A DNA stretch of 42,928 bases from a virus. Both the position numbers and the translations under genes were made by a program. Below the pieces are notes generated by a model. The model searched no databases. It saw only the letters and a program-made list of their open reading frames with translations, and had not been told where the DNA came from. Positions 1 to 42,928 of the stretch are shown in pieces (within the stretch, counting starts at the first letter, position 1; each line of letters starts with the position of its first letter). The stretch covers positions 1 to 42,928 of the IMG/VR virus record IMGVR_UViG_3300035670_008791; one strand, written 5' to 3'.

Positions 1-13
1 TCAATATCCTCAT
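1..13 (-). CDS. 5' end of a gene cut by the left edge
   Basis: An ATG at base 13 lies three bases after the stop of the glycosylase gene, and the frame is open to the window edge (first residues M-R-I-L). The tight spacing matches other gene junctions here. Only four codons are visible, so no function can be given, and the start itself is uncertain. Confidence 0.3.
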
Positions 14-16
14 ACC

Positions 17-403
17 CTATATATTTGTTTCCAAATACATTCTTAGTTTTTTATCTGAGGGTACAAAATTATGATCATTTAAAATAAAGATCCTCCAGGC
101 TTCTTTTCCGTATTTTCCTACACCAGGAAATTTATCAGGATCTCTTTCCCCCTTACTCCACACCTCTGAGAATTCTTTTAATCTTTTTGCTTTTAAGTTT
201 TGAAACCCAGTGGTTCTTATAAATTGACTTATCTCTAAAGAGTCTTCTTTTTCCACATGAAAAGAAGTAGGCCACTTAATAAAGAATTCCTCTATTAGTG
301 GCCTTACCTGTTTGTTGTTTGTCTGATTCAAAAGAATGCAGCAGACTAATACTTTCCAAGGATCATCCTTATAGTCTTCTTGAATTATTCGTAGTTTATT
401 CAC
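17..403 (-). CDS. MBD4-like HhH-GPD DNA glycosylase
   Basis: This 128-residue protein looks like a minimal helix-hairpin-helix GPD base-excision glycosylase. It starts with a DPWKVLV...LLNQT segment (residues 14-28), has the hairpin FPGVGKYG at 92-99 followed by AWRIF, and a conserved Asp at 117 in VPSDKKL, the position of the catalytic Asp. The order and wording (DPWK, LNxT, GxGKYG, RIF, D-KL) match the catalytic domain of MBD4, which removes T or U mispaired with G, better than Nth or MutY. The C-terminal cysteines of the Nth iron-sulfur cluster are absent. It is about as long as the isolated MBD4 catalytic domain. The likely role is repair of deaminated bases in phage DNA, or removal of bases from host DNA; the substrate is inferred. 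Confidence 0.75.
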   Translation of the reverse strand: MNKLRIIQEDYKDDPWKVLVCCILLNQTNNKQVRPLIEEFFIKWPTSFHVEKEDSLEISQFIRTTGFQNLKAKRLKEFSEVWSKGERDPDKFPGVGKYGKEAWRIFILNDHNFVPSDKKLRMYLETNI

Positions 404-412
404 TACGCTAAT

Positions 413-748
413 TTAAAGAATTTCTATTTTAGTTTGCTTCTTTTTTTCAGATTTTTTAAAATCTAGGATTAATAATCCATTTTCAACCTTAGCAGTTATA
501 GGTTCATCTGAAAGTAATGAGTGGGTAACCATAAAACTTTTATCGATTTCATAATTGTGACCAAAAATCTCTTTCTTACCCTGAATAGAAATAACGTTTT
601 CGTTCATTTCTATTTTAAGGTCTTCTTTGGAAAATCCAGGAACCTCAAATACTAAAATTCCATCCTTCTGGATAGCGCTTCTTCCTATATTGCTTTTAAA
701 ATTCTTTAGGAAGAAAGGAATTGATAAATCTAATTCTGTTGTTATCAT
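413..748 (-). CDS. Small heat-shock protein (Hsp20/alpha-crystallin)
   Basis: The 111-residue protein has the alpha-crystallin hallmarks: VFEVPGFSKEDLKIEM, then ISIQGKKE, and near the end the A-x-V-x-N-G-L-L-x-L signature (AKVENGLLILDFKK) before a Lys-rich tail. These are ATP-independent holdases that keep unfolding proteins soluble; T4-like cyanophages carry related genes. It is shorter than typical bacterial IbpA because the N-terminal arm is brief. The stop is followed after 9 bases by the glycosylase start, so the two are probably cotranscribed. Upstream is an intergenic gap of 106 bases holding a terminator for the preceding gene. Confidence 0.88.
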   Translation of the reverse strand: MITTELDLSIPFFLKNFKSNIGRSAIQKDGILVFEVPGFSKEDLKIEMNENVISIQGKKEIFGHNYEIDKSFMVTHSLLSDEPITAKVENGLLILDFKKSEKKKQTKIEIL

Positions 749-804
749 AATTTTATTTTTTATAGTCCCTATATCAAATTAAATACCGATAGGATAAAAT
801 AGAA

Positions 805-833
805 AAATCCAAGCGATTTTGTCACTTGGATTT
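805..833 (-). terminator. Intrinsic terminator after the 855-1331 gene
   Basis: A perfect 9-bp stem (AAATCCAAG pairing with CTTGGATTT) encloses an 11-base loop. Read on the minus strand it is followed by a T-rich run, TTTTTCTATTTT. It starts 21 bases after the minus-strand stop at 855. The plus-strand side also ends in A/T, so it could act in both directions, but there is no plus-strand gene here. Confidence 0.75.
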
Positions 834-854
834 AAAAAAATAAGTCAAAATTTC

Positions 855-1331
855 TTACTGATTCTTTTTTGAAGATTTAAGAAAAGATTTAAAATCCATT
901 ATAGAAGAAGATAAAGGATTTGGTTGTTTTTTCTCTTTACTTTTTTTCCTTTTTCCTGTCATCCCTACAGCATCAAATCTATCACCAGATCCTGGGGTTC
1001 CGTCAGGCATAGGAGGTTTAATATTTCCCATTCCTGGAGTAGAAGCAAGAGTTGCCATAGGTCCTGCACTTTCATCAATCCCTTTAATTTTATTAGAGAA
1101 AACCCTATACTTACCCATGTTACCCTCGATAACATATCCGATAACTTCACCGGTACTATTTCTAATAGCATCATCAACTAATCCAGATCTTCCATCTACA
1201 AGATTTACTTTTTTCCCCACAAGAGGATCTTGAGAATATTTAGAAGGGGAAGTCGTTGTGAATTGTCTAATATTTTCTGTAGTAGAACCACATCCACAAT
1301 CTTCATTTAATTCGTCTTTTCTTTTTTCCAT
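855..1331 (-). CDS. Unknown protein with PRC/KOW-like barrel and basic tail
   Basis: A 158-residue protein of unknown function. Residues about 38-85 (VGKKVNLVDGRSGLVDD...GYVIEG...YRVF) look like a small beta-barrel of PRC or KOW type. A Pro/Gly-rich linker follows (TPGMGNIKPPMPDGTPGSGD), then a Lys-rich tail ending in IMDFKSFLKSSKKNQ. The N-terminus has K-D-E-L-N-E-D, a weak version of the leader shared by neighbouring genes, and the C-terminal DFKSFL resembles that leader without its Glu. Cys-x-Cys-x-Cys lies near the start (residues 12-15). A terminator follows the gene. A minor virion or head protein is possible but not shown. Confidence 0.7.
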   Translation of the reverse strand: MEKRKDELNEDCGCGSTTENIRQFTTTSPSKYSQDPLVGKKVNLVDGRSGLVDDAIRNSTGEVIGYVIEGNMGKYRVFSNKIKGIDESAGPMATLASTPGMGNIKPPMPDGTPGSGDRFDAVGMTGKRKKSKEKKQPNPLSSSIMDFKSFLKSSKKNQ

Positions 1332-1345
1332 TTTAGTATATTTAT

Positions 1346-1597
1346 TTAAAAAATTCCTTCAAATCTAGCATTTATTCCTTCTAGATCAAACTCTTTAGAT
1401 ATTTCCATTTCTAAATTATCATAGTTATATTCTTCCTCGGGGAATAACCAATACCCTTCAGGATTCCATTCTGCATGATAGCCAGATTTTTGAACCCATT
1501 CTCCTATTTTATTATTATCTATAGGAGTTCTGCCTATCACCATTAAACCTGATTTTTTTTCAGACTCGTTTATAAAATCATTGAATCTTTTTATCAT
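1346..1597 (-). CDS. Small unknown protein with capsid-targeting-like leader
   Basis: An 83-residue protein beginning MIKRFNDFINESEKK. The segment F-N-D-F-I-N-E-S is one of the clearest copies of the leader shared across 855-11054 and fits the T4 gp21 cleavage rule (I/L-x-E before a small residue). The rest (GLMVIGRTPIDNNKIGEWVQKSGY...) is a small acidic, aromatic-rich domain I do not recognise. The start ATG overlaps the stop of the upstream DUF3008-like gene as ATGA, implying translational coupling. Function unknown; packaging in the head is inferred only from the leader. Confidence 0.75.
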   Translation of the reverse strand: MIKRFNDFINESEKKSGLMVIGRTPIDNNKIGEWVQKSGYHAEWNPEGYWLFPEEEYNYDNLEMEISKEFDLEGINARFEGIF

Positions 1598-1959
1598 TTT
1601 TTATTATTATTTATAAAATCTCTATAATCTGCAAGATTTTGCATTTTAGATGATTTGGTTTTTTTCTTAGGCTGATTAGCTTCGGGATTTAGATAAGGAT
1701 ATAATGTAGGTACTTTCCCAGGATTACCTTCAGGTGTTTCAGATTCAACAACTTCTGGTAATTTTTTATGTTTAGTTTTAGCGTAATCCCTTAATGATTT
1801 TTTCTTTTCCCAACCTTTAGCAGTACTAACTATTTTTTCTCTATATTCAGGATCAATATCTTTAGGATCAAGTCCCTCTTTTCCTCCAGAGTCTAAAAAT
1901 TTTCTAACCCCGTAAACTTGGCCCATAAATCTTTGTTGTGACTTAGAACGTGCTGTCAT
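1594..1959 (-). CDS. DUF3008-like protein
   Basis: 121 residues. The N-terminus, T-A-R-S-K-S-Q-Q-R-F-M-G-Q-V-Y, and a later segment, YAKTKHKKLPEVV, match the DUF3008 family of small basic phage and bacterial proteins, which typically begin with A-K-S-K-x-Q-Q-R-F-M-G and end with F-A-x-T-K-H-K-G-L-P. The family function is unknown. A Pro-rich linker and the tail NLADYRDFINNNKK extend it; Y-R-D-F-I-N copies the shared leader but sits at the C-terminus and lacks the cleavage Glu. The start follows the motif GGATATATAA and the leader AAAATAAAAAAA. Confidence 0.72.
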   Translation of the reverse strand: MTARSKSQQRFMGQVYGVRKFLDSGGKEGLDPKDIDPEYREKIVSTAKGWEKKKSLRDYAKTKHKKLPEVVESETPEGNPGKVPTLYPYLNPEANQPKKKTKSSKMQNLADYRDFINNNKK

Positions 1960-1969
1960 TTTTTTTATT

Positions 1970-1979
1970 TTATATATCC
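1970..1979 (-). promoter_or_regulatory. Late-promoter-like motif for the DUF3008-like gene
   Basis: Minus-strand GGATATATAA, 10 bases before the ATG at 1959 and followed by the A-rich stretch AATAAAAAAA. It is the best match to a motif found before many genes in this window and resembles the T4 late -10 element. Promoter function is inferred. Confidence 0.45.
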
Positions 1980-1982
1980 TTT

Positions 1983-2171
1983 TTAATCTTTAGGAAATTT
2001 TGGTTTTTTTCCAAGAAAATCTTTCCAAGACCAGATAAACCTTCTATATCCCTTTTTAACTGTTTTAAATCCAGTGTCCCCTTTAGGTATTTTTACGGGA
2101 GAAACTGGCGGTTTATAAGATCCAGTTTCTGGAGATTTTTCCTCTTCTATTTTATGCTTATTTTTTTTCAT
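1983..2171 (-). CDS. Small basic protein, unknown
   Basis: 62 residues, rich in Lys and Pro (MKKNKHKIEEEKSPETG..., then YKPPVSPVKIPKGD), ending SWKDFLGKKPKFPKD. It has no recognisable domain and is probably disordered. The C-terminal W-K-D-F-L echoes the leader peptide of neighbouring genes, again without a Glu after it. It lies between the terminator/promoter hairpin upstream and the DUF3008-like gene downstream. A basic, DNA-binding head filler is possible but speculative. Confidence 0.6.
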   Translation of the reverse strand: MKKNKHKIEEEKSPETGSYKPPVSPVKIPKGDTGFKTVKKGYRRFIWSWKDFLGKKPKFPKD

Positions 2172-2201
2172 CTAAGAATCTTGAGTTGGGAGCAAAAATA
2201 A

Positions 2202-2232
2202 ATCCCAGTTGAATTATATATCCAACTGGGAT
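2202..2232 (-). terminator. Strong hairpin terminator after the 2251-2481 gene
   Basis: A perfect 10-bp stem (ATCCCAGTTG / CAACTGGGAT) closes an 11-base loop. On the minus strand it is followed by TTATTTTT. It begins 18 bases after the stop of the DUF4494-like gene, and no other gene lies between. The loop contains GATATATAATT, listed separately. Confidence 0.85.
2214..2223 (-). promoter_or_regulatory. Late-promoter-like motif inside the terminator loop
   Basis: GGATATATAA on the minus strand falls in the loop and first stem base of the 2202-2232 hairpin, 42 bases before the ATG of the 62-residue gene. It matches the recurring upstream motif exactly. It would restart transcription where the terminator stops it. 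Confidence 0.4.
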
Positions 2233-2250
2233 CAAATAAGAAATTTTTAA

Positions 2251-2481
2251 TTATTTCTTTAAATGAACAACTGACTCAATCTTAGACTGAGCAACAGAAG
2301 TAACTTCAAAATCTAAATGGGCAGTTGTTACTTCCCCAGATAAATGCTTATGAAGATTTGCTTCTGCTTCTGTTACACTTTCAGCTTCAACAAGAATCTC
2401 AGATTTTGTCGCTTTAGCTTTTCCTGTTGATTTAGAAACATCGCCAGTAAAAAAACTTACTTTACAAAGATAATATCCCAT
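2251..2481 (-). CDS. DUF4494-like protein
   Basis: A 76-residue protein. The pattern of an N-terminal Y-x-x-K-V strand, then S-E-I-L-V-E-A-E-S-V-T-E-A-E-A and a later F-E-V-T-S-V segment, resembles DUF4494, a small family common in Bacteroidota and their phages, where TEAEAR is followed by FxVTxI(K). Its function is unknown. It is followed by the terminator at 2202-2232 and preceded by the histone-like gene after five bases, so both are likely in one transcript. The family assignment rests on memory of the motif only. Confidence 0.6.
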   Translation of the reverse strand: MGYYLCKVSFFTGDVSKSTGKAKATKSEILVEAESVTEAEANLHKHLSGEVTTAHLDFEVTSVAQSKIESVVHLKK

Positions 2482-2486
2482 TACAA

Positions 2487-2666
2487 TTAAGCTTTAGCGT
2501 TTTTAGATTCTTGTACATTTACTCTTAATTCCTGAGCTAATTTTTTAAGTTCTTGACAAGCTCCACGAACTCGTGTTCCAGCAGATTTGTTACCTTTTAC
2601 ATAAAAAGCATCAATGTCTTTTTTCATGCTTTCTACTAATTCCTGAATTTTTGTGTAGTTTTCCAT
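2487..2666 (-). CDS. Histone H1-like (Hc1) DNA-binding protein
   Basis: An intact 59-residue frame: ATG at 2666, TAA at 2487. It opens MENYTKIQELVESMKKDIDA, continues FYVKGNKSAGTRVRGACQEL and ends KKLAQELRVNVQESKNAKA. This matches the short Bacteroidota histone H1/Hc1 family in the K-G-N-K-x-A-G-T-R-x-R core, the helical E-L-K-K-x-A-Q-E-x-R segment and the Lys-rich tail. Such proteins bind DNA and are associated with the nucleoid. The A-rich leader TTAAAATAAAAAAT precedes the start. It may compact phage DNA or modulate the host nucleoid. It has no leader peptide. A recent origin from the host is plausible. Confidence 0.88.
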   Translation of the reverse strand: MENYTKIQELVESMKKDIDAFYVKGNKSAGTRVRGACQELKKLAQELRVNVQESKNAKA

Positions 2667-2671
2667 ATTTT

Positions 2672-3013
2672 TTATTTTAATATTTTAGATGGTTTATCAG
2701 GAGATGTTTCATTAATTTTTAAAGATCTAAGAACTCTTTTACCTAAAGGAGTCAAAGAATAGTAATTTGCTTCTTCTTCTTGTACCTTGTATTTAATATA
2801 TTTTTTTTGTGAATTAACCCATTTCATAGAAGGTTTTTTTCCAGAAGCATCCTCTGGAATCCCTTCAAGAAATTCTATTAATTCCTTCTTGGTAACCTTT
2901 TCATTTTCATCAATGTAAGAAAGTACTTTTGCTGTTATTTGTGAAGGTTTAGCCCAAGCAATAGGAATTCTAGACTCATTGATAAAATCATGATATTTTA
3001 GAATATTATTCAT
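2672..3013 (-). CDS. Winged-helix-like protein with capsid-targeting-like leader
   Basis: 113 residues beginning MNNILKYHDFINESRIP; Y-H-D-F-I-N-E-S is a near-perfect copy of the shared leader. After it, ITAKVLSYI...KKELIEFLEG...KWVNSQKKYIKYK...YYSLTPLGKRVLRSL has the helix-helix-strand order of a winged-helix domain, ending in the common Y-x-L-T-x-x-G motif. DNA binding is therefore likely but unproven. The start overlaps the end of the upstream gene by eight bases. If the leader is cleaved after Glu13, a mature protein of about 100 residues would remain. Confidence 0.72.
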   Translation of the reverse strand: MNNILKYHDFINESRIPIAWAKPSQITAKVLSYIDENEKVTKKELIEFLEGIPEDASGKKPSMKWVNSQKKYIKYKVQEEEANYYSLTPLGKRVLRSLKINETSPDKPSKILK

Positions 3014-3539
3014 GATCTCTTCTAGAATACATTACGATATTAGGAGATGAACCGTCTTGTAAACTCCATTTACCGTAGCTCCATCCACTCATTAGATTCT
3101 TAACAGCATCTTTGTATTCTTCTGTTTCTTTTTCAAGATTAAGCATTATTTGATCATAAATAATACTAACCTTAGGATTGTTTTGTAGGTAGTCTTTTAT
3201 ACACTCACCTAATATTTTATAAAATCTCATAAACTCAGATTTTTCAAGAGTAAAAGTATCATCTTCTCTAGATTTAAAATCTGAATCATTTACAAGATAA
3301 TCGTCCATTATTGATACCTTCATAGGTTGAACAGAAAGAACGCCGTAGCTATTTTCCGCTCCGTCTATGTTTACTAATCTTGAAAGCTTTCCAATTTCAA
3401 CTAAAAATCCTAATTCAGATTCCTCACCTTCTATTTTGAAAAAATATCTATAAACCTTTCCTTCTTTCTTTTTTACGAAATAATCTCTTCCGTAACCATC
3501 TTCATTTAAGAAATGCTCGTATAATTTTATGTGTTTCAT
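3006..3539 (-). CDS. Unknown protein with capsid-targeting-like leader
   Basis: 177 residues from the ATG at 3539, chosen because it gives MKHIKLYEHFLNEDGYG, a leader like its neighbours (L-Y-E-H-F-L-N-E-D), and because it starts one base after the upstream stop. A GTG four codons earlier is possible but less likely. The remaining sequence (DYFVKKKEGKVYRYFFKIEG..., LLVEIGKLSRLVNIDGAENS-type strands, ending WSLQDGSSPNIVMYSRRDHE) is a mixed alpha/beta domain I do not recognise. It overlaps the winged-helix gene downstream by eight bases. Confidence 0.72.
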   Translation of the reverse strand: MKHIKLYEHFLNEDGYGRDYFVKKKEGKVYRYFFKIEGEESELGFLVEIGKLSRLVNIDGAENSYGVLSVQPMKVSIMDDYLVNDSDFKSREDDTFTLEKSEFMRFYKILGECIKDYLQNNPKVSIIYDQIMLNLEKETEEYKDAVKNLMSGWSYGKWSLQDGSSPNIVMYSRRDHE

Positions 3540-3540
3540 A

Positions 3541-3816
3541 TTAACTGTCACCTTTTTTTGGAATAATAGCGGATGTATTTGGTATGTACATCTTTTTCTT
3601 TCTCTTATATATCTCTCCTCTAACTACATTACCGTAATATTTGTCTATTAAATTCCATGCTTCTTCAAGTTCAGTATTATCGCTATCTTCTATCCTAGAC
3701 ATCTCTTCTCTAACACTCTTAATTTTTTCTATTGCTTCTTCTAAGAGTCTTATACTATTAGAAAGGTCATACTTTGATGTATGACCTTCCTTTATCAATT
3801 TACTATATTTTTTCAT
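3541..3816 (-). CDS. Small coiled-coil protein with leader-like N-terminus
   Basis: 91 residues from the ATG at 3816. A start 10 codons earlier is open, but the 3816 ATG overlaps the stop of the MoxR gene as TAATG and yields MKKYSKLIKEGHTSK, a leader-like sequence with I-K-E before Gly. The middle (LLEEAIEKIKSVREEMSRIE...ELEEAWNLIDKYY) is predicted helical coiled coil, and the tail is Lys-rich (YKRKKKMYIPNTSAIIPKKG). Function unknown. Tight coupling to MoxR suggests a shared expression level or a partner role. Confidence 0.72.
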   Translation of the reverse strand: MKKYSKLIKEGHTSKYDLSNSIRLLEEAIEKIKSVREEMSRIEDSDNTELEEAWNLIDKYYGNVVRGEIYKRKKKMYIPNTSAIIPKKGDS

Positions 3817-5399
3817 TAGATATTTATTCCTAAATCCATTTCCCATTTAGCTGCTAAAGGAGCAATACATTGTATTGCCACTGTATTATTCTTTAATTCT
3901 GGTCTATTTTTGAAAAGTAGAGTTATTGAAGCAGGTCCAAAATCCATTGCATTTGGATCAGCTTCTGAACATCTTGTTAACCATTTAGTGTAATTACATG
4001 CTTCTTTTTCTGTTACTGGGATTTCAGCAGATCTTCTAGAAACACAAGTGTAAAAAGCAACACGATAATCAAGATCCATTCCTCCTTTAGGTCCTTTTCT
4101 ATCTGTAGGTAGAGGTGCCTTATCTGGATTAGTATAAGGAAGATCTAGATCTTTAACTGGAATTGTCTTAGCTACTTTATAGAAGTTAACAAAAGCCATT
4201 GCTGCTTCTTTACCAACACTCTTTTGAAATTCTCTAATAAGAATTGCATCAGGTATAGGTTTATTTCCATATTCCTCCATCAATCTTTTAACTGCAAAAG
4301 AAGCATCAGTCCAAGCTCTAGGTGTTGGATATTTTTGTTTCTTAAGATCTGGATCCAATTTATGGAAGAATTCATTTTGAAATCCTAAAAAGTCTAAAAG
4401 TTCAGGAAGTACTATATCTTTAAGAGCTGTTCCAGATTTAGTAACCCCGGTTTCAATATACTTTCTAAAAGATTTTACATCCGGTACATAGTTCACAATA
4501 TCAAAACGATCTCTTAAAGCTGTACCTAGCTCTTTAACATTTCTAGGATCATCTTCTTTTCTATTACCAGCTGCTACTATATACCATTTAGAAGGTATTT
4601 GATAGTTTTGACCAATTCTTCTACCTTGTGCAAGTTTCATAAATACTTTAATAACTTGTTCAGGCATACGATTTAACTCGTCAATAAAAATAATTCCTCC
4701 CATATTTTCTTTACCATTATCTAAAGGAAGTAAATCTATATTAACATTAGATCTAGTAACACCTTTTCCGTAAGGAAATTTTTCACCTGTTTGAGGATCT
4801 TCGTATCCAGGTTCTTTTACGTCGATAACTTTAGGTACCCCTGAGAAGTCAACAGGTTCTGATGTTTCACCATCAACATTTACAAAGTTTAGTGGTTTAC
4901 CGTATAACTCCATACCAACTTCGTCAGCAACTTGAGCAACTATCTGTGTTTTACCTATACCAGGAGATCCGTATATAAAAATAGGCTTTATCTCAAAAGC
5001 AACGTTTTCTTTTCCTGCATCAGCACTCTTTAGAAGATATCTAAGATTTCTTTTAATATCCATTTTTATTTCTTCTGCAGACATATCAGGAACGTCATCC
5101 ATTTGAGGAAAAGTTGTAGGTATTACTGCTTCAGTTATTGTTGAAGGATCTAAAATATTATTCATTTTATAATATTCAGTTCCCTTATACGTATTATTGA
5201 TCTGGTCAAAAATAGATCCGCCATCAGCGGTATAAACCATATAAGAAGGTGTACCTTTTTTAGGTCCTGAAGGAATAATTTTCATTAATCCACTTTTTAT
5301 AGCATTTTTAATGCTCTGATACCAACCTGAAATAGTTTCTCCTATTTTTTGTAAGTATCCCTCGTTTACGAATTCATTAAAATTCTGGATTCTTTTCAT
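3816..5399 (-). CDS. MoxR-family AAA+ ATPase with capsid-targeting-like leader
   Basis: 527 residues. Walker A is GSPGIGKT at 144-151, Walker B IIFIDE at 236-241, sensor-1 Asn in VAAGNR at 276-280, and the Arg finger region LGTALRDRFD at 291-300. This is the MoxR branch of AAA+ proteins, which act as chaperones or remodelers with VWA-domain partners. The next gene upstream encodes such a VWA protein, and the one before it an HExxH metallopeptidase-like protein, so the three probably work together. The N-terminus MKRIQNFNEFVNEGYL has the shared leader F-N-E-F-V-N-E-G. Residues 14-110 before the ATPase core look like a linker or adaptor. The start follows AAATAATTAAAA and a GATATATAG motif. Confidence 0.9.
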   Translation of the reverse strand: MKRIQNFNEFVNEGYLQKIGETISGWYQSIKNAIKSGLMKIIPSGPKKGTPSYMVYTADGGSIFDQINNTYKGTEYYKMNNILDPSTITEAVIPTTFPQMDDVPDMSAEEIKMDIKRNLRYLLKSADAGKENVAFEIKPIFIYGSPGIGKTQIVAQVADEVGMELYGKPLNFVNVDGETSEPVDFSGVPKVIDVKEPGYEDPQTGEKFPYGKGVTRSNVNIDLLPLDNGKENMGGIIFIDELNRMPEQVIKVFMKLAQGRRIGQNYQIPSKWYIVAAGNRKEDDPRNVKELGTALRDRFDIVNYVPDVKSFRKYIETGVTKSGTALKDIVLPELLDFLGFQNEFFHKLDPDLKKQKYPTPRAWTDASFAVKRLMEEYGNKPIPDAILIREFQKSVGKEAAMAFVNFYKVAKTIPVKDLDLPYTNPDKAPLPTDRKGPKGGMDLDYRVAFYTCVSRRSAEIPVTEKEACNYTKWLTRCSEADPNAMDFGPASITLLFKNRPELKNNTVAIQCIAPLAAKWEMDLGINI

Positions 5400-5420
5400 T
5401 TTTAATTATTTATTTTATTT

Positions 5421-5430
5421 CTATATATCT
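5421..5430 (-). promoter_or_regulatory. Late-promoter-like motif for the MoxR gene
   Basis: Minus-strand AGATATATAG, 21 bases before the MoxR ATG, in a 45-base gap after the VWA gene. It differs from the consensus at the last base. An extra start here could let MoxR be made without the genes upstream. Confidence 0.35.
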
Positions 5431-5444
5431 TTTATATTTACTTT

Positions 5445-6431
5445 TTATATCTGAGTTATTGATTTATTTGCAAGAGCAATATCTATTCTTTCTCCGAATG
5501 GTTGAGGATTAGGATAAGGTTCTCCATTAAATGTAAGGAATACCCAAATACATCTATCTGCATATTGACTTATCTCGTATTGGGATTCACTAGGGAATGT
5601 TGCTTCACCATCTGTAAAGTATATGAAAACACTAGGAGGATCTTCTTTAGATAAAATATTCTTTTTTACCCAATCGAAAGGAGGCCAAAAATTAGTTCCC
5701 CCTCCACCTTTTATTTTATTAAAATCTGGTTTATCTCCAGGCTCTAATATATCTGGTGTATAGACTGTAGTGTCACAATAAAGAATTACGGTTTTCTGTG
5801 GTGTATAAATATCAACTATACCCATTACTTCAGAAAGGAAAGTTTCTATCATGCTTCTACTAATAGATCCTGATGTATCTATTGCAATAACAACAGAATT
5901 AAGATCTTCTTTGTATGTCTTATATCCATATTGAGCTTCTCCACCAGAAAGAAATCTTCTGTTAGGAAGATCATATTTACTTTTGGAAATTGCTTCATCG
6001 ATAAATCTATCTAAAGCACCCCTCCAATCTACAACAGGTTTTTTCAATCTTTCTAAGGCTCTTCTTATTCCAGCTGGTGCATTACCTATACCACCAGCAA
6101 GAGTATTTTCCCAGCTAGATTCAATATCACCTGTACCATCTCCTCCTCCTGTATCATCTTCATCTTCTAATGTTCCTTTAGGTACCACTTCACCAATAGA
6201 ATAAGGACCTAATGGACTAACCCAAACTTGTTTATATTGTCCTTCTCCTTCTCCTTCTCCTCCACCTTCTGGTGTTCCATCAGGATTTCTTGGAGGTGGA
6301 TCATTTTGATCGTCGTTCCATATATCAACGTTTTCTGGTTTAGGTGGTTGTGGTGGAGTAGGTCCTGTTCCGCCTCCTCCGCCTCCATCTCCAGCTCTTT
6401 GTATTCTAATATCAGTTATTTTAGCTTTCAT
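5445..6431 (-). CDS. VWA-domain protein (DUF2201 C-terminal type)
   Basis: 328 residues. The first 100 are disordered, with Gly runs (GDGGGGGGTGP), Pro-rich stretches and a GGGEGEGEGEGQ repeat. The rest is a von Willebrand A domain of the CoxE/DUF2201 type: WRGALDRFI at 136-144, MIDAS residues D185-T-S187-G-S189, Thr246 in GGGGTNF and Asp274 in FTDGEA. In most bacteria this domain is fused behind an HExxH domain; here that half is the next gene upstream (6453-7241). VWA proteins of this type bind MoxR ATPases, encoded 45 bases downstream. No leader peptide is present, so any packaging would need a partner. Confidence 0.88.
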   Translation of the reverse strand: MKAKITDIRIQRAGDGGGGGGTGPTPPQPPKPENVDIWNDDQNDPPPRNPDGTPEGGGEGEGEGQYKQVWVSPLGPYSIGEVVPKGTLEDEDDTGGGDGTGDIESSWENTLAGGIGNAPAGIRRALERLKKPVVDWRGALDRFIDEAISKSKYDLPNRRFLSGGEAQYGYKTYKEDLNSVVIAIDTSGSISRSMIETFLSEVMGIVDIYTPQKTVILYCDTTVYTPDILEPGDKPDFNKIKGGGGTNFWPPFDWVKKNILSKEDPPSVFIYFTDGEATFPSESQYEISQYADRCIWVFLTFNGEPYPNPQPFGERIDIALANKSITQI

Positions 6432-6452
6432 ATTTTTTTTATTTAATCAAAA

Positions 6453-7241
6453 TTAGGATCCCTTAATATATTCGCCAACTTTTTCTTTTGGTATTGGATC
6501 ATATTCTAAATCACCAGTAGATTCATCAACTTTTGTTACTACTCCGTATCTTTGTTTATTTACATCATAAATAACCTCGCCAACTTTAGGAACTTCTGGT
6601 GGTGCTGGTGGTTGAGGTGGAGGTGGTTCTTGACCTTCTTCGGGTTCTGGTGGTGTCCATCCCATTCTATTAAGTTCTGCTATGATTTGTTCACTGGACA
6701 TATTAGCAAATTTATCATCACCGGGAACGTATCCGCATCCAGGATATAAAGATCCTCCTGGCATTTTACCAAGAGATTTTTTAGGATCTGAACTAGGTAT
6801 AGCTCTTCCGTTAGCAAGAGCATTTTCATCTAATTCTGTTAACATCTGATTTATAGCATAATCAGTTGCAACATTCCAAATTAAAGATCCCTTTTTATCT
6901 TTAGGGCATCTTGAAAAATGAAGTAAAACGTTGTGCATTATCTCATGAGCTATCACCCACATTATTTCTTCTTGTGAATGTGAAAGAACATACCCTGGAT
7001 CGTAATGGATACTATATCCATCAGTAGCCATAGTTCTGAATCTTAATTTTCTATTTTCTTTTATATTAAGTTTAGAAAGTGGTCCCGCAAAAAAAGGATA
7101 TTTAGCGTTCAAAAAGAATATAGCGGCTCTCATTTTTTGAAAAGCTTCTTTATCTGTTGAACTACCAGGACCTGGAGGATCTATGTAATTTGCTTCCAAT
7201 AAGCTAAAATCCTTAAAACTTAATATTCTTTTTTCAAACAT
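6453..7241 (-). CDS. Metallopeptidase-like protein (DUF2201 N-terminal type)
   Basis: 262 residues. An HExxH zinc motif is present as AHEIMHNVLLHFSR (His99, Glu100, His103), followed by IWNVATDYAIN at 121-131, as in the DUF2201 N-terminal 'predicted metallopeptidase' domain. A Pro-rich stretch (EPPPPQPPAPPEVP) leads to a small C-terminal barrel-like segment (GEVIYDVNKQRYGVVTKV). The usual single DUF2201 protein is thus split into this gene and the VWA gene. The N-terminus MFEKRILSFKDFSLLEANY fits the shared leader (F-K-D-F, then L-L-E before Ala). Catalysis is unproven; many relatives have no known substrate. The start follows GATATATAAATA and an A-rich leader. Confidence 0.85.
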   Translation of the reverse strand: MFEKRILSFKDFSLLEANYIDPPGPGSSTDKEAFQKMRAAIFFLNAKYPFFAGPLSKLNIKENRKLRFRTMATDGYSIHYDPGYVLSHSQEEIMWVIAHEIMHNVLLHFSRCPKDKKGSLIWNVATDYAINQMLTELDENALANGRAIPSSDPKKSLGKMPGGSLYPGCGYVPGDDKFANMSSEQIIAELNRMGWTPPEPEEGQEPPPPQPPAPPEVPKVGEVIYDVNKQRYGVVTKVDESTGDLEYDPIPKEKVGEYIKGS

Positions 7242-7255
7242 TTTTTTATTTTTAT

Positions 7256-7264
7256 TTATATATC
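7256..7264 (-). promoter_or_regulatory. Late-promoter-like motif for the peptidase-VWA-MoxR genes
   Basis: Minus-strand GATATATAA, continuing AATA... to give GATATATAAATA, which contains the T4 late -10 sequence TATAAATA exactly. It lies 14 bases before the ATG at 7241. Its first nine bases are also the last three codons (Asp-Ile-stop) of the upstream gene. Confidence 0.5.
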
Positions 7265-9274
7265 TTTTTCTTTCTCCCCCTTTTCGTTGATTTCTCTTAT
7301 GAATTCATTGAAAAGAACTGCTACAGATTTAGGAACCTTATTTTTAAATTCTTGAAAATCTCCATTTTTTACAGAATCTCTAACTTTTTCATTATCTGCC
7401 CATATTGGGGTTTTGTATATTTCTATATCTCCTCCGTTTAAATCGTATTTTTTTCTAATCCATTCTCTTTGTAAAACGGTGTTTTGAAAATCTGGTTCTC
7501 CTACACAAACTGAAACTGGATTAACTTTATCACATATATTTGTAATTGCATCTTCTAATAAATTAGAAGAAACTATTTTATATCCGCTAAAAAGTTCTTG
7601 ATTTTCTGAAGTTAAAGATCCTATACATTTTTTAATTAGTTCTTCTGAAAATGGGTAGCTTTTTGAGGATTCCCCACCCGGATGAACAACACACAGGAAA
7701 ACTGGTAAATTGTTTTCTTTTTTTAATCTTGTACACATTTTAAGGTGCCCATTATTAAAAGGTTGAAATTTTCCAATAACTAGATTAACCTTTTGATTAT
7801 CTTCGTTTAATATTTTTATTTTTTTCTTTTCCTTGTTCGTTGATACTACTTTTTTAAAATCTTTAAAAGAGAAAAATTCAGAGGTATCATTATTTTTTTC
7901 TTCTTTGTTTTCTTCTTGTCTTGGAGGATCTTCGTCATCATTGCCCTCTGAATCTATAGTTTCAGATTCCAGTAGAATAGAATTTTCTTCTACAATTAAA
8001 TTTTCATCAACAGATTCTTCTTCCTCTATCTTAAGTTTAGATCCTATTTTCTTAAACCAAACAAAAGAAGGAACACCAACAGCTTCCTCTATTTTTTCTT
8101 TCTTTTTAGCATTTATATAATCTGCTATCTCTTCTACTAATTGGTTAAATTGTTGAATTAGACCTTCTGTAAAAAATCCGTTTGGTTTTCTTTTAAGTTT
8201 TCTAAAAGAATTTAGAATCATTTGGAGTATGTCTTCATAACAATCATCTTTTTCTAATATTTCTAAAACATCATTGTCATTTATAAATTCTTTGTTTATT
8301 TGAAAATTTTCAGATTTTAAATATTCTGGTTTCTCGAAATCTGCACCAATATATTTTTCTTGTGAATCATTTATGAATTTTTTGAAAACAGAAAAAACAA
8401 AATCAATGTATCTTTCTTCTGGCTCTTCCCCTTTTGCATCATAACTCTCTACGCCGTTTTCAATTATTGAGTTCATTACATCGATAAGACAAAGAGAATA
8501 TATGTCGTTAGGAAAATATGTTGATTTAGGAACTTTTCTTTCTTTAGAAATCTCGTAAAATATAGGATCTATTATTTTAGCAAGTATAGATTCTCCATCT
8601 TCATCACCGAATTTAAAAACTAAAGAATCTATTTGTCCGTTTAAATCTTTACCTAAAAATGTTTTAGAAATTTCAGGATTTATTAATGATATTAAATATT
8701 TAGAAAAACTTTCTGTTTTAAATCTATTTCTAAGATCCTGTAATGGAGTAGAGAGAAAATCCATTAATGCTATTTTCTGGTCTTGGTTTAATTTCCCCTG
8801 AAATATTATCGGAGGAGGCTCAACACCTAATTTTATAGCCCAATCCTCGAGTTCTTTTTTATCCTTTAAAGAATCCTCTATATCACCAAATTCATTTCTT
8901 ACAGTTATATGAGTTAAAATTAAATGATTTTTAGGAATTCGATCATATTCTATTCTTACAGGTTTTGTATTAGGAAAATATAGCATCCCAAATCTCCATC
9001 CCTTAGGTATTTCATTAATGATATCTAAAGGTAAAGATTCTATATAATAAATAGGCTTTTCATAATAGGTCATTAAAAGTCTATCTACCTTTGTTATTGG
9101 ATTCTCTTGATCTTTTTTATAAAAAGATATATTATTTCCGACGAAATCTTTTTCAAAAGAAAAAGATGATCCATCTAAATTTTCAGTAACAATTATTTCT
9201 TTACTAAAAAGTTTCTCTATAAAGGATTTTCCTTTTTTTTCGTAGATATCAGATAAGTGTTTTATTCCAGACAT
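7256..9274 (-). CDS. Ligase-like / nucleotidyltransferase fusion protein
   Basis: 672 residues, two parts. The N-terminal part resembles the RNA/DNA-ligase nucleotidyltransferase fold: motif I would be E-K-x-D-G but reads ENLDG at 31-35, so the attacking Lys appears to be Asn; a later IDSLVFKF stands where E-G-x-V (motif IV) is expected, followed by LAKIIDP. This half is probably inactive. The C-terminal part (from about 496) is an HxGH-type nucleotidyltransferase: IGKFQPFNNGHLKM, then SVCVGEPDFQNT and DNEKVRDSV. It could be NMN adenylyltransferase-like or act on another nucleotide. Between them an acidic linker holds FFSFKDFKK (about 467-475) and KILNED (Glu491), resembling the leader and cleavage site of the neighbouring proteins. 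Confidence 0.75.
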   Translation of the reverse strand: MSGIKHLSDIYEKKGKSFIEKLFSKEIIVTENLDGSSFSFEKDFVGNNISFYKKDQENPITKVDRLLMTYYEKPIYYIESLPLDIINEIPKGWRFGMLYFPNTKPVRIEYDRIPKNHLILTHITVRNEFGDIEDSLKDKKELEDWAIKLGVEPPPIIFQGKLNQDQKIALMDFLSTPLQDLRNRFKTESFSKYLISLINPEISKTFLGKDLNGQIDSLVFKFGDEDGESILAKIIDPIFYEISKERKVPKSTYFPNDIYSLCLIDVMNSIIENGVESYDAKGEEPEERYIDFVFSVFKKFINDSQEKYIGADFEKPEYLKSENFQINKEFINDNDVLEILEKDDCYEDILQMILNSFRKLKRKPNGFFTEGLIQQFNQLVEEIADYINAKKKEKIEEAVGVPSFVWFKKIGSKLKIEEEESVDENLIVEENSILLESETIDSEGNDDEDPPRQEENKEEKNNDTSEFFSFKDFKKVVSTNKEKKKIKILNEDNQKVNLVIGKFQPFNNGHLKMCTRLKKENNLPVFLCVVHPGGESSKSYPFSEELIKKCIGSLTSENQELFSGYKIVSSNLLEDAITNICDKVNPVSVCVGEPDFQNTVLQREWIRKKYDLNGGDIEIYKTPIWADNEKVRDSVKNGDFQEFKNKVPKSVAVLFNEFIREINEKGEKEKDI

Positions 9275-9278
9275 TTTT

Positions 9279-9722
9279 TTAATTTAAACAGAAAACAAAT
9301 TTATGATTTTTATGCCCAAAAACGCAAAAAGGTCCGGCCTTAATTGTTTTTTTAGGAATAAAATCCGAATTAATTATATATCCTTCTAAAACTTTTAGTG
9401 TTTGTGAAATTAAAATTCTAGATCTATACTTTAAATTCTCTTTATCTAATACATCTATTAATTTTTTCAAATAATCTTCTAGTGTACTTTTTTTATCGGG
9501 ATTTATAAGGACATCAAAAACAATTTTTTCTATAGATCCTATTTCTTCTCCATCTATTAATATTTTCCAATCACCGTTATCAGATTCTAATAATTTACCG
9601 CTCTGCCCATATTTTGTATCAAAAAAAGCCTTATCATTATCAAAGAAAAGATTAACTATCTCACTCCCTGTATAGTGTTGCAGTAATGGATATAGAGCTT
9701 GTTTTTTTATTGGATTTTCCAT
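9279..9722 (-). CDS. Unknown protein
   Basis: 147 residues with no domain I recognise. An acidic middle (FFDNDKAFFDTKYGQSGKLL, then NGDWKILIDGEEIGSIEKIV) suggests beta strands, followed by helices (LEDYLKKLIDVLDKENLKYR) and a short C-terminus with AGPFCVFGHKNHKFVFCLN containing two Cys and two His. It lies four bases upstream of the ligase/nucleotidyltransferase gene and five downstream of the next gene, so it is part of one operon. Unlike its neighbours it has no leader-like N-terminus. Confidence 0.7.
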   Translation of the reverse strand: MENPIKKQALYPLLQHYTGSEIVNLFFDNDKAFFDTKYGQSGKLLESDNGDWKILIDGEEIGSIEKIVFDVLINPDKKSTLEDYLKKLIDVLDKENLKYRSRILISQTLKVLEGYIINSDFIPKKTIKAGPFCVFGHKNHKFVFCLN

Positions 9723-9727
9723 CTGAA

Positions 9728-10471
9728 TTATTCATCTTCACCCTCGTCTTCGTCTTCGTTCTCGTCTCTATAAGTATATTCTCCAGTTTCTGTATAATCA
9801 GGAATATCTGAGCCCATTCCCATTCCATCTTCAGCTTCTTCTGAACCCTCTTCTATTTCTTCGTTCCAAACCGGTTGCATTTTACAAGTTAAATATTTTG
9901 TAAAAACGTCTCCGTTTTGCCTGTCTTGGATAACCACCATTCTAGGTCCATTTAATTCATCTAGTTCTATGCTTTCCGCAAACATTTTTGATTCTTCTAA
10001 ACTCTGGAAAGGACCAAAAGTATAAGCTCCCATATCAGGAGTAGTTTTTATTTTTAAAGGTGCACTGCTTGGATTTTCACTATATTTCATTCTTTCCCCG
10101 TCCATTTCAAAGCAATAATCATCACTCATTGTAACAAAATGATAATTAGGATCTCCACCATCTCCTACCATTTGTTTTGCCATATCATTAGCTTTGGATT
10201 CGTTCATCTTCTTTTTAAAGTCGAATTTCTTTTGGTCCTTGGTTTTAATACCTTTCTTCTTCTTATATTCTTCCCAAGCCATAGAAAGACCTTCCATATA
10301 ATCTTGTTGAGCTTTTTTATCTCCTTTAAATTTCTTATCAAAAGGACCAGAAACCCCGTGTTCCTTATTATATTTTTTTGAAAATTCTAGGTAAAGATTT
10401 CTTTCGAACAATAGTTCGTTTTCTTGTATTTCTGCCTTTTTACCTTCTACAATTAAAGAGTATTTTTTCAT
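9728..10471 (-). CDS. Acidic-tailed protein with leader-like N-terminus
   Basis: 247 residues of unknown function. It begins MKKYSLIVEGKKAEIQ, a shorter version of the shared leader with I-V-E before Gly. Residues 30-95 are highly charged and Lys-rich (KKFKGDKKAQQDYMEGLSMA...), a beta-rich middle follows (NYHFVTMSDDYCFEMDGERM), and the tail is strongly acidic (DENEDEDEGEDE). The mixed basic/acidic layout is reminiscent of scaffold or inner-head proteins, but no homolog is recognised. The start follows AATAACTAAATAAAAA. Confidence 0.7.
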   Translation of the reverse strand: MKKYSLIVEGKKAEIQENELLFERNLYLEFSKKYNKEHGVSGPFDKKFKGDKKAQQDYMEGLSMAWEEYKKKKGIKTKDQKKFDFKKKMNESKANDMAKQMVGDGGDPNYHFVTMSDDYCFEMDGERMKYSENPSSAPLKIKTTPDMGAYTFGPFQSLEESKMFAESIELDELNGPRMVVIQDRQNGDVFTKYLTCKMQPVWNEEIEEGSEEAEDGMGMGSDIPDYTETGEYTYRDENEDEDEGEDE

Positions 10472-10478
10472 TTTTTAT

Positions 10479-11054
10479 TTAGTTATTTGTTACTTTAAAC
10501 ATTGCTTGATTTGGATTCATTTCTCTTTCAAAAAAAGTTGCTATCCTATTTCTTCCGATCTCATCCAGTGCCGGAGATTGGCCTCTTCTAACACCACCTC
10601 TTCTATAAAGATCTTCTATGTTATCCTCCAATTGTTTTTCAGTCTTTATTTTAGGAAGCTCATTTTTTATGAATTTTTCATTAGTATGTCTTACAAAATC
10701 AAGATCTACAGATTCGTCAGATGCTAGTTTTTTTGTGAACCCAAAATCAGTAGGACCAAAAACTCTTTTTAAAACGTTAGGTACAACAGATGGTAAAGAA
10801 AATAAACTTTCTACGCCAGTATTAAAAGAACTTGTTCCTCTTTCTGATCTTCTTTGTTTTTGATACGATTGACCCATTTCTGCCATCCTATTAATTCTGT
10901 CCTCCATTTTTTGGAAAAAATTCTCAGTTTTTTGAAGAATTGTAGAATTTCCAGAAAGACCGTAGTCTTTAACTCTATTTTTATATCCAGAGGTTAAAAA
11001 TTTATTTCTAGATTCGTTTAGTATAAAATCCTTGTATGTTTTAATATTATTCAT
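10479..11054 (-). CDS. Unknown protein with capsid-targeting-like leader
   Basis: 191 residues starting MNNIKTYKDFILNESRNK, where Y-K-D-F-I-L-N-E-S has one extra residue compared with the other leaders. The N-terminus after it is basic and helical (SGYKNRVKDYGLSGNSTILQ, then FFQKMEDRINRMAEMGQSYQ), the rest mixed. No family recognised. It is the first gene of the leader-tagged block in transcription order, with a late-promoter-like motif 16 bases upstream and the fractured uvsW gene before it. Confidence 0.72.
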   Translation of the reverse strand: MNNIKTYKDFILNESRNKFLTSGYKNRVKDYGLSGNSTILQKTENFFQKMEDRINRMAEMGQSYQKQRRSERGTSSFNTGVESLFSLPSVVPNVLKRVFGPTDFGFTKKLASDESVDLDFVRHTNEKFIKNELPKIKTEKQLEDNIEDLYRRGGVRRGQSPALDEIGRNRIATFFEREMNPNQAMFKVTNN

Positions 11055-11070
11055 TATGGATTACTTTTTA

Positions 11071-11080
11071 TTATATATCC
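11071..11080 (-). promoter_or_regulatory. Late-promoter-like motif heading the leader-tagged block
   Basis: Minus-strand GGATATATAA in the 53-base gap after uvsW, 16 bases before the ATG at 11054. Exact consensus. It could start transcription of the 855-11054 block separately from the replication genes. Confidence 0.48.
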
Positions 11081-11107
11081 ACACATTGATATTAAATTTA
11101 AAAAGAA

Positions 11108-12046
11108 TTAGAGCTTAACCTCGTATATTTTATACTGGTATTTTTCTCTTTTGTAGATCTCTATGCGCTCCTTTGAGTGTTGCATAAGGTAATTAGTGGA
11201 TTCTTCTGTGGAAAAGTCATCTACGAAATCTATAATATTTACTATCTCTTTCCCTTCGGATAATCTCATTCCTCTTCCTATAGTTTGTTTTATAACTATC
11301 TCAGACTTATAAGATTCTGTTAAAAATATATTGTGGATCTTTTTAATTGAAATACCTGTGGAAAGAGTACCAAAACTAGCAACTAGTATTTTATTCTCTC
11401 CCTCTTCCATTTTGTTTATGAATATCTCTCTTGTATCTGGGTTAGTATCTCCGTCTATATAAAAAACCTCCTTATCATCTGATATCTCTCTTATCCCGTC
11501 ATATATTCTTTTACCATATCCTTCACCTACAGAATTAAAAAGAACTAATGAGTTTTTAGAAACTTTATTTACAAAATTGACAATATAACTTAGTCTTTTT
11601 TCCGATCCAATAACAAGTTTTTTTTCTATATTGAAAAGGTCCTTACCATCTATATCAGTTTTAGACTTTTTTAAATTAGAAAGCTTTTCCTTTATTTCAG
11701 GATCTATCCAATCCATTTTTACAACTTTTACGAGAACTGGTGTAGCATATTTGTTATCGAAAAGAAATTTAGGAGATATTTCCATTATCAATGGACCTAA
11801 AAATTGTTGAATTGTAAGATATTCAGCACTACTCTTATTTGTTATAGTACCAGACAACCCAAATCTCCATTTAGAATCGGTACACAATGACATTATTTTT
11901 TTTATAGAAGTGCTCTGAGCTTGATGACAATTGCTTACTAGTATACCATTAGCTATATAGTTATGATTATTACCACTAATGGATTTTATCCTTAGATTAT
12001 AAACATCCTCCTTATTATCAATTTTTTTTATACTTTTTATTTTCAT
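11108..12046 (-). CDS. uvsW: UvsW helicase, C-terminal half, with C-intein
   Basis: 312 residues. Residues 1-39 are a C-terminal split-intein fragment ending NGILVSN; residue 40 is Cys+1 of the downstream extein. The extein (273 residues) starts CHQAQSTS, completing the DECH box whose D-E lies on the other gene, and carries motif III SGT at 65-67 and motif VI QTIGRGMR at 254-261. Joined to residues 1-235 of the other half this gives 508 residues, close to T4 UvsW (503). UvsW is a superfamily 2 helicase that remodels recombination and stalled-fork intermediates. The start ATG overlaps the stop of the intervening nuclease as TAATG. The gene cannot act alone: the Walker A motif is on the N-half. 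Confidence 0.92.
   Translation of the reverse strand: MKIKSIKKIDNKEDVYNLRIKSISGNNHNYIANGILVSNCHQAQSTSIKKIMSLCTDSKWRFGLSGTITNKSSAEYLTIQQFLGPLIMEISPKFLFDNKYATPVLVKVVKMDWIDPEIKEKLSNLKKSKTDIDGKDLFNIEKKLVIGSEKRLSYIVNFVNKVSKNSLVLFNSVGEGYGKRIYDGIREISDDKEVFYIDGDTNPDTREIFINKMEEGENKILVASFGTLSTGISIKKIHNIFLTESYKSEIVIKQTIGRGMRLSEGKEIVNIIDFVDDFSTEESTNYLMQHSKERIEIYKREKYQYKIYEVKL
11930..12046 (-). other. C-terminal fragment of a split intein in uvsW
   Basis: 39 residues with own Met start. Block F-like KEDVYNLRI...GNNHNYIANGI and block G ILVSN precede Cys+1. The terminal Asn is present, but the usual penultimate His is Ser. Length and layout match C-inteins of known phage split inteins. Confidence 0.9.
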
Positions 12047-12879
12047 TACTTGGAATATCTTATCATTTTTTCTATAAGATACGAAATTCTATCACCATCC
12101 GGTTGGGATGATAAAATATTTTTATCGTATCTACTTACTATCCATTCCTGCGTTATTATATTGTACGTATAACTATTATTTTTACACCACTCTTTAGCAG
12201 AATCTATTTTTTGTTTATTTTCTGGTATTTTACTTTTTGGCTTTATTTCATAAATTATTTTTTTCTCCTGGTCACAAAAATCAGTAATATAGTTTTTATA
12301 TTTTTTACTTTTTAAATCAAAATAGGGTATTCTAATCAATTCATAATACAGATTAGGATTTAATATATAAAAATATGCTTCCCACGAGGATCTAACAAAT
12401 TTTATTTCGTTATTTATCTCTACCCTAACTTTACTTTTAGCCCAAGAATTTGTTATATTAGGAGTAAACTTTCCTTCTAATATTCTTTTATTAATTTTAG
12501 AAGATATTTTTAATCCCATATTTATTCTAGACTCATTAGACATTCTATGTGACGTATTTAAAGATCCCATTTGTTTTTCGCTATAATCTAAATCTGCACA
12601 TTTCCTACTGCAAAATTTTCTAAGTTTCCATCTATCAGGACATTTTAATTTTTTATTATTACACTGATTTCTTTCACATTTACCTAAATTTTCATCCATA
12701 TAGTATAGAAGATCTTTTACATTTTTTATAAAATCTGGTATAGATATTCCAGGGTAATTCTTTATATTTTCGATAGTTCTTTCATCCTTATCTTGAACAA
12801 GAAACATATTATTTTGGGAAAAATATTTTTTATTTTTTTCTATTATAGATTTTAAATTATCTATATCTGTGTACTCCAT
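12046..12879 (-). CDS. Homing-type endonuclease between the uvsW halves
   Basis: 277 residues from the ATG at 12879; a GTG 14 codons earlier is open, but the ATG lies just past the N-half stop and an A-rich leader, so it is preferred. Two pairs of cysteines near 68-94 (C-x4-C, then FCSRKC) suggest a zinc finger. The C-terminal half looks like a PD-(D/E)xK/Vsr-type nuclease: SSWEAYFY (Glu167), YITDF (Asp200) and YEIKPK (Glu211, Lys213). Such genes occur between the halves of split-intein 'fractured' phage genes. It lies in a different frame from both halves, so it is not a frameshifted part of one intein. It probably cuts intein-free uvsW alleles, spreading the locus. Confidence 0.82.
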   Translation of the reverse strand: MEYTDIDNLKSIIEKNKKYFSQNNMFLVQDKDERTIENIKNYPGISIPDFIKNVKDLLYYMDENLGKCERNQCNNKKLKCPDRWKLRKFCSRKCADLDYSEKQMGSLNTSHRMSNESRINMGLKISSKINKRILEGKFTPNITNSWAKSKVRVEINNEIKFVRSSWEAYFYILNPNLYYELIRIPYFDLKSKKYKNYITDFCDQEKKIIYEIKPKSKIPENKQKIDSAKEWCKNNSYTYNIITQEWIVSRYDKNILSSQPDGDRISYLIEKMIRYSK

Positions 12880-12892
12880 GGGTCTTTTATTT

Positions 12893-12901
12893 TTATATAT
12901 C
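12893..12901 (-). promoter_or_regulatory. Late-promoter-like motif for the intervening nuclease
   Basis: Minus-strand GATATATAA followed by AAATAAAAG, 13 bases before the ATG at 12879. It overlaps the last codons (Asp-Ile-stop) of the uvsW N-half. It could give the nuclease and the C-half their own transcript. Confidence 0.42.
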
Positions 12902-13888
12902 CCAAAGTTCATCATTTTCACTCAATTCATCAACTCTTTTCCATTCACCATTTTTTAATCTTAATTTATGATTTCCTGTCACCTTTAATTTTTCCCCAGA
13001 TTCTGTTTCTATCTCATACATCTGATTTTCTTTAGAAAGATTATGATAAACAAATTCTACTTCATTTTCTTCAATCCCCCCTGTAATATTATTTATAGTT
13101 AATACACTTTCTCCTATATTTACTTCTTTTATTTTTTTTAAACTTCCATCGGACATTGTTATTAAAGATTCTGGATGTATACATTCGTCTACAAAAACAG
13201 CTTCAACGTCTTCATAAAATTCTGGTTCCATTTTAACTAGTGACTGGTATGTTCCTATCATTAATCCTGAAGATAGCTTCTTTTTATTTCCCCCATGTAT
13301 TTGCTGAAGTTCACATCCTTCTAATTCATCTAATCCATACTCTTCAAAATCCTCACTTCCCTGCATTATTAGGTTAGCATTAGGTACAACCATTAAAAAC
13401 TTCTTAATCTTGTATACATGCTTCAAATATGCAAGTACAATAAAAGCTATAAGTGTTTTCCCTGAGCTTGTAGCAACTTCAGAAACAGAAAGTTTAAATT
13501 TTATAATTCTCCAAGCTGTTTCTATTTGATAATCTCTAGGTTGGAATTTTTTTCCTTCAAAGAATTTATTACACCATTCTGTAAAATTCTCAAGAGTTAA
13601 AGAACTATCTATAAGTCTTTCTAATCCTCCTATCTCTATTTCTATTTTGTATTTTTCTGCTATTGTGTATAACTCAGACCAGAGTCCTAAAGGAACTCTC
13701 CATATAGGTAACCTCTTATCTACGAAACATATAGCTCCATCCCATATCTTTTTCTTTACCAAGGGGTGAAAAAAATGATTATGTATTTTTTTAGTTAAGG
13801 ATATTTCTATTTGTCTCTTCTCAAATTCCTCATCAAAATGAACCAAACTTAACCAATTATTATCTTCACTAACTATAAATTTTATCAT
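12893..13888 (-). CDS. uvsW: UvsW helicase, N-terminal half, with N-intein
   Basis: 331 residues. Residues 1-235 are the N-terminal part of a UvsW-type superfamily 2 helicase: Q-motif-like FQPRDYQIETAW at 115-126, Walker A ATSSGKT at 139-145, and motif II beginning VFVDE at 231-235. There it stops as helicase: Cys236 starts an N-intein (CIHPESLITMSDG) with block B GNHKL, running to the stop. The interruption falls between the E and C of the DECH box. The C-half gene supplies CHQ and the remaining motifs, so protein trans-splicing is needed for a working helicase. The start abuts the stop of the GIY-YIG gene. Confidence 0.92.
   Translation of the reverse strand: MIKFIVSEDNNWLSLVHFDEEFEKRQIEISLTKKIHNHFFHPLVKKKIWDGAICFVDKRLPIWRVPLGLWSELYTIAEKYKIEIEIGGLERLIDSSLTLENFTEWCNKFFEGKKFQPRDYQIETAWRIIKFKLSVSEVATSSGKTLIAFIVLAYLKHVYKIKKFLMVVPNANLIMQGSEDFEEYGLDELEGCELQQIHGGNKKKLSSGLMIGTYQSLVKMEPEFYEDVEAVFVDECIHPESLITMSDGSLKKIKEVNIGESVLTINNITGGIEENEVEFVYHNLSKENQMYEIETESGEKLKVTGNHKLRLKNGEWKRVDELSENDELWDI
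12896..13183 (-). other. N-terminal fragment of a split intein in uvsW
   Basis: 96 residues (236-331 of the N-half) with Cys1, block A SLITMSDGSLKKIKEVNIGE, and block B KLKVTGNHKL containing the T-x-x-H motif. With the 39-residue C-fragment this makes a mini-intein of 135 residues, lacking an internal endonuclease domain. Confidence 0.9.
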
Positions 13889-14572
13889 TTATTTTTCATT
13901 TTTGTACTTCCAATAAAATCCCCCTGCAGTTTTACCCTTACCACTTAAAACTTTTTTTATAGGTACACCTATATAATTTTCTGCATTTTTTATTGAATCA
14001 AATTCATTTAATATTTCACCAATAGAATTTAATTGGTAAACAGGTTTATAGTGAGATTTGCCCATTCTTTCTCTAACTTCTTTAGAAAAAGATATTCCAA
14101 GTGTTCTCTTATTTCCTATCATTTTTTTATGTATATTCTTTAAATGTTCTAACTGCTTTTCTGAAACCTTTCCCTTTCTTGCTAAACTTAAATTCTTTCT
14201 GTGTGTGTCCGTAAATTTTCTATTTGATATACCTTGTCCCCCGTTAGATAAATTGGATAAAGGACCTGTTTTTAAATCTACTCTCCCTATAGATATTATC
14301 ATATTTTTCTCAAGTTCTAAAGCTTCATTTTCTTTCATATTATCTCGATATTTAATAATTATAGGCTCAAGATTTAATGATAATAATTCTTTTATAATAT
14401 AGTCTTTTAATAAATCTTTACAAATCCCATTTTTTACTTTTTCTAGATGTGTTTTATATCTTCTTTCTTTTCCTTTACCTATATAAAAAGGTTCATACTC
14501 AAAATTATAATTTATATAATTATAATTACCTGGCTTTCTTGGGTCTAAATAAACGTATACATAATGTTCCAT
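13889..14572 (-). CDS. GIY-YIG homing endonuclease with NUMOD domains
   Basis: 227 residues. The N-terminus has a GIY-YIG-type nuclease fold (HYVYVYLDP..., then EPFYIGKGKERRY with the Arg/Tyr and a later LEKNMI Glu). A FTDTHRKNLSLARKGK segment is a NUMOD3-type DNA-binding repeat, and PVYQLNSIGEILNEFDSIKN is a NUMOD1-like helical module. It is an independent gene abutting the uvsW N-half (stop TAA, then ATG), as expected for a mobile endonuclease that targets the neighbouring region. No intron sequence is seen around it. Confidence 0.88.
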   Translation of the reverse strand: MEHYVYVYLDPRKPGNYNYINYNFEYEPFYIGKGKERRYKTHLEKVKNGICKDLLKDYIIKELLSLNLEPIIIKYRDNMKENEALELEKNMIISIGRVDLKTGPLSNLSNGGQGISNRKFTDTHRKNLSLARKGKVSEKQLEHLKNIHKKMIGNKRTLGISFSKEVRERMGKSHYKPVYQLNSIGEILNEFDSIKNAENYIGVPIKKVLSGKGKTAGGFYWKYKNEK

Positions 14573-14609
14573 ATAGTATATATCTACTGTATGGAATAAA
14601 ATGTAGATC

Positions 14610-15071
14610 TCAATCTCTTCTATTAGGACCAGATCTTAAATACTCCTCTAATAAAATTCTTTGTCTTATCCCGTAAAGCATATGATCTACACTTTTTATT
14701 GTTTCATTAATAAAAGAAACTTGTATATCAACAACATCTATCCTTTCTTTTAACTCAGTAAGATCACCTTCAATTAAAGGTGTTTTTTCATTTGCCCCAT
14801 ACTTAACTTGGCTATTTTCTGAATAATGTCTTAATTTGTCTCCTCTATCTTTTCTATATCTAGAATTAAGTTTAGTCATTACCTGTCCCAATTTAGCAAC
14901 ATATTCAAGTAAAATCTGTCTACTAGAAAAAAGTTCAACCTGAACATCACTAAGCTCCCTGATGTTTTTCATCCTTATAGAAAGTTGTCTTATTTTTTCA
15001 GTCCATTCAGCTCTCTCCTCTTCGAACTTTCTTACAAAATCTATTTTTTCTACATTAGCTTGTTCTGACAT
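14610..15071 (-). CDS. uvsY: UvsY-like recombination mediator
   Basis: 153 residues, all-helical and charged. The C-terminal half (RYRKDRGDKLRHYSEN..., then ERIDVVDIQVSFINETIKSV and GIRQRI) follows the order of T4 UvsY (137 residues): the Arg/Asp-rich segment, the central hydrophobic helix and a final basic helix. UvsY helps load UvsX recombinase onto gp32-coated DNA. The position beside uvsW, primase and gp32 supports it. Similarity is weak by eye, so a structure or profile comparison would settle it. The start overlaps the stop of the upstream 60-residue gene by 22 bases. Confidence 0.75.
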   Translation of the reverse strand: MSEQANVEKIDFVRKFEEERAEWTEKIRQLSIRMKNIRELSDVQVELFSSRQILLEYVAKLGQVMTKLNSRYRKDRGDKLRHYSENSQVKYGANEKTPLIEGDLTELKERIDVVDIQVSFINETIKSVDHMLYGIRQRILLEEYLRSGPNRRD

Positions 15072-15232
15072 TTTTTCTTTTTGTTTTTTTTCACCTCAGT
15101 AACCTCTTGGCTTATTTTCTTCTTTAACTTTATATCAGAAAAAGTGTCTTTTATTTCCAATTCAGGAAGATCTAATTCACCTTTTATTCCAACAGGAAAT
15201 TTTAATTTTCCATCGTTTTTATCAACCTTCAT
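15050..15232 (-). CDS. Small basic unknown protein
   Basis: 60 residues from the ATG at 15232, whose ATGA overlaps the primase stop; a start six codons earlier is open. The sequence (MKVDKNDGKLKFPVGIKGEL, then DLPELEIKD...) ends in a Lys run, KKNKKKK. It lies where T4 has small genes beside uvsY but has no recognisable match. Function unknown; the coupling suggests it belongs to the replication/recombination operon. Confidence 0.6.
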   Translation of the reverse strand: MKVDKNDGKLKFPVGIKGELDLPELEIKDTFSDIKLKKKISQEVTEVKKNKKKKCQNKLM

Positions 15233-16299
15233 ATTTCTATAATATCCCATTTGTCAGAAGAAAAATAATTTTCAAGCTTTTTTATTTTATTACCACTTGA
15301 TCTAACATAATTAACCACGTCATTTAGATCCCATTTTTCTCTTTCAGGTAAAGAATTTTCTCTAATAAATTTACCCCAAAGAAAAACTGTTTCACCCTTT
15401 TCAAGAAATTCTCTTGCCTTATTTTTACCTACTTCATCACTATCCAACATCCATCTTTTATTTGATACGTCAAAAGGGAATTGATTATTTATAGAACAAA
15501 GAGCTATTGCATTAGGACAAAGCCAAGAATCCATAGGACCTTCAAAAACCGTAATCATAGAATTAAGATCCACAGTGGAAAATCCAAAGACACTAGAGAT
15601 AGGATCTACTTCTTCTGCTTTTTCTATAATCTCTTTGGAGTTTTCTTTAAGAAGGTTCTTATAAATCCCACTCAATTTATACGTATAGTACTTGCTATTG
15701 TGTTTTTTTACTATGGGCCTTATCTGTATACCAAGTATTAGAGTTTCGTCTCCTGTAAGGTTTAAAAGGTAAAGATTTCTTCTCGAAGGATCCCAAAGAA
15801 ATTTCTTATCAGGAACCTGGTTTCTTTGTAAAAGCCATTTCTCAGCAAAAGTTCCTTTAACTTCAGTAAGTCCTAATTTTTCTTTGAAATTATCCCTGCT
15901 TATTAAGATGTCTTTATAATTATTAGTAAAGAAATAATCAATAGAATTTCTAACTTTTTTCTTTACAATTGCACTTCTGGAAATTTCAGATATCTCTGAA
16001 ATCTCATCAGTTGTGAGTGAATCTTGTATCCCAAAATCTTTTACAAACTGGTTAAGATTTTTAAAAACACCACACCCCCCATTATAACACTTATAAGTAA
16101 GAGTGTCTAAATAAAGATTACCCCTTTTCTTCTTAGCGTCCGAAGAATCTCCACAATAAGGGCAACAGAAATTTAATCTGTTGCCCCCTTTGTATACTTT
16201 TAATCTTTGTATATCTTCCCCGAAGAACTTTCTTAAAGAGGATTGTATAATAGTAGTAACTCTATCAACAGAGATACTACTTATCTCTTTCTGTTCCAT
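15229..16299 (-). CDS. DNA primase, T4 gp61 type
   Basis: 356 residues, close to T4 gp61 (342). An N-terminal zinc finger is built from CPYC at 46-49 and Cys71/Cys76 (CYNGGC). The TOPRIM core has Glu253 in VFEGPMDSWL and Asp286/Asp288 in RWMLDSDEVG, then EKGETVFLW and WDLNDVV, which match the T4 primase order. It makes RNA primers for lagging-strand synthesis with the gp41-type helicase, which is not in this window. The gene lies between gp32 and the uvsY block, with ATGA coupling to the next gene. Confidence 0.9.
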   Translation of the reverse strand: MEQKEISSISVDRVTTIIQSSLRKFFGEDIQRLKVYKGGNRLNFCCPYCGDSSDAKKKRGNLYLDTLTYKCYNGGCGVFKNLNQFVKDFGIQDSLTTDEISEISEISRSAIVKKKVRNSIDYFFTNNYKDILISRDNFKEKLGLTEVKGTFAEKWLLQRNQVPDKKFLWDPSRRNLYLLNLTGDETLILGIQIRPIVKKHNSKYYTYKLSGIYKNLLKENSKEIIEKAEEVDPISSVFGFSTVDLNSMITVFEGPMDSWLCPNAIALCSINNQFPFDVSNKRWMLDSDEVGKNKAREFLEKGETVFLWGKFIRENSLPEREKWDLNDVVNYVRSSGNKIKKLENYFSSDKWDIIEI

Positions 16300-16317
16300 T
16301 CAGATCCATATTTTAAA

Positions 16318-17292
16318 TTATAGATCAGAATATAAATCGTCTAAAGAAGGAGAAGATTTTTTTCCAGATGACTTAGGAGCTTCTTTTTTATCTTCATCAT
16401 CAAAGAAATCGTCTGCAGGTTTTTTAGCAGATGAAGCAGATTTAGGTTTTGCCTCCTCAAAGAAATCATTTGATGTAGATGATGAGGTTGATTTAGAATC
16501 AACAGAAGCACCAATTATCTCAGAAATTACTCTCCCATCAGGAACTGTATTTCTAATAATTTTTGTTATTTTCTCGTGCTCTTCTTCCGTCCAATCTTTA
16601 TAATCATATTTATCTAGATCCAAAGGACCTGTTTTAAGATAATCAGTAATAGCTTTTTTACTCTTTTCGTTTCTTTCTACTGGAGTACCTTCGATGCTAA
16701 TTGGACCTTTGTCTCCAACAAATTGACATAGGTCATAATTGTTCCATTCACCAACTTTTCTAACGTGTAATCCAAAATTCTTACCTTCAAACAAATCATA
16801 AGGATTAGAAGGATTTCCAAATTCTGGCTTAATTTGCTGTTCAATTAAATCGTTAACTTTTCTACCAAATTTTAAAACCATAATTTTTCCTTCTAAGTCT
16901 GGACGATTAGGATCTTTTACAATTTGAATTAAAGAATAAAAATCCTCCTTTCTTGAAAATGCTTTAGAAATCTCTTGATCCTTAGCAGATGGAGAATTCT
17001 TAAGTTTCCAGTAAATGTCTTTTAGAATTGATTTTTTTCCTACTGTTGAAGGACAAAGTGCTTTGAAGTTTGTTCCATCAACGGGATCTTTCAACCAAAC
17101 ATAATATTGGTGAACTTTAGATTTTTTAGGATTTGAAACATTCGGGAGAAATCTAACAAGTGATTTATAAACTCCGTCTTTACCTAATTCAGGATATGGT
17201 TTATAGATAAACTCGTCTTCTTCCCTTTTTGCTTCTTGTTTAACAAAAGCTTCATTGTCTAAATTAAAAATGTCAAAATCTTGATTTTCCAT
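16318..17292 (-). CDS. Single-stranded DNA-binding protein, T4 gp32 type
   Basis: 324 residues. The core resembles gp32: IQIVKDPNRPDLEGKIMVLK followed by FGRKV, and GKNFGLHVRKVGEWNNYDL. The tail is acidic with Ser/Lys stretches and ends LDDLYSDL, close to the gp32 end LDDLLNDL, the partner-binding tail. T4 gp32 binds zinc with one His and three Cys; here that region (HQYYVWLKDP...KALCPST) has only His61 and Cys80, so the zinc site seems lost. The protein coats single-stranded DNA in replication and recombination alongside the primase and UvsY. Confidence 0.9.
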   Translation of the reverse strand: MENQDFDIFNLDNEAFVKQEAKREEDEFIYKPYPELGKDGVYKSLVRFLPNVSNPKKSKVHQYYVWLKDPVDGTNFKALCPSTVGKKSILKDIYWKLKNSPSAKDQEISKAFSRKEDFYSLIQIVKDPNRPDLEGKIMVLKFGRKVNDLIEQQIKPEFGNPSNPYDLFEGKNFGLHVRKVGEWNNYDLCQFVGDKGPISIEGTPVERNEKSKKAITDYLKTGPLDLDKYDYKDWTEEEHEKITKIIRNTVPDGRVISEIIGASVDSKSTSSSTSNDFFEEAKPKSASSAKKPADDFFDDEDKKEAPKSSGKKSSPSLDDLYSDL

Positions 17293-17304
17293 AGTTTCTA
17301 AATT

Positions 17305-18015
17305 TTATTTAATTATTTTATATTTATTAATTATATAATTAATATTTAATAATGTTTCACTATATTCTATTATTCCGATACAATCGATTTTAAAGCATTC
17401 GTTTACTGATCCAGGGAAATTTAGAAGCGGTCTATATTTAAAATTTTTAACTTCTTTATGTATTTTTTTCTCTATATTAAAAATAAATTCAGAATCACCC
17501 TCTATAATTAGATATTTTTGATATTTATACGGCATTAATTTATTACAAGAAAATCTACAATCTATTTCTTTTTTGGTTATCCCTATTTTAACAAATTCTT
17601 CTAATTCATTTTTACATATTATAACATAACAATATGATTTTAATGATTGTTTAATGAATCTTTTTTTACTAAATCCCTTGTTTTCGTTACCACATTTAGG
17701 ACAGCCATGTCCTTTTTTTAAATGGTTAGGTCTTGCATAAAAATCCCCGTGTATTTTACAAATAATGTTTACTTTTTTTAGCGACCCAGAATACTCAACT
17801 TTATTATATATGTAAGAATCCCCGTATATAGAATTACATATACTTATTAATTTATTTTTCTTATAAGATTGTTTATTTCCAGTGTTAACTAAAGATTTAA
17901 AATATTTAATTGATTTTTTTCTACATATACATTTTTTACAGGTAGATTTAGATTTCTTATTTATGTTGTAAAAATCTATAGGATATTTTTCTTTATTACA
18001 GATCTTACAGAACAT
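17305..18015 (-). CDS. Homing-type endonuclease, Zn-ribbon plus T5orf172-like
   Basis: 236 residues. The N-terminus has a CKIC...CKKC zinc ribbon. A middle KKVNIICKIHGDFYARPNHL and GHGCPKCGNE module is DUF723-like (DNA-binding, common in phage mobile endonucleases). The C-terminus (SYCYVIICKNELEEFVKIGI, then DCRF) fits the T5orf172 variant of the GIY-YIG nuclease fold. It lies between gp32 and the RuvC-like gene and is coded by AT-richer DNA than its neighbours, as other mobile genes here are. It is most likely a free-standing homing endonuclease. Confidence 0.75.
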   Translation of the reverse strand: MFCKICNKEKYPIDFYNINKKSKSTCKKCICRKKSIKYFKSLVNTGNKQSYKKNKLISICNSIYGDSYIYNKVEYSGSLKKVNIICKIHGDFYARPNHLKKGHGCPKCGNENKGFSKKRFIKQSLKSYCYVIICKNELEEFVKIGITKKEIDCRFSCNKLMPYKYQKYLIIEGDSEFIFNIEKKIHKEVKNFKYRPLLNFPGSVNECFKIDCIGIIEYSETLLNINYIINKYKIIK

Positions 18016-18712
18016 AATTAAATAATTTTTTATTCAAAAGTTTCTCTATATTTTCTTCTATATAAAGCGATAACCATGTGGCATCTATAAGATCTGAACA
18101 TGGATCTTCTACTTTACCTGATCCTTTAATCCATCTATCCTTATTTTCATTTAAAATTTTATAGAAGGGTGCTATTCGGATGTCTTCTTTTTTCTTATCT
18201 AATAAAGATTCATATAATTCATTTTTCTTTGCATTTCCCTTAATTGCAAATTTCTTAATAGTTGTAGGAGGTATAACAAAAAAATTATTAGGATCTATAA
18301 GCTTAACTACTGATGCTCTAACTAAAGAGGTCGTCATTGATATATCTATTAAAGAATTACCTCTAGATCCAAAAGATAAACCTTCCATTCCTATTATAGA
18401 ATTTTCGTCTATATGTACTTTTAAAAGATCTAAAATTTTATCGGAAAAATAAATAGCATTTAAAATTTTCTGTCTTTCTTTATCATGATATTCTCCGACA
18501 TACTCCTTTTTCTCTATTACGTTAATTGAAAAATTTTTAAGTCCCGATAATTCTTTAAATGGAGATCCGTCTTTTTGTAGCATCTTAGATATAGAATTGG
18601 AAGTTCTATGAAGACTTATCCAATCACAAGAATCTTTTTTTAATACACAAAATCCTGGACTATTTAAAGAAAGATCTATTCCGATTATCTTATCCAATTT
18701 CGAGTTTAACAT
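18005..18712 (-). CDS. RuvC-like Holliday junction resolvase
   Basis: 235 residues from the ATG at 18712; a GTG nine codons earlier is open but overlaps the upstream gene further. RNase H-fold motifs are in order: IIGIDLSLNSPGF (Asp13), IIGMEGLSFGSRG (Glu110), AIKGNAKKNELYES, and CSDLIDATWL (Asp207, Asp210). This matches phage RuvC-like nucleases, which cut four-way junctions before packaging. T4 itself uses the unrelated endonuclease VII (gp49), so this may replace it here. Context in the gp32/primase/UvsY block fits. Confidence 0.82.
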   Translation of the reverse strand: MLNSKLDKIIGIDLSLNSPGFCVLKKDSCDWISLHRTSNSISKMLQKDGSPFKELSGLKNFSINVIEKKEYVGEYHDKERQKILNAIYFSDKILDLLKVHIDENSIIGMEGLSFGSRGNSLIDISMTTSLVRASVVKLIDPNNFFVIPPTTIKKFAIKGNAKKNELYESLLDKKKEDIRIAPFYKILNENKDRWIKGSGKVEDPCSDLIDATWLSLYIEENIEKLLNKKLFNYVL

Positions 18713-19241
18713 TAACATAATTACATTTGAATCCCACACTAAATGTAGAGAATTGAGGGGTGGAAGAAGAATAGTTTAATTGTATTTCAGATATCGAAGT
18801 TACTATTGGTTGTTGTAAAAGAACACTAGCCATTATTATACCGTCATTATCTAATAGCAACAATCTAAAATCTGGGAAATATTCATCTTTATTTTGAAAA
18901 TCTAGAAATTTAATTATGTTTTCGTAAATAACCCAGTAATTTATAAATCCTTCTCCAACTTTAAAAGTCACAGTAAAATCTCTTTGGATTAAGTTTTGGA
19001 GAGTTGTTGCACTTTTATATGATTGAGTAAATCCCCCAGGTCTTACTTGCTGAACATTATCTACAGTTCTTAATGTTGGAAAATTTATAGATTGTATTGT
19101 GGCATTAATAAAATCATTTATCGTATCATAAGGTATAGGCATTCTTTTGATATACCCTTCATATTTCTGTACAACCTCAGGATAAATAAATCCTTTAGGA
19201 AAGAGAAAGAGGAACCCATTTTGTCTAGCGTTTAAAATCAT
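18690..19241 (-). CDS. Tail tube-like protein (gp19 type)
   Basis: 183 residues. The C-terminal half (FRLLLLDNDGIIMASVLLQQ, then ISEIQLNYSSSTPQFSTFSV and GFKCNYV) follows the tail-tube pattern of T4 gp19 (163 residues): a strand-rich domain ending G-E-L-Q-L...F-x-V-x-L-x-x-D/N-Y. The middle FTVTFKVGEGFINYWVIYEN also fits. The protein could be the tube subunit or a related tube-capping protein; the evidence does not decide. It is isolated from the main virion block by the plus-strand endonuclease gene. Confidence 0.55.
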   Translation of the reverse strand: MILNARQNGFLFLFPKGFIYPEVVQKYEGYIKRMPIPYDTINDFINATIQSINFPTLRTVDNVQQVRPGGFTQSYKSATTLQNLIQRDFTVTFKVGEGFINYWVIYENIIKFLDFQNKDEYFPDFRLLLLDNDGIIMASVLLQQPIVTSISEIQLNYSSSTPQFSTFSVGFKCNYVNVKLEIG

Positions 19242-19251
19242 AATACATTTA

Positions 19252-19260
19252 GATATATAC
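19252..19260 (+). promoter_or_regulatory. Late-promoter-like motif facing the plus-strand endonuclease
   Basis: Plus-strand GATATATAC, 21 bases before the ATG at 19282. It is back-to-back with the minus-strand motif at 19263-19272. The last base differs from consensus. Confidence 0.35.
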
Positions 19261-19262
19261 TT

Positions 19263-19272
19263 TTATATATCC
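19263..19272 (-). promoter_or_regulatory. Late-promoter-like motif for the tube-like gene
   Basis: Minus-strand GGATATATAA, 21 bases before the ATG at 19241, in the 40-base gap between the two divergent genes. Exact consensus. Confidence 0.45.
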
Positions 19273-19281
19273 GAGCAAATT

Positions 19282-19902
19282 ATGATCATATACAAAACAA
19301 CAAATTTAATAAACAACAAGATCTATGTAGGTCAGGATTCTAAGAATGACCCTAGCTATCTAGGATCGGGAAAGATAATAAAAGATGCTATTAAAAAATA
19401 TGGAGAATCTAATTTTATTAAAGAAATTTTGGAAGAATGTACAACCAAAGAGGAATTAGACGAAAGAGAAATATATTGGATTAATAAATTAAACTCTATA
19501 AATAGTGAAATAGGATATAATTTAGCATTAGGAGGAAATTCGCCTATGAAAAACAGAAGACATACAGATAAAACCAAGATAAAGCTTTCATTATTATGGA
19601 AGGGCAAGAAGAGAACTCCGGAAAATAAAGAAAAATTATCTAAATCAAAGACAGGAACAAAACACACAGAAGAAACTAAGAAAAAAATTAGCAAATCTGG
19701 AAAAGGTAGAATTGCTCCAAATAAAGGAATAAAGACCTCAGAAGAAACTAAGGAAAAACAAAGATTGGCTAAGGTTGGTAAAAAGTTGACAAAAGATCAC
19801 ATCAACAAAATAGTAGCTAAAAATAAAGGAAGAAAAAATACAGAAGAAGCTAAAGCTAATATGAGATTGGCTTGGGAAAAAAGAAAATTAAAAAAAACTT
19901 AA
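19282..19902 (+). CDS. GIY-YIG homing endonuclease with NUMOD3 repeats
   Basis: 206 residues on the plus strand, opposite to nearly all neighbours. The nuclease domain has MIIYKTTNLINNKIYVGQ and the catalytic Glu in EREIYWINKLNS. The C-terminal half has repeated NUMOD3-type DNA-binding segments (HTDKTKIKLS, HTEETKKKIS, TSEETKEKQR, NTEEAKANMR). Its stop abuts the stop of the convergent virion gene at 19903. Inverted orientation, and a place between the tube-like gene and the virion block, point to insertion of a mobile gene. Confidence 0.9.
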   Translation: MIIYKTTNLINNKIYVGQDSKNDPSYLGSGKIIKDAIKKYGESNFIKEILEECTTKEELDEREIYWINKLNSINSEIGYNLALGGNSPMKNRRHTDKTKIKLSLLWKGKKRTPENKEKLSKSKTGTKHTEETKKKISKSGKGRIAPNKGIKTSEETKEKQRLAKVGKKLTKDHINKIVAKNKGRKNTEEAKANMRLAWEKRKLKKT

Positions 19903-22233
19903 TTATTTAGTACCGGGACCTTTTTCTAAAGGAGAACTAGTAACAGGGAATTGTAAAATATTACAATATTCAATATATTTAGGATCAAATGTTCTTGAAT
20001 CTATTTTAGGATGTATTTGTAATGCTGCTTGTAAAAATTCACTAGGTTTTAATCCCTTAAACATCATTGCTCCAGGTGATCCCGGTTTAAAGTAAAAGTC
20101 TACCACACTTTGTGCGTTTAATCCCTGTGATTCTTTACCCGAGATAGAATCTGCAAGAGCAGTTATATTTATATTATTTACAGGTGTATTAACATTAGGA
20201 GCTGTTGTTGAAGCTCCTGTTGCAGAAGAATATCCTCCAGTTGTATTAAGAAGATTTTTTGGAATTAAGCTTAAAACAGAGCTACTTCCCATAACATAAG
20301 GAGAAGAGGTTAGAATTTGAGCTCCTGTAGCTGATAAAGGTACTCCCGCAACAACCTGAGAACCAGTAGTGGTAGAAGTTCCTGTTACATTCGTTGTTGT
20401 AACAGTTGTTGTTCCAGTAGTTCCTGTAGCTCCTGTAGATCCTACAGTACCAGTAACACCAGTTCCAGTGGTTGTTTGAGTTGAAATAAATTCTTCCTGA
20501 GTTTGCCATTTTCCAGAATAAAGTTTAGTTTCTATTCCGTCAGGAGTTCTTGAAATTATATAAAAATCCCTTGAGGTAAAACCTAACACTTTTTTAGAAT
20601 TTGTTTCTACCGTTTTAAAAGCTATTTGACCTTGTGAAGGATTAGATATTGTTGTTTTATTTTTAATATTCTCCACTCTCACACTCTGACCAGTTTTATC
20701 TAGGAAAACTAAATAATAAGTAAGAGAATTTCCAAGATCTAGTATCTCAGGTGTAGTTCCACCTTTCAAATTATAAACTGTGAACTTATAGAAATTATCA
20801 AAAGGATCGATAACTATTTTTGCTTTTCCTTGACCATATATTTGCACAGCTTCAGGGAAAGAGGTCTCAGAAATTAAATTTCCGTTCTTATCTATTACTA
20901 TGGTTTCTTTTGTAACTGCTATATTATTGTCTTTATAAAAAACAGGAATCTTTTTCTCGATTGGAGAAGGATTAGGAGCAACCCCGTAAGGATTTACAAC
21001 ACTAGCAGCTTGTAAAACTTTATTATAAACTTTCTGAGCATAAGCTCCAGTAGTTAGATTTATCTTATTAACTATTCTTCCATATTTACTTACATCAAAA
21101 GATGTAAATGAGGATCTTCTTATGATTTGATTCTGATTAGATTTATTAACTAATCTCATTGTGTAATTTACAATAAAAGAAGTTGTCAAAGGATTAATTA
21201 AAACGGGTCTAAATATAAATGGAGAATTATAATCCTGTGTCTGTGTTGTACTAAAATTATATGTTGTAATATAGGATAACCCTACCTGTTCTTTTAATTC
21301 TATTTCATGTATAACATAATAAACATTTCCTACTCTTCCTTCTGCATTTATAAAATCCTCTAAAAAGTTACCCCCCCAAGTTGGATAATATTCTATATAA
21401 TTATAGAAAGAGTTTTCTTGTATAACAGCAGCTAATCCTGAAAAATTATCTGCAGATTGAATAGAAGCTTGAGCTCTAATTTGAGCTATATAATTCTCGT
21501 ATCCATTCTTTAAAACAGTTTGACTTATCTCCATTAAGGTAAACTCAATAGGAGCGTCTTTTAAAAATCCGTATCCATCAGAAGATATTTTAGCAGCAAG
21601 AGTATTTACTTGTGCAGGGCTTCCAGCCAGAATATCAAATTCATAAACCATGTTCTGGTAGTTAGGAATTTTAACCTGAACATATCTGTCATAAAGAACC
21701 CCACCTAAATAAATTGGATTAGGATTAAGAACAGCTAGATCTATGCTTGATGCTGTGACAATTAAATTAGTTACAGTTGCTTTTTTACCAGTTCTTTCTT
21801 GAAATTTTATCTGTAGAATTACTCCGTCTAACCCTTGGAAATTATATCCAGAAGCCAAATGAAATTTTACAGTGTCATAATAAACCCCTATATTCGAGGG
21901 AAAAACTACAGGAAGATTTGAGATCGAAGTTAATTTAGGATCTGTATCTAAATAAGGAGTTAAATAGTCATTATCTAGAGTTACAAATCTATTTTTTTCT
22001 GTTTGTACAACACTGAGATCTCTTACATTGTTAGTTACGATTTGATCTTGTGGTCTATTTAAGATTTGAACAGCATTATCGAAATACCCGTTTACTATTT
22101 TTTCAAATCCAACTGCTGGATTACCCGTATTTACAAAATATTGCTCAGGTGTAGGTGCAGTTGTATAATTATACTCGAGTAGTAAGTAATCTGTTAATCT
22201 TAAAAATCTTTGTGTTGATGTATAGCTAGGCAT
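19903..22233 (-). CDS. Virion structural protein with Thr/Gly-rich region
   Basis: 776 residues, beta-rich, with no catalytic motifs. The N-terminus MPSYTSTQRFLRLTDYLLLEYN and repeated Asn/Tyr/Thr-rich strands look like a phage tail or baseplate protein. Residues about 580-630 are a low-complexity stretch (TGTVGSTGATGTTGTTT type). The C-terminus is compact (FLQAALQIHPKIDSRTFDPK, then YIEYCNILQFPVTSS). L-L-L-E-Y loosely resembles the leader cleavage rule, but the residue after Glu is wrong. The gene heads toward the convergent plus-strand endonuclease, so it is probably the last of the virion operon. Precise role unknown. Confidence 0.7.
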   Translation of the reverse strand: MPSYTSTQRFLRLTDYLLLEYNYTTAPTPEQYFVNTGNPAVGFEKIVNGYFDNAVQILNRPQDQIVTNNVRDLSVVQTEKNRFVTLDNDYLTPYLDTDPKLTSISNLPVVFPSNIGVYYDTVKFHLASGYNFQGLDGVILQIKFQERTGKKATVTNLIVTASSIDLAVLNPNPIYLGGVLYDRYVQVKIPNYQNMVYEFDILAGSPAQVNTLAAKISSDGYGFLKDAPIEFTLMEISQTVLKNGYENYIAQIRAQASIQSADNFSGLAAVIQENSFYNYIEYYPTWGGNFLEDFINAEGRVGNVYYVIHEIELKEQVGLSYITTYNFSTTQTQDYNSPFIFRPVLINPLTTSFIVNYTMRLVNKSNQNQIIRRSSFTSFDVSKYGRIVNKINLTTGAYAQKVYNKVLQAASVVNPYGVAPNPSPIEKKIPVFYKDNNIAVTKETIVIDKNGNLISETSFPEAVQIYGQGKAKIVIDPFDNFYKFTVYNLKGGTTPEILDLGNSLTYYLVFLDKTGQSVRVENIKNKTTISNPSQGQIAFKTVETNSKKVLGFTSRDFYIISRTPDGIETKLYSGKWQTQEEFISTQTTTGTGVTGTVGSTGATGTTGTTTVTTTNVTGTSTTTGSQVVAGVPLSATGAQILTSSPYVMGSSSVLSLIPKNLLNTTGGYSSATGASTTAPNVNTPVNNINITALADSISGKESQGLNAQSVVDFYFKPGSPGAMMFKGLKPSEFLQAALQIHPKIDSRTFDPKYIEYCNILQFPVTSSPLEKGPGTK
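20360..20485 (-). repeat. Thr/Gly low-complexity coding repeat
   Basis: Near-tandem codons for Gly-Thr, Val-Thr and Thr-Thr within the 776-residue virion gene (bounds approximate). Such repeats vary in length between related phages by slippage and often form flexible surface segments. Confidence 0.6.
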
Positions 22234-22260
22234 GGATTATATATTCCTATTTTTTATCTA

Positions 22261-23058
22261 TTAAAATTTAAACCATGACCATTGCAAACCTACTCCTATA
22301 TTGAAAACAGGACCAAAGATAGGATTTCCTGTTAGTCCTACTCCACCACCCATACCTACCCCAATATAAGGACCAACTGACCATTTTTTATTAGGGAACA
22401 TCTTTTTAAGAACCTCTGATTTGTGAGGATCTATAATGGCTCCTTCTATATCTGTTATTACCATTCCTGGATATTTAGGTGTAACAAAAATTTCAAGAGA
22501 ATTATCTTTTTCTCTAATTCCTGTTACAAAAGAAAATCCCATTTCATCCTGATTAATTCTTGTTTTACCAGGAATAACTTTATGATTAATTGTGTCCAAT
22601 TTAAAAAAACTATTACCTGAAAATTTTCTATAATTACCAGCAGAAAAAGTTGTATCAAATTTCCAATCTAAACTATGTTCTCCTCCTTCATGTATTGTCA
22701 CATAAGTTGGTACATATTGAGTGTCTACTTTTGTTTTAGCTGCTATTTTTTGAATGGTTATAACTTTAACCTTCATTACATCTAATTCTTTGGCAAGATC
22801 TTTATTTAATTTTTCAAGATTTTCTTTAGTAGCTAAAAGTGTCTTTTTAACATAAACGTCTTCTCCTAATTTATTCTTCTGTACTCTAACTGAATCTTTT
22901 AAAGCATCTAGATTCATAGATTGAATCTCTAGTTCTTTTTTTAAATCAGCAGCATCTCCACATTGTTTAAATAGGAGTAAGCAAAGTATTGCTATACCAA
23001 ATAAAAGGAGTATATCTTTTCTTTCCCATAATTTAGTAATTAAAGATTTCTCTTTCAT
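22261..23058 (-). CDS. Candidate spanin: membrane-anchored coiled-coil protein
   Basis: 265 residues. A cytoplasmic basic start is followed by one membrane helix at about 16-31 (ILLLFGIAILCLLLF), then long coiled coil (LKKELEIQSMNLDALKDSVR...LEKLNKDLAKELDVMKVKV), a beta-rich region, and a C-terminus KKWSVGPYIGVGMGGG...GVGLQWSWFKF, ending in Phe with alternating hydrophobic residues like an outer-membrane strand. An inner-membrane anchor with an outer-membrane-like end would suit a spanin, which joins both membranes at lysis; similar proteins occur in Bacteroidota phages. No endolysin or holin is visible nearby. A virion or transport role is not excluded. Confidence 0.6.
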   Translation of the reverse strand: MKEKSLITKLWERKDILLLFGIAILCLLLFKQCGDAADLKKELEIQSMNLDALKDSVRVQKNKLGEDVYVKKTLLATKENLEKLNKDLAKELDVMKVKVITIQKIAAKTKVDTQYVPTYVTIHEGGEHSLDWKFDTTFSAGNYRKFSGNSFFKLDTINHKVIPGKTRINQDEMGFSFVTGIREKDNSLEIFVTPKYPGMVITDIEGAIIDPHKSEVLKKMFPNKKWSVGPYIGVGMGGGVGLTGNPIFGPVFNIGVGLQWSWFKF

Positions 23059-23239
23059 ATTTTCTTGTGTTATTTAATCTTTCTATTTCACTAATAGTTC
23101 TTTTTTTAAGTGAATCTAATACATCGTCTTTTCCTATTAAATCAGCTTTATTTTTCAAATGATTTTCTATTTCTTTTTCAAGAAAATGGAGATTCTCGTG
23201 GATCTCTGTGTATTTTTGTATGAAGTATTCTTTGTTCAT
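23033..23239 (-). CDS. Small coiled-coil protein upstream of the candidate spanin
   Basis: 68 residues (MNKEYFIQKYTEIHENLHFL, then EKEIENHLKNKADLIG), strongly charged and predicted helical throughout. No membrane segment or known domain. It overlaps the start of the candidate spanin by 26 bases, so the two are coupled, and follows the fibre gene by nine bases. A lysis-accessory or chaperone-type role is guesswork. Confidence 0.6.
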   Translation of the reverse strand: MNKEYFIQKYTEIHENLHFLEKEIENHLKNKADLIGKDDVLDSLKKRTISEIERLNNTRKYEREIFNY

Positions 23240-23248
23240 ATTTTAATA

Positions 23249-26200
23249 CTAATTAAGTTCCGTCATCAATTGACCCCTAGCCGTGAGGGTATTACCAAAT
23301 CTAAAATAACCATAACCTGGACCTGTAGTAATATATTGTCCATCCATTCTATCTATTACAATAACCCAGTTATTTATATAACTGGCATTTGTGCTAGTTG
23401 TTGTTGTATAATACCTCAAGGATTGTGCAGTTACCCCTCTTCCTCTTGGATCTACCGGATTGGTAGATGAACTAATGAACCATCCTGCACTATCTCCCGC
23501 TCCTGCACGTAAACCAGGATCCGAGGCTCCAGATGGGACAGGAATGTAATAATTTAAAATATTTTGCAAAGGAGGAGGTAGAAGAATTTGAACACTTCCT
23601 GAATTAGGACCTCCTGCCCCAGTAATTATATTTATCATGTATTGAATATAAGCGGTTTTTCCTATAATTTTATATCTAAGGTGTGACCTACTCCAAAGAT
23701 TTGCGTTATTGTAGTCGTGAGATAATGTAGTCCATGCGGCCTGATATTGCTGAACCATCCCATATTGAGGTATACCGTAATACACCCATCCTGGTGTATC
23801 TGTTCCCGTAGTAATATCGGTATCTACTCTCTGAACTCCTACATTACTTACTACGTCCTGTCCTCCAGAACTACGATAGAATCTTAACCCACCTGCTGAA
23901 TGGGCTCCTATAGTCATGGAATTATTGGTAGTCGTTCCATTAGAAGAGATCAAAGATAAATCTCCAGCTACTGTATTACCATTATAAGCTCCAGGTGTAG
24001 CATTAGGAAGTACTAGAAGCTGTTTAGCACTAGGTCCTGTCATACCTATATTTGCAGCAATATCAGTAGAATTTGTTCCGTTGTAAGGTAAAAGAACCTC
24101 TAGAGCTCCAGATGCTTTAATAGCCCCTCCTGTTCCTCCTGTTCCGTTTATGCTAACTGTTGATAATACACCAGAAGATTTATGAACACTTAAGGAATAA
24201 TCTGAATCTATAGATGTACCTATTGATACATTTTCCCCAGTATCACTTACCATGAAACCAGTAGTATTAGCAGAAGTTCTTTCATTTAGATAAGATATAG
24301 TACTCATAGCACCTACTGCTATAGCAAAAGAAGGTTTTCCTCCTCCTGGGTCTTGTGATATTAAAGATGTTATTTCTAATCCGTTTGAATAATCTCCTGG
24401 ATACGAACCACGTACCTCCTCCGATCCTTTTGATAGATTAGTATAACTACCTAAATTTCTATGAATTTTTAATTTTGTATTATATCCATAAGGTCTACCA
24501 GACGGTGCAATCGTACTTGCAAACATAGATATTGTATCTGGTGCTCCTATAGTTTGATAACCAAGAAGATATAGAGAATGATCATCTGTTTGATAATTTT
24601 GATAATATGTACCTTTTGTTGGGACTGAAGGAGATAAAATAGTGGTTTGATAATCCTGAATAAGAGGAATTCTCATACCTGAAATATTATCAGAATCTTT
24701 TCCTATAGAGACCGTTCCGTATTGATCACTGGATAATCCTCCCCAAACACCTAATTTAGTATATCCATTTGTTCCTACTGCTACTAGATTATTACCTGTA
24801 CCAGTTGGGCTTGTTGAATTTGATTGTATTAATAATCTATTATTAGAATTTAAAGTCTGTATAATAGTACCAGTTGCAGCTACATTGTTATTATAGCTAC
24901 CTATGCTTCCGTAAGTGGTTATACCAAAAACAGGAGCAGTAGAAGCTGTATTCGTTGGGTCAGTTATTTTTTGTTGGAAGCTAAACATAGGTCCTCCTGG
25001 AAAAGTTGATCCCTTTCCGCCACCAAAAAAGTATTCCTGTGTTAGATCCACACCGCTTGAAGCTATTGTGTTTCCTGCAGCAAAATCATAATTTCCGTTT
25101 CCTATAACTGTTCTGCCTACTCTACTAGGACCTACCACAGCAGCAACGCTAAGTGCAGGTCCTGCTTCAGATGCAGTTATAAATACTTGAGGGAATACAT
25201 TTTGTGATTCTGCTGGACCAGTAATAGAAGCCCCTCCAGGAAATGCTGTTGGTCCTGTAGCAGGTCCAAAACCTGCATGACCCTGTACATATAAAAATCC
25301 GCTATCCTTACCAGATCCTGGATAACCAGAAAATAAAGATTGTGTATGATAAGAAGCAGATGTTCCTATTGTAACATTTCCTAAAACAGATAATTTTCTA
25401 GCATCATTTCCAGTATACTTAAATCCTCCAGTACCAACTCCTATACCAACACCAGTACTATTAACATATAGGAATGGATTTGTTTGATTTATAGGAGATG
25501 GTAAGGACTGGTTTGAAACCTCTAAGAAACCACCATTATTAGAAACATCATTAAAAACTCCTTGATTTATAGAAGAAGTTTTTAAAGAGATGTAACTATT
25601 AGAAGAATTTGCTGTTACTTCTCCATTTGCCTGAATATTAACACCACCAGAAGCAGCAGGTGCATTTGATCTTATTCCTATAACTCCCCCTGGATTATTT
25701 AATGCTATATCATAATAATTGCCACCAGACGTAGAAGCATCCCAATCAAATGAAGGATTTCTATTAGATCCGGTAGAACCAGATCCAGATAAAGAAATAT
25801 CAAAAGTAGATCTACCAAAACTTATTATTTTAGTTCTATCATCTCTTGTTGATAATTTTAATTTTGCATTTTCATAATTAACATTATCGATTGCACTTCC
25901 ACCAGGGGTATAATCGTTAATAGAAGCATCAGAAAGAACTACACCAGTTGAAGTTGCTCCAGTTCCAGCTATAAGTATAGCAGATCCAGTAGCAGAGCCC
26001 TGAAAGTTAACAGGTACAACTTTTTGAAAAATATCACCAGCAGCTAAACCATATCCTGTATATGTCCAACCAGTAGCAGTAAAAACGTAAATATCCTGAT
26101 TTGCTGAATCAGGATCTAGCCAATAATCTCCGATAGTTGGATACGTCCAAGGATTAGATCCTGTAACAGCACCGGAAGCGGGAGAAGCATCCTGAACAAA

Positions 26201-26404
26201 CCATTTAGTTCCAGAAGGACCTTGTAGTCCTTGTGTACCCTGTGGTCCTTGAGGTCCAATCGGTCCAGTAGGACCAATTAATCCTTGTTGTCCTTGAGGT
26301 CCTCCACCAGCACTTAGTATTTGGTCAAAATTGTAGTTTACCTTATCTACTATTGTTGTTTGATTATCCCCCTGGAGAATATTGAGTATGTTAATTTGTG
26401 GCAT
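23249..26404 (-). CDS. Collagen-repeat tail fibre or spike protein
   Basis: 1,051 residues. The N-terminus (PQINILNILQGDNQTTIVDK, then VNYNFDQIL) is a trimer-attachment type start, followed by a Gly-x-y collagen-like run (GPQGQQGLIGPTGPIGPQ..., residues about 35-65). Then come Gly/Ser/Thr-rich repeats with many SATG/TGP triplets and, in the last 150 residues, a distinct folded tip (WSRSHLRYKIIGKTAYIQYM, ending GYFRFGNTLTARGQLMTELN). Collagen-like stalks and variable tips are typical of phage receptor-binding fibres. No S74 autoprotease motif was recognised at the C-terminus. The last module probably contacts the host. Confidence 0.8.
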   Translation of the reverse strand: MPQINILNILQGDNQTTIVDKVNYNFDQILSAGGGPQGQQGLIGPTGPIGPQGPQGTQGLQGPSGTKWFVQDASPASGAVTGSNPWTYPTIGDYWLDPDSANQDIYVFTATGWTYTGYGLAAGDIFQKVVPVNFQGSATGSAILIAGTGATSTGVVLSDASINDYTPGGSAIDNVNYENAKLKLSTRDDRTKIISFGRSTFDISLSGSGSTGSNRNPSFDWDASTSGGNYYDIALNNPGGVIGIRSNAPAASGGVNIQANGEVTANSSNSYISLKTSSINQGVFNDVSNNGGFLEVSNQSLPSPINQTNPFLYVNSTGVGIGVGTGGFKYTGNDARKLSVLGNVTIGTSASYHTQSLFSGYPGSGKDSGFLYVQGHAGFGPATGPTAFPGGASITGPAESQNVFPQVFITASEAGPALSVAAVVGPSRVGRTVIGNGNYDFAAGNTIASSGVDLTQEYFFGGGKGSTFPGGPMFSFQQKITDPTNTASTAPVFGITTYGSIGSYNNNVAATGTIIQTLNSNNRLLIQSNSTSPTGTGNNLVAVGTNGYTKLGVWGGLSSDQYGTVSIGKDSDNISGMRIPLIQDYQTTILSPSVPTKGTYYQNYQTDDHSLYLLGYQTIGAPDTISMFASTIAPSGRPYGYNTKLKIHRNLGSYTNLSKGSEEVRGSYPGDYSNGLEITSLISQDPGGGKPSFAIAVGAMSTISYLNERTSANTTGFMVSDTGENVSIGTSIDSDYSLSVHKSSGVLSTVSINGTGGTGGAIKASGALEVLLPYNGTNSTDIAANIGMTGPSAKQLLVLPNATPGAYNGNTVAGDLSLISSNGTTTNNSMTIGAHSAGGLRFYRSSGGQDVVSNVGVQRVDTDITTGTDTPGWVYYGIPQYGMVQQYQAAWTTLSHDYNNANLWSRSHLRYKIIGKTAYIQYMINIITGAGGPNSGSVQILLPPPLQNILNYYIPVPSGASDPGLRAGAGDSAGWFISSSTNPVDPRGRGVTAQSLRYYTTTTSTNASYINNWVIVIDRMDGQYITTGPGYGYFRFGNTLTARGQLMTELN
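26210..26302 (-). repeat. Collagen-like Gly-x-y coding repeat
   Basis: About ten Gly-x-y triplets (GLIGPTGPIGPQGPQG and following) encoded by repeats of the type GGTCCT. They form the predicted triple-helix stalk of the fibre. Confidence 0.85.
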
Positions 26405-26421
26405 CGATCTTTATAGTTGTA

Positions 26422-26430
26422 TTATATATC
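26422..26430 (-). promoter_or_regulatory. Late-promoter-like motif for the fibre gene
   Basis: Minus-strand GATATATAA, 17 bases before the ATG at 26404, in the 44-base gap after the 1,871-residue gene. Confidence 0.45.
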
Positions 26431-26448
26431 AAAAATTCATTATCCTTA

Positions 26449-29400
26449 TTAAATTTTCCCTATGTCTATTGAGAATGCAAGGGAATAATTAAATGAAGGA
26501 TCTTTAGGTATTCTGAATTCGTATCTTAACTCATTAACCTTTGTATATCTTACATCTTGTGAAGGATAATATCCATTTATGATCTTTTCGTAATTAGCAT
26601 AATCTCCAGTAACTGGTATATAAACACTCCTTTGCTGAAGTGGTATTTTTCTCACGAAAGACCCATTATTTTTAGATTGAAATATAGGAACAATATTTAA
26701 CTTCATATATTCATTAAAATCATCGTTTACATCAGAAAGACTACCAAATCCGAATTCAGGCACTATAAAATCTTCAAATGTTTTTATTGCACCATCTTCT
26801 AAAAAGTATCTTATTAACATTCTATCCATAAGAAGTACTCCCCTTAATTCAGTGTTGGTATTTTCCCACAGAATCTCATAATTAGGATAGTTGTCATAAT
26901 TTAGATCTAGTACATTATTTAAAGATGTCGGATAAACTATTTGCTTTTGTACTGATACAAAATCAGGGGTTTGCATTACTTTACTACCGAAGAAAGATTT
27001 TTGTTCCTTCATGCTTCTTGTTCCTGGAAGACTAGTATAAGTAGTAGGTGCTGAATATTCTCTATAAAATCCAGGATCCCAAGAACTTTCAAATAAAGAA
27101 AGATCTCTTTTATCAACTGGAGTTTCTCCTATTAAATTATAAACTGGATTAAATGGTGAATTTTTACCGATTCTATAAATCCAATTTGTTGAATATTTAT
27201 AATAGTTTACATTTTTAACTTTACCAAAATTGTCCTTATCTGGTCCAAAAGAACAGTAGGAATATTCAATTGAATCAACAACTTTTATTTCAGTTCCCAT
27301 AAATAAACCTCCTTGGGAAACATAATAAACATCACTTTCTAAATTATAGGGAACATTATATTGTATATAAGAACCTGTAGTTCCTGGTGTTCCATATAAA
27401 GTATATCCTTCAGATAAAGAATCTGTTGAGATTGAATTACCAATTTCAGAAAGAGAAAAATATAATTGATACCCAGTATTACTAGAATCACTTAAATCAA
27501 AGAGATACGTAACACCTTTTATTAATGTTATTTTATTTTGTGGTACACCATTTATAGAATAACAATAATTAGAACCTAAATCATAATATTCATATTCTGA
27601 TACTTTATCAACAACTTTAACTATAAAAGTATATAAATTAGGAGTTGTCCAAAAAGGAAGATCATATTTTACATTTTCAAATTTTAAGATTTCCCTGAAA
27701 GAAGGAACGTATTCACCACTATATCTATAAAGTTCACTCTTACCATTTGCAGTTATTGTACTATAACCTATATTAAATAAGGATAATTCTTGTGGTTTAT
27801 TTTCAATTTCTTCTGATATTATTATAGAATCTTGTTCAAAAGCAGAAGGTCTTACAAATTCTAAAACAAATTGGTCATCTAAAACGTCTGTTGTTTTTGT
27901 ATTTTCATTCCAGATATAAGATTTATATTCTATAAAATTGTATCCTGTATTAACTAAAAGTGATAAACTGGCAAAGGATATTTTTTCCAAAATATTATTC
28001 CAGTAACCTATACCTCCATCTCTTTGATAAATAGGAATATTCTTAACTGTTCCTATATTTGCTATAGTTGGTATTGTCAAAGGACCTGGTATAGAAAGAT
28101 CTGAGAAATCAAAAGAATAATTAGCAGATGTATTCGTAAAGTTTACAATTTGATCCTTAACATCAGTTGGAAAAGGAAGATAATATCCATATCCAGTTCC
28201 TGTTGATCCGACTATACCATAAAAAGACCCAGGTCCAGTCGAACTAGTTGGTCCTGGAACTGTGCTTGGAAGATAAGTAAAATTTATTTCATCCCTTAGA
28301 TCTGTTTCATATTCAGGATTAGGTATTATATAAATTTCTCCTTCTGTACCAACTGTACCATTATTAACTGCTGAAAAGAATCCTGAAGACGTTGGTACTG
28401 ATGTTATATTTAAAGCTGAAGATAATTTTATGTCACCAACTTTAGGAATTTCTACACTATTTGTTGGAATCCAAGGAGTTGGAGGAGAGCTAAGTGGAAC
28501 ATAAGATTTAGAAAGTTTATCTTTTAAAGAATATAGAAGAAAATAATCTAAATCTAAATATTGGTTTTCTGGACTTATATCTTCAAAATTATAAATCCTA
28601 GAGTCATCTATTAATAATTCTAAAACAAATGTTATTGTTTTAAATGTTCTATTTTCTAAAACTTTTATTTTGAAAAGAGGCTGTATTTTATTTTCAATAT
28701 TTCTTATTGGAACAATAACACAAGAGAATTTATACGCATCAAAAAATCTGTCATCGTTTATAAATCTTATATTTTCACCTTGTCCATAATCTGTAAATGT
28801 TCTCTTTATTTTTATTTTTGCTCCTCTAAAAAGCGTTTCACATAAACCATTACCTGTATTAAAATCAAAAACACTGTATCTTTCAGTAAGATTTACGTTT
28901 TCAATTGTATTACTTCCAGAATAATAAGAAACTAGATCTTCTCCTTCTATAGAAAAATAATCTAAGAAATAATCTCTTTTAGCAGGATTAGCATCATTTA
29001 ATAATGTTTCATTTATTTCAGATGCTAAATAACTTTTATCTTTATGTATATTTTCTTCAGGTAAAGAATAAGGAGGTCTTTGTAAATGTAACCACTCATG
29101 AGTAAAATACTGAGGATCCTGTGTTCTTCTAAAGAAAGAAGGGGAAAAGTTTAAGGGACTAAAAGCTATATTAGAATTTAATCTATAGTCATTTCCTCTT
29201 ATATCGGTTCCTCCTCTGTACGTCCATTTTGTAATATAAGGAACTACCCTACTTTTTAAAGCAAAGTCAGGATTATAATTATCGTTTGTATAATCATACT
29301 CAGAATCTAATTTTCCAAAATTTAATTGAGAATTTTTAGTTTCTATTCCAACTTCGTTGTTTATAAATTTTAAAGCCTGTATTCCATAAAACCCAGGAAA

Positions 29401-32064
29401 AGCATCGAGATCCGGGTAAAAAGCACTATCAAAATTAGTAGGTGTAATTCCAATATTTATATTACCCCTTGAAGAAATTGTAGGATAAACATTAGCTTCA
29501 GATCCTGTTGGACCAGAAACTAATTCATATGAATCAACTCCAAAAACACCCTCAAAGAAATCAGGACCTGTTATATTTTGTGAATTATAAATTATTTCTG
29601 AACCAGAAGAAACAAAGTACGATTTTCCAGTTACTACTTTAGTTACTCCATTAGGCTGAATGTCTAAGTATTTATAATATTCCTCCGTTGGTGTGTATCC
29701 ATAATTACTCTCCCAAAAATCCATATCGATTTCTCTAAGTCCATAGAAAGAAAATATACCTAGAGGAATTTGATATGTTTCGAATGCGTTTATTTTATTT
29801 ATAGAACCAAGGGATATCCTTTCTGTTTTGGTCTCTACTTCTATTGTTCCGTGTGTTTCAAAATCTTTAAGCCCTATAATCTCACCACCTTCACTTTTAG
29901 CATATTGATCTACAAATCTATATTTTCCAACTACAACTGATAATCCTTTATTTGTATATTGAGGTAAATTTGCATAGGTATCAGTTGAAGTTGTTTTTAC
30001 AGTTTCTAAAAATGTTTTTCCTACTTCTATCTTATTAAGATCCTCGATTTTTACCTTTACTCTATTTGCTGCATTATTAGATCCACCAACAAAAGATTGT
30101 CTTTGGTTTATATAGTAAACATCCTTTTCGTTTATAAATATTGTTCCCTTTCTAGATAAAGGAATTCTTTGGAGAATTGAAAAATCTTGAAAAAAATCTA
30201 AATAATATTTAGTATTTTCTTTTGATCCTGTTGCTATAGTTCTTATAACAACCTCGTCTCCTGATTGAAAAGCTTCAAATGAGTTATAATTAAAACTATT
30301 AAATAATCCTGTTAATGCCTTTGCTATATCCTCATTAGTTCCGAATGGATGTATATAATAAACATTATCTTGAGAGTAAAAACTTCCTGGTCCCCATTCA
30401 TCCACAATAGAAGAAAGATCTGAAGTTTTTATTAAATCATACTTTAAACCAGGAGTTCCTTGACTCCCTAAAGGATGATAAAATACAAAAGCATCTTGAT
30501 TAGTATTTGTTAACTCTCCAGCTATTCTAATAACAATATGAGCTCTTCCTTTCTCCCCCGTGTAAGAACCAGGATATTGTTTTCTAGTGTCTTTATCTTC
30601 CCCAGTAAAAATTGAAAGATCTACGGAAGTATCTTGGATAACTATTTGATTTTGTGTTCCAGATAAACCATAGGTTGAATTAAAAGGAGAAGGTGATAAA
30701 TTTGTATAATCAATATCTCTTTTTAAAGAATGGAAATTATCAAATTTATCTTTAATCCAAAAAAGTTTAGTTGCTTCTTCTATGTTTATATTATCTGAAT
30801 TAGGTAATACTCCTTGTGTATATTTAGGATCTATAAAAAGTCTTATACCTTTATCGTTATATTGGAAATAAGAAGTTTCTTGATAATAATATCCTTTATC
30901 GTTTCTTTCTGGGACTGGGGTGTTTCCTGAATTTCCCCCGTCTTTAAAAAAAGCATCTCCGTCTAATTTAAAAGAAGATATTTCAGGAGAATTTACATAT
31001 AAACCAAAATATCTATTTATTGTATAATTTTCTGAATCACTATCATTAAATAGAAATTCAAGATTTAATAATTTATAACTAATAACTGCATTTCTTCTAA
31101 ATCCATCAGTAATAAAATCTTCAAATCCTATTTGAGTCTGAGGTGTATTAAAATAATCGAAAAGAAAATCTCCTTTCTTATCAAATATACCTACAGAATA
31201 ATTTACTCCATTAAAAGTGGTTAATTGGCTTTCTTCAAACCTTACATCAATAAGACTATCACTATAACCTGGTGTTGTTTTTATTTTTCTTAGATATTTA
31301 CCAATTTTAGAATTTTCAGTTAAGTCAAATGATGCTACTACAGTTGCTTTTGGAAGTATTTTGTTATAAAAATGAGAACTTGTATCTTCAACATCTGAAA
31401 GATGATATAAAGGATCTAATATAACTACTGTTCCTTCCCCTTGTAAAACTGTATAATTACCCGAAATTTGTGGATTAAATACATTACCATCTTCATATTG
31501 ACTTGTTCCTATCTGTATTTTAAAAGGAAGATATCCAGGATCATTAGTATCTAATCCTGGAGTTTCTAAAACCTTGTAGGAATTTCCAGTAAATAAAGTT
31601 GTTACTGGAACTAGATATGAATAATCTATTGGATCATTTATTTTAAATATTACAAAATTATCAGGAATATCATCACCAAGCCAAATAGGAGCAAGATAGC
31701 TAAAATCTTCTGGATACTTATCGGAAACTAGAGGGGTTACACCAGAAGAATAAATAAAATTATATGACGAAGAAACATCATTTAATTGATTTTGTACTGG
31801 ATCATCTTCTCCAGATAGTCCAAAAACAAATTGGGAAGGTGTTTGTCCTTTATTAAAAAATGTATAAATATCTCTATCAAAAGAAGATTCAGGTGATATC
31901 CTAAATCCTTTATAAGCCTGATTAGACATTTCAGGATTAGAGTCTATTGAATTTAACCAAATATCCTTATTCGAATCTACTGTTATTTTTACATTTCCAG
32001 ATATCCTTGGATTTGCTCTTAGTACTCCGAAGGAGGAGTTTTGTTTTATTATCTTTCTTGCCAA
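26449..32064 (-). CDS. Giant virion structural protein, TTG start
   Basis: 1,871 residues, the largest gene in the window. It starts at TTG (MARKIIKQNSSFGVLRANPR); no ATG occurs for about 45 codons and the start follows an A-rich leader 15 bases after the previous gene. The sequence is Tyr/Asn/Ser-rich beta structure throughout (for example SGNVKITVDSNKDIWLNS, then FVIFKINDPIDYSYLV) without enzyme motifs, typical of large phage baseplate or tail-fibre-hub proteins. Short SGPTGS and STGPGS inserts occur. It belongs to a run of virion genes separated by 6-44 bases. A specific baseplate identity cannot be given by eye. Confidence 0.7.
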   Translation of the reverse strand: MARKIIKQNSSFGVLRANPRISGNVKITVDSNKDIWLNSIDSNPEMSNQAYKGFRISPESSFDRDIYTFFNKGQTPSQFVFGLSGEDDPVQNQLNDVSSSYNFIYSSGVTPLVSDKYPEDFSYLAPIWLGDDIPDNFVIFKINDPIDYSYLVPVTTLFTGNSYKVLETPGLDTNDPGYLPFKIQIGTSQYEDGNVFNPQISGNYTVLQGEGTVVILDPLYHLSDVEDTSSHFYNKILPKATVVASFDLTENSKIGKYLRKIKTTPGYSDSLIDVRFEESQLTTFNGVNYSVGIFDKKGDFLFDYFNTPQTQIGFEDFITDGFRRNAVISYKLLNLEFLFNDSDSENYTINRYFGLYVNSPEISSFKLDGDAFFKDGGNSGNTPVPERNDKGYYYQETSYFQYNDKGIRLFIDPKYTQGVLPNSDNINIEEATKLFWIKDKFDNFHSLKRDIDYTNLSPSPFNSTYGLSGTQNQIVIQDTSVDLSIFTGEDKDTRKQYPGSYTGEKGRAHIVIRIAGELTNTNQDAFVFYHPLGSQGTPGLKYDLIKTSDLSSIVDEWGPGSFYSQDNVYYIHPFGTNEDIAKALTGLFNSFNYNSFEAFQSGDEVVIRTIATGSKENTKYYLDFFQDFSILQRIPLSRKGTIFINEKDVYYINQRQSFVGGSNNAANRVKVKIEDLNKIEVGKTFLETVKTTSTDTYANLPQYTNKGLSVVVGKYRFVDQYAKSEGGEIIGLKDFETHGTIEVETKTERISLGSINKINAFETYQIPLGIFSFYGLREIDMDFWESNYGYTPTEEYYKYLDIQPNGVTKVVTGKSYFVSSGSEIIYNSQNITGPDFFEGVFGVDSYELVSGPTGSEANVYPTISSRGNINIGITPTNFDSAFYPDLDAFPGFYGIQALKFINNEVGIETKNSQLNFGKLDSEYDYTNDNYNPDFALKSRVVPYITKWTYRGGTDIRGNDYRLNSNIAFSPLNFSPSFFRRTQDPQYFTHEWLHLQRPPYSLPEENIHKDKSYLASEINETLLNDANPAKRDYFLDYFSIEGEDLVSYYSGSNTIENVNLTERYSVFDFNTGNGLCETLFRGAKIKIKRTFTDYGQGENIRFINDDRFFDAYKFSCVIVPIRNIENKIQPLFKIKVLENRTFKTITFVLELLIDDSRIYNFEDISPENQYLDLDYFLLYSLKDKLSKSYVPLSSPPTPWIPTNSVEIPKVGDIKLSSALNITSVPTSSGFFSAVNNGTVGTEGEIYIIPNPEYETDLRDEINFTYLPSTVPGPTSSTGPGSFYGIVGSTGTGYGYYLPFPTDVKDQIVNFTNTSANYSFDFSDLSIPGPLTIPTIANIGTVKNIPIYQRDGGIGYWNNILEKISFASLSLLVNTGYNFIEYKSYIWNENTKTTDVLDDQFVLEFVRPSAFEQDSIIISEEIENKPQELSLFNIGYSTITANGKSELYRYSGEYVPSFREILKFENVKYDLPFWTTPNLYTFIVKVVDKVSEYEYYDLGSNYCYSINGVPQNKITLIKGVTYLFDLSDSSNTGYQLYFSLSEIGNSISTDSLSEGYTLYGTPGTTGSYIQYNVPYNLESDVYYVSQGGLFMGTEIKVVDSIEYSYCSFGPDKDNFGKVKNVNYYKYSTNWIYRIGKNSPFNPVYNLIGETPVDKRDLSLFESSWDPGFYREYSAPTTYTSLPGTRSMKEQKSFFGSKVMQTPDFVSVQKQIVYPTSLNNVLDLNYDNYPNYEILWENTNTELRGVLLMDRMLIRYFLEDGAIKTFEDFIVPEFGFGSLSDVNDDFNEYMKLNIVPIFQSKNNGSFVRKIPLQQRSVYIPVTGDYANYEKIINGYYPSQDVRYTKVNELRYEFRIPKDPSFNYSLAFSIDIGKI

Positions 32065-32078
32065 TTTTTAAATTTTAA

Positions 32079-35000
32079 TTATTGGTTAGTAACTACAGAT
32101 TGAGAATATGCAGGAGAAACTAAAGATGTCTTAGTATAACTACCTGAAACAAGAACATCAAATGAGAAAAGATCCTCATTTTTAACCTGAATATCAACTC
32201 CTATCTTTTTACTATATGTAATATTTTTAAGATTCCCAGATGTTCTCCATCCTCCAACGAATCCAAGTTTATCCTGAGCTCTCATTTGGAATATAATGGG
32301 AACTGTTATAGCATTTTCCTGTCCAAATTCCAAAGTCTTTTTAGCTAATTGGGTTGATCCTTCTACTTGAATTGCAGTGTGATTCGTAGGAGCTATAAAA
32401 AGATAAGATCCACATGAATATTTTCCGCAAAGAAATTCGTCAGCATCTACGAATCCTAATTTATTTGGATAAGCATTGTCTGCTGAGGCAAAAGAAGAAA
32501 GTGTATTAGCAGGATAGAATTCTAATTGCTGAAGAGAAAGAGTTTGTGTACCACCGACAGGAGTTGAGTTTATATTCGTATCAACTTCGAATCCTAATGC
32601 TTGTCTAAATGCTGGATAAGCCATTGGTCCTCCTCCAGGAACTGCAGGTCTTTGTAAAGCAGTAAAACTAGGAGCTCCGGTATTTACTATTGATGGATGG
32701 GAAACATGTACACAAAATTCATTAAGATACCCGTTACCGTTTGGATTTGCTCCTGTGTACGTTCCGTTCCAGATGTTAGAATTATTTCCTGCACCTGTTA
32801 CTGTTGTAGAAGAAGGATTAAAAGGCATTAATATACCGTAATTATTAACAGGGTAGTCTACACCACCAGAATTAGTTCCGTTGTTTATGTTCCATCCCAA
32901 AGACGTAGATGGAGAGAAATAAAGATCCTGATCTAGACCAACACTTTTGTATCTAGAATAAACAAACTGAGAATAAGCGTTTCCACTTTGATATCCTGCA
33001 GCTTGTATAAAACTTCCAGGAGTTGCTGGGGTTCCTACAGAAACCTGTGAAGCATCTATCCCAGAAAGTTGTAGAGGAGTCTCCCCGTATTTTCTATTGT
33101 TATTATAATCAGCTTGACCTGTTATTGTATTTGGAGCTTTAACCGACTGACCCCCTGGTATCAAAGAAGAAAGCTCTAAAGGTGTAGCTGCTTCGTTTCT
33201 TAATTCTAAGTAATAAATAACTGTTGCAATTTTTCCTCTATTAGAAGTATTTGAAAGATCTATAAGCTGATCGTAATATCCAGCAAAAAGATTTACTGTA
33301 CTTCCAGGATTTATCTTATTAGTTGTATTACCACTTCTGATATAAACTCCAAGTGTACCTTTAGCTTTAGCTATTAATGCTCTTAATGATTGGAGCTCGT
33401 TATCTATCGAAGTTAATTTTTGGAAAAGATCTAAAGCTCTACCAGAAGCATCAAAGAAACCAGATGAAATAGTTACTGCAGTATGTGCATAATATTTGTC
33501 ACCTGATGTGAAAGATGTTGAAAGGTGTTGATCTAATCCTTTAGCTTGTAATTCACTTTGTATAGCAACTATTGTTTGATCACTAATGTTCTGAGTTATA
33601 AAAGGGGAATTATCAATAAGTACTGCTAAATCAGGTGGGAATTCAACCACGACAGATTCAGACCAATCAGAAGTTAAAGGATTAGTTGGCCAGCCTGCTT
33701 CAGATATTGATTGTACTTGTATTTCAACTTTTTCTCCCTTTGTAATAGGAATATCTAATTGATTTATATTAACAGTATTAGCATCACTAACATCTTCTAC
33801 TTTCCAAACATAAATGCCTTGATTCGGATCATATTCTTTTTTTCTTAGATCACTAACAAATTGTGTCCAGTTAGCAAACTGTCCTGCTTTTCTTGCCCCG
33901 TTGTTATCTGTAAAATCTATCTGAACTGTTCCGTTTGAATTTCCAGTTAATGAAAGATATCTATATCTAACATTAAACTGTATTATATTTTGTTCTCCTG
34001 TTTTAGGATCTGTTATAGGTTCAGGTATAGGCCAAAAACCTCTTACTCTATATTTAGGAGTTTCTACTAATTCTGGTGTTGTAGTAGTTAAATTATTTAT
34101 ATCTGTTATAGTTGTAGCTAAAAGGTCAGTCTTGGTAGATTTATCTTTAGTTAAAGTTGCAACTTTATCATTTAATTTTTTAAATTCAGCAGTAGGAGCT
34201 TTACCGGTAGAAGTTGTTGTCAATTCAGATAGCTGTTTCCTTGTTTGATCGATAGCTCTATCTATAGAAGATATTTCGTTTTTTAATGTTGTTTTTGTTT
34301 GTATCTTATCTTTAAAAGATTTATTCTCTTTAGAATCTGTTATTTGTGTATTTACTTGAACAACTTTAAAGTTATCAGAAGATAAATTAGGAGCAGAAGG
34401 TGTTTGTCCGTATACTGCTGGTATACTTTTCTCTTTTGCCTGAGCTATAAATATTTTACCGAAATCCGAAACCTGTGTATTATAAAAAACCTCTAGTGTT
34501 TGTACACCTTCATTTGTGTTAATCTGTAATTCATTAGACCAAAAACATATACCAGGGCTAAAACTATCAGAAGCAACATTAAAATTAGAATCTATACCTT
34601 TAATAAAAACTGCCTGTCTTTCATCGAAACCAACATTAACATCAACTGCTCTATTTGAAAGTGTATTAGAATAAATTGTAAGAGAATTATCTCCTATTCT
34701 AACTGCTTCAAATCCAAATAATCTTTTTAAAACTATAGTCTGATCTGTAATATCAATTGATGTTATTTCATACTTAGTTCCTCCACCTGTTATAAGTCTA
34801 TCACCTTTTGTTAATGTTCTTGAGTTCGTAGTATTAGATAAAGTATCAGTGTATCTTATACCATTAAGTTTATATTTTCTAACAGTATTAGTTGTTGTTA
34901 CCCCATTTTCTGTAGACTGGGTTTCTTCATCAAATATTCTAAGAACACCAAAAGATCCAGTATATCTTATAGTTCTAAGTTCTAAATCTACAGTTTGTTC

Positions 35001-35591
35001 GTCGACAAAATACTGTATACCTTGACTTTCTAATGATGCTATAAAATCCGAATCCGATAAATCGTTTCTCCCTTTTAAATTTGTATCGAAATATTGTTTA
35101 TCAACATCATTTTGTGTATTTGCAATAATTCTTTTTGTTATTACTTTTTCAGAATCTGTCGGAATTTGATTTTCAACGTCTATCGTAATATAAAGAAGAG
35201 GATTTAAAAAAGATTCGAAAAACCAATTATTTCTTGCTCTAAAGCTAGAAGGAACTTGTAAACTTGTGGGTGACTGCGGATTTCTTAATACTGAAGCCTG
35301 GTAAATCTTAGAAACTGTTCCATCAGATTTTCTTATATTTGCAGTATTATCTTCTAATCCAGAAAGAGCCTGTATATTTTGATCCAATCTATTAATTTCG
35401 GATTTTAAAAATCCGTAAGAAGGGATCTGAATATTCTCAGATGTATTATCATCTTTTAAAAATTCTATCTCTACCGAATCTTTAGCAGATGTAGCAACAT
35501 CATTAAGTTTATTTATAATCTCTAAAGAGTTTTTCTGTAATCTCAGAAACTGAGCTATTAAAGACGAAAAAGAATTTTTTGTATTAGACAT
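32079..35591 (-). CDS. Large virion structural protein with FN3-like region
   Basis: 1,170 residues. The N-terminus is helical (SSLIAQFLRLQKNSLEIINK). A central coiled coil (EISSIDRAIDQTRKQLSEL, then KLNDKVATLTKDK) precedes an FN3-like region (FNVRYRYLSLTGNSNGTVQI ... KGEKVEIQVQSISEAGWPT). The C-terminus is beta-rich. It fits a baseplate or long-fibre component. It lies six bases from the next gene upstream and 14 from the next downstream, so it is in the same operon. No peptidase or lysozyme motif was seen. Confidence 0.68.
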   Translation of the reverse strand: MSNTKNSFSSLIAQFLRLQKNSLEIINKLNDVATSAKDSVEIEFLKDDNTSENIQIPSYGFLKSEINRLDQNIQALSGLEDNTANIRKSDGTVSKIYQASVLRNPQSPTSLQVPSSFRARNNWFFESFLNPLLYITIDVENQIPTDSEKVITKRIIANTQNDVDKQYFDTNLKGRNDLSDSDFIASLESQGIQYFVDEQTVDLELRTIRYTGSFGVLRIFDEETQSTENGVTTTNTVRKYKLNGIRYTDTLSNTTNSRTLTKGDRLITGGGTKYEITSIDITDQTIVLKRLFGFEAVRIGDNSLTIYSNTLSNRAVDVNVGFDERQAVFIKGIDSNFNVASDSFSPGICFWSNELQINTNEGVQTLEVFYNTQVSDFGKIFIAQAKEKSIPAVYGQTPSAPNLSSDNFKVVQVNTQITDSKENKSFKDKIQTKTTLKNEISSIDRAIDQTRKQLSELTTTSTGKAPTAEFKKLNDKVATLTKDKSTKTDLLATTITDINNLTTTTPELVETPKYRVRGFWPIPEPITDPKTGEQNIIQFNVRYRYLSLTGNSNGTVQIDFTDNNGARKAGQFANWTQFVSDLRKKEYDPNQGIYVWKVEDVSDANTVNINQLDIPITKGEKVEIQVQSISEAGWPTNPLTSDWSESVVVEFPPDLAVLIDNSPFITQNISDQTIVAIQSELQAKGLDQHLSTSFTSGDKYYAHTAVTISSGFFDASGRALDLFQKLTSIDNELQSLRALIAKAKGTLGVYIRSGNTTNKINPGSTVNLFAGYYDQLIDLSNTSNRGKIATVIYYLELRNEAATPLELSSLIPGGQSVKAPNTITGQADYNNNRKYGETPLQLSGIDASQVSVGTPATPGSFIQAAGYQSGNAYSQFVYSRYKSVGLDQDLYFSPSTSLGWNINNGTNSGGVDYPVNNYGILMPFNPSSTTVTGAGNNSNIWNGTYTGANPNGNGYLNEFCVHVSHPSIVNTGAPSFTALQRPAVPGGGPMAYPAFRQALGFEVDTNINSTPVGGTQTLSLQQLEFYPANTLSSFASADNAYPNKLGFVDADEFLCGKYSCGSYLFIAPTNHTAIQVEGSTQLAKKTLEFGQENAITVPIIFQMRAQDKLGFVGGWRTSGNLKNITYSKKIGVDIQVKNEDLFSFDVLVSGSYTKTSLVSPAYSQSVVTNQ

Positions 35592-35597
35592 TTCTTA

Positions 35598-37781
35598 TTA
35601 TTTTATTTGATCAACTTCAAAACTTAAATTAACATCATCTACACAGATAATATCAAAAATAGGTTTATAAGAAGAAGAGCTAAATTGTGTATTTAAAAAT
35701 CCTGCTACAACAACTGAATAAGGAACTCCGGAAGGTGTTCCTATAGGATAAGCTCCTAAAGCATCAGTTAATATAACAAGGGAATAGTTTCCTAAATTTA
35801 TTTGATCTCCTATAGAAAATCTTATTGTTTGTCCTTTTTTCCACTTATTTAAACTATCATCTATTTTAATTATTATATCATTATTAGCAGTTATAGATAA
35901 TCCGTTATTTTTATGTTTTAAATAATTAGTGTAAGAAATTAAAGGTATAGTATTTCCTGCTACAGGATTAATAGTAAATACTGAATTAGATCCTATGTTA
36001 TAATCTTGTTGGGTAACATTAACTCTTAATATATTAGGGACGGATCTATCAACTTGCGTTGCATTTCCATCTCTTAATAAATCAAGATTATATGACATTT
36101 GTACAGATGTTTGATTTTGTAAAATATCATTTATAGAATCTGTATTTTTTTCTATAAGATTTAAGATATCTTGGGTATTTTCAAAAAGAGCTTGATTTGC
36201 TTGTAAAGCCTCTTCAACTGCAGTTAATCTTAGCTTTATTTCTGTACTATCGTCAGTATTTATAACTAGATCTTTTAGTGCTGCAACATCTTCTTGTATA
36301 CCTATTATCTCAAGAGTTCTATCATTTAGATTTTTTGCAGCATCCTGTAAAACAGTTGCAGCATCCATAAATATAGAAAGAGAAAAAGAAGAATAATCAT
36401 TTATAGCTTGTTCAACTCCTGTACTTTCTACACTTGAATCAAATTTTAAATTGATTTTAAATCCGTAAGAATTACCGTTTAATTTAGTAATCGGATCCGG
36501 TTTAAATTTCTTAAATACAGGAAGTTTAGCACCGTTAGTTGATATTGGTTCTGGATCATTTAAGAATAAAATTCCATAAAGATTAGTTTCTGAATCTGTT
36601 GGGTTATTAGGATCGTAAACATCATAATAAACCAAAATAGCATTAAAATCAAAAGATTGAGTTGTTGGTGTTCCGTTCCATTCTTCTATTGTTGTAATAC
36701 CAACATAATTTTGAACAGCTTTATAGGAAGCAGGATCAAAATCTATTTGAACACCGTCAAGATTACTCCTTTTATATGTTACGCTAAATCCAGAAGGCCC
36801 CGTTGCTGCTACATATTTTTGTAAAATATAATTACTGGAATCAAAAAATGAAGAATCAGTAAAATATGAATTTGCTTCATCTCTTGGTGAATACCAATTA
36901 TTCGTAAAACTTCCAGTTGGTCCAGATCCACTAACTCCTGGTTCTCCTAAAACATCTTGGTCAAATATAGCAAGTTTTGGTAATCCGTTAGGACCATAAA
37001 GTCCACTAGCAGAATCTCTTCCTTGGATATACTCAGTATCTAAAGGATCAGGAGGTAAATGTGTCCAAGTTCTATCTGGGTAATAATTTTCATCAGCTAC
37101 AGTTTTAAAAAGAACATAAGGTGTTGCTCCGTCACCAGTAGGAACGTGTATATAAACTTCAGAATAAGCATTTTCTGAATTTTGTACAGAATTTACAACA
37201 TCGATTTCTCCGATATATTGAACTATTCTTTCATATCTAGGAGTGGGAGTTCCATTTCCTGTTAACAATGTATCTTCCTCTACCCATCTTTTATCAGAAT
37301 AAGGAAAACCATCTTTAGTTGTAGTTGTTGTTTGATTTAAACTAGCAACCACTTCGTTTGGATTCGAAGGCCTAAATCTTACTCCACCTAATTCTTTAAT
37401 CCATTTCCAAAAAACTCTTTCAGATACGTTTCTTTTTAATTCAGGATTATAATTAGGATCTGAAGTGATAGTTGCTTCTAAATTTAAACAATAATTCTGA
37501 AATGATATTTCAGGGGAAGGACTTAAATTATTTGGATTACTTAGAGTGAAATCCCCATAAGCAGCATCTAAAAATGTTGTATCTATAGAATCAAACTGTA
37601 GCGTATTTTCACCGTATATAGGAGATCTAAATTCTGGTAATTTAATTAAAGCATATTTCGAAAACTTAAATTTCTTTAATGAATTATTAAAGGTTAAAGT
37701 TAAATCTTCTGCAGCAGAAGAAAAGGTATAAAACGTACCTCCTTGAACTGCTATGGGTCTTATATATGGTGTTTTTGACAT
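35598..37781 (-). CDS. Virion structural protein with central coiled coil
   Basis: 727 residues. The N-terminal 450 residues are beta-rich (KTPYIRPIAVQGGTFYTFSS, then LTLTFNNSLKKFKFSKYALI). A coiled coil follows (EIIGIQEDVAALKDLV, then LRLTAVEEALQANQALFENT), and a C-terminal beta domain. An SGPTGS insert is present. It is probably a trimeric tail or baseplate protein. The gene sits 13 bases after the next upstream gene, in one operon with the two larger proteins downstream. No specific homolog recognised. Confidence 0.65.
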   Translation of the reverse strand: MSKTPYIRPIAVQGGTFYTFSSAAEDLTLTFNNSLKKFKFSKYALIKLPEFRSPIYGENTLQFDSIDTTFLDAAYGDFTLSNPNNLSPSPEISFQNYCLNLEATITSDPNYNPELKRNVSERVFWKWIKELGGVRFRPSNPNEVVASLNQTTTTTKDGFPYSDKRWVEEDTLLTGNGTPTPRYERIVQYIGEIDVVNSVQNSENAYSEVYIHVPTGDGATPYVLFKTVADENYYPDRTWTHLPPDPLDTEYIQGRDSASGLYGPNGLPKLAIFDQDVLGEPGVSGSGPTGSFTNNWYSPRDEANSYFTDSSFFDSSNYILQKYVAATGPSGFSVTYKRSNLDGVQIDFDPASYKAVQNYVGITTIEEWNGTPTTQSFDFNAILVYYDVYDPNNPTDSETNLYGILFLNDPEPISTNGAKLPVFKKFKPDPITKLNGNSYGFKINLKFDSSVESTGVEQAINDYSSFSLSIFMDAATVLQDAAKNLNDRTLEIIGIQEDVAALKDLVINTDDSTEIKLRLTAVEEALQANQALFENTQDILNLIEKNTDSINDILQNQTSVQMSYNLDLLRDGNATQVDRSVPNILRVNVTQQDYNIGSNSVFTINPVAGNTIPLISYTNYLKHKNNGLSITANNDIIIKIDDSLNKWKKGQTIRFSIGDQINLGNYSLVILTDALGAYPIGTPSGVPYSVVVAGFLNTQFSSSSYKPIFDIICVDDVNLSFEVDQIK

Positions 37782-37794
37782 TTTTGAATCTTAA

Positions 37795-38715
37795 TTAGAA
37801 TATAAAGTTACCTACTGCATTTACAACCACCCATGAACCTTTTTGAGTTAAGGCATTCTGATCTATTCTAGGCTCCCACATTAAAGTAAGAGATGATTTA
37901 TATTGATTACCAGGTGTTTGTATACTAGGATCTGTATAAGATCCGTCACCAGTTGAAAATCCAGTATAATATTCACTACCACCAGGACCAGTTACACCTG
38001 TGTGTATAAATCCTGCACCAGTTGCAGTATCAATAAATGTTATTGTAAATCCTTTAGGAATACCAGAAGCAGTTGCTCCAAATCCTGTTGTAGCATAAAA
38101 GAAAAATCCTGTAGCATTAGAAACATCTGCAAGAGCAGCAGAAACATAACCAGAATCTATATAAACAACGCTTTCTGTAAGTGTTGGTGTATAAGGATTA
38201 GAAAATGTTCCTGTAACACCTGCACCGGGAGCTGATGGAAAAGCTGTAGTAGAACCAACAGTTGCTTTTGCGTTTGTATTAACAAAATTTCCAGAAGCAC
38301 CCATTGTAAATCTACCTTCGTTATTTACCACAGTATTAAATGTTGCAGTAGCTCCGAAAGTAGCAGATCCGGATGCAGAAAAAAGATTTGCTTGTAAAGT
38401 ATTAGAGAATATCCCAGTTGCTGAAGCAACTGTGCTAGAAGCTACCATAAATCCTGCACTTGCCCCTGTTCCATATATTTGAATATTAGGAGAACCAGAA
38501 GAAGGCATTACCATACTATTTGTTAGCATGTTTTTCGCTTTTATCTGACCGCTAGATGCAGTGGATACGTCCAATGACCCCGTTAAAACATTGATGTTAA
38601 ACGTGTTTTCAAGATCGTTATAAGCATTTTCTAATAATAAGAAATTAGAATTAATTGTTAATCTAGATCCCGAAATAGAATCGGTGCCGAGAATTTCAGT
38701 GATTGTTACAGACAT
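37795..38715 (-). CDS. Short tail-fibre-like protein
   Basis: 306 residues. The N-terminus (SVTITEILGTDSISGSRLTI, then NSNFLLLENAYNDLEN) resembles the start of the collagen fibre in pattern: a short I-x-I-L segment, then N-x-N-F-x-x-L. The body is rich in Ala/Ser/Thr/Gly with ATG and GATAT triplet repeats. The C-terminus is a folded cap (SLTLMWEPRIDQ..., ending GSWVVVNAVGNFIF). It is the first gene of the virion operon, with a promoter-like motif 17 bases upstream. It is probably a fibre or head-decoration protein. Confidence 0.68.
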   Translation of the reverse strand: MSVTITEILGTDSISGSRLTINSNFLLLENAYNDLENTFNINVLTGSLDVSTASSGQIKAKNMLTNSMVMPSSGSPNIQIYGTGASAGFMVASSTVASATGIFSNTLQANLFSASGSATFGATATFNTVVNNEGRFTMGASGNFVNTNAKATVGSTTAFPSAPGAGVTGTFSNPYTPTLTESVVYIDSGYVSAALADVSNATGFFFYATTGFGATASGIPKGFTITFIDTATGAGFIHTGVTGPGGSEYYTGFSTGDGSYTDPSIQTPGNQYKSSLTLMWEPRIDQNALTQKGSWVVVNAVGNFIF

Positions 38716-38730
38716 TGTTTTTTCTTTTTT

Positions 38731-38742
38731 TGATATATATCC
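38731..38742 (-). promoter_or_regulatory. Late-promoter-like motif for the virion operon
   Basis: Minus-strand GGATATATATCA, nearly palindromic, 17 bases before the ATG at 38715. It lies in the 107-base gap between this operon and the divergent phoH gene, the longest non-coding stretch between divergent genes. On the plus strand GATATATAT also faces phoH, but 82 bases from its start. Nothing else was recognised in the gap. Confidence 0.45.
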
Positions 38743-38822
38743 TGTTACATTACTTCAAGAGGAAATATATGACATAATATTTAACTCAAAATACACTCAA
38801 TGTTTCCAAAAAAATAACTAAT

Positions 38823-39494
38823 ATGAGCGAAAATAACTGGAGTCAAAAAAGAAAACCAAAAAATCCTATAAAATTTAGACTATCTCTAAACGAAGAGCAA
38901 AAAGAAGCAAAGAAAATAATTTACGAAAATCCAGTAAATGTTTTAAGAGGAGCAGCAGGATCTGGTAAAACTCTTCTTGCAGTTCAAATAGCTTTAGATC
39001 TTTTATTTACTAGAGAAATAGAAAGAATTGTTATAACAAGACCCACAGTAGCCAAAGAAGATATAGGTTTCCTTCCGGGTGATTTAAAAGAAAAAATGGA
39101 TCCTTGGTTAGCACCAATTTATTCTAACCTTTATATGTTATACGAAAAAGATAAGGTTGATAAATTATTATCAGATGGAATAATAGAAATTTTACCTTTT
39201 CCTTTCATGAGGGGAAGAACATTAGTAAACGCATGCGTGATCGTGGACGAAGCACAAAACGTAACAACTAATCAAATGGAAATGGCTTTAGGAAGATTAG
39301 GAATCGGTTCTAAAATGATTATATGTGGCGATAGCGCTCAAATTGATCTCAAGAATAAGAAAGAATCTGGCCTAGACTTTTTAAACACAATAGCGGCAAG
39401 AATATCAGGTGTTAAGGTTATAAATTTAAAACAAAACCACAGACATCCAATAGTAGCTGACATCTTAGGTGTTTACAAAGAATACAACGATTAA
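38823..39494 (+). CDS. phoH: PhoH-like ATPase
   Basis: 223 residues on the plus strand. Walker A GAAGSGKT at 43-50, Walker B VIVDEAQN at 139-146, ITRPTVAKEDIGFLPGDLKE, and the C-terminal LKQNHRHP are PhoH hallmarks. PhoH proteins are predicted RNA/DNA helicase-like or nuclease-linked ATPases, common in T4-like marine phages; the phage role is unclear. The gene faces the virion operon divergently and ends in a four-base stop overlap with the convergent propeller gene. A-rich leader, no Shine-Dalgarno. Confidence 0.95.
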   Translation: MSENNWSQKRKPKNPIKFRLSLNEEQKEAKKIIYENPVNVLRGAAGSGKTLLAVQIALDLLFTREIERIVITRPTVAKEDIGFLPGDLKEKMDPWLAPIYSNLYMLYEKDKVDKLLSDGIIEILPFPFMRGRTLVNACVIVDEAQNVTTNQMEMALGRLGIGSKMIICGDSAQIDLKNKKESGLDFLNTIAARISGVKVINLKQNHRHPIVADILGVYKEYND

Positions 39495-42400
39495 TTATTA
39501 GGTTCCATTTCTATATCGAAAGGACTAAAAGGAGGAAACCCTAAACTTTTTCTGTTTTCGTATATACTTCTTATTAGATAATCATCAGGATTAACAACTT
39601 CAGGTTTTAGATCTCCTGCAAAAGCTTCTTTGTGATCTATAACCCTTATTTTACCTTTGTGTTCAACCGAATATTTGTTTCCGTTTGCATCTTGTAATTC
39701 ACATGATAAATTAAAGAAACCAGGATTAGTAAAGGTCCAAATAAAATATGGGCTTTTTCTTATTCTAACTATTTCCTCTCCTGTATCTGTATCAGTAAGA
39801 ATCCAGACGTGATTTTTCTTACCAGGAATTAAGGAATCTACAGGATTTACAAAAACAGTAGTTGCTAAAGGAATCTCAAATTCTTTTTCATAAAATCTTT
39901 CCTCTCTCCAAGACCAAGAATGAGATCCTAACCAGGATTGAACTGCTCCAATTTTATATCCAGAATGGAATCTTTGTTTTGGTATTTTTCCTAAAAAGGC
40001 ATCTGCTGATGTTCCAGGAGGAGAAGTAACAAAGTAAGGTGAGAAATCTGCCTGTCCTTCAAAATATCCTGTTATATAAATATTTTCTTCTTTATCTAAA
40101 ACTAAATCTGCTCCTGAATCATTATTGATACCCCCTGCTGTTACTATATCAACTAAAGTTCCATCCTTATTAAATTTAGTCAAATAAATATCTGTTCCAC
40201 CTCTAGAATTAATTTCTTCTGGTGAAAAATATGCTGGACTAGTATAAGATCCCGTTATGTAAACATTTTCTTCCGAATCACTTTCTATATCAAAAGCTTC
40301 GTCTCCTGATTGTCCTCCGCACATTTTCATCCATATTAATTTTCCAGTTGAAAGAAGTTTAATTACAAAAATATCATTTACTCCAGGGAAAGATGTTATC
40401 TTTTTATTTTCTAAAGAAATTGTTCCCTGATATGATCCCGTAAGTAAAACGTGTCCTTTTGGATCAATACAAATAGATGAATTACTAAAGATAGTTGTAG
40501 CATCATCTGCTAAAGATTCAGCCCATAAGCAATCACCAGTTCCTGAATCTAATTTAGATACGAAAAGATCTGGATTTCCTATCCCATTTAAAATTAAATT
40601 GCCAAAATCTATTTGAGTTTGGAACGATCCAGTTAAATAAATATACTCCTCTTTTAAAACTGCTAATTCATAACACTTAGAAAAGTTAGTTGTAGACAAT
40701 TGTTTAGCCCAGACAAAATTTAATGTCGAATCCATTTTAGCATAGAATCCGGATTCTTGTCCAATTGAAGATAGTGTGTAAGTTCCAAGATTTAATGTAC
40801 CTTCAAATGCTCCACATATATAAATATTTTCATATTTGTCAACCTTAATATCACTCAATAACTGATTAGGGGAAACTGGAATAACTATATTATTAAGGTT
40901 AACTCCAGCACTGTTATATTTTGATATTTGAATAAATCCTGTTAAGTTATTATCTCCAACTACGTATATGTTGTCGTTAGCATCTGTTATTACGGATCTA
41001 GCATAAATAGGACCTTGTATTAAAGTTGAATTTATAGATCTTGCCCATTGTATTACACCAACTTTATTGTATTTTGCAATATAAATACCTTGTTCTGGAG
41101 TTGTTAAATAAATGTCTTGAGTCCCTATATTATTAACTTCTCCCATGAATATAGTTCCATTAAAATCACCTATTGCTATAACATCTCCTTCTTTATCTAC
41201 AGTAACTTTAACACCTTGATCTGGTGTGCTATTACCGAGAGTTATAACCCATTCAAAGTTATCAAAAAGATCTCTAGATTTTTTCTGTGCAATTCTTTCT
41301 ATTTGGGAATTTCTCCAATATTCTTCTTTTGTTGCTTTTCCTTCTAAAATATCCCTTAGGGGAGCATACAAGAAAACATCGTCAAGGTTTAAAGAAGGAA
41401 ATTGATCTTTTAAATAATCAATAGGATATCTTTGCCATATAGGTTTATACCAGGAATGCTTATCTACGTGAGGCATTAATGGTCTTGTAGAATCTGAATT
41501 TAAAGTTATGTTATCACCATAAGGTCCAACAATTAAATTAAATTGTAAAGTTGAATATCCGATACCCCCATTATAAATATACTGTATTGCAGGAAGTGGA
41601 TTGGAAGTATCGTGATAAATAAAATCCCATCCGTTTATACCTGCAAATTTAGATGTCGCATGTACGTGAGGAATTACATAATCTATCTTACATATTTCCC
41701 CTAGATCAGTAACTGTTATTAAATTTCTAGGAAAAGTTGTTTCTCCGTTTTTGATTGTTTTCCACGGAGCAGATAGAGCAGATTTTCCATAAAAATTAGG
41801 GCAGGGTCTTATTAAAGAGGTGCCATCATTTCTATAAAGAACTTTAGTGAAGAAATATCCATCAAAAAACCAAAGTTCATTATCACCTGGAGAAGCTGGA
41901 GCATCTAATACAAACCATATGTTAGCATTTCCTGTTTCAACTATATTAGTAAATCTTCCGATTGATAGTTCAGGATTTGTTCCGTTATTCCAAACTGCCC
42001 ATCTTAAATGATCCCAGTAAACTAATCCCTGATCTGTTCCTATCCATTTATGATTTAATTTGTCTAATTCTATAGAATATAAATCATTTGAAGGAAGTCC
42101 TGAATTGGTTGTATCATAATTCTTAAAGCTTACCCCATTAAATCTAGATAATCCATTATCTGTTGCTATCCATAAATACCATTTATTCAATCCGTAGTAT
42201 TCAAGTCTAAGATCCCTTATTTCGTCAGAAGGAATTTCTGAATTAAATGTTGTATATAAAACCCAAGATTTAGAATATGAATCATAAAATAATAATCCAT
42301 CATAACTTGGAGATGTATTAGAAACAAAAGCAGCAAATATATCACCTGTTTGTGGGTTAATCTCTATAACATTAATAGAGGAATTATTGATAGGACAAAC

Positions 42401-42928
42401 GGGATTTCCTGCATTATCTACAAAATCTGAAACTGAATAAGCAATACTTTGTGATGGATCTTTCTCGTCTATTTTTACAAGAGGATATAAATCGTTATCT
42501 ATTCCTATCCATTTAACATCATTACGATCTATTTTTATACAATTAGTTTTAATCCCAATTCCCGGAATCGGACTATTTGTAGAATCATAAGTGTAATAGT
42601 TTAATCCGTCAAATTTTATCACATCTTCTCCTGTTACCCAAATTTCTCCATCACCATCCCATGCTATTCCAGTAGGAGTAAATGTTATAGGTGAATATGT
42701 AGGTACTTTATAAAAATTAGAATTTATATTTTTAGGACCTGGATTAGTACTTAATTCTGGCGAAATATAATTAGTATTAGGATAAAAATTATTTGGTAGA
42801 GTTGAGTAGTTTCTAGGCACATAATCAAATCTAGATATATTAGGATCTGCTGAATCTTTTAATTGATCTGCTGCCTCATAAATTCCTAAATAACTGTTAG
42901 CAGGTGAACTGGTCTCAGTAAATACCAT
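39491..42928 (-). CDS. Beta-propeller / PKD-like virion protein, at the right edge
   Basis: 1,145 residues. The last three window bases encode a Met, but whether this is the true start cannot be seen. The N-terminal third has Reg_prop-type propeller repeats (GEIWVTGEDVIKF, DVKWIGIDNDLY, HKWIGTDQGLVYWD), the middle SBBP-type repeats (DNIYVVGDNN, ENIYICGAFEGTL, EYIYLTGSFQ, ENVYITGSYT), and the C-terminus a PKD-like Ig domain (FIWTFTNPGFFNLSCELQDA). These repeat types are more usual in Bacteroidota surface and signalling proteins than in phage. A large adhesion fibre or receptor-binding role is likely. It converges on phoH. Confidence 0.75.
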   Translation of the reverse strand: MVFTETSSPANSYLGIYEAADQLKDSADPNISRFDYVPRNYSTLPNNFYPNTNYISPELSTNPGPKNINSNFYKVPTYSPITFTPTGIAWDGDGEIWVTGEDVIKFDGLNYYTYDSTNSPIPGIGIKTNCIKIDRNDVKWIGIDNDLYPLVKIDEKDPSQSIAYSVSDFVDNAGNPVCPINNSSINVIEINPQTGDIFAAFVSNTSPSYDGLLFYDSYSKSWVLYTTFNSEIPSDEIRDLRLEYYGLNKWYLWIATDNGLSRFNGVSFKNYDTTNSGLPSNDLYSIELDKLNHKWIGTDQGLVYWDHLRWAVWNNGTNPELSIGRFTNIVETGNANIWFVLDAPASPGDNELWFFDGYFFTKVLYRNDGTSLIRPCPNFYGKSALSAPWKTIKNGETTFPRNLITVTDLGEICKIDYVIPHVHATSKFAGINGWDFIYHDTSNPLPAIQYIYNGGIGYSTLQFNLIVGPYGDNITLNSDSTRPLMPHVDKHSWYKPIWQRYPIDYLKDQFPSLNLDDVFLYAPLRDILEGKATKEEYWRNSQIERIAQKKSRDLFDNFEWVITLGNSTPDQGVKVTVDKEGDVIAIGDFNGTIFMGEVNNIGTQDIYLTTPEQGIYIAKYNKVGVIQWARSINSTLIQGPIYARSVITDANDNIYVVGDNNLTGFIQISKYNSAGVNLNNIVIPVSPNQLLSDIKVDKYENIYICGAFEGTLNLGTYTLSSIGQESGFYAKMDSTLNFVWAKQLSTTNFSKCYELAVLKEEYIYLTGSFQTQIDFGNLILNGIGNPDLFVSKLDSGTGDCLWAESLADDATTIFSNSSICIDPKGHVLLTGSYQGTISLENKKITSFPGVNDIFVIKLLSTGKLIWMKMCGGQSGDEAFDIESDSEENVYITGSYTSPAYFSPEEINSRGGTDIYLTKFNKDGTLVDIVTAGGINNDSGADLVLDKEENIYITGYFEGQADFSPYFVTSPPGTSADAFLGKIPKQRFHSGYKIGAVQSWLGSHSWSWREERFYEKEFEIPLATTVFVNPVDSLIPGKKNHVWILTDTDTGEEIVRIRKSPYFIWTFTNPGFFNLSCELQDANGNKYSVEHKGKIRVIDHKEAFAGDLKPEVVNPDDYLIRSIYENRKSLGFPPFSPFDIEMEPNN

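What the first reader, a model, noticed from the sequence alone, without database searches (positions are those of the whole stretch)
11108..13888. Fractured uvsW: helicase rebuilt by a split intein with a nuclease gene between the halves
Seen: two same-strand genes carry UvsW motifs I-II and III-VI. The first ends in an N-intein after VFVDE and the second begins with a C-intein before Cys-His, so the break is inside the DECH box. Between them is a separate nuclease gene in another frame with its own start and stop. Known: split-intein 'fractured genes' with an intervening endonuclease occur in phage replication and metabolism genes. Inference: trans-splicing gives a 508-residue UvsW. I do not recall uvsW as a described fractured gene.
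Basis: partly seen in the sequence, partly recalled or inferred. Interest (0 to 1): 0.85.

Follow-up and report, generated by a model that had tools for sequence, protein, structure and literature searches.

The report
Phage helicase gene fractured by split intein
In this phage a DNA-repair helicase gene (uvsW) is cut in two by a mobile element whose two protein pieces should splice the halves back together, with a DNA-cutting gene between them; the arrangement type is known, but this target gene is not described in any paper I could search, and public genomes show the element recently entering this gene.

Summary
On the minus strand, 13888-12893 encodes T4-type UvsW residues up to VFVDE plus a 96-residue N-intein. 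The stretch 12046-11108 encodes a 39-residue C-intein plus CHQ...: 235 + 273 = 508 aa after splicing. A separate frame between them encodes a nuclease. It is not a sequencing error: 50 in-frame stops lie between the halves, and helicase genes interrupted at the same codon recur in 43 clusters of phage loci (36 split with a nuclease, 5 split without, 2 contiguous inteins), including Salmonella phage S16, Proteus phage PM2 and Prevotella Lak-B phages. Close relatives carry an intact uvsW with the exact empty site. Intein and helicase trees conflict. Lak-B4 (occupied) and Lak-B5 (empty) are about 98.5% identical, with differences concentrated in about 150 nt around the insertion, as expected for homing. 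The nuclease is TnsA-like PD-(D/E)XK, not the EDxHD/Vsr-like type I associate with 'fractured genes'. Best reading: a mobile split-intein/nuclease element in uvsW, with trans-splicing restoring the helicase. It is a new member of a known kind; splicing and cleavage are inferred, not shown. The original 'fractured genes' paper was not readable here.

The parts
13184..13888 (-). N-extein of UvsW, 235 aa (motifs I and start of II, ends VFVDE)
12896..13183 (-). N-intein, 96 aa (Cys1, block B TGNH); stop codon at 12893-12895
12046..12912 (-). Free-standing TnsA-like PD-(D/E)XK nuclease (ATG 12912; alternative GTG 12921), E178/D211/E222/K224; overlaps the N-half end and abuts the C-half start
11930..12046 (-). 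C-intein, 39 aa, ends ...ILVSN before +1 Cys
11111..11929 (-). C-extein of UvsW, 273 aa (CHQ..., motifs III-VI); stop at 11108-11110
13889..14572 (-). GIY-YIG/NUMOD1 homing-type endonuclease directly upstream of uvsW; same place as T4 segE; separately polymorphic in relatives

Best explanation
This is a mobile composite element (split intein plus a free-standing TnsA-like nuclease gene) inserted between the codons for DE and CH of the helicase motif II of uvsW. The three reading frames are translated separately from overlapping or abutting genes. The two intein halves associate and trans-splice, joining VFVDE to CHQ and giving a 508-residue UvsW. The nuclease is expected to cut uvsW genes that lack the element near the same site, so that recombination repair copies the element, with short flanking tracts, into them. 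Shown: the gene architecture, conserved intein and nuclease active-site residues, precise empty sites in close relatives, tree conflict, and divergent flanking tracts confined to the insertion site in near-identical phages. Inferred: splicing, nuclease cleavage at the empty site, and UvsW function after splicing.
For: Architecture and domains. UvsW structures. Recurrence: 36 clusters split with nuclease, 5 split without, 2 contiguous; all have C1, TxNH and the DE| junction, and +1 is Cys (one row, L002, was mis-parsed in the tally and reads SN|CH). Exact empty sites in the intact relatives inspected. L015 (occupied) versus L022 (empty): 90-95% DNA identity over 11 kb. Lak-B4 versus Lak-B5: about 98.5% identity with a precise 1654-bp insert; 34 mismatches in the 150 nt around the site against 16 in the adjoining 1250 nt. 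Window, L008 and L036 form one supported clade in the intein tree (98/88), but the helicase data reject them as a clade, p-AU 4.5e-11. Nuclease: model pLDDT 90, TnsA as best fold, invariant E/D/E and near-invariant K across 28 homologues. Nuclease remnants in L095 and L106 fit loss after invasion.
Against: No splicing, cleavage or homing was measured. The penultimate intein residue is Ser in the window and most relatives; only 2 of 43 clusters have His, which could slow Asn cyclisation. The structure model of a contiguous relative (L078) was not confident in the intein region. Synonymous sites between the window and its nearest occupied relatives are near saturation, so dN/dS values (0.07-0.3 where defined) are rough, and base composition explains part of the apparent difference. 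The TnsA fold match is modest (E 0.008, TM about 0.3).
Confidence: 0.9

Rival explanations
1. The halves are not joined covalently: the gene is broken and the two halves work as a non-covalent two-piece helicase (as reported for an endonuclease-split phage ribonucleotide reductase), or UvsW is lost.
For: Separate ORFs with their own starts; splicing not shown. A genes-in-pieces reductase that keeps function without splicing is cited in PMC3322345 and PMC10448857.
Against: Both halves carry conserved intein motifs in 43 of 43 clusters, and the break lies inside motif II, where unspliced halves would carry 96 and 39 extra residues. The exteins remain strongly constrained.
Confidence: 0.06
2. Sequencing or assembly artefact of a continuous intein-containing uvsW.
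For: The window is a metagenomic virus record.
Against: 50 in-frame stops between the halves, a different frame for the nuclease, and the same layout in independent contigs and in cultured phages S16 and PM2.
Confidence: 0.005
3. The nuclease no longer drives mobility; the element is inherited vertically and empty relatives arose by precise loss.
For: Nuclease lost or decayed in five split clusters; tree counts cannot tell gain from loss.
Against: Divergent tracts confined to the flanks of the insertion in Lak-B4 versus Lak-B5, and similarly in L015 versus L022, point to transfer from a diverged donor. In L008 versus L036 the element keeps more synonymous similarity than the helicase (0.33 versus 0.10 excess). 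The nuclease active site is conserved.
Confidence: 0.1

Closest known systems
Fractured genes with split inteins (Dassa et al. 2009, e.g. gp41-1, NrdJ-1, IMPDH-1; recalled, original text not held)
   Same: Conserved enzyme gene split inside an intein, with a free-standing endonuclease gene between the intein halves; N about 96 and C about 39 residues.
   Different: Target is uvsW at motif II; nuclease is TnsA-like PD-(D/E)XK rather than EDxHD/Vsr-like.
Split uvsW in Salmonella phage S16 (gp114/114.1/115), Proteus phage PM2, Prevotella Lak-B2/4/7/8
   Same: Same gene, same DE|CH junction, same nuclease family.
   Different: About 30-40% identical in the halves; in S16 and PM2 annotated as two helicases plus a hypothetical protein; Lak-B4 copy uses TAG as a sense codon.
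Split large terminase of T4-like phages (e.g. Shewanella phage Thanatos-2; GOS-TerL split intein)
   Same: Gene split in two, with a related nuclease.
   Different: Different target gene; in Thanatos-2 the nuclease sequence lies in the same ORF as the N-terminal part.
T4 SegE (GIY-YIG, between inh and uvsW, targets uvsW; PMC2988022)
   Same: A homing endonuclease tied to uvsW; the window's 13889-14572 gene sits at the matching place.
   Different: Stand-alone, not part of the split intein; the window-type gene is present or absent independently of it.

Membership tests
T4-type UvsW helicase | SF2 helicase core with full-length match to UvsW when halves are joined | tested here: met
   1RIF/2OCA match both exteins, abutting at residue ~235; intact relatives of 508-513 aa
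Intein (class 1) | Cys1, block B TxxH, terminal Asn, +1 nucleophile | tested here: met
   C1, TGNH, N, +1 Cys; conserved in 43 clusters; penultimate His absent (Ser)
Split intein | Two halves on separate ORFs that trans-splice | not testable with these tools
   Separate ORFs shown; splicing needs an experiment
Fractured-gene arrangement | Free-standing endonuclease ORF between the intein halves in a conserved enzyme gene | tested here: met
EDxHD/Vsr-like homing endonuclease family | Vsr-like catalytic domain | tested here: not met
   Fold search top hits are TnsA, no Vsr among the 50 listed; Pfam TnsA-like in 23 of 28 homologues; weak DUF559 hits in 5
TnsA-like PD-(D/E)XK nuclease | E...D...(E/Q)xK active site on a TnsA-type fold | tested here: met
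   E178, D211, E222, K224 conserved; Pfam PF08722 over cut-off; fold match modest
Homing element | Cuts the empty allele and is copied in with co-conversion of flanks | tested here: inconclusive
   Genomic footprint present; cleavage not tested
SegE-type free-standing GIY-YIG | GIY-YIG nuclease adjacent to and cutting uvsW | tested here: inconclusive
   Position and GIY-YIG domain met; cleavage not testable; sequence relation to SegE not established

The most novel reading that the evidence does not exclude
The split inteins with TnsA-like nucleases form a distinct, widespread class of mobile element in large phages that repeatedly targets the nucleotide-binding core of replication enzymes: UvsW at DE|CH, gp44 clamp loader at DE|CD, and others. 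Its whole life cycle (empty, invaded, nuclease lost but still split, contiguous intein) is visible in public genomes.
Probability: 0.4. Interest if true: 0.65.

Novelty: new member of a known kind. Interest (0 to 1): 0.52.

Why it matters
It adds a recombination helicase, broken inside its ATPase motif, to the genes that phages rebuild by protein trans-splicing, and provides some 40 natural split-intein clusters, many with an unusual Ser before the terminal Asn, that could be tested as tools. The Lak-B4/B5 and L015/L022 pairs are natural before-and-after snapshots of homing by a split-intein element, and the lineages without nuclease show that the split state outlives its nuclease.

Tried and rejected
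Assembly-error or frameshift explanation: rejected. Synechococcus phage S-H34, which seemed to match the C-intein: intact single ORF. A link between the upstream GIY-YIG gene and the intein: not supported; it is absent beside occupied L036, shortened in L015 and present beside intact L010. dN/dS as proof of recent transfer: not usable for the window because synonymous sites are near saturation; a codon-composition control showed a strong excess only for L008 versus L036. Structure of the contiguous-intein relative L078: intein region mostly under pLDDT 50, uninformative. Solved-structure sequence search for the nuclease: a single E 0.001 hit to a chain named RPB_PLP3_R6 with no stretch passing on its own, and a non-significant thymidine kinase hit, both discounted. 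Near-identical DNA in GenBank phages: none. Prokaryote genomes: one good full-length relative in a Flavobacterium MAG contig; the rest were weak or partial matches, not followed up.

Full report
What is there. On the minus strand of this 42.9-kb IMG/VR phage fragment, three same-strand genes lie in a row. The first (13888-12893) encodes 235 residues of a helicase ending VFVDE and then a 96-residue N-intein. The second (12912 or 12921 to 12046) encodes a nuclease in a different frame. The third (12046-11108) encodes a 39-residue C-intein and then 273 helicase residues starting CHQ. The joined exteins make 508 residues. Between the halves the N-half frame holds 50 stops, so a base error cannot have split a continuous gene.

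Identity. Pfam finds helicase domains in both exteins, Intein_splicing in both halves (the C-half below the curated cut-off) and a TnsA-like nuclease domain in the middle gene. Profiles of the halves match the solved T4 UvsW structures 1RIF and 2OCA with E-values of 8e-80 (N-half) and 1e-105 (C-half), meeting at the intein junction. The N-intein also matches DnaB and NrdJ-1 inteins. PHROG families 16259 and 9690 (330 and 306 positions) correspond to the two halves with their intein parts, so split UvsW proteins are already catalogued, only not recognised as such.

Recurrence. A profile survey of loci from three IMG/VR scans and annotated phages gave 43 clusters (at 95% intein identity) of helicase genes interrupted at this one codon: 36 split with a nuclease between, 5 split without a detectable nuclease, 2 with a contiguous intein. 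In all, the upstream residues are DE, the intein starts with Cys and has TxNH in block B, and the residue after the intein is Cys (one row, L002, was mis-parsed in the tally; one search shows SN|CH). The most diverged exteins match UvsW only distantly and may be other SF2 helicases. Cultured examples include Salmonella phage S16 and relatives and Proteus phage PM2; Prevotella phages Lak-B2/4/7/8 match all three genes, and Lak-B4 reads TAG as Gln. Close relatives of the window have intact uvsW with exactly joined DE-CH codons.

Mobility. In the helicase tree the window, L008 and L036 are interleaved with intact genes; in the intein tree they form one supported clade. Forcing them together on helicase data is rejected, p-AU 4.5e-11. 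L015 (occupied) and L022 (empty) share 90-95% DNA identity over 11 kb apart from the insert, with lower identity just beside it. Lak-B4 and Lak-B5 are about 98.5% identical, with a precise 1654-bp insert in B4. Right beside the insert there are 7 mismatches in the last 50 nt upstream and 27 in the first 100 nt downstream, against 16 in the adjoining 1250 nt. That is the footprint expected if the element was copied in together with short flanks from a diverged donor. Five split clusters lack a recognisable nuclease gene, and two of these (L095, L106) keep recognisable fragments of it, so the split state can persist after the nuclease is lost.

The nuclease. Across 28 homologues the residues equivalent to E178, D211 and E222 are invariant and K224 nearly so. 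The AlphaFold model is confident (pLDDT 90). Its best solved matches are three TnsA chains (E 0.008-0.03, probability 0.99-1.00), with no Vsr-type nuclease in the 50 listed. TnsA-like Pfam matches occur in 23 of 28 and NUMOD3 DNA-binding motifs in 6. I recall, without being able to read the original, that the family named with fractured genes is the Vsr-like EDxHD group; PMC12350094 cites that paper for the EDxHD/Vsr domain. The nuclease here therefore differs, although PD-(D/E)xK homing endonucleases as such are known (PMC3943268). A quick tree of the nucleases groups them mostly by target gene, with the uvsW set not forming one clade apart from the clamp-loader, AAA and terminase sets.

Mechanism and limits. 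Trans-splicing of the two halves and nuclease-driven homing are the best explanation. Neither was measured. The Ser before the terminal Asn, instead of His, is a real oddity shared by most clusters. dN/dS is low in all parts, but synonymous sites are close to saturated and composition matters, so I use it only as a sign of protein constraint.

Novelty. The kind is known; the target gene is, as far as the searchable literature goes, undescribed as a fractured gene. The founding paper could not be read, so an earlier mention cannot be excluded.

Noticed in passing
window 13889-14572 (-): GIY-YIG/NUMOD1 endonuclease gene abutting the uvsW start, at the place of T4 segE; absent, shortened or present in relatives independently of the intein.
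   Followed up: partly
window 17305-18015 (-) and 19282-19902 (+): Two more homing-type nuclease genes (T5orf172-like; GIY-YIG with NUMOD3), making four nuclease genes within about 8 kb.
   Followed up: no
L049, L050, L053, L054, L056, L058, L060: DNA polymerase clamp loader (gp44-like) genes with an intein of the same type starting after the Walker B DE codons and the same nuclease family (C-half also seen in L049, L050, L053, L054, L056).
   Followed up: partly
L113-L117, L119-L121, L125-L129: Ligase-type genes (RNA ligase/tail-fibre attachment catalyst, RNA ligase, DNA ligase) that appear interrupted by split inteins after a DG motif; those checked by family search are L113, L120, L121, L125 and L129.
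   Followed up: no
L078, L079, L098: Contiguous (unsplit) inteins at the same uvsW site, with no nuclease.
   Followed up: partly
L095 5129-5295, L106 5528-5890: Remnants of the nuclease gene between still-split intein halves.
   Followed up: partly
L096, L099, L106, L107, L109, L111: N-extein itself interrupted a second time around profile positions 141-161; in L099 and L109 the insert matches the N-intein profile.
   Followed up: no
L027 952-1392: Intein-like (Hint) domain inside a protein that resembles the C-terminal part of window 19903-22233.
   Followed up: no
L131 433-3533 (Shewanella phage Thanatos-2): Large terminase in two ORFs, with a nuclease of this family in the first ORF.
   Followed up: partly
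L002 6042-7283: In Lak-B4 the nuclease holds 8 recoded TAG codons while each helicase half holds 1.
   Followed up: no
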